This document shows positions 1 through 64,000 of a DNA stretch of 64,000 bases, piece after piece. Every line of letters begins with the position of its first letter. Position 1 is the first letter of the stretch. The DNA lies in contig NC_011832.1 in the NCBI RefSeq assembly GCF_000021965.1, forward strand, positions 1,054,001 through 1,118,000, given 5' to 3'. The notes under the pieces were generated by a model. It did not search any database and was not told the origin of the DNA. It saw nothing but the letters and a program-made list of their open reading frames with translations. Origin of the DNA: Methanosphaerula palustris E1-9c (lineage in GTDB: Archaea > Halobacteriota > Methanomicrobia > Methanomicrobiales > Methanospirillaceae). A program made the translations under genes and the position numbers.

Positions 1-266
1 TGTTGATCGACGAGATCGTCCCGGAGGACAGTGAGGGGCAGATGCTCTGCCCGACGATCCGCGTGGTCAGCGCACCACCGGGGTCCAAGGAACTGGCTCA
101 TGAGGTCGGGTCTGCGCTGCAGCTTCGAAACGTGGTGATCGCCAGGGGGCACGGGACGTTCGCTGCGGCCTCGTCTCTGAATGAGGCATACCTCTTCACT
201 TCGCTCGCCGAGCATGCCTGCAGGGTGCTATTCCTCAAGGAACAGTACCTCAGGGATCGGGGGTGA
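1..266 (+). CDS. class II aldolase (FucA/AraD family), C-terminal fragment
   Basis: This is the 3' end of a gene that begins outside the window; the reading frame is open from the first base. The visible 87 residues contain the stretch ARGHGTFAAASSLNEAY followed by a helix ending in a charged tail, which is the usual C-terminal layout of class II (zinc) aldolases of the fuculose-1-phosphate aldolase type. The next gene starts 4 bases after its stop codon, so the two are probably cotranscribed. In methanogens an aldolase of this family can cleave deoxypentulose phosphates or make lactaldehyde. With a nucleoside phosphorylase and deaminase downstream, a role in 5-deoxyribose or methylthioribose disposal is plausible, but the substrate is inferred only. 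Confidence 0.75.
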   Translation, partial: LIDEIVPEDSEGQMLCPTIRVVSAPPGSKELAHEVGSALQLRNVVIARGHGTFAAASSLNEAYLFTSLAEHACRVLFLKEQYLRDRG

Positions 267-270
267 GGAG

Positions 271-942
271 ATGCTCGGTATCATCGGGGGGACGAGCCTC
301 CTCTTCTGCGACCTGCCGCCGCTAAAAAAAGAGATCATTGCGACACCCTATGGTTCTGCTGAGGTGCACACTGGAGAGGTTCCCCTGTTGCTCCGCCACC
401 AATTCCAGCGGCCGCCGCACCGGATCAATTACCAGGCCAATCTGGCCGCTCTGGCCATCCTCGGGGTCGACCAGGTGGTTCTGGTCGGATCGGCAGGGTC
501 GTTGAAGCGTTCCATCCCGCCGGACTCGATTGTGGTCCCCGACGACTATCTGAGTGTGGCCCCGGTTCCGACGATCCATGACCATGCGATCGAGCATATC
601 TGTCCTGGCTTTTCGCGTTCGATGCGACGGGAACTGGTCACCTGTGATGACAGGATGATCGAGGGGGGAACCTATGTGCAGACCTGCGGTCCGCGGATCG
701 AGACCCGGGCTGAGGTGCAGGGTCTGGCGGCTGTCGGGGATCTGGTCGGGATGACCATCGCCTCGGAGGCGACGATCGCTGCGGAGCTCAAGATCGCCTG
801 TGCTGCGGTCTGCACCGTCGACAACTATGCGCAGGGGCTCTGTGCCGAGGAGGTCACCTACGAGATGATCCTCGCCTCTGCAGAGGCGAACCGGGTCCGG
901 ACCCAGGCGCTGATTCAGGCGATTGTAACGACAATGGGATGA
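271..942 (+). CDS. 5'-methylthioinosine/5'-deoxyinosine phosphorylase-like protein (MTAP/PNP family)
   Basis: This 223-residue nucleoside phosphorylase belongs to the MTAP/PNP family. It would split a 6-oxopurine 5'-modified nucleoside with phosphate into hypoxanthine and the sugar 1-phosphate. Visible signatures are the N-terminal GIIGGTS phosphate loop, VLVGSAGSL near residue 72, the YVQTCGPRIETRAE segment and VGMTIASEA, the usual MTAP ribose/phosphate-site region. The base-binding part reads TVDNYAQ rather than the TDYDCW of adenine-specific MTAP, in keeping with a preference for inosine-type substrates. The ATG at 271 has a good SD (GGTGAGGAG directly upstream); an open frame starting at 181 would overlap the aldolase and is rejected. 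The deaminase that would supply its substrate lies 4 bases downstream. Confidence 0.85.
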   Translation: MLGIIGGTSLLFCDLPPLKKEIIATPYGSAEVHTGEVPLLLRHQFQRPPHRINYQANLAALAILGVDQVVLVGSAGSLKRSIPPDSIVVPDDYLSVAPVPTIHDHAIEHICPGFSRSMRRELVTCDDRMIEGGTYVQTCGPRIETRAEVQGLAAVGDLVGMTIASEATIAAELKIACAAVCTVDNYAQGLCAEEVTYEMILASAEANRVRTQALIQAIVTTMG

Positions 943-946
943 GTTT

Positions 947-2263
947 ATGGTTGATAGAATGGGAAGAGAGAAAGCGTGCCTGATCACAGGCACCTGTATT
1001 GAAGGACGGCCTGTTGAGATTCTGATCGATGAGACCGGGACGATTGCTGCGATCGATGAGAAGATCAGCGGGTCGGAGCGCTCGAATGCCGAGGTGATCA
1101 TCGATGGGTCTGGGACCCTCGCGATGCATACGCTCGCGAACACGCACACCCATGCCGCGATGTCCCTGCTTCGAGGGTACGCCGACGATATGATCCTGCA
1201 GGACTGGCTCGGGCAGAAGATCTGGCCCCTCGAAGCCTGCCTGACCGGGGAGGACGTGTATTGGGGAACCCGACTCGCCTGCATCGAGATGATCCGGAGC
1301 GGGACCACGGCCTTCAATGATATGTACTTCTTCATGGAGGAGGCGGCCCGTGCCGTCGATCATGCCGGGATCAAGGCCCAGCTCTGCTATGGGTTCATCG
1401 ACCTGAACGATCACGACAAGCGGGAGCATGAGATCAGAGCGACCGAGGCGCTGGTCACCTCGATCAAAGGAATGCAGAACCCGCGGATCAAACCGGCCGT
1501 CGGGCCGCATGCTGTCTACACGGTCTCACCGGAAGGACTTGCATGGCTGGCCGCCTACAGTGCGTCGGAACAGATCGGGATCCATGTCCACCTGTCAGAG
1601 ACCGAGCAGGAGGTTCTCGATGCGCAGAAGAACAGTGGAAAGCGGCCGCCGGCGATTCTCGACCAGGCCGGGTGCCTGACCGACCGGACGATCGCAGCCC
1701 ACTGCTGCTGGCTCGACCAGGCGGACTGCCGGCTGCTTGCAGAGCGGGGGACAACGGTCTCGCATAACCCGGCCAGTAATATGAAACTGTCTGTGAACAG
1801 GGCAATGCCCTATCCCTGGCTCGTTGAGGCCGGGGTTCCGGTCACCCTCGGCACCGACGGTTGTGCCTCCAACAACAACCTGGACCTCTTTGAGGAGATG
1901 AAGATCGCGGCCCTGCTTCAGAAGTTCGCCCAGAACAACCCGACCTGCCTGCCGGCAGAAGAGGCGCTCTCCATGGCCACTGTAACTGGAACCCGGGCTC
2001 TCGGGTTCGGGAGCGGCCTTCTTGTAGTCGGGGAGCCGGCGGATATCATGCTCATCGACAGAATGGTCCCCTGCAACACGCCCCTCCACCACCAGACCTC
2101 GAACATGGTCTATGCCTGCAATGGCGGGGCCGTGAAGACGGTCCTCTGCAATGGGCGGGTGGTGATGCAGGATGGGGTGATCCCTGGCGAAGAAGAGGTG
2201 CTCAACAACGCCTCACGAGCAGCAGCAGACCTGGTCAGGCGGGCTGCCGATCAGGCTGAGTGA
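947..2263 (+). CDS. dadD: 5'-deoxyadenosine / S-adenosylhomocysteine / methylthioadenosine deaminase
   Basis: This 438-residue amidohydrolase is of the MtaD/DadD type. It deaminates 5'-deoxyadenosine, methylthioadenosine and SAH to the inosine forms in the cytoplasm. Metal ligands are visible: NTHTHAAMSLLRG (His-x-His) near residue 64, HVHLSETEQE, AHCCWLDQAD and LGTDGCASNNNLDLFEEMK with the catalytic Asp. The length matches the family. It sits directly after the phosphorylase gene and probably shares its mRNA. In methanogens, radical-SAM enzymes make much 5'-deoxyadenosine, and deamination followed by phosphorolysis is the known archaeal way to recover it. An alternative ATG 12 bases downstream at 959 cannot be excluded. 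Confidence 0.88.
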   Translation: MVDRMGREKACLITGTCIEGRPVEILIDETGTIAAIDEKISGSERSNAEVIIDGSGTLAMHTLANTHTHAAMSLLRGYADDMILQDWLGQKIWPLEACLTGEDVYWGTRLACIEMIRSGTTAFNDMYFFMEEAARAVDHAGIKAQLCYGFIDLNDHDKREHEIRATEALVTSIKGMQNPRIKPAVGPHAVYTVSPEGLAWLAAYSASEQIGIHVHLSETEQEVLDAQKNSGKRPPAILDQAGCLTDRTIAAHCCWLDQADCRLLAERGTTVSHNPASNMKLSVNRAMPYPWLVEAGVPVTLGTDGCASNNNLDLFEEMKIAALLQKFAQNNPTCLPAEEALSMATVTGTRALGFGSGLLVVGEPADIMLIDRMVPCNTPLHHQTSNMVYACNGGAVKTVLCNGRVVMQDGVIPGEEEVLNNASRAAADLVRRAADQAE

Positions 2264-2274
2264 CGGGGTGCGTC

Positions 2275-3315
2275 ATGAGCGGGAGTAACCGGACGCAGGG
2301 AAAGAGGTCGAACCCTGATCAAAAGAGACGGAAGGGAGCGCTGGTCATCTCCCTGGACTTTGAACTGCTCTGGGGGGTGCGGGACAAGCGGAGCGTTGAG
2401 ACCTACGGAGAGAACCTCCGCGGGGTGCGGCGGGTCGTACCAGGTCTTCTCAACCTCTTCGACATCTACGGGATCCATGCCACCTGGGCCACAGTCGGGC
2501 TGCTCTTCTGCAGAGATCGGGACGAGATGATGGCCGGCCTTCCATCGGCCCAGATGCAGCCGCAGTACGATGACATGAACCTCTCGCCGTACCCGACGAT
2601 CGATGAGGTCGGAGCCGACGAGGCGGAGGATCCCTATCACTATGCTCCGTCGCTGATCCAGGAGATCCTTGCTCATCCCAACCAGACGATTGGGTCGCAT
2701 ACTTTCTCGCACTACTACTGCCTTGAGAAGGGTCAGACCGCCGCCTCGTTCGAGGCCGACTGCGAGGCCTTCTCCAGGGTCGCAGCGGTTTACGGGTTGA
2801 AACCGACCTCGATCGTTCTCCCGCGAAACCAGTTCAACAGGGAGTATGTCGGGGTCTGTAAACAGTATGGGATCACCGCGGTCAGGGGGAACATGGACCA
2901 CTGGCTGTACCGGGAGAAGACCGAAGAGGAGGAGACGACCCTGCGGCGGGCCCTGCGCTATGGAGACGCCTTCATCAGCCTCTCCGGCCCCCGGGTCTTC
3001 CCGCTGGCTGCCATCGATCCGGTGGTGCCGGTCACTATCCCGGCGACCCGGTTCCTGTATCCCCACAAATCCTTCACGGCGGCCTTTGACTGGCTGCGGC
3101 TGCTTCGGATCAGGAACGAGATGACCTATGCCGCGAAGTTCGGGTTCGTCTATCACCTCTGGTGGCACCCGCACAACTTCGGGAAGGACTACGAGGTGAA
3201 CGCCGCCTTCTTTGAGAAGATCCTGCAGCATTACCATGCCCTCCATGAGCGGTACGGCATGGAGAGCCTCTCCATCGAGGAGGTGGCTGAGCGGGTGATC
3301 GAGAGGAAGATCTGA
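2275..3315 (+). CDS. polysaccharide deacetylase family protein
   Basis: This protein of about 346 residues has a NodB-type fold. Motif 1 is seen as SLDFELLWG near residue 30, motif 2 as TIGSHTFSHYYC (the His-x3-His metal pair), and motif 3 as VLPRNQFN. The C-terminal KFGFVYHLWWHPHNFG supplies the later His residues. Such enzymes remove N- or O-acetyl groups from surface or cell-envelope polysaccharides, and this sub-type, with ELLWG after the first Asp, is common near glycan-synthesis genes. I take the ATG at 2275 as the start; a GTG at 2260 in the same frame is possible. It starts 11 bases after the deaminase stop and may be read on the same message. No signal peptide is visible, so a cytoplasmic substrate such as a lipid-linked sugar is more likely. 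Confidence 0.8.
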   Translation: MSGSNRTQGKRSNPDQKRRKGALVISLDFELLWGVRDKRSVETYGENLRGVRRVVPGLLNLFDIYGIHATWATVGLLFCRDRDEMMAGLPSAQMQPQYDDMNLSPYPTIDEVGADEAEDPYHYAPSLIQEILAHPNQTIGSHTFSHYYCLEKGQTAASFEADCEAFSRVAAVYGLKPTSIVLPRNQFNREYVGVCKQYGITAVRGNMDHWLYREKTEEEETTLRRALRYGDAFISLSGPRVFPLAAIDPVVPVTIPATRFLYPHKSFTAAFDWLRLLRIRNEMTYAAKFGFVYHLWWHPHNFGKDYEVNAAFFEKILQHYHALHERYGMESLSIEEVAERVIERKI

Positions 3316-3488
3316 TCATTTCTGGCTGGGACTGTACCCGGCAGATTCCCCTTTTTTGCGCGCACCACTGCTTCGATAAGAGAGTCGATGAGGTGCTTCA
3401 CATAAGAAACGCCCCTACAGGCTGATGACTTCAACAGGATCAGAAGATTGAATCATAAGAAAGGAGAGGATCATCCTCTCCATACCGT
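3316..3488. other. convergent intergenic region
   Basis: This stretch of 173 bases lies between the deacetylase gene (+) and the antiporter gene (-). It contains short T-runs (for example CCTTTTTTGC near 3352) that could end transcription of the + gene. No RNA gene or small coding frame could be supported. Confidence 0.4.
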
Positions 3489-4649
3489 TTACTCCTGATG
3501 CCCGGCGCGGAGGGTATGACGGCCTACCGTCACATCCTCCGAATGGACCGGGGCGAACCATTTCTGGGCGATGAAGGTCGGGATCACCGCACTGGCGATC
3601 ACCACACCGATCAACAGCGAGTACTGCCCTGCATCGATGTACCCCATCGAGAGACCGAAGACGCTGGCGATCGTTCCGAAGGTCAGCCCTGTCGACATCA
3701 GCAGCGTCGTATACATGCTGCCGCCAGGGATGTACTTCCGGGCGAGCAGATAGACGCCGGCGAACTTCATCGCGATCTTGATCACCAGCAACGCAACGAA
3801 GAGTCCGATCGCTCCTGTGATCTGTGCGATCGAGACGTTCATTCCCCCGACGATAAAGAAGATCGGGGTGATCACGGCATAGGCGATCGTCCGCAGTCGC
3901 AGCGCGATCCCGCGGTCGACCAGCGATCGTCCCATGAAGAGGCCGAGCAGGAATGTCGGGAGCACCGCCTGGCCGTCTCCGATGCCTGCGAAGTAGATGA
4001 AGATCAGCAGGAGGAGGAAGACAAACTTCACTTCAGGTTCGACGACGGCCGCCCTGATACGGGGATTATCGAAGAGCAGATGTGAGTATCTGGTTGCCAG
4101 GGCGATCACCAGAGCTGAGACGCCGATGAAGGCCGCGGTGTACACGGTCGGACGTATGAAGAGGACGCTCAATGCGATGGCCGTGCCCATGTCGGTGAAG
4201 AAGGTCGCGGCCATGATCAGTTTGCCGATCTCTGTTTTGCAGAGGCCGGTCTCGACCAGCACCGAATAGACCACGGCCAGCGACGTTGTCGAGAGGGCCG
4301 TGCCGGCGATCATCGAGGCGGAGAGACTCCAGCCGACGACGAAGTAGGTGTAGGTTCCGACGCCGAGGAATGGAACTACAAACGAGAAGAGACCGATCAG
4401 AAAACTTCCTTTAAAGTTGGCCCTCATCAGGTCGGTGTCGATCTCGGTGCCAGCCAGGAAGGTCAGGATGATACCGCCAAGGGTCGCGATATAGGTCATC
4501 CAGGGTTCTGTATGGATCAGATTCAGGTTGCCGGAGACGGCCCCGAGCAGGATCTCGATGATTGCAACCGAGAAGCCGAGGCGGATCGAGATGAGGCTTG
4601 CGAGAAAGATCACGAGCCCCAACAGTAGGGGAACAATGTCTGTTTGCAT
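3489..4649 (-). CDS. CPA2-family cation:proton antiporter, fluoride-riboswitch controlled
   Basis: This 386-residue protein is almost entirely membrane segments (about 11-12) and matches the membrane part of the CPA2 (KefB/NapA-like) Na+/H+ or K+/H+ antiporters. FLAGTEIDTDLM near residue 65 and TALSTTSLAVVYSVLVETGL near residue 120 are typical of this fold. There is no C-terminal TrkA-N/RCK domain, so it is the short, non-KTN type. The start codon at 4649 is preceded by GGAGTCATCAC, whose GGAG is a normal SD. The leader carries two fluoride aptamers, and CPA2 antiporters are one of the gene classes known to be governed by fluoride riboswitches. A role in fluoride tolerance or in pH/ion balance during fluoride stress is therefore likely, although no direct F- transport can be read from the sequence. 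Confidence 0.88.
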   Translation of the reverse strand: MQTDIVPLLLGLVIFLASLISIRLGFSVAIIEILLGAVSGNLNLIHTEPWMTYIATLGGIILTFLAGTEIDTDLMRANFKGSFLIGLFSFVVPFLGVGTYTYFVVGWSLSASMIAGTALSTTSLAVVYSVLVETGLCKTEIGKLIMAATFFTDMGTAIALSVLFIRPTVYTAAFIGVSALVIALATRYSHLLFDNPRIRAAVVEPEVKFVFLLLLIFIYFAGIGDGQAVLPTFLLGLFMGRSLVDRGIALRLRTIAYAVITPIFFIVGGMNVSIAQITGAIGLFVALLVIKIAMKFAGVYLLARKYIPGGSMYTTLLMSTGLTFGTIASVFGLSMGYIDAGQYSLLIGVVIASAVIPTFIAQKWFAPVHSEDVTVGRHTLRAGHQE

Positions 4650-4671
4650 GTGATGACTCCATGGTGTGATG

Positions 4672-4727
4672 GATAGGGGTCATCAGCGAAGAAACGCGGT
4701 TTATTGTGGGTGAACCCCATCACCCTG
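4672..4727 (-). promoter_or_regulatory. fluoride riboswitch, promoter-distal copy next to the gene (crcB motif)
   Basis: Read on the minus strand, the core is GGGTGATGGGGTTCACCC, then AATAAACCGC, a short GCG/CGC hairpin and GCTGATGACCCCTAT. This matches the crcB/fluoride aptamer: stem 1 is GGGTG with CACCC, stem 2 is GCG with CGC, and the loop GGGGTT can pair with GACCCC to form the required pseudoknot. The conserved AACCGC...GCTGATGA block is intact. It ends about 20 bases before the antiporter start codon. The pseudoknot strand TGATGACCCC is complementary (9 of 10) to GGAGTCATCA, which contains the SD, suggesting translational control. Confidence 0.92.
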
Positions 4728-4853
4728 ACGAAGACGTCGTATCTGGTTCACGTCCGGATCTTCAACGTTTTACTTTGCATTGGTAGAGATCCTGATAGTG
4801 AACTATGATGATATGAGGGGGGTGTAGTCCCTCATATTCGATTCAGAGAGATT

Positions 4854-4910
4854 AGTAGGAGTCATCAGCTCGTACACGAGCGGTTAATTGAGGTGGACCC
4901 CATCACCTCA
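4854..4910 (-). promoter_or_regulatory. fluoride riboswitch, second (upstream) copy in tandem
   Basis: On the minus strand the core is GAGGTGATGGGGTCCACCTC, then AATTAACCGC, hairpin GCTCG-TGTA-CGAGC and GCTGATGACTCCTACT, almost a textbook crcB-motif sequence. Stem 1 has six pairs, stem 2 five, and the loop GGGGTC pairs with GACTCC as the pseudoknot. It lies about 130 bases upstream of the first aptamer in the same leader. Its 3' strand TGATGACTCC is an exact 10-base complement of GGAGTCATCA at the antiporter SD. Just upstream the 12-base word ATGAGGTGATGG occurs twice in a row, offering a second copy of the stem-1 strand. No separate gene lies between the two aptamers. Confidence 0.93.
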
Positions 4911-5071
4911 TCCATCACCTCATAATTGGATGATGTGATTACCTGTTCCACCTAAATATTATTTAATGATTTCGTTTATCGATCTCTCCGACACGGGGTG
5001 AGGTTCGCCTTAACATATCAGGAAGAATGCTGGCAGAGCACAATCGTTTCTCTAATTGGATAAAAAAGGGG

Positions 5072-6772
5072 TTATGCGGTCTTTATCGTCGAGGCTTCGC
5101 CGAGATTCAACTCCTCGATAGCAATCTTTCGCATCTCGAACTTCTGGATCTTGCCAGTCACCGACATCGGGAAAGTGTCGACGAACTTGTAATACCGCGG
5201 GATCTTATACCGGGCGATCCGATTCTTGCAGAACTCTCTGATCTCATCCGGGGTCAGCGTCTCCCCCTTCATGATCGAGACCCAGGCCATCAGTTCCTCG
5301 CCGTACTTCTTGTCGGGCACCCCGATCACATAGACATCGCTGATCTTTGGATGGTGGTGGAGATACTCCTCAATCTCGCGGGGATAGACGTTCTCACCGC
5401 CGCGGATCACCATATCCTTGAGTCGACCTTCGACCTTCAGGAACCCCTCCCGGTCCATCGAACCGAGGTCGCCGGTATGGACCCAGCCGTTCGCATCCAG
5501 CGCAGCCCGGGTGGCAGCGGGGTTGTTGTAGTAACCCTTCATCACCATATACCCACGGGCACAGATCTCTCCGATCTCACCACGCGAAACGATCCGATGG
5601 GTGTTCGGGTCGACGATCTTCAGTTCGGTATGCGGGAAGGCCTGCCCGATCGTCGAGACACGCCGCTCGAGGGAATCTTTGGTGGTGGTCATCGTGACTC
5701 CTGGTGAGAGTTCGGTCTGGCCGTACACGATCACGATATCCCGCATGTTCATCAACGTCGCGACCTCCTTCATCTTCTCGATCGGGCAGGGCGAGCCGGC
5801 CATGATCCCGGTTCGGAGCGTCCCGAGGTAGTAGTTCTTAAAGTTCGGGTGAGCGAGTTCGGCGATGAACATCGTTGGAACTCCATGCAGGGCGGTGCAA
5901 TGTTCATCCTGGACGGCCCGGAGCACCGCCTCCGAATCGAACGCCGGCGACGGGATCACCATCGTTGCGCCGTGGGTGACCGAGGCCATATTGGAGAGGA
6001 CCATCCCGAAGCAGTGATAGAACGGGACCGGGATGCAGAGCCGATCCTTCTCGGTGAAGTTCATCCCCTCGCCGATGAAGAACCCGTTGTTCATCACCGA
6101 ATGGTGGGTCAGCACGACCCCTTTTGGGTATCCTGTGGTCCCGCTGGTGTACTGAATGTTGATCGCATCGTCAAAATCGAGCGACTCCTCACGTTCAACC
6201 AGTTCGTCTGGGCTGATCACCTCGCCTTTTTTGAGCACCTCGTTCATCGTGAACATCCCGTTGTACGGGATATCATCGAGGAAGATCACGTTCTTTAAAA
6301 ACGGAAACTTCTCACTGCTGATCCTGCCGGGGCTGCATTCATAGGCCTCGGGGCAGGCCTCATAGAACATTCCGACATAGTCGGAGGACTTGAACCGACC
6401 CTGCAGGATCAGGGTCTGCACCTCTGCCTGTTTCATGGCGAATTCGAGTTCGACGGTTCTATAGGCCGGGTTGATGTTCACCATGACCGCGCCGATCTTC
6501 GCGCTTGCAAACTGTGCGACGGTCCACTCGGCATAGTTCATCACCCAGATGCCGACCCGATCCCCCCGCTCGACACCAAGGGCCATCAGCCCTTTCCCCA
6601 GCGCGTTCACCTGTTCGAGGAACTGGGCGTAGGTCCATCGAATATTCTGGTGTAGCGAGATAAGGGCATCGTTTTCGGGAAATCTTGCCGTAATATCGTT
6701 CAGCATCGCTCCGATCGTCTTCCCGATCAGCGGGAGATCAGAGATTCCGGTCGCATAGCTCGCTTCAACCAT
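5072..6772 (-). CDS. AMP-forming acyl-CoA synthetase
   Basis: This 566-residue member of the ANL adenylate-forming family activates a fatty or other carboxylic acid to the acyl-CoA through an acyl-AMP. Signatures visible are the P-loop YTSGTTGYPKGVVLTH near residue 210, VYGQTELSPG near 350, GWVHTGDLG near 430, and the hinge GRLKDMVIRGGENVYPREIEE. The C-terminal VTGKIQKFEMRK contains the catalytic lysine. Length and motifs match medium/long-chain acyl-CoA synthetases often annotated FadD or AcsM-like. Methanogens do not oxidise fatty acids, so recycling of acyl groups or use of an aryl or branched acid is possible; the substrate cannot be told. No clear partner gene lies beside it. Confidence 0.88.
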   Translation of the reverse strand: MVEASYATGISDLPLIGKTIGAMLNDITARFPENDALISLHQNIRWTYAQFLEQVNALGKGLMALGVERGDRVGIWVMNYAEWTVAQFASAKIGAVMVNINPAYRTVELEFAMKQAEVQTLILQGRFKSSDYVGMFYEACPEAYECSPGRISSEKFPFLKNVIFLDDIPYNGMFTMNEVLKKGEVISPDELVEREESLDFDDAINIQYTSGTTGYPKGVVLTHHSVMNNGFFIGEGMNFTEKDRLCIPVPFYHCFGMVLSNMASVTHGATMVIPSPAFDSEAVLRAVQDEHCTALHGVPTMFIAELAHPNFKNYYLGTLRTGIMAGSPCPIEKMKEVATLMNMRDIVIVYGQTELSPGVTMTTTKDSLERRVSTIGQAFPHTELKIVDPNTHRIVSRGEIGEICARGYMVMKGYYNNPAATRAALDANGWVHTGDLGSMDREGFLKVEGRLKDMVIRGGENVYPREIEEYLHHHPKISDVYVIGVPDKKYGEELMAWVSIMKGETLTPDEIREFCKNRIARYKIPRYYKFVDTFPMSVTGKIQKFEMRKIAIEELNLGEASTIKTA

Positions 6773-6847
6773 TCTTAGATCATTGAAAGGATGAAGATAT
6801 ATTGCTGCTGATTCCTGTCTAGGAGGCGCAAAAAAAAATCACAACCC

Positions 6848-6856
6848 TTATAAATT
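6848..6856 (+). promoter_or_regulatory. TATA box of the tRNA-Trp gene
   Basis: TTATAAAT lies about 30 bases before the first tRNA base, the usual archaeal TATA distance for a tRNA transcribed from near its mature 5' end. Confidence 0.6.
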
Positions 6857-6883
6857 TCAAAGGAGACGTTGTAACCTGCACCG

Positions 6884-7034
6884 GGGGTCGTGGCCTAGTC
6901 CGGAATGGCGACGGGCTCCAGCGGTCTTGTGCGTGTGATGAACAATGGGTCTGCTGAATTGGTGATGACCCGTTGGAGCTCTGACGCATATCGGAGAGAC
7001 CCGTCGATCGTGAGTTCAAATCTCACCGACCCCA
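6884..7034 (+). tRNA. tRNA-Trp (CCA) with an intron
   Basis: Acceptor strands GGGGTCG (6884-6890) and CGACCCC (7027-7033) pair perfectly with discriminator A at 7034. The D stem is GCC/GGC, the anticodon stem ACGGG (6911-6915) with CCCGT (7000-7004), and the T arm GTGAG-TTCAAAT-CTCAC. The anticodon CCA is at 6918-6920, so the tRNA reads UGG (Trp). The 77-base intron lies after position 37, the standard place for archaeal tRNA-Trp. The 3' CCA is not encoded. T-rich sequence follows directly and should end transcription. Confidence 0.95.
6922..6998 (+). ncRNA. tRNA-Trp intron forming a C/D-box 2'-O-methylation guide RNA
   Basis: The intron carries box C GTGATGA (6934-6940), box D' CTGA (6954-6957), box C' GTGATGA (6962-6968) and box D CTGA (6981-6984), in the correct order. 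The guide before box D, CCGTTGGAGC, pairs with GCTCCAGCGG across the 5' exon-intron junction, including the anticodon. The guide before D', ATGGGTCT, pairs with AGACCCGT at the 3' junction. This fits the known euryarchaeal arrangement in which the pre-tRNA-Trp intron directs methylation at C34 and U39. Confidence 0.9.
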
Positions 7035-7219
7035 CGTTTTTCAACGATCTCATTTCGAGCGTAGCTCCTGTATTCCCGAGAGATCAAAACCGGTCATGCA
7101 TGGATAAACCATCAGTAAGGCCTTCTGCTTTTCCGCCGGTTCATTCCCTCCCTGGCTGAAATCTCGTAACGATGGACTGCAGTCCGTGATGGTTGAGGCG
7201 ATGGAGGAGAGGGCTGTAC

Positions 7220-7251
7220 GATATATACCCCAGCATTTCAAAGTATCTTGA
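7220..7251 (+). promoter_or_regulatory. promoter and operator of the ArsR-family gene
   Basis: GATATATACC (7220-7229) is a good TATA box. Nine bases further on TCAA-AGTATC-TTGA (7238-7251) is an inverted repeat sitting where transcription should start, six bases before the ATG. The same TCAA-N6-TTGA pattern occurs before hgcA, suggesting both are bound by the ArsR protein encoded here. Confidence 0.6.
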
Positions 7252-7257
7252 CGAACC

Positions 7258-7584
7258 ATGGCGATACCCAGGGAGATCAGCGAACAGCTCTGTGCTGGCG
7301 GCGGGGTGGATGGACTACAGCGGCAGATTCCGTCGAACGAGGATCTCTCGTTCCAGGCCCGATTTCATCATGCCCTCTCCGATCCGGTTCGGTTGAAGAT
7401 CCTCTATGCCCTGCAGACACAGCCGCTCTGTGTCTGTGTGATCAAGGAGATCATCTCTATTGCAGACTCTCGTCTCTCCTATCATCTGAACGTGCTGAAG
7501 ACGGCCGGGTTGATCAGCGGGGCGCAGCAGGGGAACTGGATCATCTATACCATCACCGATTTCGGGAGATCCGGGCTCAGGTGA
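7258..7584 (+). CDS. ArsR/SmtB-family transcriptional regulator beside hgcAB
   Basis: This 108-residue winged-helix repressor has the ArsR core HHALSDPVRLKILYALQ at about residue 38, followed by QPLCVCVIKEI, where the CVC pair sits in the place of the ELCVCDL arsenic/antimony site of ArsR. The recognition helix is SRLSYHLNVLKTAGL and the wing GAQQGNWIIYTI. Such proteins leave DNA when thiol-loving metal(loid)s bind. The gene is directly followed by hgcA with an operator-like palindrome in the 53-base gap. ArsR-like genes next to hgcAB are known in several mercury methylators. It may control hgcAB in response to As(III), Hg(II) or a similar ion; the ligand is inferred. Confidence 0.9.
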   Translation: MAIPREISEQLCAGGGVDGLQRQIPSNEDLSFQARFHHALSDPVRLKILYALQTQPLCVCVIKEIISIADSRLSYHLNVLKTAGLISGAQQGNWIIYTITDFGRSGLR

Positions 7585-7605
7585 GATCTGGGTATAACAG
7601 AAAGT

Positions 7606-7621
7606 TTCAAATTATTTTGAA
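7606..7621 (+). promoter_or_regulatory. ArsR-type operator before hgcA
   Basis: TTCAAATTATTTTGAA is an inverted repeat with TTCAAA and TTTGAA arms, very like the TCAAATAAATATTTGA operators of ArsR/CadC repressors. It begins 21 bases after the arsR stop and ends 16 bases before the hgcA ATG. TATAAC at 7592 may be the TATA element, so the operator would cover the transcription start. Confidence 0.6.
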
Positions 7622-7637
7622 TTGATCACTCTTCTGT

Positions 7638-8756
7638 ATGTCAGTGAAGTACGAGAGTGTGACCGATCGATCTGAACCCGTTGCAGGGTCATGCACCTGT
7701 GGCAGTACCGGGGCAGATCTGTCGACACCATCAGAGATGGGATGCTGCTCCACCGCCTCTGTTCCCCTGGGATCACCCTGCAGCCCGTCTGCGATGATGC
7801 AGACCACCTCCAGACTCTCTTCTGCAGACCGACGTGACCATCTGCTCGCACGGCTGGGCGTCGATCGCATGGGTCACCTGGTCAGACCCGGCCTGTATGA
7901 ACTCGGCCATCCCGATCGGACCGCTCAGGTGATCGTGACCGCGAACTATACACTCACCTTCGATGCGGTCCGTTCGGCTCTCGATGGGATCGATGTCTAC
8001 CTGCTCGTCCTCGATACCTATGGAGTCAATGTCTGGTGTGCCGCCGGGAAGGGGACATTCGGGACTGATGAACTGGTCCGCCGGATCGAAGCGACCGGTC
8101 TCGCCGGGGTCGTGGATCACCGCCGGGTCATCCTCCCGCAGTTCGGGGCACCTGGTGTCTCTGCGCCTGAAGTGGTCAGGCGGTCGGACTTCCGGGTGGA
8201 GTGGGGGCCGGTCAGAGCCAGGGATCTGCCGGCGTACCTGGCAAATCATACGGCCACACCTGAGATGCGGCAGGTCCGGTTCCCCCTCCGGGACCGGCTT
8301 GTGCTCATCCCGGTCGATCTCCGTTCTATCCTGCTGATGATGGTGGCCGGAGCCGTGGTGCTCTGGCTGCTGGCCGGCCTGGGTACAGCACGGGACCTGG
8401 TGGTTGCCATGCTCACAGGCACCATCCTCTTCCCGATCCTGCTTCCATATCTCCCGACCAGGGATTTCACTACCAGGGGATACCTCCTTGGGATGCTGGT
8501 GATGATCCCGTCCGTTCTCCTCGATCTTTCACAGGGCGGGGGATGGCTGGTGGAAGCTGGCAGAGTCGTCGTCGACCTGACCGTCTTCCCGGCGATAACA
8601 GCATACCTCGCGCTCCTCTTCACTGGTGCGACCCCGTTCACCTCCCGGACCGGGGTGCGGCGTGAGATCTTCAGGTACATCCGTCCGCTGGCAGGGATTG
8701 CGGTTGTGGGGATTGTAACCGCCGTGGCACTTCGTCTGGTCACCGGAGGGGTCTGA
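7638..8756 (+). CDS. hgcA: mercury methylation corrinoid protein HgcA
   Basis: This 372-residue protein contains the diagnostic cap-helix motif NVWCAAGK at residues 131-138, whose Cys134 would ligate cobalt in the corrinoid. A corrinoid-binding domain spans about residues 80-215 and is followed by about five membrane segments from about residue 228 to the end. This domain order is unique to HgcA, which transfers a methyl group to Hg(II). The N-terminal 55 residues are poorly conserved in type and rich in Cys (CTCG, GCC, PC), which could bind metal. hgcB overlaps the last base. Both lie downstream of an ArsR-type gene. Methanomicrobiales are known to include Hg methylators, so an intact gene is credible. 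Confidence 0.97.
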   Translation: MSVKYESVTDRSEPVAGSCTCGSTGADLSTPSEMGCCSTASVPLGSPCSPSAMMQTTSRLSSADRRDHLLARLGVDRMGHLVRPGLYELGHPDRTAQVIVTANYTLTFDAVRSALDGIDVYLLVLDTYGVNVWCAAGKGTFGTDELVRRIEATGLAGVVDHRRVILPQFGAPGVSAPEVVRRSDFRVEWGPVRARDLPAYLANHTATPEMRQVRFPLRDRLVLIPVDLRSILLMMVAGAVVLWLLAGLGTARDLVVAMLTGTILFPILLPYLPTRDFTTRGYLLGMLVMIPSVLLDLSQGGGWLVEAGRVVVDLTVFPAITAYLALLFTGATPFTSRTGVRREIFRYIRPLAGIAVVGIVTAVALRLVTGGV

Positions 8757-9097
8757 TGATCTTCGACTCGTACAGCGAGAACACGCTCGCCTATGACTCG
8801 GAGCAGTGTGTCAACTGCGGGGCCTGTTCGACGGTCTGTCCGCACCGGGTCTTCACTCCGGGGAAAAAGGCTGCAATACTGACCACGCCTGCGGCCTGTA
8901 TGGAGTGCGGGGCCTGTCAGGTGAACTGTCCGACCGGTGCGATCACCGTCGAGAGCGGTGTCGGGTGTGCTTCCGCGCTGATCCGCGTCGCCCTGACCGG
9001 CAAAGGGGAGGAGACCTGCGACTGCTGTAGTGAACGGGAGCTGGCAGATGAGCGTTCATACTGTGAAGGTGGGTGCAGTGAGACCGGCTGTCGGTGA
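8756..9097 (+). CDS. hgcB: HgcB, 2[4Fe-4S] ferredoxin partner of HgcA
   Basis: This 113-residue ferredoxin has two clusters, CVNCGACSTVCPH (about residues 18-30) and CMECGACQVNCPT (about 48-60), followed by the extended C-terminal region of HgcB. It would reduce the HgcA corrinoid and may hand over Hg(II) with thiols. Typical HgcB ends in a vicinal Cys pair. Here the tail is unusually Cys-rich (CDCC, then single Cys in SYC, GGC and TGC), giving six tail cysteines. The ATG overlaps the hgcA stop as ATGATG/TGATG, so the two are translationally coupled. Confidence 0.96.
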   Translation: MIFDSYSENTLAYDSEQCVNCGACSTVCPHRVFTPGKKAAILTTPAACMECGACQVNCPTGAITVESGVGCASALIRVALTGKGEETCDCCSERELADERSYCEGGCSETGCR

Positions 9098-9130
9098 CGT
9101 CGGTCGACCTGTTGAGAAGGGAGGTACCGG

Positions 9131-9141
9131 TTTTTTTAATA
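9131..9141 (+). promoter_or_regulatory. TATA box of fae-hps
   Basis: TTTTTTTAATA lies 40-50 bases before the ATG at 9181, which has a GGGGAG SD. It marks a separate promoter for fae-hps after hgcB. Confidence 0.5.
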
Positions 9142-9180
9142 CTGTCTTCCTACAATACAGGCAGGAACGTGGGGAGATCT

Positions 9181-10362
9181 ATGTATCAGATAGGTGAAGC
9201 ACTCGTCGGCGATGGCGCAGAACTCGCGCACATCGACCTTATCATTGGAGAGAAGTCAGGACCAGTAGGGATCGCGTTTGCGAACGGACTGTCCCAGCTA
9301 TCGGCAGGGCACACCCCGCTGCTGGCTGTGATCCGGCCGAACCTGCTGACAAAGCCAGCCACGCTGATCATTCCGAAGGTCACTCTGAAGAACCAGACGC
9401 AGGTAACCGAGATGTTCGGCCCGGTGCAGGCCGCGATCGCCAAGGGGATTGCAGACTGTATCGAGGAGGGGACATTCAAGGAGTACGACATCGAGGACCT
9501 CGTGATCCTGGCATCGGTGTACCTCGCCCCTGAAGCGAAGGACTATAACAAGATCTACCGCTACAACTATGGGGCCATTAAACTGGCGCTGAACCGCGCA
9601 CTCGAAGGGTTTCCCCCCGAGAAGACGATCCTCTACGAGAAGGATCGCGGGGCACACGCTGTCATGGGATTCAAGGTCCAGAGGCTCTGGGATGCCCCAT
9701 ATCTGCAGGTCGCTATGGACCTTGTGGACATGGGCAAGGTCGCGAAGGTACTCAAGGAAGTGCCCGACAACGACCACGTGATCATCGAGGCCGGCACCCC
9801 GCTGATCAAGCGGTTCGGTCTGAGTGTTATCAGTGAGATCCGGAAGCTCCGGCCGAACGCGTTCATCATCGCGGATATGAAGATCCTCGACACTGGGAAC
9901 CTCGAGTCAAGGATGGCCGCCGACGCCTCTGCCGATGCTGTCGTGATCTCCGGTCTCGCCCCGGCCTCGACGATCGAGAAGGCGATCGAGGAGACCAAGA
10001 AGACGGGTATCTACTCGATCATCGATATGCTGAACGTGCCTAACCCGGTCGAGCTGATTGCATCGCTGAAGATCAAGCCCGACATCGTCGAACTGCACCG
10101 TGCCATCGACTGCGAGACCTCCTGCCATGCCTGGGGCGACATCGTGGCCATCAAGAAGGCCGCAGGCGGCAAACTGCTGGTCGCGACGGCTGGTGGGGTC
10201 CGTGTCGAGGTCGTCAAGGAGGCACTCGCATCAGGAGCCGATATCCTGGTCGTCGGCAGAGCGATCACTGCGAGCAAGGACATTCGCCATGCTACCGAGG
10301 AGTTCCTTGAGCAGCTGCACAAGGATGAGATCGACCAGTTCAGGGTCATGACCGATTTCTGA
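9181..10362 (+). CDS. fae-hps: bifunctional formaldehyde-activating enzyme / 3-hexulose-6-phosphate synthase
   Basis: This 393-residue fusion joins an N-terminal Fae domain (about 1-165, with GDGAELAHIDLIIG and HTPLLAVIRPNL) to a C-terminal Hps TIM barrel (about 170-390, with AMDLVDMGKVAKVLKEV, IIADMKILD and ATAGGVRVE). Fae joins formaldehyde to tetrahydromethanopterin, and Hps makes or splits hexulose 6-phosphate. In methanogens lacking the oxidative pentose route, the pair works in the reverse direction to make ribulose 5-phosphate and capture the formaldehyde released. The fused form is typical of archaea. I place the start at the ATG at 9181, with SD GGGGAG and matching family length; an upstream in-frame GTG would overlap hgcB. 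Confidence 0.96.
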   Translation: MYQIGEALVGDGAELAHIDLIIGEKSGPVGIAFANGLSQLSAGHTPLLAVIRPNLLTKPATLIIPKVTLKNQTQVTEMFGPVQAAIAKGIADCIEEGTFKEYDIEDLVILASVYLAPEAKDYNKIYRYNYGAIKLALNRALEGFPPEKTILYEKDRGAHAVMGFKVQRLWDAPYLQVAMDLVDMGKVAKVLKEVPDNDHVIIEAGTPLIKRFGLSVISEIRKLRPNAFIIADMKILDTGNLESRMAADASADAVVISGLAPASTIEKAIEETKKTGIYSIIDMLNVPNPVELIASLKIKPDIVELHRAIDCETSCHAWGDIVAIKKAAGGKLLVATAGGVRVEVVKEALASGADILVVGRAITASKDIRHATEEFLEQLHKDEIDQFRVMTDF

Positions 10363-10622
10363 TCGGTCATTGTAACTTTTTTTAGGTTTTTAACCTGTCA
10401 ATGTGCAGCCCTCGAACTGAATGTGCTGCGTTGCAATCGGTTTATCGTTCACCTAATTCAGATGATCGATGCTCGTTGTCATATACTGGTGGTCGGTTTA
10501 AATAAAACTACAAAAGAAGAAGGTATTTCTGAATCTGTGGTAGGGGTGATTTATGCTGGTTTGGACATTTTCTGAGGGGAATGTGGTATTTTTCAGTGTA
10601 ATCTGTTAGATGGTGAATCGAA
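10363..10622. other. intergenic region after fae-hps, with T-rich terminator
   Basis: AACTTTTTTTAGGTTTTT at 10374-10391 is a T-rich archaeal terminator for fae-hps. The remaining 230 bases are AT-richer than the neighbours. A TATA-like GGTTTAAATAAAAC near 10494-10507 is present, but no gene follows on the + strand; a small RNA is conceivable but unsupported. Confidence 0.4.
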
Positions 10623-12467
10623 CTATCCCACCAACTGCCTGATTGCATCAGTCACTGCGTCCGGCCGGTCGAGCTGAAGTGAGCGAGTGGTATTCTGGAT
10701 CGTCATCACCTGCCCGTCGGCTGAGTTACCGACGAGACCGCGTTGCAGGTTCCGGAACGTTCTGTATCCTTCCGGTACCGACCCAGATCCCTCTGTTTGC
10801 AGAGCAGGGTCTGTGGAGAGAAGTATCCTGACCGGTACCCCGAGATGCATCCCGTTCAGTTCGGACCTGACCGTGGTGAAGAAGCGATCGGTTCCCTTCC
10901 ATTCATCGATCTGTGCCAGGGTGAACGCTGGGTGGGACACGATCAGGGCCCTATCGGTCTGCTGGTCCTGAAGCGAAAGATGTGGACTCACGGTGACCAG
11001 TCCCGGGTTTCTGGCGAGGTATCCACTGTCAACCGCTCCAACTCTCTTTTCAAGCGCCAGGACCAGATCCGTGATCTGCTGGTGCCTGACCATGGAGTAA
11101 TCAGCGTTGCTGCTGAATTCGTTCTCGACTTCTGGTTCGACCAGGACCAGCCCGGCCACCTCTGCCGGGTACCGGTGGGTGAAGAGTCTCATGATGGTCG
11201 CCCCCCGCCCCTGCCCGATCAGCAGATACGGTGGGGGGAGGCCGGCATTGTGAAGGGCGAGATGCAGGTCCGAGACATCGGCCGTTGCATTCGCCGGTCC
11301 AGTCCTTGGATCAGACCAGCCCAGCCCTGCCCGGTCGACTGAGACCGCAGTGGTGAACTCGCCAACCTCCTGCTGGACCTGTGCCCACGAGAGGGCAGAG
11401 TCCCCGGTGCCGGCCTCCATCACCACCACCGGCCCGCCGATCCCGGATGTCTGCAGCGCAATTCGCCGACCGTCCCCGACGTCGACCCTGTGCCCGGTTC
11501 TGACCGAGGCCCCGGACGCCCTGTCGAGGGCTACCAGGGCATGCAGATGGTTCGGCGAGGGACCGAGTGCAGGAACCGGGGAGACGTTTCTGGCCTCAGT
11601 CACCAGGGTCTGCTCATCGGTCAACCACCGGTTTCCACCGGCGATCACCCGATCGGTGCAGTTTACGATGCTGAGCCCGGCCGGGCTCCCACCTGCCGCA
11701 TTGTTCAGGACGAGCGTCCTGCCAGTTTCTTCGAGGTACACCGCGGCTATCTGGTTGCCATAGAGCAGGTTCGTCGTGATCATGTTCTGCATTCCGCCGC
11801 TGATGGCGATCCCCGGGTACTGGTTCCATGCGGCCTGGCAGTTGTTGATCGTCGTCTTGTCGCTCTGCTCAAGGAATATTCCGTTTAATCGATTCTCTGA
11901 GGCAGTGCAGCGATCAATGATGGTCCCGGTGGCATTGAGTAGATACATTCCAACATCCCCGTTTTGAAGGGTTTGCGTTTCTGTCAGCCGGCATTTTGTC
12001 GATTCATTGATGGCGATCCCGGGTAACCCGTTCTGGAGGGCCTGGCAGGAATCGATGCTGATCCCACTGCACCCATCGAGGAGGAACCCGTTCTCTGTGC
12101 AGTTCACGGCAGTCACCCCATTGATCCGGCCTGAACTGATCGACTGGAATCGGATGCCGGTGCCCCACGATCGAACTGACAGGTTCCGGATCGTCACGTT
12201 CTGTTGTGCTCCCTTCACGACAACACCGACTGATCCCTGTGATGAGGTTCCAACCACCTGATATCCGCCCCCGTCGAGGAGGACATCTGAACTGCTGATC
12301 ACGATCCCCTGCTGACCCCCGCCTACTGGGTCATGGTCAAGGATGTACTGACCGGGGGCGGTGATCATCAGGGGGCCGTCCCCCTGTCCTGCTGCCGGGA
12401 CCACAAGCAGACAGAAGACGAGAATGAGAAGACCCATGGAGGGGCCTGAAAGAAACATATCGTTCAT
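10623..12467 (-). CDS. secreted parallel beta-helix protein fused to a degenerate alpha/beta-hydrolase domain
   Basis: The protein has 614 residues. A hydrophobic signal segment (about 10-28) is followed by a NosD-like right-handed beta-helix of about eight turns (residues 55-285, repeating patterns such as GIAINESTKC and GIAISGG). Residues about 325-614 form an alpha/beta-hydrolase domain of the type with VDRAGLGWSDP and RLFTHRYPAEVAGLVLVEPE. The nucleophile elbow, normally G-x-S-x-G, reads GQGRG at 418-422, so the catalytic Ser is Gly. The usual C-terminal His before the LDRP motif is also absent (NTTRSLQLDRP). It is therefore probably a non-catalytic, binding-type domain presented outside the cell. 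This domain pairing is unusual. No operon partner is visible. Confidence 0.8.
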   Translation of the reverse strand: MNDMFLSGPSMGLLILVFCLLVVPAAGQGDGPLMITAPGQYILDHDPVGGGQQGIVISSSDVLLDGGGYQVVGTSSQGSVGVVVKGAQQNVTIRNLSVRSWGTGIRFQSISSGRINGVTAVNCTENGFLLDGCSGISIDSCQALQNGLPGIAINESTKCRLTETQTLQNGDVGMYLLNATGTIIDRCTASENRLNGIFLEQSDKTTINNCQAAWNQYPGIAISGGMQNMITTNLLYGNQIAAVYLEETGRTLVLNNAAGGSPAGLSIVNCTDRVIAGGNRWLTDEQTLVTEARNVSPVPALGPSPNHLHALVALDRASGASVRTGHRVDVGDGRRIALQTSGIGGPVVVMEAGTGDSALSWAQVQQEVGEFTTAVSVDRAGLGWSDPRTGPANATADVSDLHLALHNAGLPPPYLLIGQGRGATIMRLFTHRYPAEVAGLVLVEPEVENEFSSNADYSMVRHQQITDLVLALEKRVGAVDSGYLARNPGLVTVSPHLSLQDQQTDRALIVSHPAFTLAQIDEWKGTDRFFTTVRSELNGMHLGVPVRILLSTDPALQTEGSGSVPEGYRTFRNLQRGLVGNSADGQVMTIQNTTRSLQLDRPDAVTDAIRQLVG

Positions 12468-12718
12468 GTCCCTTCCTCATGGACCAGCGTGACACCATCG
12501 GTACATATCCGGTCATCCTGAATTCTGTCCTCCCTGGCCGATTCGCCTCTCATCTCCTCACTATCCGTCTGCCACCACACAGATTGTCCATCCGATCACC
12601 TGCACTGGTGAGTGATATCATCAACTAACTAGATAAACCCGGCGAACTGTATCTTCCGAAGGTCTTACTGAGGTGATCATGATTATATGTTCAGGCACAG
12701 ATCATTGATCAATTCACT
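12468..12718. other. divergent intergenic region
   Basis: This stretch of 251 bases lies between the beta-helix protein (-) and a membrane protein (+). The sequence ATGATTATATGTTCAGG near 12679 holds a TATA-like element for the + gene. Nothing else could be supported. Confidence 0.4.
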
Positions 12719-13345
12719 ATGTCTCTCATAACGCCAGAAACTTCAGCCAAGGTCGCTCTGTTTGTCTTTTGTTCCGGTATCGTCCTGACCCTGGCTCATA
12801 CTCTCCCGGATATCGCACCGCTGCTGCTTCGAGCCGGTTTCTTTCTGGGGGTCATTTCCTATATCTGGGATGCCCTTCGCTTCTGGTATTATGGGAACTG
12901 GTGGTTCTCTGCCCTGATGATCGGGGTCCCACTTCTCTTCTCCCTTATCTCGTTCAACACCTCTGGGTTTCACCTGGGTGAGCAGATGGCCTTCATCGTC
13001 CTTCCCTGGATAATGGGTATCCTACTGGTGCTCTTTATTCTCAACCTGTTACATCGGGCTCTCCGTCCACGGAGGGATTCAGTCGCTTATCTGTCCTACC
13101 TGCATGAGCACCCGAGTTTTATCTGGGCGTTAATCGGTCTGGTTGTGATCGGCAGTCTCTGCCTGGTCGGCACCCTGTATCGGGACGATCCCTCCCTTTT
13201 CACTCAGAGCTCGGTGAACTGGTCTGTACCGTTCGTGCAGCCGCTGGTGATTCAGACTAATCACCAGCTGCCTGGTATAACCAGCACAATCTCCGGCCGT
13301 TCCTCCCTGAATGATCAGGTTCTGATATCTTCGCTGTTGACGTGA
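12719..13345 (+). CDS. hypothetical membrane protein with about five transmembrane segments
   Basis: This 208-residue protein was not recognised. Hydrophobic segments lie near residues 8-26, 32-50, 58-78, 88-112 and 135-153. A basic cytoplasmic loop (HRALRPRRDS) follows segment four. The C-terminal 55 residues are hydrophilic and probably face outside. The pattern WDALRFWYYGNWWFSAL is rich in aromatic residues. The ATG start lies about 35 bases after a TATA-like stretch, without a clear SD. It stands alone between unrelated genes. Confidence 0.65.
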   Translation: MSLITPETSAKVALFVFCSGIVLTLAHTLPDIAPLLLRAGFFLGVISYIWDALRFWYYGNWWFSALMIGVPLLFSLISFNTSGFHLGEQMAFIVLPWIMGILLVLFILNLLHRALRPRRDSVAYLSYLHEHPSFIWALIGLVVIGSLCLVGTLYRDDPSLFTQSSVNWSVPFVQPLVIQTNHQLPGITSTISGRSSLNDQVLISSLLT

Positions 13346-13577
13346 TGGTTCTTCTTTTGGTGAGGGGTGGATCAGATGGGGAGAACCGATATCCTGCTCA
13401 CGACATTATCTTCTATCTGTTTGTGAGATCGGTATCCTGGTAGGTTGACAAAATTTTTCGATACAAACGAACGGTCCTGCTCTTCAATCTGACGATCGTT
13501 GATTGGTCAGAACCTGTTGGAGAGATGGGCTGGGGAATTCCCGGTGATTGGTAAAAAAAGAAAAAGAGATGATGTAA

Positions 13578-14717
13578 TTATTCGTTCTTTCTCTGCCGTG
13601 CAGCGATCAGAGCAACCCCTGCCAGTGCTGCAACACTCAACAGGCCAAACATCGACCCTGATTTCTTTGCGGTTGTGGTGGTGGTGATCGACGTGTTGTT
13701 TGCTTTAAATGAAGAGTCCTTCTGGATTCCAAGGTTGTTCTGAGTCGGTGGAATCGTGGTCTGCGAGGTCTCGATCAGCGAATTGAAGTTCGTAGAACTG
13801 GCTGAACCAGAACCGTTTGGGTTATAGTTCTGGCTCTGACCGCTGTCTGCGACAAAGGATTGGAAACTCATGTTGCCATTGTTCTGAATACCAGATGAAC
13901 TGTTCTGATAGACTGACTGGTATGTCTGGACTGTCTGATACACCGTCTGGTTCGATGTATTGGTTACTGGAGGCCAGACCGTTGCAACCGTACCCGGAAA
14001 GAGTGTCGGGATTGTGGTGGCCGCTGCCGGCGAACCGGACGAGGCGCCCTGTTGAAGTCCCTGCTGTGCAGCCACGGTCACCTGTTGACCGGGGAGTGGC
14101 CAGCTCTGCTGCTGGGTCGTGGCCGGCCAGGTCTGGACCGTCTGAGTCACTGGAGCCAGGGTGACATTCTGCTGGACGGTTGGTGTTGTGGTAACGGGCA
14201 GGACAGTGGTCTGTGTGAGTGTTGGAATCGTACCGTTGAGCGCATCGCCGGCGATAGTTATCGTCGTGGCCTTCACATCGGTCTTGCCGGAGATATCGTT
14301 CCCTTCGAGATCGTTCATACTGTGAACCCGAACCTTTGGTGTGGTCTCACCTGGGCCGATTGCGACGAACGTAACCACAGCCATATCATATTCTCCATTC
14401 TTGAACCCGTTGGTGGAATCAGCCAGCATCAACTCGAGGGTACCCTTGCCATACTGTTCTGTAGATGTGGTATGGCCGACCTGAAAATCGGTCTTCATGT
14501 ACTGGAGCATGGTGCCGTCCCAGTCGAGTACGAGGTCCATATCAGATGCTAATGGGTTCAGATTGTTGTCCACGGCGATCGTTGCGGTCACTACATCGCC
14601 CGTGTTCACATGCTCTGGAGCGGCGACTTTGAACATGGCCATGCCGCCTGCACTGGCCATTGTGATACAACTGATCATTACCAGCCCGATGATCAGCAAT
14701 GATCTGTACAGTTTCAT
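13578..14717 (-). CDS. cell-surface protein with an N-terminal cohesin-like domain and C-terminal anchor
   Basis: The protein has 379 residues. A signal peptide (about 1-23, ending ASA) is followed by a cohesin-like beta-sandwich (about 25-165, with VNTGDVVTATIAVDNN and DLVLDWDGTMLQY typical of cohesin strands). A long Thr/Gln/Pro/Val-rich linker (about 170-340) then leads to a C-terminal hydrophobic anchor (MFGLLSVAALAGVALIAA) with RQRKNE. The end resembles the sorting tails of archaeal surface proteins. Cohesin domains bind dockerins in bacterial cellulosomes; in archaea they occur without cellulosomes, so the partner is unknown. The SD AAGGAGG is 9 bases before the ATG. The linker is probably heavily glycosylated. 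Confidence 0.75.
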   Translation of the reverse strand: MKLYRSLLIIGLVMISCITMASAGGMAMFKVAAPEHVNTGDVVTATIAVDNNLNPLASDMDLVLDWDGTMLQYMKTDFQVGHTTSTEQYGKGTLELMLADSTNGFKNGEYDMAVVTFVAIGPGETTPKVRVHSMNDLEGNDISGKTDVKATTITIAGDALNGTIPTLTQTTVLPVTTTPTVQQNVTLAPVTQTVQTWPATTQQQSWPLPGQQVTVAAQQGLQQGASSGSPAAATTIPTLFPGTVATVWPPVTNTSNQTVYQTVQTYQSVYQNSSSGIQNNGNMSFQSFVADSGQSQNYNPNGSGSASSTNFNSLIETSQTTIPPTQNNLGIQKDSSFKANNTSITTTTTAKKSGSMFGLLSVAALAGVALIAARQRKNE

Positions 14718-14837
14718 GGCTGCAGCCTCCTTAGAGAAGCAATACCGAGGGGACGTATATCATTCATAAGAGTAAGTTTGTTAAGTCCATGCAGATAAAT
14801 GATTGCAGTCATACATCCTCACAGCGCCGCGCAGACA

Positions 14838-15001
14838 CTTAAATATCAGTATCAGGGGTTGAATTGCCCCTTTTTCATCAGGATATACTCTTCCCGGGCG
14901 GCGCTTCCATTGTCCCTACCTGGCCATTCGGGATAGGTCCTCTAATGGCCTGGTTGGGGCCTGCTCTGCAGGGGCAAGATGGAAGTAGCAGGAGGACCAG
15001 T
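14838..15001 (+). promoter_or_regulatory. promoter and long 5' leader of the DEAD-box helicase gene
   Basis: CTTAAATATC (14838-14847) is a good TATA box and predicts a start near 14870, leaving an untranslated leader of about 130 bases. The leader contains GC-rich self-complementary blocks (GGCCTGGTTGGGGCC and CTGCTCTGCAG). A long leader is also known before the cold-induced deaD gene of another methanogen, so cold or growth control is possible. Confidence 0.45.
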
Positions 15002-16654
15002 ATGATAAGGAGAAGAGGTACTGTGAGCGATACAATAGAGAAGATATCCAATACTGATACGCCGGCCGAACCTGTTACCAATGCATTCGAGGCACTGGGT
15101 ATCTCAAAAGAGATCCAGAGAGCCATCGTTGATCTCGGGTTCGAAGAGCCGACCCCCATCCAGCAGATGGCGATCCCCCTGATTCATCAGGGATTTGATG
15201 TGATCGGCCAGGCCCAGACTGGGACTGGTAAAACGGCGGCTTTTGGAATACCAACGCTAGAGAAGATTGATCCCCTGGATAAACATGTCCAGGCTCTGAT
15301 TCTCAGCCCAACCCGTGAGTTGACCATCCAGATCGCCGAGGAACTGAGCAAACTGGCCCGTTACCGACGCGGGATCGCGATCCTACCGATCTATGGCGGT
15401 CAGCCTATCGAGCGGCAGTTCGATGCTCTCAGACGGGGCGTTCAGGTCGTGATCGGAACCCCAGGCAGGGTCATGGACCATATGCGTAGGGGAACGCTGG
15501 TCTTCGACCACGTGAAGACCGTGGTCCTCGACGAAGCGGACGAGATGCTGGATATGGGCTTCCGGGATGATATCGAACTGATCCTCAAGACGACGCCGTC
15601 AGACCGGCAGACCACGCTCTTTTCAGCTACGATGTCGCAGCCGATCCTGGAACTGACCAAGCGGTTTCAGAAGAGCCCGAAGATGGTCAAGGTCACCCAC
15701 AAGGAACTGACGGTCGCGGCAGTTGAACAGATCTACTACGAGGTTCGCGAATCGCTGAAGCTCGAGGCGCTGGCCCGCCTGCTCGATATTTACAATCCGA
15801 AACTGACCCTGATCTTCTGCAACACCAAGCGGCGGGTCGATGAACTGGTCGGACAGTTACAGGTCAGGGGATATGCTGCGGAGGCTCTCCATGGAGACCT
15901 AAAGCAGTCACAGCGCGACCGGGTGATGGGCAGGTTCAGATCCGGTGGGATCGATATCCTGGTCGCGACCGATGTCGCAGCCCGTGGGATCGATGTCGAC
16001 GATATCGAGGCGGTCTTCAACTACGATATTCCGCAGGACGAGGAGTATTATGTGCACCGGATCGGCAGGACCGGACGGGCCGGCAGGACCGGGCGTGCGT
16101 TCACCTTCGTCTCGGGTAAGGAGATCTGGAAAATCCGGGATATCCAGCGGTACACCAACACCCGCGTGATCCAGGCCCAGGTGCCGACCCTCTCGGATGT
16201 CGAGGAGATCCGGACCACACTCTTCATCGACAAGGTGAAGACGATCGTCGATGCAGGTGGGCTTGAAAAGTACGTCTCGATGATCGAGAAACTGATGCGT
16301 GACGACTACGCTTCGCTTGATATCGCAGCAGCACTGCTGAAGATGCGGATGGAGCGTGATACCAAGGAGGAGACCGCCGCCGAGCCGGACTTCAAGAATA
16401 CCGGTGCCGAGGCTGGCATGGTCAGGTTCTTCCTCAATGTCGGCAGAAACCACAATGTCCGGGCGAAGGATATCCTCGGTGCGATCGCTGGCGAGACCGG
16501 GATTCCTGGAAAGTCTATCGGTGCGATCAACATCTTTGACAGTTACTCGTTCGTCGAGGTGCCGCTTGAGCACGCAAAGACGGTCTACCAGATCATGAAC
16601 AAGAACCAGATCAAAGGGAATACGATCAACATCGAACCCGCAAACCAGCGGTAA
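15002..16654 (+). CDS. deaD: DEAD-box ATP-dependent RNA helicase with DbpA-type C-terminal domain
   Basis: This RNA helicase of about 550 residues carries all classic motifs: Q motif PTPIQQMAIP, AQTGTGKT (Walker A), PTRELT, TPGR, VLDEADEML (DEAD), FSATM (SAT), IFCNTKRR, ATDVAARGID and HRIGRTGRAG. The last 75 residues (GMVRFFLNVGRNHNVRAKDILGA onward) form a DbpA-like RNA-binding domain. It would unwind structured RNA during ribosome assembly or at low temperature. I choose the ATG at 15002 because AGGAGG stands 7 bases before it; a GTG at 15023 is a second choice, and the upstream frame from 14864 lies in the leader. Confidence 0.93.
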   Translation: MIRRRGTVSDTIEKISNTDTPAEPVTNAFEALGISKEIQRAIVDLGFEEPTPIQQMAIPLIHQGFDVIGQAQTGTGKTAAFGIPTLEKIDPLDKHVQALILSPTRELTIQIAEELSKLARYRRGIAILPIYGGQPIERQFDALRRGVQVVIGTPGRVMDHMRRGTLVFDHVKTVVLDEADEMLDMGFRDDIELILKTTPSDRQTTLFSATMSQPILELTKRFQKSPKMVKVTHKELTVAAVEQIYYEVRESLKLEALARLLDIYNPKLTLIFCNTKRRVDELVGQLQVRGYAAEALHGDLKQSQRDRVMGRFRSGGIDILVATDVAARGIDVDDIEAVFNYDIPQDEEYYVHRIGRTGRAGRTGRAFTFVSGKEIWKIRDIQRYTNTRVIQAQVPTLSDVEEIRTTLFIDKVKTIVDAGGLEKYVSMIEKLMRDDYASLDIAAALLKMRMERDTKEETAAEPDFKNTGAEAGMVRFFLNVGRNHNVRAKDILGAIAGETGIPGKSIGAINIFDSYSFVEVPLEHAKTVYQIMNKNQIKGNTINIEPANQR

Positions 16655-16896
16655 TTCCCCTTTTTTAGAGTTGAACGCAACATCTTCGACCAATCGTTAG
16701 ATGAAAAATTATAGAATACTGGTCTATTCAAGGATTAACTGCGTGAAAGACCTTCGATGAATTCAGCGAATTCTTCTCTCATCCGATTTCCCCTATGGGT
16801 GAACTGGATATTTACGAAAACCTGGTATGTATCAATTTTCAGGATTTCGCTATAATGGTGTAGCATTCGCGATGAAGACTGAAAAAAATTAAAAAT
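16655..16896. other. convergent intergenic region
   Basis: Directly after the helicase stop, CCCCTTTTTTAG is a likely terminator, and GAAAAAAATTAAAAATTT at 16880-16897 may serve the opposite gene. The remaining sequence is AT-rich and holds no supported gene. Confidence 0.4.
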
Positions 16897-17229
16897 TTAC
16901 CGGTACCTGCTATCCAGATGCCGGATCAACACCAGTCCGACAGCGCCGATACCGACGAACATGGCTGCCTGTAGATAATATCCTGCACCGAGAAGAAATG
17001 TTGCTAACCCAAGACCGACTATTAGCCCGACCGGCATACCAAGAACCACATTCCACCGGACATTCCCTGGTTTTGGGTTGTGGGGGATTAGCATCCTGAG
17101 TGACGAGTCCAGGTGATCGAGCCGTCTGCCACATGCCTCGCAGTAATTCTTTCCTTCAGCGACTGGTTTACCACAGTTATTGCAGAACGGTATGATCAAA
17201 CCTCCAGATATCTTTCTCGTCTCAGACAA
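16897..17229 (-). CDS. small membrane protein with N-terminal zinc ribbon
   Basis: This 110-residue protein has a zinc ribbon with two CxxC knuckles, CNNCGKPVAEGKNYCEACGR, near residues 15-34. A basic linker follows, then two hydrophobic segments (about 63-83 and 86-104). It resembles the many zinc-ribbon membrane proteins of unknown role in methanogens. The start shown is the longest frame; the ATG at 17229 has no strong SD. It is transcribed away from the geranylgeranyl reductase gene. Confidence 0.7.
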   Translation of the reverse strand: MSETRKISGGLIIPFCNNCGKPVAEGKNYCEACGRRLDHLDSSLRMLIPHNPKPGNVRWNVVLGMPVGLIVGLGLATFLLGAGYYLQAAMFVGIGAVGLVLIRHLDSRYR

Positions 17230-17327
17230 GGATTAACCTTCCGTATCTTTAGTATCTGAACGCTGTTTGAAACAGGCACCGCCCCTATCTATCCATCAGG
17301 GCTATTATCCCCTGGGCCGTATATCCC

Positions 17328-18494
17328 ATGAAGATGATGAAACCCTATGATGTGGTGGTAGTCGGTGCCGGACCGGCAGGGACTGCAGCGGCTGCATCCT
17401 GTGCCGCAGCCGGCCTCTCAACGCTGGTGATTGAGGAACACGGGACGATCGGGTATCCGGTCCAGTGTGCCGGTCTCCTCTCGGAGGCTGCCTTTGCCGA
17501 GTGCCGGGTATCAGAACGGCCGGTGCTGAACACGGTGCGTGGCGCCCGGATTGCTTCGGATCTTGGTGGTTCACTCCTTTTTGATGCAGGAAAAACCAAG
17601 GCTTTCGTGGTCGATCGGGGTTTGCTCGACCGTGAGATGGCAGTCGCCGCCGCAGATGCAGGGGCCGAGTTCATGCTGAAGACCGGGTTCACCAGTATAT
17701 CGGGGGACAGAGTCATGACCTGTGGGATCCATGGAGAACAATCGATTGGGTATCGCCTCCTGATAGGGGCCGACGGTCCGCGGTCGATGGTGACACGATC
17801 GCTCGGCCTGCCCCGTGCTCAGACCTATCTTTCAGGGATTCAGGCAGACCTCGCGGTGGCTGATCCGGTTGACCCCAGGTTTGTCGAGATCTATCCGGAC
17901 GCTTCTCCTGAGTTCTTTGGCTGGCAGATCCCGCTCGCACCCCGGAGGATCCGGGTCGGGCTCTGTGGAACCTGCGGGGTCAGAGAGAAGTTTGAACGAT
18001 TCCAGGCACGATTTCCGGGTTCGTGCCTGCATCTGGTTACCGGTACGATCCCGCTCGGTGTGATTGGGAAGACCTATGGTAAACAGGCTCTGATCGTCGG
18101 AGATGCGGCAGGGTTTGCAAAACCGACCTCCGGTGGCGGGGTCTACACTGGTATCCGTTCCGCCCGTCTGGCTGCAGAGACTGCTATCGCCTGTATTGAG
18201 GAGGGGCGGTTCGATGACGCAGCCCTGAGCAGGTATGAGAAGGCCTGGCAGGACGATTTTGGAAAGGAACTGGCAGTCGGGTACAAACTGATCACCGCAC
18301 GCCAAAAAATGACCAGCCTGGAGATCGATCAGATTCTCCGGGCGATGAACGACCCCTCGATCATCGAGTCGATCGTCAACTTTGGGGATATGGACCGCCC
18401 CTCGGCGCTGATCCGAAAACTGATGTTGAAACCCGCGCTCTGGGGGGCGATGAAGATACTGCTCAATTCAGGGATTCGACAGATCTTTGGGTGA
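17328..18494 (+). CDS. geranylgeranyl reductase family FAD-dependent oxidoreductase
   Basis: This 388-residue flavoprotein starts with the FAD dinucleotide fold VVVVGAGPAGTAAAASCAAAGL. It has the family block CAGLLSEAAF near residue 45, the GADGPRSMVTRSLGL motif near 150 and IVGDAAGFAKPTSGGGVYTGIRSA near 260, all typical of archaeal digeranylgeranylglycerophospholipid reductases. Such enzymes saturate the isoprenoid chains of membrane lipids; some relatives reduce other prenyl groups. It stands alone, with a short promoter region upstream. Several paralogues are usual in methanogens, so the exact lipid substrate is open. Confidence 0.87.
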   Translation: MKMMKPYDVVVVGAGPAGTAAAASCAAAGLSTLVIEEHGTIGYPVQCAGLLSEAAFAECRVSERPVLNTVRGARIASDLGGSLLFDAGKTKAFVVDRGLLDREMAVAAADAGAEFMLKTGFTSISGDRVMTCGIHGEQSIGYRLLIGADGPRSMVTRSLGLPRAQTYLSGIQADLAVADPVDPRFVEIYPDASPEFFGWQIPLAPRRIRVGLCGTCGVREKFERFQARFPGSCLHLVTGTIPLGVIGKTYGKQALIVGDAAGFAKPTSGGGVYTGIRSARLAAETAIACIEEGRFDDAALSRYEKAWQDDFGKELAVGYKLITARQKMTSLEIDQILRAMNDPSIIESIVNFGDMDRPSALIRKLMLKPALWGAMKILLNSGIRQIFG

Positions 18495-18612
18495 TCCCTT
18501 TCTTCATATCTCTAATGGGCTACTTCCGGATACAGGGGGACCTGTATCTTTGAAGTATCAGGTGCATTTTGAACTTATTTTAAAGAATATTACAAATGAA
18601 TTTTGTTCTTGT

Positions 18613-18665
18613 AAAATTATAAATAGCAACATTATTTAATCATTTGATGTTACATTGTATCAAAT
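18613..18665 (+). promoter_or_regulatory. promoter and palindrome of the cbiMNOQ operon
   Basis: AAAATTATAAATAGC (18613-18627) is a strong TATA box. About 20 bases on, ATTTGAT (18642-18648) and ATCAAAT (18659-18665) form a perfect 7-base inverted repeat with a 10-base spacer, placed where transcription should begin. It may be an operator for a metal-responsive repressor. I see no cobalamin riboswitch here. Confidence 0.5.
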
Positions 18666-18690
18666 TAGTATTACTTGATGAGGTGAAATC

Positions 18691-19335
18691 ACGCACATTC
18701 CAGACGCATTCATACCGATTGATCAAGGCGTAGTCTACTGGATCATTGCTCTGGTCTTCGTCGCTCTGGCTCTCCGCTGGGCAAAGAACGAACTGACTGA
18801 AGAGAAGATACCCCTGGTCGCGGTGTTAGCTGCCGGGATCTTTGCGATCATGGCCTTCAACCTCCCGGTTACGATGGGGACGAGCGGGCATCTGCTCGGT
18901 GGGGCGCTCGCAGCGATCCTGCTCGGCTCCCCGTTCGCTGCGGTCTTCATCCTTTCGATGGTGCTGATCGTCCAGGGAGTGATCTTCGGTGACGGTGGGC
19001 TTACCACGATGGGTGCGAATATCATCAACATGGGTGTGATCGGCGGGTTCGTCGGGTTCTACTCTTTCCACGGGCTGATGAGAGTCACCAAGAGTTTTAA
19101 CCTATCAGCCTTCATCGCAGCCTGGCTCGCCTGCTTTATCCCGGCGCTTGCCTGTGCACTTGAGCTGTTTATTGCAGGCACGTTCCCCCTGGTACCAGGG
19201 ATGATTGCAATGGGTACCTACCATGCCGCAATTGGTCTCATCGAGGGAGCGATCACCGTCGTGGCTCTGCATCTCGTCATGAACGCTCGTCCTGATATTG
19301 TTGTGACGCAACAGGGGGCGCCTCTTCATGGATAA
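18691..19335 (+). CDS. cbiM: cobalt/nickel ECF transporter substrate-specific subunit CbiM, apparently starting at ACG
   Basis: This S component of 214 residues begins (M)HIPDAFIPIDQGVVYW and has TMGTSGHLLGGALAAILLG with the His residues of the metal site and QGVIFGDGGLTTMGANI. The N-terminal Met-His-Ile is needed to bind Co or Ni in CbiM/NikM. The codon for that Met is ACG (18691); a TGA in the same frame at 18679 excludes an upstream start, and no ATG, GTG or TTG precedes the conserved part. GAGGTGA stands 4 bases before the ACG as SD. An ATC at 18688 is the only other near-cognate choice. cbiN overlaps the end by 8 bases. Confidence 0.85.
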   Translation, partial: THIPDAFIPIDQGVVYWIIALVFVALALRWAKNELTEEKIPLVAVLAAGIFAIMAFNLPVTMGTSGHLLGGALAAILLGSPFAAVFILSMVLIVQGVIFGDGGLTTMGANIINMGVIGGFVGFYSFHGLMRVTKSFNLSAFIAAWLACFIPALACALELFIAGTFPLVPGMIAMGTYHAAIGLIEGAITVVALHLVMNARPDIVVTQQGAPLHG

Positions 19336-19660
19336 CCGTACCTTTCTTATTGCAGGGATCTTCGTGGCAGTACTGATTGCGGTGGTCGCAGTCTTCCTCG
19401 CTTCGAGCGATCCCGATGGGCTGGAGAGTACAGCCCTGATCATCCAGGGGGATAAGACCCTGACTGGTGATACCCCACAAGGTGCCCAGGTGAACGAGGA
19501 TGTCCCCGACAGGTTCGTCTATGAGGCGCCGATGAAGGATTACTCACTCGGTGGCCGTCTCGGGTCGACCGGTGGCATCATCGCAATGGTATTAGGTGTG
19601 CTTCTCTCCCTTGGACTCGTCCTTGGGGCGACAAAGATACTTGCACGTCCAAATAGATAG
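19328..19660 (+). CDS. cbiN: CbiN-like PDGLE-domain subunit of the cobalt/nickel transporter
   Basis: This 110-residue protein has two membrane segments (about 7-25 and 83-103) joined by an outer loop that carries SSDPDGLES, the PDGLE motif found in CbiN and in NikN/CbiMN fusions. It assists metal insertion through CbiM. The start overlaps the cbiM stop by 8 bases, so the two are translationally coupled. The loop is longer than in bacterial CbiN. Confidence 0.85.
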   Translation: MDNRTFLIAGIFVAVLIAVVAVFLASSDPDGLESTALIIQGDKTLTGDTPQGAQVNEDVPDRFVYEAPMKDYSLGGRLGSTGGIIAMVLGVLLSLGLVLGATKILARPNR

Positions 19661-19687
19661 AAGACCAATTCTTTTTTGAGTTCTACC

Positions 19688-20521
19688 ATGCACCTGATCG
19701 AAACCAGAAACCTCTCGTACCAGTACACATCCAGCCGAAAGGCCCTCGACGGTGTCAACTTTTTTGCCCCCCGGAATTCTCGGATAGCCGTGATCGGTTC
19801 GAACGGTGCCGGCAAGTCGACCCTCTTTCGGCACTTCAACGGGATCCTGACACCGAGCAGCGGTCAGGTGCTGGTCAGAGGCGAACAGATCACCAAGAAG
19901 AACCTGAAGGAGATTCGAAAGTTCGTCGGCCTGGTCTTCCAGAACTCGGATGATCAGATCTTCTCCCCGACTGTCGAACAGGATATCGCATTCGGGCCGA
20001 CCAACCTCGGCCTCGATACAGAGACTGTGGAGCACCGGGTCAGTTCTGCACTCAAGATGCTTGGGATCGAGCACCTTCTGGATCGCGTTCCGCACCATCT
20101 ATCGGGCGGGGAAAAGAAGCGGGTTGCCATCGCCGGTGTGATCGCGATGGAACCAGAAGTGCTGGTGATGGACGAGCCGACGGCCGGCCTCGATCCCGAA
20201 GGGAGGGACGATCTGATCCTGTTCATGAACGATCTCGTCAAGACCTATGGGATGACGGTGGTCTTCTCGACGCATGAACTCGACCTGATTCCTTCAATGG
20301 CGGATTACATCTACGTGATGGACAAGGGCAGGATCTGTGCACAGGGGACCGTTGAGGAGATCTTTCTGCAGGAGGACCTGCTTCGACGTGTCCACCTGAC
20401 GATGCCGGTGCTTCCAAAGTTGATCCGAACCCTGCAGAACCAGGGAATCGAGATTTCGATGGCCTATACCTACGAGGAGGCTGAGGCGGCCTTTTTGGAA
20501 GCTTTCAACGGACGAGCATGA
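19688..20521 (+). CDS. cbiO: energy-coupling ATPase CbiO
   Basis: This 277-residue ABC ATPase has Walker A GSNGAGKSTL, Q-loop VFQNSDDQIFSPTVEQDIAFGP (diagnostic of ECF ATPases), signature LSGGEKKR, Walker B VLVMDEPTAGLDP and switch His in FSTHELD. It powers CbiMN together with CbiQ. The start at ATG 19688 gives the usual MHLIETRNLSYQY opening; a TTG at 19676 in the same frame is possible and neither has a strong SD. The stop overlaps cbiQ as ATGA. Confidence 0.93.
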   Translation: MHLIETRNLSYQYTSSRKALDGVNFFAPRNSRIAVIGSNGAGKSTLFRHFNGILTPSSGQVLVRGEQITKKNLKEIRKFVGLVFQNSDDQIFSPTVEQDIAFGPTNLGLDTETVEHRVSSALKMLGIEHLLDRVPHHLSGGEKKRVAIAGVIAMEPEVLVMDEPTAGLDPEGRDDLILFMNDLVKTYGMTVVFSTHELDLIPSMADYIYVMDKGRICAQGTVEEIFLQEDLLRRVHLTMPVLPKLIRTLQNQGIEISMAYTYEEAEAAFLEAFNGRA

Positions 20522-21333
20522 TCGAAGAACTCTTCGCCATCGAAAAGGAGGCGTTCCGGGAAAGCCCGCTTCACCGACTCGATGCCCGCGTGAAACTGAT
20601 CATGACATTTGCAGCCATCATCGCTCTGGTCTCCTATCCGATCTCCACCCCGGTGTACCTGCTCGGTGCTGTCTTCGCTCTTTTCTACCTGGTACTCTGG
20701 GTGATCTCGGGCCTCTCTCCGCTGGTATATCTGGCCCGGCTGCTACTGATCCTCCCGTTTGGCCTCTCGATCATGGTGCTCCAGGTCTTCTTTCCGAACC
20801 GGTTCTTCCCTGGCACCGATGCACTCTTCTCCCTTCCGTTCGGAATTACGGTCTATGCGGGGTCAGCGCAGTTCGCCCTGATCCTGTTTGTGAAGTTTCT
20901 GCTCTGCATCTCGTTCATCATCCTGCTCTCGTCGACGACCAGGATGCAGGATATGCTCGTCGGTGCCCGGAGGCTTGGCTTCCCCTCTGAGTTCACGCTG
21001 GTCATGGGGATGATGATACGGTACCTGTTCGTCTTCGGGCAGATGTTCTTTCGGATCAAAAACGCGCTTGAAACCCGGTGTTTCAACGCGTTCGATCGGT
21101 CGCTGCCTTACCGGTACCGGTTGCGACAGTTGGGCTACACGATCGGGACGATGTTCATCCGCTCGTACGAACAGGGGGAGCGAACCTACGTCTCGATGCT
21201 CTGCCGGGGATATGGTAAGGACGCGTTCCTCTTCGTCCCGCCAAAGTCTCTTCAGGTAGGTGAGTGGCTGGCGCTCATCGTCGGGCTTCTGGTCGTGATT
21301 GTAGCACCGGTCGCGGTGTATCTGTTCCATTGA
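20518..21333 (+). CDS. cbiQ: ECF transporter transmembrane subunit CbiQ
   Basis: This 271-residue T component has HRLDARVKLIMTFAAII at the start, about five membrane segments, and the coupling-helix region with ARRLGFPSEF and the second arginine motif MLCRGYG near residue 228. It couples ATP hydrolysis by CbiO to metal entry through CbiM. Gene order M-N-O-Q is complete. In a methanogen the metal is probably Co (for corrinoids) or Ni (for F430); sequence alone does not decide. Confidence 0.93.
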   Translation: MIEELFAIEKEAFRESPLHRLDARVKLIMTFAAIIALVSYPISTPVYLLGAVFALFYLVLWVISGLSPLVYLARLLLILPFGLSIMVLQVFFPNRFFPGTDALFSLPFGITVYAGSAQFALILFVKFLLCISFIILLSSTTRMQDMLVGARRLGFPSEFTLVMGMMIRYLFVFGQMFFRIKNALETRCFNAFDRSLPYRYRLRQLGYTIGTMFIRSYEQGERTYVSMLCRGYGKDAFLFVPPKSLQVGEWLALIVGLLVVIVAPVAVYLFH

Positions 21334-21462
21334 AATTTGGAATCACCTGATATTCAATGATCCATCGAAAGGGGATCTGGTTCCAGTCGCCCAGAGCCAG
21401 TTCCTGTTGGCGAACTGATAAAAACCAAAGCATATTTCTAGGGCGGAACTGTATCTGCATCT

Positions 21463-21771
21463 ATGACGAGTAAGTTTGGACATGGGTTTGTGGTGAACCT
21501 GGTACTGATCGGACGACATCTGGCTCTCCCCCCGGAGCAGGCCTTCCTGGGCCTCGCCGATCACCTGGACCAGATGGTTCTACCGGATCAGTTCAGGGGA
21601 ACCGGCGTTGAGACACTGTACGATCAGATGCGAAAACGGATCCTCTGGCATCAAGCCGGGTCTATCGATAAGGAGGAATTGCCCGAGGTGAAACGGCTCT
21701 TTGATCGACTGATCGTAGCCGTCGACCAGGGGCTTGGTATCCATGATGCCGACCTTGGATCGTTTGCCTGA
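21463..21771 (+). CDS. conserved hypothetical protein, 102 residues
   Basis: Not recognised by name. It is a soluble, mostly helical protein (LVLIGRHLALPPEQAFLGLADHLDQM, then KEELPEVKRLFDRLIVAVDQG) of the size and composition of small archaeal proteins of unknown function. The ATG at 21463 begins 130 bases after cbiQ. The codon use agrees with that of its neighbours, which supports coding. The position just before gyrB may be chance. Confidence 0.65.
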   Translation: MTSKFGHGFVVNLVLIGRHLALPPEQAFLGLADHLDQMVLPDQFRGTGVETLYDQMRKRILWHQAGSIDKEELPEVKRLFDRLIVAVDQGLGIHDADLGSFA

Positions 21772-21873
21772 TCGCAGTATGTCAATCGGTGCGCAGCGTG
21801 CATGATTTCATCAAAAAGCTCCCATTTTTTCGTACACTGACCTGGATAGCGAAGTATAAGTGCTTTTAATAAC

Positions 21874-21882
21874 AATATATAG
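21874..21882 (+). promoter_or_regulatory. TATA box of gyrBA
   Basis: AATATATAG lies about 50 bases before the gyrB ATG, predicting a start near 21907 and a short leader of about 25 bases. Confidence 0.5.
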
Positions 21883-26434
<4,552 letters not shown>

Positions 26435-26540
26435 GGCAACCCTTTTTTTTGTGTCCTCGCCGGCATGTTCTTCTCGTTTTCGTTTTAATGGTGCCGGCCG
26501 TTAGTGTGGTGTTATATTCTGGTGCCGCCCACGGACCGTT

Positions 26541-26951
26541 ATGTACCAACGAACAATCCTGCTGTCAACCTCTGGAGAGGGAACAGTGATCGATCTCTCT
26601 GTCGATGTCGCTGCTGTTGTCGACGAGAGTGGTGTATCTGATGGACTGGTCTCGCTCTTTGCCGTCGGCTCGACGGTTGCCCTGACGACGATCGAGTACG
26701 AGCCGGGGGTGCTCGAAGACCTGCGGGATGCGCTCGCACGGATTGCGCCGGCTGGGATTTCTTATGCTCATGACCGGGCCTGGGGTGACGGGAACGGCCG
26801 CTCTCATCTGAAGGCGGCACTCATCGGCCCATCTCTGATGGTCCCGGTGAGCGGGGGACGGTTGATGACCGGGCACTGGCAGCAGATCGTGCTGCTGGAA
26901 CTGGATACCCGGCAGAGCAGGGAACGGTCCGTGGTCGTGACTGTCTTTTAG
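26541..26951 (+). CDS. YjbQ/UPF0047 family protein (secondary thiamine-phosphate synthase type)
   Basis: This 136-residue protein shows the UPF0047 pattern: GEGTVIDLSVDVAAVVDESGVSDGLV, then SLFAVGSTVALTTIEYEPGVLEDL, and the conserved HLKAALIGPSLMVPVSGGRLMTGHWQQIVLLELD. Members can replace thiamine-phosphate synthase weakly; the true role is unsettled. The gene runs against the membrane protein downstream with a 4-base overlap of the 3' ends. Confidence 0.85.
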   Translation: MYQRTILLSTSGEGTVIDLSVDVAAVVDESGVSDGLVSLFAVGSTVALTTIEYEPGVLEDLRDALARIAPAGISYAHDRAWGDGNGRSHLKAALIGPSLMVPVSGGRLMTGHWQQIVLLELDTRQSRERSVVVTVF

Positions 26952-27541
26952 AGGGGTCGGCCGAACCAGGTACCTCCGACATACAGTTCACTCGTTCTGA
27001 TGGAGGGGGTGAGCAGGTGAAGAAGCAACGGTGCAATCAGCAGAGTGATCAGGGCGTTCCCAGTAAACCAACTGATGGCTGTTGCTGGGGCGGCAGCTCC
27101 GGTGATAAGGCCACTTAAGTACAGGGTTCCAACTCCCCAGAGCGCACCTGTGATGTTGTTCACCAGCACCCCGAAGACAAGGAAGATGCGTGCATCCCGC
27201 CAGGTCTGGAGTGAGATATCCGCATGCAACAGTTGGAATGCAATGAGTGGAATCAAAACCTGAAGCAGGTCTCCAATAGACCAGTACAGGTTAACCCCGG
27301 CAGGAACCCCTCCCAACAGCCCTGCTCCGATGAAGCAGCCCCAATAGGCCGCAAAGGCTCCCCCCATCCCAAACCAGAGCGTGAAGACGATCATGAACGC
27401 GACGCTCAGGTACAGGGACGAGACTCCGGTTGAGGCCGGGGAGATGAAGACCATGAACTTTGCAATCAAGGCGTCGACCAGGGTGAGCAGCAGAACAAAG
27501 GCGACGAGCACCGGGATGGGAAGAAGGGACTTCTGGGGCAT
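26948..27541 (-). CDS. MASE1-like integral membrane protein
   Basis: This 197-residue membrane protein has about six hydrophobic segments, with YLSVAFMIVFTLWFGMGGAFAAYWGCFIGAGLLGG and a late block NNITGALWGVGTLYLSG that resemble the sensory MASE1 and related membrane domains normally found on kinases. Here no output domain is attached. The function is unknown. An SD is not clear. The 3' end overlaps yjbQ by 4 bases. Confidence 0.6.
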   Translation of the reverse strand: MPQKSLLPIPVLVAFVLLLTLVDALIAKFMVFISPASTGVSSLYLSVAFMIVFTLWFGMGGAFAAYWGCFIGAGLLGGVPAGVNLYWSIGDLLQVLIPLIAFQLLHADISLQTWRDARIFLVFGVLVNNITGALWGVGTLYLSGLITGAAAPATAISWFTGNALITLLIAPLLLHLLTPSIRTSELYVGGTWFGRPL

Positions 27542-27709
27542 GTGATGATCATCAATGGGGCAGTATTGTGTATTATCTCTGCTGCCGGTTCAATTCCTCC
27601 GGTAGTTCTTTGGATAAAGCATGAGTTGTCTGTTTTCCAGATATCCCTGGGAGAAGAGCGCGGATACCTGAAGCAGTGTTCTTTCCCTTTTTTCATGGAA
27701 AAAATGTTT

Positions 27710-29200
27710 TTAGATTGTACTATTCAGAGCATCCTCATCGGTGCCTGACTGGTAGTCCGGGTGCACTTCCTGTCGTGCGAGCAGGGTGAGGATGAGGATG
27801 ATGACCGCAATAACCAGTGAGAAGAAGAAGGCAAGGTCAAAACCAGCAGTAATCAGGTGCAGTTTGATGTTAACCGGTGCGCTCTCCGTGATCCCCCGGT
27901 TGTCAGCAATTGCTGTGATCCCCTGAATAAAGACCAGGTTTGCAAAAGCAATCCCCAGGGTCAACGGTGCGAATCGTTCAAGGCTCGTGAGGCTGGAGAC
28001 CATCCCCTGGTATCGCTTAGCAACCGAGTTCATGATCATATTCGATGCCGGTGTGATCATCAGGCCAAGGCTGAAACCGAGCACGAGCAGACAGAGAATC
28101 ACAAATCCGATTGAGGTGTCGACCCGGAGGAGGGTCATCATAAAATAACCGGCAACCAGGAAGATCCCCGAAGCGATGCAGAGTATCCTGCCACCAACCC
28201 GGTTATACAGCGCTCCTGAAAGAAGGCCGGAGACCATCATGGCAACCGATAGGGCGGTAATTATCATCCCTGCATCTGAGGAACTGAACCCTTTGATGTA
28301 CTGAAGATAGAACGGGAGCAGGTAACTGATACCGGCAAAACTGAAGAAGACCAGCGAAAGGACAAGATTGGTCATCAGGAAGTTCTTGTTTTTAAAGAGA
28401 CGGAGTTCCAGCAGAGGGTCAGCGGTCCTGAGTTCGTGCCATACAAAGTAACCGAGTGTAATGAGAGCGAGGGCAAGGGAACCGAGGATCACCGGGGAAT
28501 CCCACCCAAGCGACTGCCCTTCTGAAACCGCAAAGAGCAGTGCAGCGAGGCCGGTGAAGATCAACAACGCGCCGGCTCTGTCAAAGCCGGCATTTTTATT
28601 GTGGGGCTGAGTGGTGGGAATAACACGTAACCCCAGTATGATTGCACAGATTCCCACCGGTACGTTGATGAAAAATATCCAGTGCCAGGAGATGTACTGG
28701 GTGAGGACTCCACCGATGGTCGGTCCGATGGCGGTCCCGAGTGCAGCGACGGTCATAACGATTCCCATCGCTTTTCCTTTCTGCTTCATGGGGATGTATG
28801 CAGCGATCATCGCCGGCGCAATCGCTGTTATCATGGCACCGCCTATTGCCTGGAATGCACGTGAACCGATGAGCGCGAAGAATGAAGATAGGAGGTCCGG
28901 GAGCAGACCGCATAAGAACGATCCCAGGGTAAAGATTACAAATCCTGATAGGAACATTCTTTTAAACCCGACACTGTCCGACAACTTACCGAAGATCAGG
29001 ACGCAGCCAGCCATCACCAGCAGGTAAATGGTCGCAACCCAACTCACGGTACTCGAAGAGATATTGAACACCGAAGAGATGGTCGGCAGGGCGATATTGA
29101 CGATCGTTCCGTCCAGTGACGACATGAACGTTGCGAGGGAGATGGAGAGGATCAGAAGGTTCAATCCTTTCTGATCCGTTCCCTGACTGGTACTTTCCAT
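27710..29200 (-). CDS. MFS drug/multidrug transporter, DHA2 (14-TM) family
   Basis: This transporter of about 496 residues has 14 membrane segments and the EmrB/QacA signatures: SSLDGTIVNIALPTIS in TM1, GKLSDSVGFKRMF loop A motif, and the motif C region MTVAALGTAIGPTIGGVLTQYISWHWIFFINVPVG. It would expel toxic organic compounds using the proton gradient. I place the start at ATG 29200, just before the conserved N-terminus; a longer frame adds 23 residues. A TATA-like TTTTTTTATC is about 20-30 bases upstream, so the mRNA may be nearly leaderless. No regulator gene is adjacent. Confidence 0.87.
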   Translation of the reverse strand: MESTSQGTDQKGLNLLILSISLATFMSSLDGTIVNIALPTISSVFNISSSTVSWVATIYLLVMAGCVLIFGKLSDSVGFKRMFLSGFVIFTLGSFLCGLLPDLLSSFFALIGSRAFQAIGGAMITAIAPAMIAAYIPMKQKGKAMGIVMTVAALGTAIGPTIGGVLTQYISWHWIFFINVPVGICAIILGLRVIPTTQPHNKNAGFDRAGALLIFTGLAALLFAVSEGQSLGWDSPVILGSLALALITLGYFVWHELRTADPLLELRLFKNKNFLMTNLVLSLVFFSFAGISYLLPFYLQYIKGFSSSDAGMIITALSVAMMVSGLLSGALYNRVGGRILCIASGIFLVAGYFMMTLLRVDTSIGFVILCLLVLGFSLGLMITPASNMIMNSVAKRYQGMVSSLTSLERFAPLTLGIAFANLVFIQGITAIADNRGITESAPVNIKLHLITAGFDLAFFFSLVIAVIILILTLLARQEVHPDYQSGTDEDALNSTI

Positions 29201-29417
29201 GGTAGGTATAGGGTGGTGGGATAAAAAAAGAGAAGGTATTTTTTGTATAGGATTTGTGGTTGACTTCAATTCCTACCGATTAGAACCTGGTCGAATCATT
29301 CTGGAAAATTTGCTGTTTCTGTTCTATGTTATAGCCCTGATTATCGCTCTCTCTTCCCGTATTCCGCTCATCTCTCCGGAACTCAGAGGTGATATTAAAA
29401 AAATGGGGTTTATGGTG

Positions 29418-30278
29418 TTATTTGTTGAGGGGGGACTCATCCATACCGAGGAATGTGAGTGCGTTCTCTCCGTATTCAACAGGTGCGTAATGGGATCCGA
29501 CATGTGGGAGATCCTTGAACCGGACAAGCCATGATCCATTGATCTGCCCCGCCATCTGGACGGCAACTGAATCTGGAGTCAACACATCTGCGGTACCCAC
29601 AACCAACATGACATCCTTATGAATACTGGAAAGATTGTCATAGGACCCGTTCCATGCAAGGTTTGCCTGTGCTTCTTCCTGGATGCCCTGAGGCAGGGAT
29701 GTATTGACGGCGGCCGAATCGATGGCGTTGAATAGTTTTTTGGTTTCAGGGAGCCGTATACTGTATGATACGGAATCCAGGACCAGTTTTCGTACTCGTT
29801 CAGGATGATCGATGACCAGTTGCTGGGAGATGGTGGATCCCATCGAGACTCCGTATACGTGCATACTGTCATAGCCGAGAGCACTCATCAGTGCAGCGGC
29901 ATCATCTGCATACTGGGGAATGGAGGGTGTCGCATTATTGTCGCTACTGTACCCCATCCCCCGATGGTCATAGATATAGACATGGTACTTCGAGGCAAGG
30001 ATGCCGATGAAGGTCTCGTTCCAGTCACCCATGGTATTTCCGAATCCAGTGATCATCAGGAGCGGTTCACCGGATCCGAATTCACGGTATCCCAATTTGA
30101 CCCCGTTGACATCTGCATACTTGACGGGTGTCGCGTTGAATGATACAGCCTGGTGTTGTCCGACGGCGACTGTCTGACCTGCGGTCTGACCTGTGCCGGA
30201 TGTCCCAATACATCCGGCTGTGATAAGAAGACAGATGGTGAGAGCAAGTGCCAGGGTTGATAAATGTTTTTTGTTCAT
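29418..30278 (-). CDS. alpha/beta-hydrolase lipoprotein
   Basis: This 286-residue protein starts with a lipoprotein signal peptide (ICLLITAGC; Cys23 the likely lipid site). The hydrolase core shows YDHRGMGYSSDN, nucleophile GVSMGS, the Asp in VVGTADVLTPDS and the His in LPHVGSHYAP, so the Ser-Asp-His triad is complete. It is presumably attached to the outer face of the membrane and cleaves an ester or lactone of unknown nature. It lies next to but opposite in type to the hydrolase-like domain at 10623, whose triad is lost. Confidence 0.85.
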   Translation of the reverse strand: MNKKHLSTLALALTICLLITAGCIGTSGTGQTAGQTVAVGQHQAVSFNATPVKYADVNGVKLGYREFGSGEPLLMITGFGNTMGDWNETFIGILASKYHVYIYDHRGMGYSSDNNATPSIPQYADDAAALMSALGYDSMHVYGVSMGSTISQQLVIDHPERVRKLVLDSVSYSIRLPETKKLFNAIDSAAVNTSLPQGIQEEAQANLAWNGSYDNLSSIHKDVMLVVGTADVLTPDSVAVQMAGQINGSWLVRFKDLPHVGSHYAPVEYGENALTFLGMDESPLNK

Positions 30279-30402
30279 GAAAAATCTCCGAAACCGATTG
30301 ATTATTATAATAAACTGGGATTATAATCTGTTTATGCCGGATCTAATAATTATTTCTGACCCCTCGGTTTGAAAATTTTGGTTTGAACAAGAAAGAACAG
30401 GC

Positions 30403-30903
30403 TTAAACTCCTGCACAGAATTCAAGTGTGAGCAGGACTACGCTACCATCTTTTCGAGTAGAGACTAAAAGGCGTGCTGTCTCTTCTGATTCTCCATTCT
30501 TCCGAATGATGTCTGTCGGACGTCGGTTTGTCTGCGTCCCGGTTTTGTATGTTTCATTTACGGACGTCCTGATTGTACAATCGGGACAGTTTGGAGTCTT
30601 CCCGCAACCCTCAGGAAGAAACGCATTGATACATTCAAGGACATCTCCACAGATGTGTCCTGTCGTCTCTTCAATTGGTTTATTGACGGCTGCGAGGGCA
30701 AGAGAGTTCGCCGCAATAATGTTGACATCCTCATCAACGAGAAATACGGGAGCCTCGAGCATATTGAGGAATTTCTTGAGATTGAATCCGTATTCAGTGA
30801 GAATTCTCGTGTAGCAGTATTTACAAACACCATGGCTAACTTGGTCTTCAGCAGATCTCCCCGGACTAATGACGGTATTACAAAATGAGCAGATAATTTT
30901 CAT
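30403..30903 (-). CDS. PAS-domain protein with cysteine-rich motifs
   Basis: This protein of about 166 residues opens with a zinc-knuckle-like CSFC and CKYC pair, followed by a PAS domain (about 45-160, LEAPVFLVDEDVNIIAANSLAL). The PAS contains CGDVLECINAFLPEGCGKTPNCPDCTIR, a Cys pattern seen in some sensory PAS domains of methanogens and deltaproteobacteria and thought to suit redox or metal sensing. There is no output domain, so it probably acts with a partner kinase. The start is taken at ATG 30903; a TTG 9 bases upstream is in frame. Confidence 0.7.
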   Translation of the reverse strand: MKIICSFCNTVISPGRSAEDQVSHGVCKYCYTRILTEYGFNLKKFLNMLEAPVFLVDEDVNIIAANSLALAAVNKPIEETTGHICGDVLECINAFLPEGCGKTPNCPDCTIRTSVNETYKTGTQTNRRPTDIIRKNGESEETARLLVSTRKDGSVVLLTLEFCAGV

Positions 30904-31274
30904 CCCAGGCAACGTGTGTATCTATAAAAAATTTGATTTATTTATAGATATTGTCTGAGAGTTTTTGAAGTTAAACAATGAATTCGTGCATTTTTGAGAT
31001 ATTATGGATTCCCGCCCCTGAAATTGAAATCTTCATCGTGCTAAAATAAAAATACCCCTTCTTTCTGGAGATTATACGAACGGAGAAAGAGATGAGTCCT
31101 GGATATTTTTTCTATGACGGGTATCAAAAAAAGAAAAAAAAGTTCAGACGTGTCTGTATTTAAAACTGCACGATCCTGTCCCTGTATGGGGAAGAGTTGA
31201 TGTGTGCAATACAGCAGTTTCTCCTGATATTATAAATGCGGTGCCGTGACAACTATCTTCAGGAGAACGTGCGG
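30904..31274. other. AT-rich intergenic region before the membrane histidine kinase
   Basis: This stretch of 370 bases holds a divergent start area for the PAS protein. It also holds a TATA-like AAAATAAAAATACC (31044-31057), a possible 23-codon frame at 31092, and ATTATAAAT (31228-31236), the likely TATA box of the kinase. AAAAAAAGAAAAAAAAG at 31125-31141 is an A-run without a matching hairpin. Confidence 0.45.
31092..31163 (+). CDS. possible small basic peptide, 23 residues
   Basis: ATG at 31092 follows GGAGAAAGAG (an acceptable SD) and a TATA-like stretch about 40 bases upstream. The frame encodes MSPGYFFYDGYQ followed by a lysine run and FRRVCI before TAA. The run of A in the lysine part lowers the trust in it. 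No relative is known to me, so coding is a guess. Confidence 0.2.
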   Translation: MSPGYFFYDGYQKKKKKFRRVCI

Positions 31275-33155
31275 GTGAATGGGGAGGTGAAAGGCCCGGT
31301 GGTGAACAGAACGGGGTGGAAGGCCTGGTTTTTCCGACCGGTTCCCCATGCGGCACTGATCGCAGCCGCTTCCTTGCTGGTATTGTTCCCCTACTGGTGG
31401 CTTGCAATTCGGTGGTTCGCTAACTTCAACCTCACCTCGGAATCCACCTATGCATTCACCTCAGTTACGCTGATGCTGGTGTTGATCACGGCAGACTCCC
31501 TGTTTCTCTTCGTCTACTTTCATGACGCCGGGAAGCTCGCAATCGAAGGGAGAACCCGGGAACTCATACAGCAAGAGGCACTGCTGCGGCGTGAACTGAA
31601 CCTGAACCGGGCGCTGGCCGACCTCGCCGGTGCACTGGTCACCCCTGGACGGATCATCGAGGAGGTCACAATGCTGGTACTCTCCTCTGCCAAAGAACTG
31701 ACCGGGAGCCCGCAGGGCTTTGTCTCGGTGGTCGACGAGAAGACCGGCTTGATGACCAGCCCGACCCTGAACGCGATGGTGGCTGAAGGTGGGTCTGAAT
31801 GCTCTTCGTCTGATCAGACGACCCTGTTCTCACGCAGACCTGACGGAACATATTATGGACTGATAGGTCACTGCCTGAACACCGGTAAACCCATCTTCAC
31901 CAATGCTCCGGATCTCCACCCATCTACACCTGACCTACCAGAAGGACATTTTCCGGTCACCTCGTTTCTGGCAGCACCGATCGTACAGGTCGATGCGACC
32001 GTTGTCGGTCAGATTGCATTGGCGAACGCTCCTGATGGGTATACTGACTGGGAACTGACTGCGGTCAGCAGGCTCACAGAACTGTTCTCCCTGGCGATCC
32101 AGCGGGAACAGGTCAACTCATCGTTTCGGTCCAGGGGCAAACAACTCTCACTGATCATCGACGGTGTGCCGGCCCAGATTGGGTACGTGGATGCAGATGA
32201 ACGATACCTGTATGTGAACCAGGCGTATGCTGACTGGTACGGGTTTCCGCGGGATTCGTTCGTTGGAAGAGGGATATGGGAGGTTCTGGATGAGGAGACC
32301 TACCGGAGTTCTTCGGCCTGCTTTAGCAGGGTGCTGGCCGGAGAGTCTGTGAAGATGGATTATTATACAACAGGGCGGGACGATTATCAGCATTACCTGC
32401 ATGTTGGTTTCATGCCTCAGCGGGATGAGGCCGGGCAGGTGGTCGCTTTCTTTATGCTGACCCAGGATATCACCGATCAGAAGCGGGCTGAGGAGGGGCT
32501 TCGGCAGGCGAATAGAAAATTAAATCTACTCTCCGGGATCACCCGTCACGATATTCAGAACCAGTTGACAGCCCTGCTTGGATATATAGATCTCTCTCTG
32601 GAGATGACTGATGATAATAACCTGCAGGTGATCTTCCGTCGGGAGAACGAACAGGTCGCTCAGATCCGATCAGAGATCACCTTCACCAAGGGCTACGAAG
32701 AGGTCGGGGTCCATTCCCCTGAATGGCAGAAGGTGGGGATGCTGATTGAGAATGCGGAACTGATGATCCCTGCTGGGGCAGTCCACCTTTATTCTACGCT
32801 TGAGAACCTGGAGATCTATGCAGACCCGTTGTTGATGCGGGTTTTTTATAATCTGATCGAGAACGCTCTCCGCCATGGTCACAGTGTCACCGAGATCCGG
32901 TTCTCCATGCGTCCTGGTGACGCAGGCACGCTGGTACTGATCTGTGAGGATGATGGCGACGGAGTATCGGAAGATACAAAAGAGCGGATCTTTAACAAAG
33001 GTGTCGGTTCCAACACAGGGCTCGGACTCTTCCTGACCCGGGAGATCCTCGCAATTACTGGCATCACGATCACTGAGACCGGGACGCCTGGTCGGGGTGC
33101 ACGGTTTGAGATGGTCCTGCCGAAGGGTGGATACCGGAACTTTGTTTTTTCCTGA
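31275..33155 (+). CDS. membrane-bound GAF-PAS sensor histidine kinase
   Basis: The protein has about 626 residues. Two membrane segments (about 25-45 and 65-85) are followed by a GAF domain (about 110-285, GFVSVVDEKTGLM to QIALANAPDGY), a PAS domain (about 295-420) and a methanogen-type kinase core. The phospho-acceptor region is NLLSGITRHDIQNQLTALLG and the ATPase domain has NLIENALRHG, CEDDGDGVSEDTKERIF and GLGLFLTREIL. I favour a GTG near 31275 because the TATA box ATTATAAAT at 31228 overlaps the upstream ATG; AGGAG is 10 bases before it, and GTG 31269 is also possible. No response regulator adjoins it. Confidence 0.87.
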   Translation: MNGEVKGPVVNRTGWKAWFFRPVPHAALIAAASLLVLFPYWWLAIRWFANFNLTSESTYAFTSVTLMLVLITADSLFLFVYFHDAGKLAIEGRTRELIQQEALLRRELNLNRALADLAGALVTPGRIIEEVTMLVLSSAKELTGSPQGFVSVVDEKTGLMTSPTLNAMVAEGGSECSSSDQTTLFSRRPDGTYYGLIGHCLNTGKPIFTNAPDLHPSTPDLPEGHFPVTSFLAAPIVQVDATVVGQIALANAPDGYTDWELTAVSRLTELFSLAIQREQVNSSFRSRGKQLSLIIDGVPAQIGYVDADERYLYVNQAYADWYGFPRDSFVGRGIWEVLDEETYRSSSACFSRVLAGESVKMDYYTTGRDDYQHYLHVGFMPQRDEAGQVVAFFMLTQDITDQKRAEEGLRQANRKLNLLSGITRHDIQNQLTALLGYIDLSLEMTDDNNLQVIFRRENEQVAQIRSEITFTKGYEEVGVHSPEWQKVGMLIENAELMIPAGAVHLYSTLENLEIYADPLLMRVFYNLIENALRHGHSVTEIRFSMRPGDAGTLVLICEDDGDGVSEDTKERIFNKGVGSNTGLGLFLTREILAITGITITETGTPGRGARFEMVLPKGGYRNFVFS

Positions 33156-33319
33156 TCCTGATAGGTTGAACGAATCTGAATGATTCAGGAATGAACTTAT
33201 TCCTTTTTTAACGATGTGAACCGTGTATGGGAAAAACCCTGTAAATTGTTGAGAGGTACTTGTTGTACCACCTGAAGATGAACTGTGGGATCACAGAACA
33301 TCAAAAAAGGGGGATCGGT

Positions 33320-35590
33320 TTACGTCTCTTCAGACTGGGCCTCTGGATGGAGGGGCGGGCTTGGATCCTTCCCACCGAGCAGCGCCAGGACGGCCGGCAT
33401 CACTACGATTGCGCCCATCACTGAGAAGGCGACTGAGAGGACCGTCACCACACCGAAGTTGCTGATGATATTGAAGTTGGAGATGATCAGCGCTGAGAAC
33501 CCAAAGACCGTGCAGAGCCCCGAGACGGTGATCGCGGTTCCGATCTGCTTCATCGAGTGGGTGATGGCCTCCAGATGCCCGAGCCCCCAGGTCCGCTCCT
33601 CGTAGTACCGCTCCATCATCAGGATCGTATACTCTGCGGCGACTCCGATGGTCATCGATCCGAGCACTGCGGTCAGAGGCGAGTAGTCGATCCCGAGGGA
33701 ATACATGATCAGCCCGTTCCAGCCGACGATAAACATGATCGGGATCAGCGGTGTGATCGCCTTGGCGAACTTGCGGTACACCAGTAGCAGGAACCCGAAG
33801 ATCATGCCGAACCCGAGCAGCGTCATCGTCATCTTCCCGTTCTTGATATCCTCTATCAGGCCGGCGAACATCTCGGTCTGACCGGTCAATCCAGCGGAGA
33901 TACCGGGTGGAAGGGTCTTGAATTGCAGTTCCTGTTTCATCTGGGTGATCAGCGACTGTGCCTGCTGGACCGTCATCGTCACGGTTGTGAACGAGATGAC
34001 CGCCTCCTCGTTGCCGCTCAGATACTGGTTTCTGGTTCCCAGGGGTACCTTGGCCAGGGCATTATCCACCTCTTCCTGGGTGGTTGGGATCTGCCCACCG
34101 TTGTACTGGACCACATAGGTTGCAATCGACGATGAACCGGTCACCTGACTATTACTGGACGCGGCATAGTTCTGGAAGTCATACATCCATTTGATCACTT
34201 CAGGGCTGGTCACCTTGTCCCCCTGCACCATGATCGGGATCGAAGAGGTCGACCCCATCGTCCGTGAGACCTTGTCGAGGCTGATCTTGGATGCCATATC
34301 TGAGGGAACGAACGAGTTTTCATCGGTGTTGATCTTGATCTCACCGTCCATCTCGAACCCGACCAGTGCGACCAGCCCGCAGATTAACAGGATCGGCACC
34401 GGGTTATGGGCAATCTTCGTCACCAGGCTCACAAGCGCGTGATCATACCTGTCGACAACGCTCATCTTCTTCGGTTTTGATGAGGTACTCTTCACTTCAT
34501 GAGCCCTCTCTTTGGGTTTATACCCGATCAGCAAGCCGAACGTGGGTACTGCGATCAGGGCCACCAGGTAGCAGCATACGATTCCAATCACACAGATCAG
34601 CCCGAACCCCCGAATCATCGGGAGGGGTGAGATGAACATGGCGAAGAACCCCATCGAGGTGGCGAGCATCGCATAGAGGATCGAAGGGCCTGACCGGGTG
34701 ATCGTCATAACCACCGCCTCCGGGAGCGTCCCCCGCCGCGTCTCTTCATCAAACCGGGAGTGGACCTGAATCGCATAGTCGATCCCGAGCCCTATCAACA
34801 CTGGGAACGCACTGATCGCGACCATGCTCAGGGAAATCCCCGAGAAACCGACGACCCCGAATGTCAGGATCAGTCCGGAGAAGACGATTGCCACTGAGAG
34901 GAGTCGGTACCTGACATGCCCGAAGAGCAGTCCGACCGCCAGGATCATTAACAGCATCGCGGCCCCAATCAACATCCCCATTGAGGTTCCCATCGCTGTT
35001 GACATATCCTTCTGGAATGCCGGTGACCCGGTGACCGTCACGGTCGTGCCGGCCGGCCTGTCAGAGAGACTGATCCTTTTGTTCAGACTGTCGATCACAC
35101 TGTTCTGACTGGCCTGGGAAAGGCCTGGCTCCAGGCTCACGATCGAGATTGTCATTGACTTTGACGGAACATATTTCGAGAGGATCGCCGCTGGCACTGC
35201 TGCTTCGGCTGCCTCGATATCCGCCTTCGATGTCGGCACTTTGCCGCCGTTCACCTGCTCGACCAGATCGACAATACTGGTCACTCCTTCAACATTTCGT
35301 TCTCCACGAACCTCGTTCTGGAGTGAATCGATATACTTGAGTACATCCGGACTGAGCACGTCGTCAGACTCGACCAACAACATGATACTGTTGGATGAGA
35401 ACGTATCGGTGTACTCGTTGAGAAGGACGCCACGTTGAGAGTCCTTATCAATGTAGGTGTCACTCCCGGTCGCCATTGTGACCGTCGTCGCCCCGACCAG
35501 AGCAACAATGATCAGCACTACCGTGATCGCGAGCACGGTCTTTGGCCGTGCCACGATGGCGTTGGCGAGCATCTCAAATGGTGATTTCAC
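33320..35590 (-). CDS. RND-superfamily exporter (MMPL/HpnN-like)
   Basis: This 756-residue protein has two copies of an RND half. Each has one N-terminal membrane helix, an outer loop of about 170-200 residues, and five further helices. SAFPVLIGLGIDYAIQVHSRFDEETR in the first half and GSMTIGVAAEYTILMMERYYEER in the second carry the TM4-like proton-relay region. Such archaeal RND proteins move lipids or hydrophobic molecules using the ion gradient. The ATG at 35590 has TAAGGAGAG as SD. It stands alone. Confidence 0.9.
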   Translation of the reverse strand: MKSPFEMLANAIVARPKTVLAITVVLIIVALVGATTVTMATGSDTYIDKDSQRGVLLNEYTDTFSSNSIMLLVESDDVLSPDVLKYIDSLQNEVRGERNVEGVTSIVDLVEQVNGGKVPTSKADIEAAEAAVPAAILSKYVPSKSMTISIVSLEPGLSQASQNSVIDSLNKRISLSDRPAGTTVTVTGSPAFQKDMSTAMGTSMGMLIGAAMLLMILAVGLLFGHVRYRLLSVAIVFSGLILTFGVVGFSGISLSMVAISAFPVLIGLGIDYAIQVHSRFDEETRRGTLPEAVVMTITRSGPSILYAMLATSMGFFAMFISPLPMIRGFGLICVIGIVCCYLVALIAVPTFGLLIGYKPKERAHEVKSTSSKPKKMSVVDRYDHALVSLVTKIAHNPVPILLICGLVALVGFEMDGEIKINTDENSFVPSDMASKISLDKVSRTMGSTSSIPIMVQGDKVTSPEVIKWMYDFQNYAASSNSQVTGSSSIATYVVQYNGGQIPTTQEEVDNALAKVPLGTRNQYLSGNEEAVISFTTVTMTVQQAQSLITQMKQELQFKTLPPGISAGLTGQTEMFAGLIEDIKNGKMTMTLLGFGMIFGFLLLVYRKFAKAITPLIPIMFIVGWNGLIMYSLGIDYSPLTAVLGSMTIGVAAEYTILMMERYYEERTWGLGHLEAITHSMKQIGTAITVSGLCTVFGFSALIISNFNIISNFGVVTVLSVAFSVMGAIVVMPAVLALLGGKDPSPPLHPEAQSEET

Positions 35591-35891
35591 TAGTAAACTC
35601 TCCTTATATATTCAGGTGCTCTGTCATTAGATAAACCATTTGTTGCGTTTAAGACGACACGCATGGATAGAGGAGGTCCTCATCTCACATCTCCTCGGAA
35701 AGAAGTGTCCACTGGAAATTTTTCCGGATTTCTTTTGGATCTACGTGTTTGTAGGTTTTATTCCTTGAAAATGGAGGAATCTGACGATCCCATGTGTTGA
35801 CTCCAGTGATCAGTCGGAAAAGGAAAGAACAATGTTTATATCGTTCCGTTTCCAGGATCTCAGGTAGGGAGCAGATACTTGCAGGATAATT
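35591..35891. other. divergent intergenic region
   Basis: This stretch of 301 bases separates the RND gene (-) from the zinc-ribbon gene (+). AATGTTTATATCG near 35830-35842 is the likely TATA box of the + gene, about 50-60 bases before its ATG. GGAGGTCCTCATC near 35672 is self-complementary (GAGGTCCTC) but its role is unclear. Nothing else could be supported. Confidence 0.45.
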
Positions 35892-36737
35892 ATGGCGAAA
35901 TGTGATCGGTGCGGACGAGAGATGGGGCATGCTGGAGGAATCTGTCAGTTCTGCCTGAGTCGGAGTCAGATACCCCGCTGCCCGCAGTGTGGGGAGGTAG
36001 CGAAGGGGAAACTGGATACGATCTGTGCCCGTTGTGGAGCCTCTCTCCATCCTGAACGTGGTGTAGTAACCACACGCAGGCGCCGGTATGCACGGAAGAT
36101 TACAGACAATCCAATTCCGACGGTGTTGCTGGCTGTGCTGTTGGTCGTTGTGGTTGTGGTCTTTCTCGGCCAGATCATTCGCACGGATGACACCACCCCT
36201 GAGATGAGTGCGTTCACCCAGGCGTTGAGGGAGACCTCGCAGGCCCCTCCGACCCCATATGGGCCCCAGTTGAACCGATCAGGCGATGCAGCGGTTCAGG
36301 TTGCCGAATCGCTCACAGATCGCGGCCTCTCGGTCCGGATCCGGGTCGGTGCGACTGACCATGCGATCAGCAGTATCACCGAGGTGACCGATGCCTGGGT
36401 GATGGTGGAGACCACATCCCGCCGTTGGGTGGCCGGCGACCCATTGATCGGTGCTGTCATCTCACCACAGGAGAAGCCGTATTATTATCGGGGGTGGGAC
36501 TTCGCCACTACAGCACAGTTCAACGACTTTATGAGCAGATTCAGCCTGTACAAGCAGAAGAAAGCGACCTATGATGCGGCGAATGCAACCTACCAGCGAC
36601 AGATGTCGTCAGGCGCAGATCAGAGCATCCTTGATACGCAGATGGCGCTCCTTCAAGTGGCCAATGCAGAAGAGCAGGCCGCTCTCGATCAACTGCATCA
36701 ACTGGTTCGGGACCAGTCCTCGCTTATCATCATCTGA
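35892..36737 (+). CDS. membrane-anchored double zinc-ribbon protein
   Basis: The 281-residue protein starts with CDRCGREMGHAGGICQFC and then CPQCGEVAKGKLDTICARCG, two zinc ribbons (residues 4-50). After a basic stretch (TTRRRRYARK), one membrane segment lies at about 78-97 and a soluble part of about 180 residues follows. That part has a helical region with YKQKKATYDAANATYQRQ, likely a coiled coil. The ribbons are inside and the C-terminal part outside if the basic linker stays in the cytoplasm. Function unknown. Several proteins with this architecture occur in this window. Confidence 0.7.
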   Translation: MAKCDRCGREMGHAGGICQFCLSRSQIPRCPQCGEVAKGKLDTICARCGASLHPERGVVTTRRRRYARKITDNPIPTVLLAVLLVVVVVVFLGQIIRTDDTTPEMSAFTQALRETSQAPPTPYGPQLNRSGDAAVQVAESLTDRGLSVRIRVGATDHAISSITEVTDAWVMVETTSRRWVAGDPLIGAVISPQEKPYYYRGWDFATTAQFNDFMSRFSLYKQKKATYDAANATYQRQMSSGADQSILDTQMALLQVANAEEQAALDQLHQLVRDQSSLIII

Positions 36738-36749
36738 CTGGGGATATCT

Positions 36750-36788
36750 GGTTCTGTATGAACTGCAGAACCGGGCCTTCGCAAGGCC
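36750..36788. terminator. twin hairpins between convergent genes
   Basis: GGTTCTG (36750-36756) pairs with CAGAACC (36766-36772), and two bases on GGCCTT (36774-36779) pairs with AAGGCC (36783-36788). Placed between the zinc-ribbon gene (+) and the UPF0147 gene (-), they may end transcription in both directions. Archaeal termination usually relies on U-runs, so this is tentative. Confidence 0.4.
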
Positions 36789-36824
36789 TGGTTTTGTGCA
36801 GTATTTGGAAAAAAGGTGTTTTCC

Positions 36825-37088
36825 TCAGTCAAGGGGAACTGATTCGAGCTGCGAGACCAGTTCCCAGATTCGAGTTCTGGCATGAACTGGCATATTGGGA
36901 TCATTACTGACCTCGTCAATCATCGAAATTGCGGTGGCCGCTCGAAGGCCGATCGTCTTTGATTCATCCATCAGTACGCTCCTGGTCTCATCTGCAACGC
37001 GTCTGATGTTCCGTGGTATTGTGTTATCCTCCATTATGTGTTGCAGCATCTGAATACAGGTGTTTATTGTATTTTCCTGTCCTGTCAT
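36825..37088 (-). CDS. UPF0147 family protein
   Basis: This 87-residue helical protein ([25 protein letters not shown], then [22 protein letters not shown]-like text and [14 protein letters not shown]) matches the archaeal UPF0147 family, small proteins conserved through euryarchaea with unknown role. I start at ATG 37088, which has GGGGGAG at a suitable distance (RC of CTCCCCC at 37096-37102). The longer frame upstream runs through the promoter and across the opposite gene and is not used. Confidence 0.88.
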
Positions 37089-37166
37089 AGTATCACTCCC
37101 CCTTAATATCCTCTTATTATTACTCCCATCCGGACATATATACCTTGACGAAGAATACCTACTGTT

Positions 37167-37562
37167 ATGCCAGCAAAAGCAGACGAGATAATGGCAGAAT
37201 ACCTGCTTCGGGGTGGAAAGATGCTCTCCAAGGGATGCAGGGTCTGCGGGAGCCCGCTCTTCTGTATCAAAGGTGAGGAGTGCTGTGTGGTCTGCGCCGA
37301 GGAGGAGAAGCAGCAGCGGGAGAAGGCGTCTCAACCCGTTCTGGAGCCCGAGAGGCTTCTGACGATGCCAGCCCTCGAGTCGGTGAAGTCCCAGGATCTG
37401 TCGGTGGTCGGGACTGTGGAGCGGAACCTGGTCGCTGAAGAACTGCAGGCCACCGTGGTGAACCTCTGCAGACGGGTGCAGGGTGAGCCCGACCCTGAAC
37501 GATGTGCGGTACTGCTTGATTGTGTCAGAACCGCCGTTTTGACCCTGAACGAACTCCGATAG
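37167..37562 (+). CDS. Sjogren's syndrome/scleroderma autoantigen 1 (p27) family zinc protein
   Basis: This 131-residue protein has the family opening [24 protein letters not shown] and a second knuckle CCVVCAEE, giving a four-Cys zinc site near residues 26-48. A charged helix and a C-terminal helical part follow. The family is widespread in archaea with unknown role. It is divergent from UPF0147 with 78 bases between the starts. Its 3' end meets the hef gene tail to tail. Confidence 0.8.
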
Positions 37563-37570
37563 GACCCGAT

Positions 37571-39835
37571 TCAGGGCTCGTACTGACGATTGGCCAGTTC
37601 AACAATCCGCTGGGCGGTCTTCTCGCCGATCCCTCTGATCGAGGAGAGTACCTCCTCATTGGCATTGATGACGGCCCTGACCGATCCGCAATAATCCAGG
37701 AGAAGACGGGCGTTCTTGAGCCCGATATCCGGGAACGCCGCGACCACGTACTCCTGCTGTTCTTTGACCGACTTGAAAGATTTTCTGTGATGGACAGACC
37801 GCTCGCCCCGTCCCCCTTCCTCACGGCGGGCGAGCACGAAGAGCATCTGGGCCGTCTCGTCGGCACTGGCTGTATACAGGATTGAGATCCCCATATCGAT
37901 CGCAATCGCGGCCAGGGCCCCCCTGATAGCGTTCGGATGGATATCTCGTTTTGTGTAGAGGTCCCCGCCCTCGATGATCAGTACCGGTCGGATGGCCACA
38001 CCGGCCATCTCTCTGAGCTGGCCGAGCAGGTCCCGGTCCACCAGGGTGTCGACGAAGTCCTGCGTCGTCTTTCGTTCCACGAGGATCCGATCTCCGATGG
38101 CGTAGTCCCCATACTCGAGCCGTGAAAGGGTGATCACCGCTCCGAGCCGGCTCAATCCTTCAGCCACCCGGGACGAGGTCTCCCGGTCGTCGACCGTGAT
38201 CGCCGGGCCGCTCTCCAGGTACTGGTCCAGCGAGCCCTGCCCAGCAGGGAAGGAATGTACAACTGGGGGGAGGGCCGGCGGTTCTGCCGGAGTTGCGGCC
38301 TGATGGGCCCGAATAGCCTTCATCCCAGCTCGCATGCTCTTCTCCCGGGCCTGGCTCACATATCGGAACGTCTCGTCCTGGGTTCCCTTGGTCACCAGCA
38401 CGATGATCGATCCCTCCCCGCTCCTGCCGGTCCGCCCCTTCCGCTGGATCGACCGGATCTCCGAAGGGACCGCCTCGTAGAAGATCACGAGGTCGGTGGA
38501 GGGGACGTCGAGCCCCTCCTCGCCGACCGAGGTGGCGATCAGCACTCGGAACTCGCCGTCCCGGAACCTCTGCAGGGCAGCGATCTGCTTCTTCTGGGTC
38601 AACCCCTTCTCGGAGTCCTTCTTGGCCTGGCCGACGAATCGTTCGGACTCGATCCCGATATCGGCCAGGTGGTTGACGAGCTGCTGGACAGTGTCACGGA
38701 AGGTGGCGAAGACGATGATCCGGCTCTCGGGGTGCTCGAGCAGTTGCTTCTGTACGAGTTCGCCGACGAGCCCGACCTTTGGGTGGACCTCGCCGGGGAA
38801 CGACCGGCATCGTTCAAGCAGGTCCTGGAAGGCCGGCTCTTCGGCGAGGTGGCGCGAGGCCTTCGACCCGCTTCCCGACATCCCTTCGAGGGCGATCTTC
38901 TCAAGGAACGCGGTCAGGGCCATGGACCCCTGGGCTTCGGCCAGGGTCAGGGCATGCCGGAGTTTCATCAGTTCGGCATAGAGTGAGGCGGCCGCAAACC
39001 CTGCCGAGTCTCGCTCCCCGATCCTTGTCTGGATCTGGGCGTTGAGGCCGTGCAGTTCCCTCATCGAGAGCCGTTCCCTCGGCGGGACCATGAACTTCAG
39101 TTCCCGCAGGGTGTCGAGCCGGTCGTCGAGAAGCTGGTTGATCCGATCCCGCGCCGTCTTCAACTCCTCAGGGAGGACGACGCTGACATAATCGAGGGAA
39201 CGTTCATGGACATAGGGCTTCACATCGGGATCCTGCTCGACCCGACTTTCGATGCAGGAGATCCCGAGTGTCTGCTGTACCTCGCGGACCTTCTCCTGGT
39301 CTCCGCCAGGGGAGGCCGTCATCGCGAGGACAAGCGGGCGGCGGGCGGTCTCCAGGTACCGTTCTGTTATGAACCCGTAGGCATAGTTGCCGACCGCCCG
39401 GTGGCACTCGTCGACGATCAGCAGGGTCACATCGGCCAGCGAGTACCTGCCTGCGATACAATCGTTCTTGATCACCTGTGGGGTCGCAAAACAGAGCGTC
39501 GCCTGTTCCCATCCGGCTTTCCGCTCTGCAGGCGGTGTATCGCCGGTGAAGAGGACGGCGGGGAACGACTCCCCTTCCTTTGTCTGAAGAAACTTTGAGA
39601 AGAAGCGGAAGTGCTGTTCGACCAGTGGCCTCGTTGGGGCCATCACCAGCACCTTTCCCTGATGGTTGAGGAGGCGAGAGGCCGCGACGAGCAGGGCGAT
39701 CGCAGTCTTGCCGAGACCAGTCGGGAGGACGACCATCGTGTTCTGCTCGAGGGCATGGACGGTGATGGCCAGTTGGTACTCCCTGGACTCGAGCGACTCC
39801 GGCCGGATCAGCGGGTGCTGGATAAAGGGGGTCAT
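37571..39835 (-). CDS. hef: Hef: SF2 helicase and XPF-type flap/fork nuclease
   Basis: This 754-residue protein combines an FANCM/Mph1-like helicase with an XPF nuclease. Helicase motifs: [16 protein letters not shown] (Walker A, about residue 40), [12 protein letters not shown] (DECH), MTASPGG, and [17 protein letters not shown] near 470. The ERCC4 nuclease centre shows [10 protein letters not shown] and [11 protein letters not shown] (about 560-610). A C-terminal helix-hairpin-helix pair lies near 695-750 ([17 protein letters not shown]). It processes stalled replication forks and interacts with PCNA in other archaea. It overlaps nothing and ends 11 bases before glyS in the same direction. 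Confidence 0.95.
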
Positions 39836-39845
39836 GATGGCCTGG

Positions 39846-41567
39846 TCACGAGATCTCTTCGAAGTGGAGTGTCCTGGTGGTCAGACGCCTGACCAGTTCC
39901 GGCACCTCACCCAGGGGAACCCTGACCTGACGCATCGAGTCCCGGTCCCGGAGGGTGACGGTTTGGTCCTCGCGGGTGTCGTAGTCGATTGTGACAGCGA
40001 ATGGGGTCCCGATCTCGTCCTGACGCCGGTATCGCCGGCCGATAGCCCCTGAGTCGTCGTACTCGGCCTGCACACCCAGGTGCTTCAGGGTCGTGGTCAG
40101 GTCCCAGGCGATCGTGTCCAGGTCGTCCCGATTCATCAGCGGAAAGACGGCCACCTGCACCGGTGCGACCTCGGGCGAGAGGTGGAGGACAGCTCGTATC
40201 TCGCCGTCGACCTCCTCCTCGTCGAAGCAGTTCTCAAGGATGGCATAGCAGATCCGATCGATACCGTAACTCGGCTCGATCACATGCGGCATCACCTCTT
40301 CCCCGCGGACCTCGATCTCGACCTCGCGAACCTTGTAGAGGTCGGGGGTGATCAGCACCTGTTCGCCGTCGACCTCGACCCAGACCCCCTCATCGGTCGG
40401 CGTGGAGTTTGCGATCGCATCGGCGACGGCCTTTGCCTTTCCTCTGAACCGGGGGCCGAGCGCCCCCATGTCGGCGACGATCTGCCGGCGCGACTCCCGC
40501 TTCACCTCGTCGAACGGGATGAAGACCGTGAACGAGTCGCCAGACTGGGCGGCGTGGGCTTTCAGGTCATAATCGGTGCGGTCGGCGATCCCGACCGTCT
40601 CCACCCATCCGAACCGGTCGGAGAGGATCTCCGCATCCCAGCAGTCCTCTGCATAATGGGCCAGTTCGTCGGGGAGGTGTTGACGGAATCTGAGCCGGTC
40701 CGGGCGGATCCCGAGCCGTGTCAGCATCTGATGGGTCAGTGCAATATAATAGGCTACATACTCGTTGGCGATACGTCCCTCAGCGACGGCTTCAGCCATC
40801 GAGATGGTGACCGCCGGTTTACATGCCAGCTGCTCCGGGTAGCCGAGCAGGTCCATCGTGTAGTCGGCGTAGCGTTCAAAGTGCGGGTGCTTCTTCTGCT
40901 CTGGATGGACGAAGATCTCGGCCTCGGCCTGCGTGAACTCCCGAAGCCGGATCATCCCCTGCCGGGGGGAGATCTCGTTCCTGTACGACTTCCCGATCTG
41001 GACGGCACCAAACGGCAGTTTGTCCCGATAGAACCGGAGGAGCCGGGTGAAGTCGGTGAAGATCCCCTGGGCAGTTTCAGGCCGCAGGTACCCGGTCCGC
41101 TGTGATCCCGGGCCGATACTGGTGGAGAACATCAGACTGAAATTGAAGACATCGACCGTGCCGATCGGCTTTGTACAGAGCGGGCACTCGATCGGTGCGA
41201 GTGCTTCAGCGAGCGCTTCGGCGCTCATCGTGCCCGCATTCACGATCTCGCCGGCCCCTTCGACGACATGATCTGCACGCAGAAATTCTTTGCAGTGCGG
41301 GCACTGGAACATCTTATCTGAGAACCCTTTCACATGCCCTGAGGCGATGTAGATGGCCTCCTGGCCGATGGTCGGGCACTCGATCTCGTAGTACCCCTCC
41401 CTGACCACATAGAATGCACGCCAGACATTCTCGATGCGCCGTTTCATCATCGCACCGAGAGGGCCGTAGTCGATGAACCCGGCGACGGCTCCATAGCACT
41501 CTGATGTCGGCCAGACAAAACCACGCCGCTTTGCAAGATCCATCACTTTCTCATAGACATCGCTCAT
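39846..41567 (-). CDS. glyS: glycyl-tRNA synthetase (archaeal/eukaryotic alpha2 type)
   Basis: This class IIa synthetase of 573 residues charges tRNA-Gly. Visible: LAKRRGFVWPTSECYGAVAGFIDYGPLG (N-terminal glycine-site region), FSLMFSTSIGP, TAQGIFTDFTRL, motif 2 IGKSYRNEISPRQGMIRLREFTQAE, motif 3 near EPSYGIDRICYAIL, and the anticodon-binding domain (VAPVQVAVFPL onward). I use the ATG at 41567 (SD GGTGAT); a GTG three codons upstream is weaker. The hef gene follows 10 bases downstream. Confidence 0.96.
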   Translation of the reverse strand: MSDVYEKVMDLAKRRGFVWPTSECYGAVAGFIDYGPLGAMMKRRIENVWRAFYVVREGYYEIECPTIGQEAIYIASGHVKGFSDKMFQCPHCKEFLRADHVVEGAGEIVNAGTMSAEALAEALAPIECPLCTKPIGTVDVFNFSLMFSTSIGPGSQRTGYLRPETAQGIFTDFTRLLRFYRDKLPFGAVQIGKSYRNEISPRQGMIRLREFTQAEAEIFVHPEQKKHPHFERYADYTMDLLGYPEQLACKPAVTISMAEAVAEGRIANEYVAYYIALTHQMLTRLGIRPDRLRFRQHLPDELAHYAEDCWDAEILSDRFGWVETVGIADRTDYDLKAHAAQSGDSFTVFIPFDEVKRESRRQIVADMGALGPRFRGKAKAVADAIANSTPTDEGVWVEVDGEQVLITPDLYKVREVEIEVRGEEVMPHVIEPSYGIDRICYAILENCFDEEEVDGEIRAVLHLSPEVAPVQVAVFPLMNRDDLDTIAWDLTTTLKHLGVQAEYDDSGAIGRRYRRQDEIGTPFAVTIDYDTREDQTVTLRDRDSMRQVRVPLGEVPELVRRLTTRTLHFEEIS

Positions 41568-41789
41568 AGGGATCACCTTCAGTCTGTATCATTCTCTTTT
41601 GAGAGTATTATAAACCCTGATATTCCTTCATCTCTTCTCACGGGTCTGCAACGGGAATGGGAATGGCAAAAGACTATCTCTGTAATGCCATGCAGTGATG
41701 CAGGGTTTTTCGAGGGTTGGGTGAATAATTAGGACATATGTCGCTTTTTTTAAGATTTCTCCAAATATTCAATCTCCTCGCAACCACAA

Positions 41790-41798
41790 AGTATATAA
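41790..41798 (+). promoter_or_regulatory. TATA box before the 202-residue HTH protein
   Basis: AGTATATAA lies about 50 bases before the ATG at 41842, predicting a short leader. It is among the clearest TATA boxes in the window. Confidence 0.6.
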
Positions 41799-41841
41799 CC
41801 TTACCCCCATAGTATATTCTCGTATCTCACTGTGGTGCACC

Positions 41842-42450
41842 ATGCCTGAAGACACGAGAAAAGGGCAGCTATTGCAGCTGTTCACCGATATAACCAGCAA
41901 GACGCAGATTGTCGAGCCGATGAAGAAGATTCATGGCACGCTCAGGGACCGCGATGCAGTTGAACGTGAGATCGCGCTTGTGATGCGTGAGATCCTGGAT
42001 CAGGGTTTCTTCAAGACAAAACTGAAACCATTACAGCTGGCAAAGCTTGTCTCCGCTTATTACGCGGGAAAGAACGACACCGAGATCGCCCGTGACCTCG
42101 GTGATGAGAAATTGAGCAAGACCGTGGCACGGGCTCGAGTTCGCCTGAAACTGTTCAGGGAACTTGATTTTAAGATGCCTTTTGATCGGGTCACGATGGA
42201 GACGCTGTTGAACTCCGGGAGAAATATGAAGGATATCAGCGATGACCTGGGGGTCAGTCCTTCTACGCTCCGCGAGTACCGGCACGTGATCGAGCAGGAG
42301 GCGGATCATACGATCGATTACTTCCTTGAGCGGATCAAGGATGTGATGGAGGACCGTGACCTCACTGAGCAGATGACCAGGAGTGCGACCAACGACGGGT
42401 TGGGTGAGGCGATCGATATCACTGAAGCCGAAATGATCGATATCACCTAA
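41842..42450 (+). CDS. HTH-containing archaeal regulator-like protein (CMI4-like)
   Basis: This 202-residue protein has two helix-turn-helix-like blocks, SAYYAGKNDTEIARDLGDEKLSKTVARARVRL (about residues 67-100) and MKDISDDLGVSPSTLREYRHVIE (about 130-155). The C-terminus is acidic and repetitive (TEAEMIDIT). It resembles archaeal proteins labelled conditioned-medium-induced protein 4, though I have only the pattern to go on. It is probably a soluble transcription regulator. A strong TATA box and short leader suggest high expression. Confidence 0.6.
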   Translation: MPEDTRKGQLLQLFTDITSKTQIVEPMKKIHGTLRDRDAVEREIALVMREILDQGFFKTKLKPLQLAKLVSAYYAGKNDTEIARDLGDEKLSKTVARARVRLKLFRELDFKMPFDRVTMETLLNSGRNMKDISDDLGVSPSTLREYRHVIEQEADHTIDYFLERIKDVMEDRDLTEQMTRSATNDGLGEAIDITEAEMIDIT

Positions 42451-42530
42451 GACTACCATACGCTCCTACCTGTCTGCTGGTGACCCCCTCACCACAAGAC
42501 ACTTATTTTTTGGCTCATCATTCCTGCAGT

Positions 42531-43187
42531 ATGAGACTTACCTGGCCAGGACATGCCTGTGTGCTCCTCGAAGGGTCACAACGAGTGCTGATCGATCCGT
42601 ATGTACTGAACGGGACGATCCCCAAGGACCCCGATCTGGTCGTACTGACTCATGGCCACTTCGATCACTTTGGCGAAACACTCACCCTGGATGCTCCAAC
42701 GGTGGCGGTTAACGACCTTGCCAAGGCCCTCTCTGCCCTGGGGATGCAAGCCACCGGGTTGAACTTCGGCGGGAGTATCACCATCAATGGTGTCACCGTC
42801 AGTCTGACCCCTGCCGTCCATTCTGTGTCGATGCTCGAACTGGACGGAACGAAGATTATGTGCGGGGAGGCGGCTGGTGTTGTGATCCGGATGGATGGGG
42901 TCACCGTCTACCATGCTGGGGATACGGCCCTCTTCTCTGATATGAGATTGATCGGCGAGTTGTACCACCCTGATGTGGCGCTTCTCCCCATAGGCGGCAG
43001 GTTCACCATGGACAGCGCTGCAGCGATGATGGCGGCCGCGTACATCGGCGCTCCAATGGTGATCCCGATCCACTACAACACCTGGCCGGCGATCGAGCAG
43101 GATGCCGATGCGTTCAAGGAGGCGATCGAGCGGACCACCGATATGCAGGTGATGGTTCTCCCGTCTGGTGGATCGATTGAGATCTGA
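42531..43187 (+). CDS. UPF0173 metal-dependent hydrolase
   Basis: This metallo-beta-lactamase-fold protein of 218 residues opens MRLTWPGHACVLLEG, with the metal motif VVLTHGHFDHFGET near residue 40, HSVSMLELDG, VYHAGDTALFSDM near 140 and the late His in VIPIHYNTWP. This set is characteristic of UPF0173, whose reaction is unknown. It uses the ATG at 42531, which gives family length. Confidence 0.87.
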   Translation: MRLTWPGHACVLLEGSQRVLIDPYVLNGTIPKDPDLVVLTHGHFDHFGETLTLDAPTVAVNDLAKALSALGMQATGLNFGGSITINGVTVSLTPAVHSVSMLELDGTKIMCGEAAGVVIRMDGVTVYHAGDTALFSDMRLIGELYHPDVALLPIGGRFTMDSAAAMMAAAYIGAPMVIPIHYNTWPAIEQDADAFKEAIERTTDMQVMVLPSGGSIEI

Positions 43188-43265
43188 TGGTCATGGACTG
43201 GAGGTCTTATTCCAGAACCTTCATTGTGGTTCACCTCCAGATATGTACCCATTAAGGCGATCCCG

Positions 43266-44423
43266 ATGAAACAATGTCCCACCTGCGGTGCGGAGGTCCA
43301 GCCTGAATGGACGCTCTGTCCTGCCTGCATGTCAAAACTGCCCTCTCTGGCAACTTCTCCGACGGTGGTATCACCACCGCCCCCCGGGCCGGTCGCCTTC
43401 GATGCAGCAGCCGATGTCCCTGAGACTCCCCCGGCCTGGAGCAACCCATCCACCCCACCGGGTAAACCAGCGTCTGCTCCAGCACTACAAGAGGAACCGT
43501 CGGCCGGGAAGCCGCCGGAGAAACGCGATCTGATGGAGACCCTCACGCACCCTGTGCTGCTGGGGCTTGTCGGTGCCCTGGTGATCTTCTTGGTGGTGGG
43601 GATGCTGCTTCCTGGTGGTTTCTCCGACATGTTCGGTGGAAAAAGCGTCGACGCCCGAACTGTCGCCCCGATCACCCCCGGAACCACGCCGTCCCTGGCA
43701 GTGAATACCGTGGTCCCCCTGACCCCGGCGAACACCACGATCAATGTGACCGCCGTTCCCCAGACCACCCTGACCACCATTCCCACAGTTCAGCCCTCGC
43801 AGACTGTGGCTGTGAATCAGACCCCTCATGTCGATCACACCCTCTCGCCCTACCTGCAGAATGGAGGTGGCGGGGGCGGGACGTGGAAGTACGAACCGAC
43901 ATCGGTTGGGACGATCGCCAATCTCCAGACTGCCGCTCCGATCGTCACCTGGACCACGCCGGTCACGTTTCCGATCATGCCCACACCGACGTTGCAGGTG
44001 ACGACGGCGACTCCATCCCAGGTCTACCCGGTCGTCACCGCTATCCCGATCCAGTCCGTGGCCGTTGTGACCACCACGGTGGCCCAGGGCGGTCATTCGA
44101 CGGGATCTCTGGCCTGGGCCGGGACCGGGAACTACGCCTCCGACCTCTTTGACCTATCGGGCGGGGTCGTCAAGTTGAGCGTCACAGCCGACCAGTCCGC
44201 GGTGGTGACGGTGATGGACAGCACCGGAAAGACGATCGGCTTCACCACAGCGGGGCCATTGGCCGGCTCCAACGCCATCCCGATCCCTGCAACCGGGAAG
44301 TACCTGGTGGACGTGAGTTGTGCCGGCACCTGGACGGTCACGGTCAGTGTGCTCTCCACTGGGACTGCTACAACGGTCCAGACATCCATACCAACGTCAA
44401 CGGTCTCGACTCAGACCACCTGA
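43266..44423 (+). CDS. zinc-ribbon membrane protein with Thr-rich linker and C-terminal beta domain
   Basis: This 385-residue protein has a zinc ribbon CPTCGAEVQPEWTLCPACM (residues 4-22), a Pro/Ala-rich stretch, and a membrane helix (HPVLLGLVGALVIFLVVGMLL, about 95-118). A long Thr/Pro/Val linker with likely O-glycosylation (about 130-270) leads to a terminal beta-sandwich of about 95 residues (GTGNYASDLFDLSGG to WTVTVSVLS), like pre-peptidase or PPC-type binding modules. The ribbon would be cytoplasmic and the rest outside. The element TTCCAGAACCTTCATTG lies 40-55 bases before the start and recurs before the next gene. Function unknown. Confidence 0.7.
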   Translation: MKQCPTCGAEVQPEWTLCPACMSKLPSLATSPTVVSPPPPGPVAFDAAADVPETPPAWSNPSTPPGKPASAPALQEEPSAGKPPEKRDLMETLTHPVLLGLVGALVIFLVVGMLLPGGFSDMFGGKSVDARTVAPITPGTTPSLAVNTVVPLTPANTTINVTAVPQTTLTTIPTVQPSQTVAVNQTPHVDHTLSPYLQNGGGGGGTWKYEPTSVGTIANLQTAAPIVTWTTPVTFPIMPTPTLQVTTATPSQVYPVVTAIPIQSVAVVTTTVAQGGHSTGSLAWAGTGNYASDLFDLSGGVVKLSVTADQSAVVTVMDSTGKTIGFTTAGPLAGSNAIPIPATGKYLVDVSCAGTWTVTVSVLSTGTATTVQTSIPTSTVSTQTT

Positions 44424-44512
44424 TTATCCATTTTTATGAACGTTCCATCAGGACCCGGAAGGGGGATGGTCTGCTTCCAAACCTTCATTGGTTTTGAGGG
44501 CAATGGTCTATC

Positions 44513-45601
44513 GTGCAAACGGATCAGACAAACGAATGTCCGCACTGTGGCCGGAGGGTCAGGGCGGACTGGAGAATATGCCCGTTCTGCAGGGAGAGTC
44601 TGCGGGATGTAGTACAGGCAGCCCCTGTAGCGCCGGCTGTCCCGGTTGTACCCGCACCTGTGGCCGCACCTATTCCTGCTGAGATTCCAACCCGGCCTGA
44701 TGCTACACCAGCGCCGGCCCGGGTGCCCGCCCCCGTTGTGGAACAACCTGTAGTAGTTCCGCCTCCAGAGGCTGTTTCGTCGGAGGAGGAGAGGCTTAAC
44801 GAGCCGGCGGCATCGACTCTGTCTTTCTGTCGGACCTGTGGTACGGTGAATGCGCCCGGCGGCCTCTTCTGTACCGCCTGCGGCGCATCGCTGCAGGGCA
44901 AGGAGGAGTTGACCGCGTCACCCGCACCCGAACTGGTGTCTCAATCGGTGTTAACACCCATTATCACTCAGGTCTCTGAACCGGAACCTGTGCAGGTGCA
45001 TGAGTCAGATCCTGTTATCCCATATGAGCCTGTGGTCCCCCCCACCTCCTCTCCTCCTGAACCGGTCCCCAAACTGGCATCGACGCCCATCATCACACCG
45101 GTTTTTGGACAGGTACATGAATCAGTGCCTGAGCCGACCCCGGAACCAGTCGTCCGGTCGGTGCCCGCGGTCGAGCCGGTGAGTCCAGTACTATCTGAGA
45201 AAAGGTTTTCTGCTGCCGGGATCGGACCCTGGCTTCCGTCGTTGATCGGGTCCTTTGGGGGGCTGCTGCTGATCGTCGGCACCTTCACCCCGATGATGCA
45301 GTTCGCCACAGCCCCGGTGTCGACCTTCAACACCGACGCCGGGATGGGGGTCCTCTTCATCGGGTTTGGGATCGGGGCGCTGCTGCTCGGGGCATTGAAG
45401 TGGTTCCGCGAGCTTCAGGTCCTTGGGGCCGTCACCCTCTTTCTGATCGGTTTTGTATTCTGGCGGATCAATTCAACTTTTGCAGGGATCGGGTCGGCGA
45501 CGGCCAGTTCCGGTCTCTCGTTCCAGTGGGGGTGGGCTGTGCTCGTCCTTGGAGCAGTGCTCCTCCTCTCTGCACGGCTGGTCGCATTGCGCAGGTCGTA
45601 A
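44513..45601 (+). CDS. double zinc-ribbon membrane protein with Pro/Val/Glu-rich linker
   Basis: The 362-residue protein has a first ribbon CPHCGRRVRADWRICPFC (residues 9-26), a Pro/Ala/Val spacer and a second ribbon CRTCGTVNAPGGLFCTACG near residues 104-122. A Pro/Glu/Val-rich repeat region follows (EPVQVHESDP, EPVVPP and similar), then four membrane segments from about residue 238 to the end. The start GTG at 44513 is preceded by GAGGG but at a rather long distance. It follows the related gene at 43266 in the same direction and probably arose from the same family. Confidence 0.7.
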   Translation: MQTDQTNECPHCGRRVRADWRICPFCRESLRDVVQAAPVAPAVPVVPAPVAAPIPAEIPTRPDATPAPARVPAPVVEQPVVVPPPEAVSSEEERLNEPAASTLSFCRTCGTVNAPGGLFCTACGASLQGKEELTASPAPELVSQSVLTPIITQVSEPEPVQVHESDPVIPYEPVVPPTSSPPEPVPKLASTPIITPVFGQVHESVPEPTPEPVVRSVPAVEPVSPVLSEKRFSAAGIGPWLPSLIGSFGGLLLIVGTFTPMMQFATAPVSTFNTDAGMGVLFIGFGIGALLLGALKWFRELQVLGAVTLFLIGFVFWRINSTFAGIGSATASSGLSFQWGWAVLVLGAVLLLSARLVALRRS

Positions 45602-45851
45602 TCCCACTCTCACTTTTTTTAAGTCGTGTCTGAAATCATCTCCTGTCGTATTAGTTTCCTGGTACTGTACTTCTTATAGTCGCAGGGAGAGGTGGATGTC
45701 TGAGGCAGAGGGATGGTGCAGGTAAATTGATCAGGTCCGTCAGTGACGAGGTCTCACGACACCGCTCGCACCGTTTTTCAGATCGGTCAGCGAAGCCCTT
45801 ATCTGGATCCCCTGCCGATCTCTTCAGAGATTCTTACAGGAGACGAGGTCA
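45602..45851. other. intergenic region
   Basis: CACTTTTTTTAAG just after the stop is a likely terminator. CTTCTTATAGTCG near 45670 is TATA-like. A tiny frame of nine codons starting at 45694 after GGGAGAGGTGG is too short to support. No known RNA is recognised. Confidence 0.35.
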
Positions 45852-46379
45852 TTGACCAGAAATAATCCATTCATGACCAGGGAAGCGTGCGAGGCGCTGA
45901 TTGACAGGCTCGGTGCGATCAAAGTGGGGGTCAATCTCCCCGATCTGGTCGAACTCTTGAAAGAGAACGCTCTGGTCTTCTGTGATCGGCAGGAACAGGC
46001 AATCGAACGGTGTGATGTCGAGGACGCCCTCTATGAATCCGGGGCCCTGAACATGGTCCTCTCGTTGCTTGAACTGATCTGTGAAGTTCCGGACGAGGAG
46101 GAGCAGGTGGCGGATCGGCACGATGAAGACTTCAATTCATCTCGAACCCCCAGGTCGACACCACAAGCTGTCATCTCCCCGGTAGTGAAGGAGTCGCTCC
46201 GAATCCACGCCCTTCTCTACCCGGAGTCGGCGGACACCTGTATATTTGCACGGATGGACGACGATGAACTGCGAGCTGCCCTCGACGAGATGATCCGGAC
46301 GGGTGATCTCGACGACCCGATCGACTTTGAGAATATGGCCTCGATCTATGCGGTGCTTCACCGGAGAGGGGTCTTCTGA
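45852..46379 (+). CDS. hypothetical protein, 175 residues
   Basis: Not recognised. It is a soluble acidic protein in two helical halves (LIDRLGAIKVGVNLPDLVELLKEN, then VVKESLRIHALLYPESADTC) separated by a polar linker with DEEEQVADRHDED. The TTG at 45852 is favoured because GAGG stands 5 bases before it; the ATG at 45873 lacks an SD. The 3' end faces the catalase remnant. Confidence 0.6.
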   Translation: MTRNNPFMTREACEALIDRLGAIKVGVNLPDLVELLKENALVFCDRQEQAIERCDVEDALYESGALNMVLSLLELICEVPDEEEQVADRHDEDFNSSRTPRSTPQAVISPVVKESLRIHALLYPESADTCIFARMDDDELRAALDEMIRTGDLDDPIDFENMASIYAVLHRRGVF

Positions 46380-47735
46380 CCTGTTCTTCTCCCTCAACCT
46401 TTTCTCCTCTTCAGAAGACCAATTTCTCCTGGCTTGTTCTCGCTCCGTTGTGTGGGCCAGTGAGCTGATGACGTTGTCGATCTGGTCTCCTGATCCTGTA
46501 TGGAGAGCGAGCGATACCGCTCCCAGATCTGCTTGAAGTTGTTGATCTGTGCGATCTTTCTTTGCATCGCACCTTTTTTGGGCGACCGCTGAATGAGGCG
46601 GGCCTCCCCCTATTTTCATTGGAATTTTGCCCCCGAGAGTGTTGGGCTCGTCGTAGAATGCCCCACTGATCCCGGTCGTGTACTGCATGGCGCCATCCCT
46701 CTGATTATCTTTCACCTCGATCATTGGATGGGTTTGACTGGGATCTGCAGATAGTTCTATCCCGAGGATCAGGAATGCCGAGCAGAATGCAGCCTGCCCG
46801 ACCTCGGCAAAGTAGTTGTCTGGGTTTCTGTTCAGTACTATCCTGCTAACTGGCATCAGGGGGTACTTCTCCTCTGGCTCGGTTCTGGTTGCATCGAGGG
46901 GATCGAACGTCTGGGTCTCTTCGTCGGCAAACTCCATCGCCTGCATCATCAGTTCATACCCGACAATCCCTCCCATGGCGATCGTATCGTGAAGATCGCG
47001 GGGGCGATGTAAGGGTCCTCGTCTGTGAACCGTGCGGCCTCGTGACGATCGATCATTTTGATCCCTGCATCTGGTTTCCAGTGATACTTAACAAGGATTC
47101 CCTTCTCCCCCGGTGTTCATCCAGATGTACGTGTTCACCCCAACTCCCTTCATATTCCGGGAACTCTTCACGATGCCGCGGTCTGAGAAGAGCCGGATGA
47201 TTATATCTGTCGACTCGGGTGTCGGCGAGATGAAGTCCCAGAACCGGTTGTTCGCCGAGAAACTAGTCAGGATGTTGGTGTCAGGTGCGGGCTTGAACGT
47301 GTGAAGCATATCCGGGAACTTGATTGTGTCGCGGATGAAGAAGGTCGGGAGGTTGTTTCTGACGAGACCATAAGTTCTTTCCCAGGTGTAGAACTTCACG
47401 GTCACTTCGCGGATCCCGCAGCGTGTCTGCAGAGTCGCGTCCCCTAAACACTATGAAAATCGGGCGAGGACTGGGTTTTTCTCACCGGGGTTCGGGAGGA
47501 AGTACGCTCGAGTGTATTTCGCCATGCTTGAATGGACCTGGAAATAGCCCGGTGTGCCGGCCCCTCTGGCATGGAAGACCCGTTCCGGAATCCGTTCGCG
47601 GTCGAAGTGTCCCAGTTTCTCGATCAACTGCACATCCAGAAGCAGTACCAGACCTCGGGGGCCGGCCGTGAGGGTGAGTTCTGGTCGTCTGTGACCGGGA
47701 AACCCTGAACTGTTATAAGGATCTCTTTCTTCATG
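46380..47735 (-). pseudogene. degenerate catalase (monofunctional, heme) gene
   Basis: All parts of a catalase can be read in order on the minus strand but in changing frames: MKKEILITVQGFPVTDDQNS (from ATG 47735), then LTAGPRG and KLGHFDRERIPERVFHARG, then DSADTLRDPR, then KFYTWERTYGLVRNN and RDTIKFPD, then LVKYHWKPDAGIKMIDRHEA, then YPLMPVSRIVLNRNPDNY. Near-terminal text ends in QIDNVISSLAHTTERE. I count about seven frame changes and an in-frame stop after the RFS motif near 47449. About 20-25 residues are also missing after GIELSADPS, where the heme-tyrosine region normally lies. It cannot make an active catalase. The decay of oxygen defence suits a strict anaerobe. Confidence 0.9.
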
Positions 47736-48072
47736 GACTGCCATGAGGGAAGGGGTACCATGGTCGTCATTTTATGGTTTGGTTAATTGAACCGCAGTGC
47801 TGCCATAATTAAAAATCGTCCATTAGCCTTGAATGATTGGGTAAAATTTGCCCAATTCTAATTACTATTTAGGTCATGTCAGACAATAACTCAATTATAA
47901 GATTCACAGAAAAAAAATTTATCTATTTAGTAAATAAATTTTATTTGATTAAATATTTTTAGTAAACCATCCAGTAGTGCAAAGCTGCTAATATCTTGCT
48001 GAAAAACTGAGATAGTCAGCCCGGCACTATCCCTTCACCTATTAAGAGATACTGGAAATGGAGAAGTAATCA
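47736..48072. other. AT-rich leader region between the catalase remnant and the chemoreceptor
   Basis: This stretch of 337 bases holds an almost palindromic TTGGGTAAAATTTGCCCAA (about 47837-47855), very AT-rich promoter-like sequence (47930-47962), and a foldable RNA element at 47975-48029 described separately. No coding frame is supported. Confidence 0.5.
47975..48029 (+). ncRNA. foldable element in the leader of the chemoreceptor mRNA
   Basis: TAGTGC (47975-47980) pairs with GCACTA (48024-48029), GCTG (47984-47987) with CAGC (48017-48020) and TATCT (47992-47996) with AGATA (48010-48014). The result is a long stem with two internal loops and a 13-base apical loop. It lies between a likely promoter and the start codon. 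It resembles no riboswitch that I can name, so its status is open. Confidence 0.35.
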
Positions 48073-50748
48073 TTGAATGAGGCAGAAAACATGGATTTTC
48101 AACAGTGTACTAATGAACTTGATACAACAAAAGAAAAGGCACAACAGTTTGAGTTCCTCTCAGCCGGGGTCAATCAACTGCCGATCCCACTTCATATCAT
48201 CGATACCACGTATACGATCACCTCTATTAATGAGGCTGCAGCAACGCTGATTGGAAAGAAACGGGAAGATGTCATCGGTAAACGATGTTCCGATATTTAT
48301 CGGTCAGGGGCCTGCAACACCCCGGAGTGCCCATGCAGAATTGCGATGGAGAAAGGGATCCCCCATCACTGCGAAATCACCCTCGGTGAGAGGATCATCG
48401 ACGGGACCGGAGTACCGATGACCGATAGCACTGGGAGAGTGATCGGTGCGATCGAATACTTCTCTGACGTGACCGGACAGAAAAAAGCAGTCACCGATAT
48501 TGTCCAGGTCACTGAAAAGGTGAAGAGCGGGGACCTCCTGGCACGGACGGATCTCACCATCCACACCGGCGACTTCAAGAAGATGGCCGAAGAGATCAAC
48601 AGCCTTCTTGACATCTTCGTCGAGAAGAACACCTGGTACAAAGCGATCATCGACGCGGTGCCGTTCCCGATTCACGTCACCGATATGGAGATGAAGTGGA
48701 CACTGATGAATTCAGCCTTTGAGAAGGTGCTGATAGACCAGGGAGCAATTAAGGACCGTGATTCGAGCATGGGGATGCCCTGTTTCACGGCCAACGCGAC
48801 GATCTGTAACACGGATAATTGTGGGATCCGGCAGCTGCAGAAGGGGGTTCCTGAGAGTTACTTCGACTGGGGCGGGAGGAGTTTCAAGCAGGCCACTTCA
48901 TTCCTCAATGACAAAAAAGGCGTTCATATCGGGTATGTTGAAGTCGTGCAGGATCTCACCTCGATCCTTGCGGTCAGAGACTTCACCAGGGCCGAAGTGG
49001 ACCGGATGGCCGCGAACCTCTCCCTGCTCGCAGAGGGGAACCTCAATTTTAACCTCGACGTCAGGCAGGTCGACGAGTTCACCCTGGCAGAGCATGCCGA
49101 CTTTTTGAAGATGAACGAGAGTCTGCAACAGGTGCAGCAGGCTGTCAGCACACTTATCAACGACGGGATCCAGCTCACCGAATCAACGGTAAAAGGAAAC
49201 CTTTCGGTTCGTGCAGATGCATCCAGACACAAGGGAGACTTCAAACGGATCATCGAAGGATTCAATGATACACTTGATGCGATCATTCTCCCAATCGAGG
49301 CGGGTAACAAAGTCCTGTGCCAGATCCGGGGCGGTGACCTGAGCGAACGTATGGAGATCGAGTGCTCTGGCGATCATCAGAAGATGAAGGACGCGATCAA
49401 TGGCGTCCATGCATGGTTGAATGACCTGATCGCATTTATCACAAAAATTGCCAATGGTGATCTCACCGCGAATATAAATAAGTCGTCTGAACATGACCAG
49501 GTCCATGAGTGGCTGATGCTCCTTAAGGATAACATCAATGCGCTCGTCGCCGATACAGAGATGCTCTCAGGTGCGGCAGTCGAAGGAAAACTCGCGATCA
49601 GGGCCGATGCAACAAAACATCAGGGTGACTTCCGGAAGATCATCGAGGGATTCAATAAGACGCTCGATGCCGTGATCGAGCCGGTCAACGAGGCGATGCG
49701 GGTCGCGAACGAGTTCTCCCAGTACAACTACAAGGCTAGGACCGACAAGAATCTCAAAGTAGCCGGAGACTTTATCAAATTCAGGGATGCCCTGGACAAT
49801 ATTGGGATCTCGATCTCGGCTGCAATCGGAGAGATCAGCGTCCAGGTGACCGATCTTGCAGCCTCGGCAGAGGAGGCGAACGCCAGCATTGAGGAAGTGA
49901 TCTCAGGTGCACAGCAGGTCGCTGAAAGTGCCGGCAAGGTCAGTTCCAACGCCGAGAAAGGGAATCAGGGTCTCGAACAGGTGCTCAAGGCGATGGAGGA
50001 CCTCTCTGCCGCCGTCGAGGAAGTGACCGCCAGCAGCGAGTCTGTAGCCACCCTTGCAAACGGTGCGAACACCCTCTCCAAGGACGGGGCCGAGCTCGCA
50101 CGGAAGGCCGAACAGGGGATGGTCGGGATCACCCGATCCACCACGGAGGTTGACCAGATCATCGGCGAGATCAAGGTCGAGATGCAGAAGATCGGAAAGA
50201 TCGTCGGCCTGATCTCGGACCTGGCCAACCAGACCAACCTGCTCGCCCTGAACGCAGCCATCGAGGCCGCCCGGGCCGGCGATGCCGGCCGTGGGTTCGC
50301 CGTGGTCGCCGCGGAGGTGAAGTCCCTCGCCCAGGAGTCGAGGACCTCAGCAGAATCAATCGCCGAGATGATCGGCGGTCTCCAGCACAAGTCAGAACTG
50401 GCCGCACAGGCGACCGCATCCGCCTCAAAAGAGGTCGGTGAGGGGTCAGCGGTCCTCTCTGAGACTTTGAACATCTTCAACAGAATTGTCGGTGATATTG
50501 AGAAGATCACCCGCTCGGTCGAAGAGGTTGCAAGCGCCTCCGAAGAGCAGGCAGCCACCGTCGAGGAGATCACGGCCAGTGTTCATGAGGTGAGTTCCCT
50601 GGTGGACGGAACGGCCAGCGATGCAGGGGATGCAGCAGCAGCCAGCGAGGAGTCCTCGGCGGCGATCGACGAAGTCGGAAAGATCATTGAAAACGTGAAT
50701 ATAGTCGTCGATAAAGTCTCCATGGGGATAGGCAGGTTCAGAGTCTAG
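48073..50748 (+). CDS. soluble methyl-accepting chemotaxis protein with PAS and repeated HAMP-like domains
   Basis: This 891-residue chemoreceptor has no membrane segment. It has a PAS domain (about 30-140, with [18 protein letters not shown]), a HAMP-like segment, a second PAS (about 190-300, with [10 protein letters not shown]), then two or three HAMP-like repeats ([40 protein letters not shown]). The signalling domain (about 600-885) carries the tip [38 protein letters not shown]. It would sense an internal signal, perhaps redox, and act on a CheA-like kinase through CheW, whose gene follows 14 bases downstream. TTG at 48073 is taken as start (GGAG upstream); ATG 48091 is the alternative. 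Confidence 0.88.
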
Positions 50749-50762
50749 AAGGTGAGGTTTCG

Positions 50763-51308
50763 ATGACTGACTCCATTCAAGAGGATCAACCAGAATCCTG
50801 GAGAGGAAATACACGAGGAGAATTGATGGCCAGTGCTGCGGAGAGCGTCCAGGTGGTGGAGTTCCTGCTCGGAAGAGAACACTTCGCCATCGATCTCTTC
50901 GATGTCCGGGAGGTGGTGGAATATACCACCATCACCAAACTCCCCAACACCCCTTCCTACATCAAGGGGATCATCGATCTCCGAGGGGAGATCACCACGA
51001 TCATCGATCTGAAACAGCAGATGAACATCCCGGAAGAGACCGAAGTGCATGAGGAGGACTGCAGGGTCATCGTCCTCGATGATAAGATCACAAAGTCCAA
51101 GATCGGGATCATGGTCGATGACGTCTCTTCAGTCTCCACCTTCTCCCTGGCTCAGGTCGATAAAACTGCCATCGCAGAGACCAGTGCAGACACCCATATC
51201 ATCGGTATCATCAAGAAGCAGTCCCGGTTTAAGGATAGAGATATCACGGAACTGATCATCTGGATCGATATCCGTCATCTACTTGAGACCATCAACCACA
51301 CGGTCTGA
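50763..51308 (+). CDS. cheW: chemotaxis coupling protein CheW
   Basis: This 181-residue CheW has the two SH3-like folds with VEFLLGREHFAIDLFDVREVVEY, LPNTPSYIKGIIDLRGEITTIIDLKQQM and VGIMVDDVSSV-like text. It links receptors to a CheA kinase. The N-terminal 30 residues are an extra polar tail. It lies directly after the soluble receptor gene, so both are probably on one message. No cheA, cheY or methylation genes are nearby in this window, so it may use a distant array or act in an alternative pathway. Confidence 0.92.
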   Translation: MTDSIQEDQPESWRGNTRGELMASAAESVQVVEFLLGREHFAIDLFDVREVVEYTTITKLPNTPSYIKGIIDLRGEITTIIDLKQQMNIPEETEVHEEDCRVIVLDDKITKSKIGIMVDDVSSVSTFSLAQVDKTAIAETSADTHIIGIIKKQSRFKDRDITELIIWIDIRHLLETINHTV

Positions 51309-51899
51309 ATCCCCCTGCCTATTCGCCTGCTGGCTAGGAGATCGACCCCACCTTCAGGAGGGATTCGCGAGCCTTTGTGGGACCGGGCAGGTTAATATTA
51401 GGGGACCTGGGGTTGGCTCAGGTGGCAGAGCGTCACCAGGATCAGATCTGACCTCCCCTTTTAATCGATCCGGAACGTCGGCAGCCAGCCTGAAGACCGG
51501 GATAAATCTCTCCAGTCTCTTTTTCATCCTATCCACCTGCATATAAGAACTCCGACGATCTTCAGTTTATCCACAAGAAGTGACACGTTGGTGCCGAAGT
51601 GCGATTTCACACAACCTCATCTTCTTCCGCTGGTGGCTGGAATATCCTGGGAATGGGTGAATCTGACCGTGTATCTCCATACCGGTTGACGTACCTTCGA
51701 TACGAGATCATCCTTGTTCAAGGATTTTTATGAATTAATAAGTATGAGCGAATGAACCAGCAAATCTTTATTCATCGGTAATTCAGACAGAGGTAATTGT
51801 TGTTCACCCAAATCCCCAAAAATCAGTTATTTTCAATGAAAAATGACGTAATATTCGAATATCCAAACATATAAACTTCCATACGGATATGGATACATT
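51309..51899. other. long intergenic region before the hybrid kinase
   Basis: This stretch of 591 bases holds no supported gene. It includes AGGGGAC...CTCCCCTTTT (51398-51461), which can pair at its ends and finishes in a T-run like a terminator. A D-arm-like word TTGGCTCAGGTGGCAGAGC lies inside, but no T arm or acceptor follows. Near the end are a palindrome and the promoter of the next gene. Confidence 0.45.
51851..51876 (+). promoter_or_regulatory. promoter with adjoining palindrome before the hybrid kinase
   Basis: ATATTCGAATAT (51851-51862) is a perfect 12-base palindrome and ACATATAAAC (51867-51876) a good TATA box five bases on. Transcription would begin near the ATG at 51900, so the message is nearly leaderless. 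The palindrome is placed like an activator or repressor site next to the BRE. Confidence 0.5.
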
Positions 51900-54800
51900 A
51901 TGGCAGATGGCGTGAGAGTCCTCTATGTCGATGACGAACCGGCTCTCCTCGAAATTGGAAAGATATTCCTGGAACGTTCCGGGGAGTTTCATATAGGAAC
52001 CTTCCTATCTGCACAGGAAGCACTGGCCTCCCCGTCAATTCAGTTGTGGGATGTCATCGTCTCTGACTACCAGATGCCAGGTATGGACGGGATCGCATTT
52101 CTAAAAACGGTCCGGAAACGGTTTGGCGATATCCCGTTCATCCTCTTCACCGGCCGGGGCCGCGAAGAGGTTGTGATCGATGCGATCAACAACGGTGCGG
52201 ATTTCTATCTCCAGAAAGGCGGCGACTCACGGGCCCAGTTCGCCGAGTTATCCCACAAGATTCGGCAGGTTGTACGCCGGCGGGATGCGGAGCGGGAACT
52301 GCGGAAGAGCGAGGACCGGTATCGCTCCATAGTCAACGACCAGACGGATATGATCGTTCGTTTCACTGCTGATGGCACGGTCACGTTCGCCAACGAAGCC
52401 TTTCATCAGTATTATCATGCCATACTGGGGTTCACCGAGATTGAGGGAGAGAAGATCCACGACCTCGTGCAGGTGGGGAATTATCAGAATATGGATACTA
52501 TTCTTAGATCACTCACCCCCAAAACGCCAATATTACATCATATCGAATACCAGGTCAAGGACAGGGACAATACGACGTACTGGCAAACTTGGTCGGTCCG
52601 GGCCCTCTTCGACAAGGTGGGTAAATTCGCAGAATACCAGGTCGTCGGAAGGGACATCACCGAGCAGAAGCGATCTTCAGTTGCACTGGCAGAGAGCGAG
52701 TCCCGGCTCCGTTCATTCATCGAATCGACCCAGGAAGCGGTCACCCTGGCGGATGAAGAGGGAAAACTGATCGAGTGGAATGCTGCAGCTGAACAGATTA
52801 CCGGCATCCGAAAAGAAGAGGCTCTTGAGAGTTCCTTATGGGACCTGGCCTTTCGGACAGTCCCCCGTGAGTTCCGTACTGAAGAACGCCGTGCAGGGAT
52901 TGAACAAATGATTCATACTTCGCTTGAGACGGGCATTCCAATCTTTGAAGAAACCCGAATTGTTGAAGTAGAGCGTCCCGATGGCAGTCGGATCTACACA
53001 CGACAGACCATTTTTACGATCAAGACCGATCAAGGATTCCGGATCGGTTCGACTGCGATGGATATAACTAGGGAGAGACTGGCGGAAGGTGCCTTAATAG
53101 AGAGTGAAGAGAAGTACCGCGAGCTTGCAGAACTCCTCCCACAGATGATCTTTGAAATAGATCTGAATTTTAGGGTAACCTATGCGAACCGGTATGCGCT
53201 TACCGTCCTGGGATTGACCGAACAGAATCTCAAAGACAACATAAATGCCATCTCCTTCTTCGATCCATCCCAGCATGCAATAATAGTGGACAACATGCAA
53301 AAAGCCCTGAAAAGGATGATCTTTGAACCACGGGAATATATCGCCCTGCGGAGGGATGGCAGCAGATTCCCGGTGATCATCTATGCAGCCCCGGTTTACC
53401 AGGATCAGACACTTACTGGATTACGCGGGGTCATCGTCGATATCTCTGAACAGAGAAGAATTGAAGATGAACTCCGGGTGAATGAAAATAAGTTCCGCTC
53501 GCTTATTGAGACCTCGCCGGATATGATCTGGGAGATAGACCGTGAATGGAAATTCCGGTACATCAGTCCCAGGGTTTTCACGATCATGGGCTACACGCCG
53601 GAAGAGATCATCGGACGATCGGTAACCGATCTGGTCCAAAAAGACGCAATACCGTTTGTTATGCGGGAGATGGCTGGGTATGTCTCTTCGGAGGGTTCTT
53701 CTGCCCCCCTGGTAGTACCCAGTTTCGACCGAAACGGGAGAGATCTGATAATCGAGATCCGAATGTCATGGATTATGGACGGTGAGGGCACATTGACTGG
53801 ATTCTATGGTGTAGCCCGTGACATCACCGAGAGCAGGAAGGCCGAAGAGGCACTCCGACAGAATTATGACGAACTGAGCAAAAAGGAAGATGTGCTCCGT
53901 ATCAGCGAGGAGAAGTACCGAACCCTTGTCGATCTCTCCCTCGATGGTATCGTTATCATAGACTTTTCGGGTAACCTGCTCTTTGTAAACAAAGCGGCCG
54001 GCAGTATCATCGGGGTTGCGGATTCTCAGGCGATGATCGAAAAGAGAAACGTGATGGATTTTATTGTCCCCGAATCACAGGCCGACGTACTTCGGGATAT
54101 CAGCCAGGTTGCCCGGGGTATCGATACGTACCTTGTTCACTATAAACTGATCACGGAGACAGAGGGGGAGGTCTGGGTTGAGTGTATCGGTAAGAAGATC
54201 CCGTTCGGGGATATTTCCGCAATGCTGGTCTCTGTCCGGGATATAACGGAGAGTAAACGGGCTGAGGATATGCTGCGGGAATCAGAGAATAAATTCGCAA
54301 CGCTCTTCAAGTACAGTCCGGTCTCGCTCACGCTCGTATCCGCAGTCGAAGGGATCTTTAGTGATGTCAACGAGGCTTTCCTGAGAAGCACGGGGTATTC
54401 CCGTGACGAAGTGGTTGGCAGAAGGGCGGAGGATCTTGGGATCTTTGTCGACAGGAGTGAATACGAGCGCTTCGTTTCCGTCCTTCGGGAGCGGGGGACG
54501 GTCTTCGGCATGGAATTGAAATGCCGGGTAAAATCTGGAGAGATCCGGGACTGCAGGTTCTCCTCAAGTATTATCCTGATGGGTGAAAAACCATACATTT
54601 TCTCGACTGTCGATGACATCACTGAACACAAAACTACCGAACTTGCAGTTCAGGCACTGGTCCGGAGCATGGTGGACTCAACCGGGCTTGACGCTCTGAA
54701 GAAGATCGCAGAGAATCTCTGCTCCTGGTTGAGCACCGATTGCGTCATGATCGGAGAGATCCAGCCCGACGGAGAGACTGTGAAGGTTTTATCCATGCTG

Positions 54801-56180
54801 CTCGACGGAGAGGAGGTTCATGGCTTCTCCTACTCGCTCAAAGGCACCCCCTGCAAGAATGTCTGTGAGAGGGGGTTCTGCATCTATCCGGATGATACTC
54901 TACGACTCTTCCCGGAGTGCAAGGATTTTGTCGACCTGAATATCCGCGGGTACATCGGGACACCCCTGCGGAATTCCAGAGGTGATGTATCCGGAATTCT
55001 CTGTGCGCTCTCCCGCAGTCCACTCACACCCTCCCCGACCATTCAGAAGATCATGGATATTATTGCAGTGAAAGCCGCGGCTGAGATCGAGCGTGTCCAG
55101 ATAGACCGTATGCTCAAGGAAAGCGAGCATATGCTCAAAGAGGCGATGGACCTGACTAACCTGGTTCACTGGGAGTACGATAGCAGAACTGACCAATATA
55201 TCTTCAATGACCGTTTTTATGCCCAGTACGGCACTTCAGCGGAGCAGGAAGGAGGATACCGGATGGCCCCGGAGCACTACCGTCGGGAATTTGTTCACCC
55301 AGATGATCGGGATGCAGTTGCCGCGGCGTGTCTTAAGTCCCTGCCACCAGTCGATGGAGATGTGCCTGATGCTGATTTAGAGGTCAAGATTGAACACCGT
55401 ATCGTCCGCAGGGATGGAGAAATTCGCCATATCCTGGTACGAATTGGGTTTATGAAAGATCCAAGAACAAAAATAACCCGATTATACGGCGCAAATCAGG
55501 ACATCACCGATCGCAAGAGAGATGAGGAAACGTTTCAGCAGGCGAACCGGAAACTCAACATGCTCTCAGACATCACCCGCCATGATATCAGGAATCAGCT
55601 CCTGAAACTGGATGGGTTTGTTGAACTGTTACAGATGGAAGCACCTATCCCTTCCTTTGAGAATTTTCTTTCCCATATCACTGCTGCGAGCAACCAGATC
55701 GCGAATCTGATCCAGTTCACTGGAGAATACGAGAAGATCGGTGTGCATGCCCCGACATGGCAGGATATCCGGACCTTGGTGGATAAAGCGGGGGTGGATG
55801 CGGTGGCTGAACTGGTCACGCTCAAAAATGATCTTCCTACCAACATGGATATGTACGCCGATCCGATGATTGTAAAGATCTTCTTCAATCTGGTGGATAA
55901 CGCCCTGCGTCATGGCGGTACTATCACAACAATCCGGTTCTCTTTAGAGGAACGAGGTGAGGATCGGATCATTGTATGCGAAGATGACGGTGTTGGGGTA
56001 GCCACCGATGAGAAGGAGAAGATTTTTGATCTGGGGTATGGGAAGAACACTGGTTTCGGCCTGGCCATCTCCCGGGAGATTCTCGATATTACCGGAATCA
56101 CCATTAAAGAGACCGGAGAAGTCGGCACAGGGGCTCGATTTGAGATTATCGTACCGGCAGGTCAGTACCGGTCGACATAA
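51900..56180 (+). CDS. hybrid receiver / multi-PAS / GAF sensor histidine kinase, 1426 residues
   Basis: The domain order is a receiver (about 1-125, YVDDEPALLEIGKIFLERSG, phospho-Asp in VIVSDYQMPGMDG), six PAS domains with PAC ends such as VVGRDITEQKRS, GVIVDISEQRR and SVRDITESKR (about 135-890), a GAF domain (about 910-1065) with Cys-rich CKNVCERGFCIYPDD, and another PAS (about 1075-1195). A kinase core follows with LSDITRHDIRNQLLKLDGF, VDNALRHGG, CEDDGVGVATDEKEKIF and GFGLAISREIL. It has no membrane segment. It would integrate several internal signals and itself be under phospho-control. The partner regulator is not adjacent. Confidence 0.9.
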   Translation: MADGVRVLYVDDEPALLEIGKIFLERSGEFHIGTFLSAQEALASPSIQLWDVIVSDYQMPGMDGIAFLKTVRKRFGDIPFILFTGRGREEVVIDAINNGADFYLQKGGDSRAQFAELSHKIRQVVRRRDAERELRKSEDRYRSIVNDQTDMIVRFTADGTVTFANEAFHQYYHAILGFTEIEGEKIHDLVQVGNYQNMDTILRSLTPKTPILHHIEYQVKDRDNTTYWQTWSVRALFDKVGKFAEYQVVGRDITEQKRSSVALAESESRLRSFIESTQEAVTLADEEGKLIEWNAAAEQITGIRKEEALESSLWDLAFRTVPREFRTEERRAGIEQMIHTSLETGIPIFEETRIVEVERPDGSRIYTRQTIFTIKTDQGFRIGSTAMDITRERLAEGALIESEEKYRELAELLPQMIFEIDLNFRVTYANRYALTVLGLTEQNLKDNINAISFFDPSQHAIIVDNMQKALKRMIFEPREYIALRRDGSRFPVIIYAAPVYQDQTLTGLRGVIVDISEQRRIEDELRVNENKFRSLIETSPDMIWEIDREWKFRYISPRVFTIMGYTPEEIIGRSVTDLVQKDAIPFVMREMAGYVSSEGSSAPLVVPSFDRNGRDLIIEIRMSWIMDGEGTLTGFYGVARDITESRKAEEALRQNYDELSKKEDVLRISEEKYRTLVDLSLDGIVIIDFSGNLLFVNKAAGSIIGVADSQAMIEKRNVMDFIVPESQADVLRDISQVARGIDTYLVHYKLITETEGEVWVECIGKKIPFGDISAMLVSVRDITESKRAEDMLRESENKFATLFKYSPVSLTLVSAVEGIFSDVNEAFLRSTGYSRDEVVGRRAEDLGIFVDRSEYERFVSVLRERGTVFGMELKCRVKSGEIRDCRFSSSIILMGEKPYIFSTVDDITEHKTTELAVQALVRSMVDSTGLDALKKIAENLCSWLSTDCVMIGEIQPDGETVKVLSMLLDGEEVHGFSYSLKGTPCKNVCERGFCIYPDDTLRLFPECKDFVDLNIRGYIGTPLRNSRGDVSGILCALSRSPLTPSPTIQKIMDIIAVKAAAEIERVQIDRMLKESEHMLKEAMDLTNLVHWEYDSRTDQYIFNDRFYAQYGTSAEQEGGYRMAPEHYRREFVHPDDRDAVAAACLKSLPPVDGDVPDADLEVKIEHRIVRRDGEIRHILVRIGFMKDPRTKITRLYGANQDITDRKRDEETFQQANRKLNMLSDITRHDIRNQLLKLDGFVELLQMEAPIPSFENFLSHITAASNQIANLIQFTGEYEKIGVHAPTWQDIRTLVDKAGVDAVAELVTLKNDLPTNMDMYADPMIVKIFFNLVDNALRHGGTITTIRFSLEERGEDRIIVCEDDGVGVATDEKEKIFDLGYGKNTGFGLAISREILDITGITIKETGEVGTGARFEIIVPAGQYRST

Positions 56181-56237
56181 TACTAATGTATAAGAGTTCG
56201 TTTCAACCTCAGCTGGCCCTGTTTCGGCGTTCCTGTT

Positions 56238-56627
56238 TCAGCCTCTCCCCATCACCAGCGGACGAAGGAGATCCATGAGACGGGCGATATGGTTGTGGCA
56301 GAGGGGGGCCCCGATGATCGAGACCTCCTTCTCCCCGATCTGGTTCAGGTACCGGATCCAGACGGCTCGGTTGGCCAGGAAGTCGACGGGTTCGATGGCG
56401 ATGATCGCCTGTATTGGGATATCGAAGACAGGCGTTTCTCCCCTGTAGAAGATTTTCGCGAACTAGGGCATCGTTCCCCGCCCGTAGAGACACCGGCTGG
56501 TCAGGACGACCTCGGTATTGTTCCGTCGGGACCAGACAAAGAGATCGGGGCGTTTGAATGCGATCGAGATCCCCATCGGGCCGAACCGGTAGAGATTCTC
56601 CTCTCCACTCGGATCCATGGTTCTCAT
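56238..56627 (-). pseudogene. small PH-like protein gene interrupted by one in-frame TAG
   Basis: One reading frame of 130 codons runs from ATG 56627 to TGA 56238, with a single TAG at codon 55. The first part gives MRTMDPSGEENLYRFGPMG and ends TSRCLYGRGTMP. After the TAG it continues FAKIFYRGETPVFDIPIQA and closes with LCHNHIARLMDLLRPLV. The text (VVLTSRCLYGRG, then short strands and a last helix) resembles bacterial PH-like/GRAM domains. No frameshift is present, so it is either a young pseudogene or a gene read through at UAG. Pyrrolysine use is not expected in Methanomicrobiales. Confidence 0.6.
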
Positions 56628-56798
56628 GGTGTGTCCCGTCCAGGGGATGAATTTACTCCACGCACTATGCGTAGTGATACATTCAAACTACAATCCCTGG
56701 ATTCCATTCTCATCGATCACTATTTCAAAGATCCGATGGAACCTGCCGGCAGAGATCCAGCAGACATCTAAAATTGAAGAAGAGAGTGGGTTATGCAG

Positions 56799-58637
56799 TC
56801 ACTCGACCTCGGCCTCGGCGATCTTCGCGATCAGCCCTTCGAGGACCTGGTCCCGCATCCCTTCGACGAATTTGATCGAGCCGACGACCAGGTGGCCGCC
56901 GCCGCTGATCCCGCCGCCGCTGATCTCGGTCCGGAGTTCCCTGACCATCCGCGGGATGTTCATCAGCACACCCTTGGATCTGAGCACGGCAAAGTCCGGC
57001 CCGAATCCGATCGTGACCACCGGTTCGCCGGCATGTTGCTTGCAGAGCCGGTCGTGTACCTCGCCCGAGGTCTTGCCGGGCGGCGGGAACGTGAACTTGT
57101 GGGCATGGATCTCTACATCGAGCAGGAATAGGTTGGCCCCGTTTGAGAGGGTCTGCTCCCGAACATGTGGCATCGTCGCGGACATCTGGTCCTCAATGGC
57201 AGCGTTCGCCCCTTCGACCAGCAGCCGCACGAACTCGGTGTGCCGCTCGTTCTTGCCGGTCAGGTCCAGGATCTCCTTGATCAGTTCGCGGCCGTCGTTG
57301 AACCGGAGCCAGAACTGTTCGTAGTCGAGGGCCAGGGCCATCGCCTTGCAGTCATCCTCGCTGTACTGCTCCTTGATCAGGTCCAGGTACCGCTGTCGTT
57401 CGGGGGCTTCGCTCCGGTCCCCGACCCCGGCAATCGCCGGCAGGTGGCGGATCAACGACTCCACTGACGGATTGATCAGCCGTGCGATCTCGGTCCCGAG
57501 CATCCCGGCTGTGATTCCGAAGTCTCCGCCGGCATGGTAGGGGTTCACATGTCCGATCAGGTACTGATCGATCACGGCGTCCGGGTGGTGGTGGTCGACG
57601 ACCAGCACCTCGAGCCCGAAGACCTTCGCCAGCTTCAGCGCCGGTTCGTCCTCCTCGGTCGACCCGTTGTCGGTCAGCAGGATCAGCGGCATCTTCTGCC
57701 CATACCTGATGTTGTCCTTCAGGGCAAAGTCGAGGTCCCGAGTGATGTCCTCAATCTCGTAGAACGGCGCCTTAGATGGGGCACGCTTGAAGAGGAAGTA
57801 GTCGGCATCGAAGTCTCCGCCGCTCTGCTTGATCAGCGAGACGACGGCCTGTTCGATGGCTACGGCCGAGCAGATCCCGTCCGCATCTGCATGGTGGCGG
57901 AGCACGATCGGTTGAGAAGTGAAGATTGCACGCCTGATGGCCTTTGCAATCCGTCGCATCTCAGGCCGAAGTTCGGTCATGACTTCGCTCTCGACCATCA
58001 AGGGGATCTCTTCGGGCTCTGCCCGGGCATCGAGCGCCTGCTCGATCCGTTCGGTCACCTCAGCGGCCTCGTCTCCGGTGAGTACCGAGATCGCCCTGAC
58101 TTCGATCTGCAACTGGTTGTTCCGCTGCATGACCTGGCCTTCGAGCTGGACCAGGGATCCGAGTTCTACCTCCGGGTACGCCCTGACCCCGGCTTCGACG
58201 AACGCCGCTGCGTTCTCGCTCCCGGATTCGTCGACGACGGTGAAGATCGTCGGCCCGGAGGTCTGCTTGATCTGGGCGATCTCGCCCATCACCGTCACGG
58301 TCCTTCCGATTCGGTTTCCAAGGTCTGCGAGTCTGGTGACGGTGACGGTCCGCGTGACGGACTTCACCTCGTAGGACGGCAGGATCACTTCTTCAAGATC
58401 GATGTTCCCGTTCGGCCGGATCGCCTTAACTCTGACCAGGATCTCATCCCGTTCAGCGTGTTCGGTCCTGACATTGGTCTTATGGACGAGCCCCTTGACC
58501 CGGTCACTGAGCATCACAAAGGTTCCGAAGTTCGCAAACCCCTGCACCTTTCCTAGATAGATCGCACCCTCTTCGACATCGCCGAGGTCGCATGAGGGTC
58601 CGAGCCGGTATACCACAACTTCTGATGATTGATTCAT
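56799..58637 (-). CDS. RecJ-like DHH-family phosphoesterase with S1 and OB domains
   Basis: The protein has 612 residues. An S1 RNA-binding domain (about 20-80, GAIYLGKVQGFANFGTFVML), an OB-fold domain (about 105-190, GRTVTVMGEIAQIKQTSGPTIFTVVD) and a DHH nuclease domain (LRHHADADGICSAVAIEQA near 255, VVDHHHPDAV near 355) are followed by DHHA1 (GGGISGGGHLVVGS near the end). This is the archaeal RecJ-like type that degrades single-stranded nucleic acids and may act with the replication complex. The ATG at 58637 has AGAGAG as weak SD. L10e lies upstream in the same direction. Confidence 0.9.
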   Translation of the reverse strand: MNQSSEVVVYRLGPSCDLGDVEEGAIYLGKVQGFANFGTFVMLSDRVKGLVHKTNVRTEHAERDEILVRVKAIRPNGNIDLEEVILPSYEVKSVTRTVTVTRLADLGNRIGRTVTVMGEIAQIKQTSGPTIFTVVDESGSENAAAFVEAGVRAYPEVELGSLVQLEGQVMQRNNQLQIEVRAISVLTGDEAAEVTERIEQALDARAEPEEIPLMVESEVMTELRPEMRRIAKAIRRAIFTSQPIVLRHHADADGICSAVAIEQAVVSLIKQSGGDFDADYFLFKRAPSKAPFYEIEDITRDLDFALKDNIRYGQKMPLILLTDNGSTEEDEPALKLAKVFGLEVLVVDHHHPDAVIDQYLIGHVNPYHAGGDFGITAGMLGTEIARLINPSVESLIRHLPAIAGVGDRSEAPERQRYLDLIKEQYSEDDCKAMALALDYEQFWLRFNDGRELIKEILDLTGKNERHTEFVRLLVEGANAAIEDQMSATMPHVREQTLSNGANLFLLDVEIHAHKFTFPPPGKTSGEVHDRLCKQHAGEPVVTIGFGPDFAVLRSKGVLMNIPRMVRELRTEISGGGISGGGHLVVGSIKFVEGMRDQVLEGLIAKIAEAEVE

Positions 58638-58780
58638 ATCTGATCTCTCTTATGTGTCCATATTTTTGAGTGGACGAGGCGTCCTCATCTCTGGTATAGA
58701 GAGTGTGCAGACACCCTTTATATTGTCTCTGGCATGAATGCACACGTCGCCAGGTTCCGCCTGGCAGGGAAAAAAGAATA

Positions 58781-59302
58781 TTACTGGGTATTATCCACCG
58801 GAACGCGCTCGATGACCAGACGGGCTGGTGACGGCAGTTTGTATCCACCGTGCCGCAGTGCATCCTTTGACTTTTCGATGTACTGCTCGTTGGTGTAGAC
58901 GGTGAAGACTTTCTGCTTGGGTTGAACCCTGGCTGCAGTCCCGACTGCCTTTCCAAAGGCCATCCGCATTCCTTCCGAGACACGGTCAGCCCCTGCCCCG
59001 GTCGCCTGCTTGTTCTCCCTGAGGACGTGGTGCGGGTAGGTTCTGATCTTGAAGTGGAAGTTCGCCCTGCCGACCTGGTCCATCATCTTTCTGTTGATCG
59101 CGATACGCGCCGCCTCAAGGGCTGTATGCCTGATCTGACAGGACTCGAGCACTTCAAGCGAGATCTCGACCGGAAACTCCTGACTCAGATTTCCCATCTC
59201 GAACTGAACAATCTTGCTGCCGGGCACACCTCCCATATATTTCCTGCGAGTATATGCCTTCTTTGCAAGGTTCCTATACATTTTGCCTGGTTTTCGTACC
59301 AT
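58781..59302 (-). CDS. rpl10e: 50S ribosomal protein L10e (uL16)
   Basis: This 173-residue protein opens [28 protein letters not shown] and has [36 protein letters not shown], the signature of archaeal L10e, which binds 23S rRNA near the peptidyl-transferase centre. TATA TTTATAAAG on the minus strand (about 59332-59340) and SD GAGGAG stand before the ATG. Confidence 0.97.
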
Positions 59303-59363
59303 ATTTCAAAACTCCTCGCTATAATAACGTGCTTTATAAAATGGAGACTGTGGGTATTAAATC

Positions 59364-60122
59364 TTACTGGCTTTGTGCCCGTTCCTCGATCAGACCAAGC
59401 ACATAACGTCTCACCTTCGCGAACTCCACGTCGGTCCGGTCGCGGGGCCGGTCCATCCCGACCGGAACGATCTCGCGGATCGTCCCCGGGCGTGAACTGA
59501 GCACCGCAATCCGGTCTGCCATGTACACGGCTTCGTCGACACTGTGAGTCACAAAGACCACCGTCTTCTTCGTCTCTGCCCAGATATCCAGCAGTTCCTG
59601 CTGCATCGTATTCCGGGTCTGGGCGTCGAGCGCCCCGAACGGCTCGTCCATCAGGATCACGGCCGGGTCGATGGCCAGTGCCCTGGCCACGGCCACCCGC
59701 TGCCGCATCCCCCCGGAGAGTTCGTTCGGGTACCGGTCGGCGAAGGCCTCCAGCCCAACCAGTTTCAGGTACTCCATGGCGACCCTGTACCGCTCCTCCC
59801 TGCCGATCCCCTGCAGTTCCAGCCCGAAGGCGGTGTTGTCGATGACGCGCCTCCAGGGGTACAGCGAATAATCCTGGAAGATCATTGCGAGTTGTCGGCT
59901 CGGACCCTCAACCAGCGTGCCGTCGACCCGGACCTCCCCGATGGTCGGCGTTTCCAGGCCGGCCAGAATTCGGAGCAGCGTCGTCTTCCCGCATCCGGAC
60001 GGGCCGAGGATACAGATGAATTCGCCTTCTTTAATCTCCAGGTCAATCGACTGCAGGGCTGTCATATGTTCGCCCTGGTCGGTGATAAACTCCTTATTTA
60101 CGTTCTTTACCTGGAGTTTCAT
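59364..60122 (-). CDS. NitT/TauT-type ABC transporter ATPase (SsuB/TauB-like)
   Basis: This 252-residue ATPase has Walker A GPSGCGKTTLLRILAG, Q-loop MIFQDYSLYPWRRV, signature LSGGMRQRVAVARAL, Walker B VILMDEPFGALDAQ and VTHSVDEAVYMADR. It energises the permease whose stop overlaps its start as ATGA. The closest relatives serve sulfonates, nitrate or similar anions; with the binding protein upstream it forms a full importer. Confidence 0.93.
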   Translation of the reverse strand: MKLQVKNVNKEFITDQGEHMTALQSIDLEIKEGEFICILGPSGCGKTTLLRILAGLETPTIGEVRVDGTLVEGPSRQLAMIFQDYSLYPWRRVIDNTAFGLELQGIGREERYRVAMEYLKLVGLEAFADRYPNELSGGMRQRVAVARALAIDPAVILMDEPFGALDAQTRNTMQQELLDIWAETKKTVVFVTHSVDEAVYMADRIAVLSSRPGTIREIVPVGMDRPRDRTDVEFAKVRRYVLGLIEERAQSQ

Positions 60123-60928
60123 CGTTCAAGTTCCCTCCACATAAACCACCGCTTCTCAACCGTGCCGAGGAGCAGGTCGACACCGAGGCCGATCACACCG
60201 ATACCGATCATCCCGGCGATAATCACCGGAACCTGCCCGAAGTTGTACGAGTAGAGGATCAGGTAACCAAGCCCCGATGACGTGCCGGGCATCATCTCTG
60301 CGGCCACCACACACATCCATGCGATGCCGAATCCAACTCGGAGACCAGTCCAGATCGTCGGCAGTGCTGCCGGCAGCACCACGGTTCGCAGCATCTGCAG
60401 TTCGTTGGCTCCGAGGATCGCAGCCATCTCGATCCAGGTCTTCTTCACCGATCTGACCCCGTCGAGGGTGTTCAACAACACCGGGAAGAAGGTTCCGAGG
60501 GCGATGATGAAGACCATTGAGGTGAGCCCGATCTTAAACCAGGCCAGGGCCAGCGGAACCCAGGCCAGTGGTGGAACCGGCCGGAAGATCTGGATCAGGG
60601 AGTCGAAGAGGTCATGGACCAACGCCCACCTGCCCATCGCAATCCCGAGGGGGATTGCAATCACCGATCCGACTGCGAATCCGACGATCACCCGCTCAAG
60701 GCTGATGATTGCATTGTCGACCAGCGACCCGGTCCCGAGGATCGGGGTGAACGGGCTGGCGATCACCATCAATACCGACTCCAGCCGCGGGAGGATGAAC
60801 TGATTGTTGATCACTATTGCAACAAGTTCCCATAAAAAGATCAGGAGTATCGGCATGGCCGCTTTGAGCAGCCATCGCCGGTACCTGTTTCCGTGTTTCT
60901 CTGAATTATACTTTGAAAACCAACTCAT
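60119..60928 (-). CDS. NitT/TauT-type ABC transporter permease
   Basis: This permease of 269 residues has about six membrane segments and the BPD_transp_1 motif EMAAILGANELQMLRTVVLPAALPTIWTGLRVGFGIAW. The start is ATG 60928, whose first base abuts the end of the binding-protein gene; a longer frame upstream lies inside that gene and is rejected. It acts as the membrane channel together with the ATPase at 59364. Confidence 0.92.
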   Translation of the reverse strand: MSWFSKYNSEKHGNRYRRWLLKAAMPILLIFLWELVAIVINNQFILPRLESVLMVIASPFTPILGTGSLVDNAIISLERVIVGFAVGSVIAIPLGIAMGRWALVHDLFDSLIQIFRPVPPLAWVPLALAWFKIGLTSMVFIIALGTFFPVLLNTLDGVRSVKKTWIEMAAILGANELQMLRTVVLPAALPTIWTGLRVGFGIAWMCVVAAEMMPGTSSGLGYLILYSYNFGQVPVIIAGMIGIGVIGLGVDLLLGTVEKRWFMWRELER

Positions 60929-62169
60929 TAGACCTCTTTCACCACCACGCCGCTGTCCTTCAGGGCGAACCGGAGCATTACGTCCTGGATCGAGCCCTTG
61001 CTCGGTACAGCGATCTTCAGCGGGTTTCCTGCGGTCGAGCGCTGCTGTGCCCATCCAATGAACGAGTTCCAGTCGCCTGCCGGTGAAGACGCAGCAGCAA
61101 CAAGTCCTGATCCTTCATTATTGATTGGCATGAGTACTTTTATAGGCATTCCTGTGTCGATGGCTGCGATCGCAGGTGGTACTCCTGCATAGCCCATCTG
61201 GACGCTCGAGGTACCTTCCAGCTGCATCAACTGCGGGCCGGCATCGGCTGAAACCAGTTTCACCTCAGCCACCTTTTGGCCGTTCACGATCAGATCGCAG
61301 ACATCGGGCTTGGACTGGGTTGGGTCCTGGGGCTTGAGGGCGATGCCGTAGGTGTCGCTCATGTACTGCCACTTCTTGATCGCGACCAGGAGTCCGGCAG
61401 AGTGCATGTCACCCTTCAGGTAACCGACACCGATCTGCCCGTCGATCTTCGCAGGGGTTACAAACTTGTTCTGGCTGATCATCGTTGTCGCGTTCTGGTA
61501 CGGCCCGAAGTTGAAGAGCAGATTGTCCACCTGGTCTGGAGTGGCGTTGTTGAGCTTCCCGGAGAGCAGGCCGAGAGATTTCTGGGCTGTCACGAACTGA
61601 CGGGTCCCGTTCTTCCAGGAATCCGAGGGAGTCGTGGTGTACTTCACGTTTTTGATCGCACCACTCACCGCACTGCCCGAGGCGACGGAGACATTACCAT
61701 AGGTCAGATTACCCCGGCCGGCCAGCCAGTCTGCCATAATGTCGGCGGATTCATCCTGATGGTCGGTAATATACTGGTCACCAAGGATCGTCAGGGCGCT
61801 CATCGTGTTCACAAAGTCGGGATGCGCTGCGATCAGGTCATCCCGTGCCGTCACGACGCAGCAGGGGTGATCGTTCCAGGATGCGTTGGGCGGGAAATTC
61901 TGCGAGAGGGAGACCAGCTTCGCGATATTTGCATCGAGTCCAATCTGGACGAACGGTTGCCAGGCGATATAGCCGTCGATCTGGTTCATTGCGAGCAGAT
62001 TCGGCATCGGACCGACCCCACCGCTGTACAGGAGATCGACCTCGGTGACCCCGGATGTCGTGTTGTTCGTCTTGGTTCCATTCTGCTGGGATGTAGTAGT
62101 GCACCCTGCAACCATGAGTGCCACGATGACCGCTGCGATCACCATGACAAGCAATTTTGTACGTGCCAT
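60928..62169 (-). CDS. circularly permuted NitT/TauT-family substrate-binding lipoprotein
   Basis: This 413-residue lipoprotein (lipobox MVAGC, Cys23) has the two parts of a NitT/TauT binding protein in reversed order. Residues 41-238 match the usual C-terminal part (LAMNQIDGYIAWQPF, NDHPCCVVTARDD, PDQVDNLLFNFGPYQNATTM). Residues 241-413 match the usual N-terminal part (KIDGQIGVGYLKGDMHS, MGYAGVPPAIAAID, INNEGSGLVAAASS, IAVPSKGSIQDVMLRFAL). The protein ends VVVKEV and the N-part starts VTEVDLLY, which would read on as one strand in the normal order. The fold can close because termini are near. A TATA-like TATTAAATTA (62188-62197) suggests a nearly leaderless message. Ligand unknown. Confidence 0.85.
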   Translation of the reverse strand: MARTKLLVMVIAAVIVALMVAGCTTTSQQNGTKTNNTTSGVTEVDLLYSGGVGPMPNLLAMNQIDGYIAWQPFVQIGLDANIAKLVSLSQNFPPNASWNDHPCCVVTARDDLIAAHPDFVNTMSALTILGDQYITDHQDESADIMADWLAGRGNLTYGNVSVASGSAVSGAIKNVKYTTTPSDSWKNGTRQFVTAQKSLGLLSGKLNNATPDQVDNLLFNFGPYQNATTMISQNKFVTPAKIDGQIGVGYLKGDMHSAGLLVAIKKWQYMSDTYGIALKPQDPTQSKPDVCDLIVNGQKVAEVKLVSADAGPQLMQLEGTSSVQMGYAGVPPAIAAIDTGMPIKVLMPINNEGSGLVAAASSPAGDWNSFIGWAQQRSTAGNPLKIAVPSKGSIQDVMLRFALKDSGVVVKEV

Positions 62170-62217
62170 GCGGTACCATACGATCCATACTAATTTAATA
62201 GCTTCTTCTTTATCCAA

Positions 62218-62419
62218 AATTTTTCTCGTTTAAGGATAATTATCTATTGTTATTGTAAACAATTGTCTAATTTTATCTATCTTTCGTCCAGCAGCAACAG
62301 AGGGGTTCCTGGGAGGTGCTCTCTGATATTTTTTCCGGGTAATGGCTCGTCCCATCGGGATAGGTGCCTTTAATCGTCTCTTGATACCATGCGTATAGTA
62401 TTAGGAGAGGTGCGTATCG
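62218..62419. other. divergent intergenic region
   Basis: This stretch of 202 bases lies between the ABC operon (-) and argH (+). AATTATCTATTGTTATTG near 62237 is AT-rich and may serve as promoter. GCGTATAGTATTAGG near 62390 is the likely argH TATA area. No regulatory RNA was recognised. Confidence 0.4.
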
Positions 62420-63910
62420 TTGGGTATGATACATGATGTTGTACGGGAAGGACGACTGAGTGGGGTTCGATCAGGGGAGGTTGCAGCCTTCCTCTCATCA
62501 CGGAATGCGGATCACTGGATCGCAGAAGCAGACGTACTGGTGGATATTGCTCACCTGTTGATGCTGTACCGGCAGGGGATCATCGAACCGGAACCAGCCG
62601 CCGCTGTGATGGATGTCCTCCTCCGATTTTCGGCAGATGGGGTCCCTGAAGAGGCGTTCGATGAACAGTTCGAGGATATTCATGCAGGGATAGAATCGCT
62701 GCTGATCGCTGAGGTCGGGATCGAACAGGGCGGGCGGCTCCATATCGGCCGGTCCCGAAACGACGAGGTTGCGACCTGTCTGCGCCTCCGGCTCTGCGAG
62801 GAACTGCTGGTGATCGGGGATGCCGTGAACGGTCTCTGTGAGGTGCTGGTCTCGCTCGCCGGGGAACATACTCATTCAGTGATGCCGGGATTCACCCACC
62901 TGCAGCATGCACAGCCGACCACGCTGGCCCATCATCTGCTCAGCTATGCGCAGGCCTTCAGCCGGGACCTGGAGCGACTGCTGTCGACCTACCAGCGGGT
63001 GAACCGGTCGCCCCTTGGGGCAGCTGCATTTGCGTCGACCGGATATCCCATCGATCGGGAGTTCACGGCCACGATGCTCGGCTTTTCTGGAGTGCTTGAG
63101 AATTCGATGGATGCGGTCTCGACCCGGGACTTCGCTCTCGAAGCGCTGGCCGACTGTGCGATCCTGATGGTGAATGCCTCGCGCTGCTGTGAGGAACTGA
63201 TCCTCTGGTCGTCGTCGCTGGTCCGGTTTGTCCAGCTCGACGATGCCTACTGCTCGACCAGTTCGATCATGCCGCAGAAGAAGAACCCCGACACCCTAGA
63301 GATCATGCGGGCCCGGGCTGGATCGGTGATTGGCGCCTCGACGGCGGCGCTTTCGATCGTGAAAGCCCTACCAATGAGTTACAATCGCGACCTGCAGCAA
63401 CTGACCCCCCACCTCTGGGAGGGGATCGGGGATGCGGGAGCATCGATTCGGATCCTGGCCGGGGCTCTTTCGACCGCCACCTTCAACACCGAGCGGATGG
63501 AGACCGAGGCCGGTCGGGGATTCTCGACTGCCACCGAGCTGGCTGATATGATGGTTCGGGAGTGCGGTCTTCCGTTCCGGACCGCCCACCACATCGTCGG
63601 CAGGGCCGTCCGGTCGGGGAGCCTGACCCTTGTCTCGCTGAAGAAGGCCGCGACCGGCGAATCGATCGATCTCACTGCCCTTGGCCTGACTGAAGAGAAA
63701 GTCCAGGCCGCTCTTGACCCGGTTCATGGGATCGAGGCCAGGTCCGTGCTCGGTGGGCCAGCGGTCGCATCTGTCAGCACTGCGATCGAAACACTGCAGG
63801 AGTCCGTAAAAGCCGGCAGGACTGCTATCGCAGAAGAACGATACCGGCGGACCACCGCGATCACCACCCTCATCAAGGAAGCACGGAGGCTGAAAACATT
63901 CCATCAGTAA
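62420..63910 (+). CDS. argH: argininosuccinate lyase
   Basis: This 496-residue enzyme of the fumarase/aspartase superfamily splits argininosuccinate into arginine and fumarate. Visible: GRLHIGRSRNDEVATCLRLRL (near residue 105), MPGFTHLQHAQPTTLAHHLL (near 155), and the signature SSIMPQKKNPDTLEIMRA with the catalytic serine loop near 285. I take the TTG at 62420, with GGAGAGG about 9 bases upstream; the ATG at 62426 is possible. The 3' end overlaps the next frame by about 13 bases. Confidence 0.96.
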   Translation: MGMIHDVVREGRLSGVRSGEVAAFLSSRNADHWIAEADVLVDIAHLLMLYRQGIIEPEPAAAVMDVLLRFSADGVPEEAFDEQFEDIHAGIESLLIAEVGIEQGGRLHIGRSRNDEVATCLRLRLCEELLVIGDAVNGLCEVLVSLAGEHTHSVMPGFTHLQHAQPTTLAHHLLSYAQAFSRDLERLLSTYQRVNRSPLGAAAFASTGYPIDREFTATMLGFSGVLENSMDAVSTRDFALEALADCAILMVNASRCCEELILWSSSLVRFVQLDDAYCSTSSIMPQKKNPDTLEIMRARAGSVIGASTAALSIVKALPMSYNRDLQQLTPHLWEGIGDAGASIRILAGALSTATFNTERMETEAGRGFSTATELADMMVRECGLPFRTAHHIVGRAVRSGSLTLVSLKKAATGESIDLTALGLTEEKVQAALDPVHGIEARSVLGGPAVASVSTAIETLQESVKAGRTAIAEERYRRTTAITTLIKEARRLKTFHQ

Positions 63911-64000
63911 GACTGCAGACCGGCGACCGGGTTGTATGCACCTATGCAGGTTCCCGGCTCGAAGGAACCTATATCACCGAACGGGACGGGATGCGCGTCC
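63898..64000 (+). CDS. GatD-like Glu-tRNA(Gln) amidotransferase subunit D, N-terminal fragment
   Basis: The frame runs off the window end. It reads SVRLQTGDRVVCTYAGSRLE, then GTYITERDGMRV, matching the N-terminal barrel domain of archaeal GatD (GDRV followed by a G-x-x-x-EG turn). The frame has no ATG, GTG or TTG before the conserved part. GGAGG at 63885-63889 would place the start at ATT 63898, inside the end of argH. The start is therefore uncertain. With GatE it makes Gln-tRNA(Gln) from Glu-tRNA(Gln) in archaea. Confidence 0.55.
   Translation, partial: MPSVRLQTGDRVVCTYAGSRLEGTYITERDGMRV

Follow-up and report, generated by a model that had tools for sequence, protein, structure and literature searches.

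The leader of a CPA2-type antiporter gene of Methanosphaerula palustris E1-9c contains two bona fide fluoride aptamers, confirmed by covariance model and by covariation and predicted to bind fluoride. We propose, with a probability of roughly 0.55, that they form a homotypic tandem fluoride riboswitch, a translational ON switch in which two locks would act on one Shine-Dalgarno sequence. Each part of this arrangement is known; a homotypic fluoride tandem that recurs in Methanomicrobia, apparently with one expression platform, is at odds with the published inventory. The window is the whole stretch of 64,000 nucleotides analysed (NC_011832.1, positions 1,054,001 to 1,118,000); coordinates below refer to it, on the minus strand unless otherwise indicated.

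Two fluoride aptamers in one leader

A preliminary description had reported two crcB-motif cores with their pseudoknots on the minus strand of one leader, about 130 bases apart, and had proposed to check both segments with the Rfam fluoride covariance model (RF01734). Both exceed the gathering score of this model (34 bits), with 57.6 bits (E 2.4e-13) for the upstream copy, aptamer 1 (4849-4916), and 44.4 bits (E 4.7e-9) for the downstream copy, aptamer 2 (4667-4733). The two cores were thus recovered, and only their spacing had to be corrected, the matches being separated by 115 nt within an overall extent of 4667-4916. A home-made archaeal fluoride aptamer model (R1) gave 50.6 and 46.4 bits, respectively. 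No other RF01734 match was found in the 2,922,917-bp single-contig genome. As in the tandem definition of Sherlock et al. (2022), the two copies lie on the same strand, are no more than 300 nt apart and have no gene between them, the only intervening frame being one of 20 codons.

Both copies possess P1, the AACCGC...GCTGATGA core and a pseudoknot joining the loop to the 3' strand. In aptamer 1, the loop strand GGGGU (4897-4901) pairs with ACUCC (4858-4862), including one G-U pair, and in aptamer 2 the same loop strand (4714-4718) pairs with ACCCC (4676-4680) by Watson-Crick pairs only. The loop AUG and the 3' UGAUGA, core nucleotides that have a role at the fluoride-Mg site, are present in both copies and occupy invariant or nearly invariant columns in alignment A1. 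When 65 Methanomicrobial aptamers, including the window pair, were aligned, the pseudoknot was paired in 100% of the cells and P1 in 99%, with double-sided changes; in controls in which the partners were shifted by 1-3 columns, the whole structure was only 29-72% paired. Over the aligned core, the window copies share about 70% identity, which, in a single-contig genome, makes an assembly duplication unlikely. Recent tandem duplication was rejected as well, as in most tandems the copies are no more similar than unrelated aptamers.

The antiporter gene and its link to fluoride

The gene (3489-4649) encodes a protein of 386 aa that matches PF00999 (Na_H_Exchanger, E 1.9e-33) and has a NapA fold, and that scores 100 bits with the CPA2 family model TIGR00932, short of the 238-bit cut-off. 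Foldseek analysis of the predicted structure (pLDDT 89) identified NapA (4bwz/5bz2) as the best match, with a TM-score of 0.80 for 5bz2, and NapA is the best match by sequence as well. In the ion-site motif FFTDMG, the Asp-Asp pair that accompanies the TM10 lysine in electrogenic CPA2 antiporters (NapA/NhaA type) is replaced by Thr-Asp, while the lysine is kept. According to a published model (PMC6181914), such a site predicts electroneutral exchange.

The preliminary description had suggested a role for this gene in fluoride tolerance, and its clade is linked to fluoride. We collected relatives from 77 loci in many bacterial and archaeal groups, nearly all with 43-68% identity. A fluoride aptamer is present upstream in 53 of the 67 for which at least 300 nt of upstream sequence were available, usually immediately before the gene and in one copy only. 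In this clade, the aptamer accompanies nearly every T-D protein and is mostly missing with T-N or C-D: T-D was found in 49 of 53 relatives with an aptamer and in 4 of the 14 that have none (Fisher p 3e-6). Since a 2024 review places Na+/H+ antiporters second in frequency to exporters among the genes linked to fluoride riboswitches, the link between gene and riboswitch, also noted for some antiporters in the preliminary description, is of a known kind. Within Methanomicrobia, the gene was detected in only 2 of 232 genomes (cut-off E 1e-80), both of which carry the tandem.

Searches of the genome for CrcB (PF02537) and CLC (PF00654) revealed neither at the search threshold, at which most control genomes have them. 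The usual fluoride exporters therefore seem to be absent. We infer that the antiporter protects the cell from fluoride or from fluoride-caused acid stress, and it may be the only fluoride-resistance transporter of this genome. This result points to a CPA2 clade as a main fluoride defence where CrcB and CLC are missing.

Three other features of the neighbourhood were recorded. A degenerate third fluoride aptamer (3375-3441, plus strand; 23.6 bits with R1 and 15.1 bits, below cut-off, with RF01734) sits between a converging deacetylase gene and the 3' end of the antiporter gene. The tRNA-Trp gene (6884-7034, plus strand) has an intron that holds the box C/D guide RNA sR3. At 7258-9097 (plus strand), a gene for an ArsR-type regulator is followed by the mercury-methylation genes hgcA and hgcB, with NCBIfam scores above cut-off.

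One ribosome site and no sign of a second platform

Aptamer 2 ends 17 nt before the antiporter start codon (4647-4649), and the Shine-Dalgarno region GGAGUCAUCA (4651-4660) lies between them. By its sequence, this region is a predicted target of the 3' strands of both aptamers. The linker (4734-4848) is structured, with a hairpin (4811-4837) and a long irregular helix (about 4746-4803), and has a fold z-score of -2.7. No T-run longer than 3 nt occurs in the leader, and no T residues follow the hairpin. The 20-codon frame (4865-4806) that begins within aptamer 1 has no Shine-Dalgarno sequence. The leader has a single Shine-Dalgarno sequence, whereas in a pseudo-cooperative tandem every aptamer would have its own terminator or ribosome site. 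A plasmid search with the leader sequence gave no match.

An unsupervised motif search upstream of 72 aptamers revealed no TATA-like motif, and a matrix built from the tRNA genes of the same genome was used instead. It detected a weak site, ATTAAATA (4960-4967, 4.3 bits), and a stronger one, TTTATCCA (5057-5064, 8.4 bits), both upstream of the two aptamers, and no site exceeding 4.3 bits in the linker between them. The lack of such a site and of longer T-runs argues against a second promoter or transcription stops.

These observations bear on two alternatives. In the first, each aptamer would be a switch of its own and the two would act in series, as in tandem TPP riboswitches, aptamer 1 governing a transcription stop or a leader peptide and aptamer 2 the ribosome site of the antiporter. 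The 2022 survey discussed below (PMC9481103) usually interprets homotypic tandems in this way, and in two other tandems, L111 and L116, the first aptamer is followed by a Shine-Dalgarno sequence and a short reading frame (40 and 16 codons, respectively); the window has its 20-codon frame starting inside aptamer 1. However, this frame is devoid of a Shine-Dalgarno sequence, leaving one ribosome site to regulate, the region after aptamer 1 has no T-run over 3 nt, and no T residues come after the hairpin. With one Shine-Dalgarno, no T-run above 3 nt and no strong TATA-like site in the linker, the sequence speaks against a series of two independent switches, and we consider this alternative unlikely. 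Leader peptides as such were rejected, the L111 and L116 frames having no relatives among the fetched loci and the L111 frame no Pfam match.

In the second alternative, a promoter in the linker would produce a shorter mRNA with aptamer 2 alone, so that the window would encode two alternative leaders and no tandem. The weakness of the nearest TATA-like site above aptamer 1 would fit this idea, as would the strong TATA-like site found in the L116 linker. In the window, however, no linker site reaches 4.3 bits and the 8.4-bit site lies above both aptamers, making this arrangement very improbable.

Folding of the leader in four binding states

The leader as a whole is more stable than expected (fold z-score -4.1), and in its unbound state the 3' strand of aptamer 1 is paired with the Shine-Dalgarno region with a probability close to 1. 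This strand, UGAUGACUCC (4858-4867), belongs to the pseudoknot if the aptamer is bound and, if free, is predicted by folding to form 10 perfect pairs with the Shine-Dalgarno region, which lies 200 nt downstream; the chance of finding a 10-nt complement is about 2e-4. The 3' strand of aptamer 2, UGAUGACCCC (4676-4685), can form 9 of the 10 pairs, with one C-A mismatch, and takes over in four-state folding once aptamer 1 is bound.

We computed the cost of opening the Shine-Dalgarno region with neither, the first, the second or both aptamers bound. It amounted to 9.0, 5.8, 6.7 and 3.5 kcal/mol, respectively, in a procedure that considers nested structures only, imitates the bound state by constraints and yields energies that depend on the transcript limits assumed. 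When another sequence was substituted for the aptamer 1 strand, the contribution of this aptamer was abolished (5.0, 5.8, 3.5 and 3.5 kcal/mol), and shuffling the linkers weakened the pattern, which was still present (7.3, 6.0, 5.5 and 3.7 kcal/mol). When the transcript start was set at 5035, the unbound leader favoured the aptamer 2 strand instead, and when a short 3' end was assumed the differences in opening cost almost disappeared.

As a control, the bound state was imposed on 23 single-aptamer CPA2 leaders, and the mean opening cost dropped from 7.0 to 2.4 kcal/mol. These leaders have the same Shine-Dalgarno layout as the window: their 3' strand (UGAUGACUCC) and the Shine-Dalgarno region are directly complementary for as many as 13 nt. 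They show the ancestral plan.

Among the tandems, a crcB leader (L112) gave a pattern similar to that of the window, with opening costs of 5.1, 4.2, 3.7 and 2.0 kcal/mol for the same four states. The Shine-Dalgarno logic of the window was not clearly seen on folding of L111, the other Methanomicrobial CPA2 tandem; the pairing was not seen in L113 and L114, and L115 showed a partial effect only. A search downstream of all aptamers detected Shine-Dalgarno complements of 8-13 nt in CPA2 leaders and not for most Methanomicrobial aptamers, so that the mechanism does not extend to the class as a whole. Different fluoride tandems may thus work differently.

A model with two locks on one Shine-Dalgarno sequence

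Judged by the folding model, two aptamers acting on one Shine-Dalgarno sequence fit the leader better than independent switches in series. In the absence of fluoride, the 3' strand of aptamer 1, with that of aptamer 2 as a reserve, would cover the Shine-Dalgarno sequence and block the ribosome. Binding of fluoride-Mg would draw the 3' strand into the pseudoknot of its own aptamer. If one aptamer only were occupied, the strand of the other would take over the Shine-Dalgarno sequence, and because either free strand would be enough to cover this single site, full translation would be reached only with both aptamers occupied, as in an AND gate. Aptamer 2, with its stronger pseudoknot and weaker grip on the Shine-Dalgarno sequence, should open first, so that aptamer 1 would set the threshold. 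An AND of two identical inputs would make the off state tighter, raise the threshold and steepen the response, the last being a prediction of the model. The preliminary description had expected a steeper or two-stage response from the tandem.

Taken as a whole, the leader could be a natural two-input AND switch in which aptamers for the same ligand compete across a structured 115-nt linker for one Shine-Dalgarno sequence, an architecture unrecorded for fluoride that Methanomicrobia would use before several genes of fluoride defence and that would guard here what is possibly the sole fluoride-resistance transporter. We put forward this broader picture tentatively, at somewhat less than even odds.

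Fluoride tandems in other Methanomicrobia

The preliminary description had advised looking for the same tandem in related genomes, and this search was productive. Tandems were counted as pairs of fluoride aptamers on the same strand and less than 300 nt apart, and the counts are lower bounds, the large searches having been run with stricter filters. The 232 genomes of the same class contain at least 142 matches above the RF01734 cut-off, in at least 61 genomes and often in clusters of up to eight. The 300-nt limit leaves at least seven same-strand pairs: the window (115 nt), G160 (132 nt), G078 (51 nt), G104 (57 nt), G199 (175 nt), and G191 and G145, in which the copies touch. A model trained on Methanomicrobial aptamers added a touching pair in G162 and a weaker pair in G108. 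In the three touching tandems, the matches overlap by 9-12 nt at the model edges. By these sequence matches, fluoride tandems recur in about nine loci of Methanomicrobia. They precede CPA2 genes (window, G160), crcB (G104, G078, G108), enolase genes (G191, G162), the gene for an ABC-transporter ATPase (G199) and that for an unknown 112-aa protein (G145). Among the matches listed, no tandem was found outside Methanomicrobia in 393 genomes of the phylum (the Methanomicrobia already counted included), nor in 347 bacterial genomes (148 from the phylum of L003, Deltaproteobacteria, and 199 from that of L068, Sporomusa), in which the closest listed same-strand pair was separated by 836 nt.

The history of these tandems bears on a third alternative, namely that only one aptamer of the window works and that aptamer 1 (or 2) is a passenger, the remnant of a duplication, an insertion or a transfer, irrelevant to expression. 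Second copies do decay: before enolase genes (leaders L113, L118, L124 and L128), G191 has an intact second aptamer, G162 a weaker one, and in G185 and G188 it is ruined, a series which indicates that tandems are also lost, and the ruined plus-strand aptamer at 3375-3441 lies near the end of the very antiporter gene considered here. In contrast, both window copies retain every conserved position, P1 and the pseudoknot even though about 30% of their aligned positions differ. Furthermore, the crcB tandem has been maintained in two archaeal families, where each copy resembles its positional counterpart (identity 0.79 and 0.72) more than its neighbour (0.53-0.54), indicating that the arrangement is old and has been kept. 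A passenger aptamer is thus unlikely, and the tandem acting on one Shine-Dalgarno sequence is retained as the preferred reading.

Several other arrangements were noticed during these searches. The second crcB aptamer (L112:3162-3238, L115:12825-12898, L153:1891-1964) has an additional small hairpin (of the GGCA...UGCC type) between P1 and P2, and a variant pseudoknot. A compact tandem in L114 (5278-5613, plus strand) precedes the gene for a 112-aa protein with no Pfam or NCBIfam match, beside that for a HEAT-repeat protein. Methanomicrobia also have fluoride islands (L111, L117, L118, L121) of 4-8 aptamers in about 10-15 kb; the gap of ten divergent aptamer pairs is nearly constant, mostly 82-95 nt.

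Comparison with known systems

Fluoride riboswitches usually occur singly, as the preliminary description had stated, and the 2022 survey of tandem riboswitches (Sherlock et al., PMC9481103, Table 3) lists fluoride among the classes never found in tandem. Its data set is described as bacterial species and environmental sequence, overlapping matches were discarded as single riboswitches, and its authors ask why some classes have no tandems. In text searches of the open-access literature, we found no later natural fluoride tandem and only one engineered double construct. The archaeal cases overturn the entry of the survey for fluoride, and the natural contexts of the tandems (antiporter, CrcB channel, enolase) are available for measuring the benefit of a second identical aptamer. 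The small size and well-understood structure of the fluoride aptamer would allow a clean test of sharpening by a homotypic tandem with one platform.

The window aptamers share with the fluoride riboswitch RF01734 their sequence, P1, P2, the pseudoknot and a position in the leader of a fluoride-linked gene, but that riboswitch is known as a single aptamer and two are present here. The cooperative tandem glycine riboswitch likewise has two aptamers for one ligand, and the leader would share with it the use of a single expression platform; in contrast to it, the aptamers here have no known contact and, at a distance of 115 nt, could cooperate only by competition for the Shine-Dalgarno sequence. 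The pseudo-cooperative tandems of TPP, SAM-I and Li+-I riboswitches are likewise homotypic within one leader, with a sharper response expected, but they have a platform for each riboswitch, whereas the window shows only one. The single-aptamer CPA2 riboswitches of other phyla (L018, L031, L064) belong to the same gene clade and have a 3' strand that complements the Shine-Dalgarno sequence, yet their one aptamer lies shortly before that sequence, with no second copy. The engineered double riboswitch (PMC8814607), which showed strong repression and was induced at 62 mM fluoride, offers a parallel in its two stacked fluoride riboswitches before one reporter, its tight off state and its induction at high fluoride, although it is artificial, was assembled from two betaproteobacterial riboswitches and operates in bacteria. 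Finally, the antiporter resembles NapA (4bwz, a CPA2 Na+/H+ antiporter) in its fold (TM 0.68-0.80) and conserved lysine, and differs from it in that the first aspartate of the D-D pair is a threonine.

Follow-up and report, generated by a model that had tools for sequence, protein, structure and literature searches.

An ACG codon in the start position of cbiM in Methanosphaerula palustris, possibly a weak start beside a GTG-started duplicate

Introduction

Which codon starts the cbiM gene of the methanogen Methanosphaerula palustris E1-9c? The product of the gene is the substrate-specific S component of a nickel/cobalt ECF transporter, and the metal site of CbiM/NikM proteins uses the N-terminal Met1-His2. 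In the published sequence of the strain, ACG occupies the start-codon position of cbiM (18691-18693 of the window, the whole 64,000 bp stretch of DNA analyzed here). An earlier note on this DNA had located the start at this codon, with ATC as a less likely choice, and had raised the possibility of a sequence error.

Results

The cbiM start site

The features of the locus are the following:

18617..18625, forward strand: TATA-box-like TTATAAATA, putative cbiM promoter (by consensus; a similar AT-rich box is aligned in the remote copy described below)
18676..18681, forward strand: TGA TGA, paired in-frame stops directly 5' of the start (from the sequence)
18680..18686, forward strand: Shine-Dalgarno sequence GAGGTGA, complementary to the 3' end of the genome's 16S rRNA and identical in the remote copy
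18691..19335, forward strand: cbiM, S component (PF01891, NF004902)
19328..19660, forward strand: cbiN, starting at an ATG that lies inside cbiM, with an 8-base overlap (PF13190, NF004930)
19688..20521, forward strand: cbiO, ATPase, start ATG 19688 (NF010171)
20518..21333, forward strand: cbiQ, T component (PF02361, TIGR02454)

The cbiN, cbiO and cbiQ genes are all intact and co-located with cbiM, which comprises 214 codons and a TAA stop when counted from ACG. Window CbiM matches PF01891 over its full length (184.8 bits, profile positions 1-205 of 205) and NF004902 with 323.6 bits against a cut-off of 219. For cbiO, the NF010171 match begins at residue 5 of the mechanical open reading frame from TTG 19676, which places the start at ATG 19688 and not at the TTG.

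The cbiM frame reads TGA TGA GGT GAA ATC ACG CAC ATT CCA GAC GCA TTC at 18676-18711. Re-reading bore out the earlier description of this interval, with TGA at 18679, then GGT GAA ATC ACG, and no NTG before the conserved part: no ATG, GTG or TTG lies in frame between the upstream stop and the conserved HIPDAF, and the first in-frame NTG 3' of ACG is GTG 18823, 44 codons into conserved CbiM. The two in-frame TGA codons rule out an N-terminal extension in the cbiM frame; a hidden upstream start or a signal peptide is excluded by this adjacent pair together with the non-coding leader. The 16S rRNA gene of the genome ends GGATCACCTCCT, and GAGGTGA, which had been described as lying at Shine-Dalgarno distance, is indeed a seven-base match to its complement, with a spacing of 4 nt to ACG. 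A Shine-Dalgarno sequence at the proper distance and the absence of any standard start from the allowed interval are what is expected of a near-cognate start.

The protein sequence is in keeping with this placement. In the NCBIfam alignment the His of window CbiM falls on position 2 of NF004902, so that exactly one residue, Met1, is missing, which ACG would supply. The solved homologues 4m5b, 4m58 and 5x3x also align with window CbiM from Met1-His2. The protein retains His2, and the His of its GTSGHLLG aligns with the His of GTTAHAIG in 4m5b; Met1 of the metal site would depend on initiation at ACG. A further CbiM paralogue in the genome (L005:1492-1530, approximately G000:C1:1683898 onward) begins Met-Ala-His-Ile-His-Leu-Pro-Asp-Gly, and removal of its Met would yield an N-terminal Ala-His, a possible variant of the Met1-His2 site.

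Upstream, TTATAAATA is putatively the TATA box of the cbiM promoter. Between this box and the Shine-Dalgarno sequence lies an inverted repeat, ATTTGAT-N10-ATCAAAT (18642-18665), the right arm of which is not conserved in the remote copy. Half-sites of the GTAATAC/GTATTAC kind occur in this interval in many cbiM orthologues and may form an operator bound by a metal regulator.

A two-codon frame, ATG AGG TGA (18678-18686), overlaps the Shine-Dalgarno sequence in both cbiM copies and stops 4 nt before the start. It could allow re-initiation at cbiM, but it is not general among cbiM orthologues and is probably a by-product of the Shine-Dalgarno sequence. A rescue at the level of mRNA, by such re-initiation or by C-to-U editing of the start codon, strikes us as scarcely credible; C-to-U editing of mRNA is not known in archaea.

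A GTG-started duplicate of cbiMN

The same chromosome has a second cbiMN pair near 2,744,722 (L117:6645-7692, equal to G000:C1:2744644-2745691). It aligns with the window only across the leader, cbiM and cbiN (86.6% over 1048 bp), its CbiM shares 95% amino acid identity with window CbiM, and neither cbiO nor cbiQ lies beside it. A catalase-peroxidase-like gene, identified by eye, is found near the remote pair (L117:9866-12070). The remote cbiM has the leader GAGGTGAAATT, with the same GAGGTGA, followed by a GTG start codon, and this arrangement fixes the start-codon position of window cbiM at the present ACG. The GTG-started copy, which the earlier note had missed, gives the firmest indication of where cbiM starts; together with approximately 220 orthologue sites and the solved homologues, it backs the placement at ACG.

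ACG differs from GTG by two changes and from ATG by one. As the usual codon in orthologues is also ATG, the window codon probably derives from it, and the GTG of the remote copy probably represents a separate change.

The second copy also bears on other starts in the frame, ATC 18688 or the internal GTG 18823, either of which we regard as very improbable. ATC is in frame and one base from ATG, but it lies 1 nt from the Shine-Dalgarno sequence and would give Met-Thr-His, the intervening Thr spoiling the Met1-His2 metal site. The remote cbiM has ATT in its place and yet starts at the following codon, and the orthologues L011 and L081, with the near-identical leader GGTGAAATC and the spacing kept, use the following ATG; ATC thus keeps its rank below ACG. 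GTG 18823, as the first standard start, may be the choice of gene finders, but a start there would cost the protein its first 44 residues and with them the metal-binding N terminus; these residues match PF01891 from position 1.

ACG in relatives and elsewhere in the genome

In 80 named loci from genome contigs, the codon before CAY ATH CCN GAY is ATG in 64 and GTG in nine; a GTC match in L070 is a chance match elsewhere in the locus and not a cbiM start. A class-wide pattern, which reveals every start-position codon not beginning with G, gave approximately 150 sites in 140 genomes, with ATG or TTG everywhere except in window cbiM. The combination of Shine-Dalgarno sequence and ACG at cbiM was found in one of 232 class genomes, M. 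palustris itself. The search for ACG in orthologues that the earlier note had proposed therefore came back empty: the codon is present only in M. palustris among the class genomes compared, which included no congeneric Methanosphaerula.

The genome was surveyed with pattern searches for one Shine-Dalgarno motif, GAGGTGA-N3-5-ACG, and the stretches around the matches. There are 42 such sites, all of which were inspected, and only at cbiM does a long recognized protein follow an ACG that has a nearby in-frame stop and no NTG ahead of the conserved part. Among the rejected sites, L149 is a downstream gene read from inside the preceding gene, L165 has ATG immediately after ACG, and the frames at L156, L130 and L142 look spurious. 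As no other of the 42 sites looks like an ACG-started gene, the ACG of cbiM is a private, single-gene event, and within the GAGGTGA motif M. palustris appears to have no habit of ACG starts. A literature search for archaeal ACG starts found nothing relevant.

Constraint on the window copy

The two cbiM copies are sister sequences in the trees (support 1.0 and 0.995), which dates the duplication to within the M. palustris lineage. They differ by 50 synonymous and 11 replaced codons (dN 0.023, dS 0.45, dN/dS approximately 0.05); for cbiN, dN is 0.10 and dS 0.61. Window cbiM contains no stop or frameshift, and none of 79 near-invariant columns is broken in window CbiM alone. Residues peculiar to window CbiM as against the remote protein include Phe123, Arg131, Lys134 and Ser135. 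The branch to the window copy is longer than that to the remote copy, both in nucleotides (0.097 vs 0.048) and in amino acids (0.044 vs 0.015). Synonymous and replaced codons, however, number 20 and 4 on the window branch and 9 and 2 on the remote branch, and the replaced-to-synonymous ratio is not raised. This parallel rise of both codon classes, combined with the lack of private residue loss, indicates that the window copy has been under constraint during most of its history after the duplication. Neither a disrupted frame nor relaxed constraint, the marks of a pseudogene, is seen in window cbiM, although the start could have been lost too recently to show. Window cbiM has lower GC3 (0.667 vs 0.737) and codon adaptiveness (0.633 vs 0.685) than the remote copy; these values weakly fit a lower expression of the window copy but may also reflect drift.

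Reliability of the base call

The genome may truly have ATG or another NTG at this site, a single T having been miscalled as C in the consensus; this is an unlikely explanation that nevertheless carries real weight. The 2,922,917 bp genome was obtained from Sanger and 454 reads at a coverage of only 9x (PMC4645200). A single base change gives back the commonest orthologous codon, ACG is absent from all relatives examined, and window cbiM is without any sign of decay. The near-identity of the copies could complicate consensus calling, but confusing the two would not yield ACG, as each has its own bases around the site (AATCACGCACATTCCA in the window, AATTGTGCATATTCCT in the remote copy). The genome was, moreover, finished, and few such errors are expected over approximately 2,800 start codons. 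The typical 454 error is an indel and not a substitution, which also speaks against a misread T.

Discussion

We favor the explanation, at just under an even chance (about 0.48), that the cbiMNOQ operon is intact and that the ACG of cbiM is weakly initiated by Met-tRNAi, a weakness tolerated through the remote GTG-started cbiMN. We infer initiation at ACG, low output and compensation by the paralogue as follows. The start codon of cbiM, an NTG and most simply ATG, would have mutated to ACG by a single T-to-C change in this lineage alone. The archaeal 30S subunit with a strong Shine-Dalgarno sequence pre-positions the start region, and the strong, correctly spaced sequence upstream of cbiM would still set initiator Met-tRNA on ACG. 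CbiM would then still begin Met-His, as its metal site requires, with a much reduced output. The weak start would be tolerable because the second cbiMN pair can supply the S component, and such backup may be the most economical account of how ACG could have become fixed. A minimal cobalt transporter consists of CbiM and CbiN (PMC7689651). That M. palustris uses ACG as a working start by means of a strong Shine-Dalgarno sequence, in a copy of low output that coexists with a duplicate started at GTG, is a tentative proposal that falls somewhat short of even odds.

Weak starts are strongly disfavored in archaeal initiation: aIF1 tests the codon and makes complexes on non-AUG mRNA less stable (PMC6237735), and on a very short leader in Haloferax GUG was weaker than AUG by a factor of 5-37, with UUG undetectable (PMC4574771). 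The aIF1 check and the weak Haloferax starts suggest that ACG is poor, but perhaps not nil with a seven-base Shine-Dalgarno match. The undetectable UUG, on the other hand, implies that ACG could be effectively off, which counts against weak initiation, as may the lack of any other species with ACG and the longer branch of the window copy.

Such discrimination also lends substance to a recent silencing of the window copy, in which the mutation is real, no useful translation takes place, the remote cbiMN carries the function and the frame has not yet decayed. The redundant remote pair, the longer window branch in both trees, the lower codon adaptiveness and the 137 pseudogenes counted in the genome paper (PMC4645200) agree with this scenario, which we nonetheless consider rather improbable: the gene has no frameshift, stop or private loss of a conserved residue, with low dN/dS since the duplication, cbiO and cbiQ, which only the window operon has, are intact, and cbiM shares its last bases with cbiN. 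Judged by sequence, weak use, consensus error and silencing are the three surviving readings.

The finding is a well-defined oddity of one gene in one strain and not a new system. If real and functional, weak initiation at ACG would provide a natural test of the start-codon strictness of the archaeal ribosome under strong Shine-Dalgarno pairing, with its control already present in the cell, namely a GTG-started gene that is nearly identical and has the same leader. Gene finders restricted to NTG would truncate or miss such an ACG-started gene. If the codon is an error, it is a fixable fault in the reference genome.

Comparison with known systems

Window CbiM resembles the group-I cobalt/nickel ECF S components CbiM/NikM (PF01891; 4m58, 4m5b, 5x3x) in its full-length family match, in the alignment of its HIPDAF one residue after the start of the NCBIfam profile, and in being followed by cbiN-cbiO-cbiQ; it departs from these relatives in its ACG start codon, theirs being ATG, GTG or TTG. 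The closest likeness within the genome is to the remote cbiMN (G000:C1:2744721 onward), which shares the leader and Shine-Dalgarno sequence and encodes the 95% identical CbiM, but differs from the window operon in its GTG start and in having no cbiO or cbiQ alongside. Natural initiation at non-AUG codons is familiar from Escherichia coli, where infC and pcnB start at AUU. For Halobacterium salinarum, PMC4574771 cites a report of a leaderless gene that starts at GUC. As in these prokaryotic cases, a near-cognate codon replaces the standard start in window cbiM; unlike them, it is a middle-base mismatch in a leadered methanogen gene with a strong Shine-Dalgarno sequence, and is not conserved between species.
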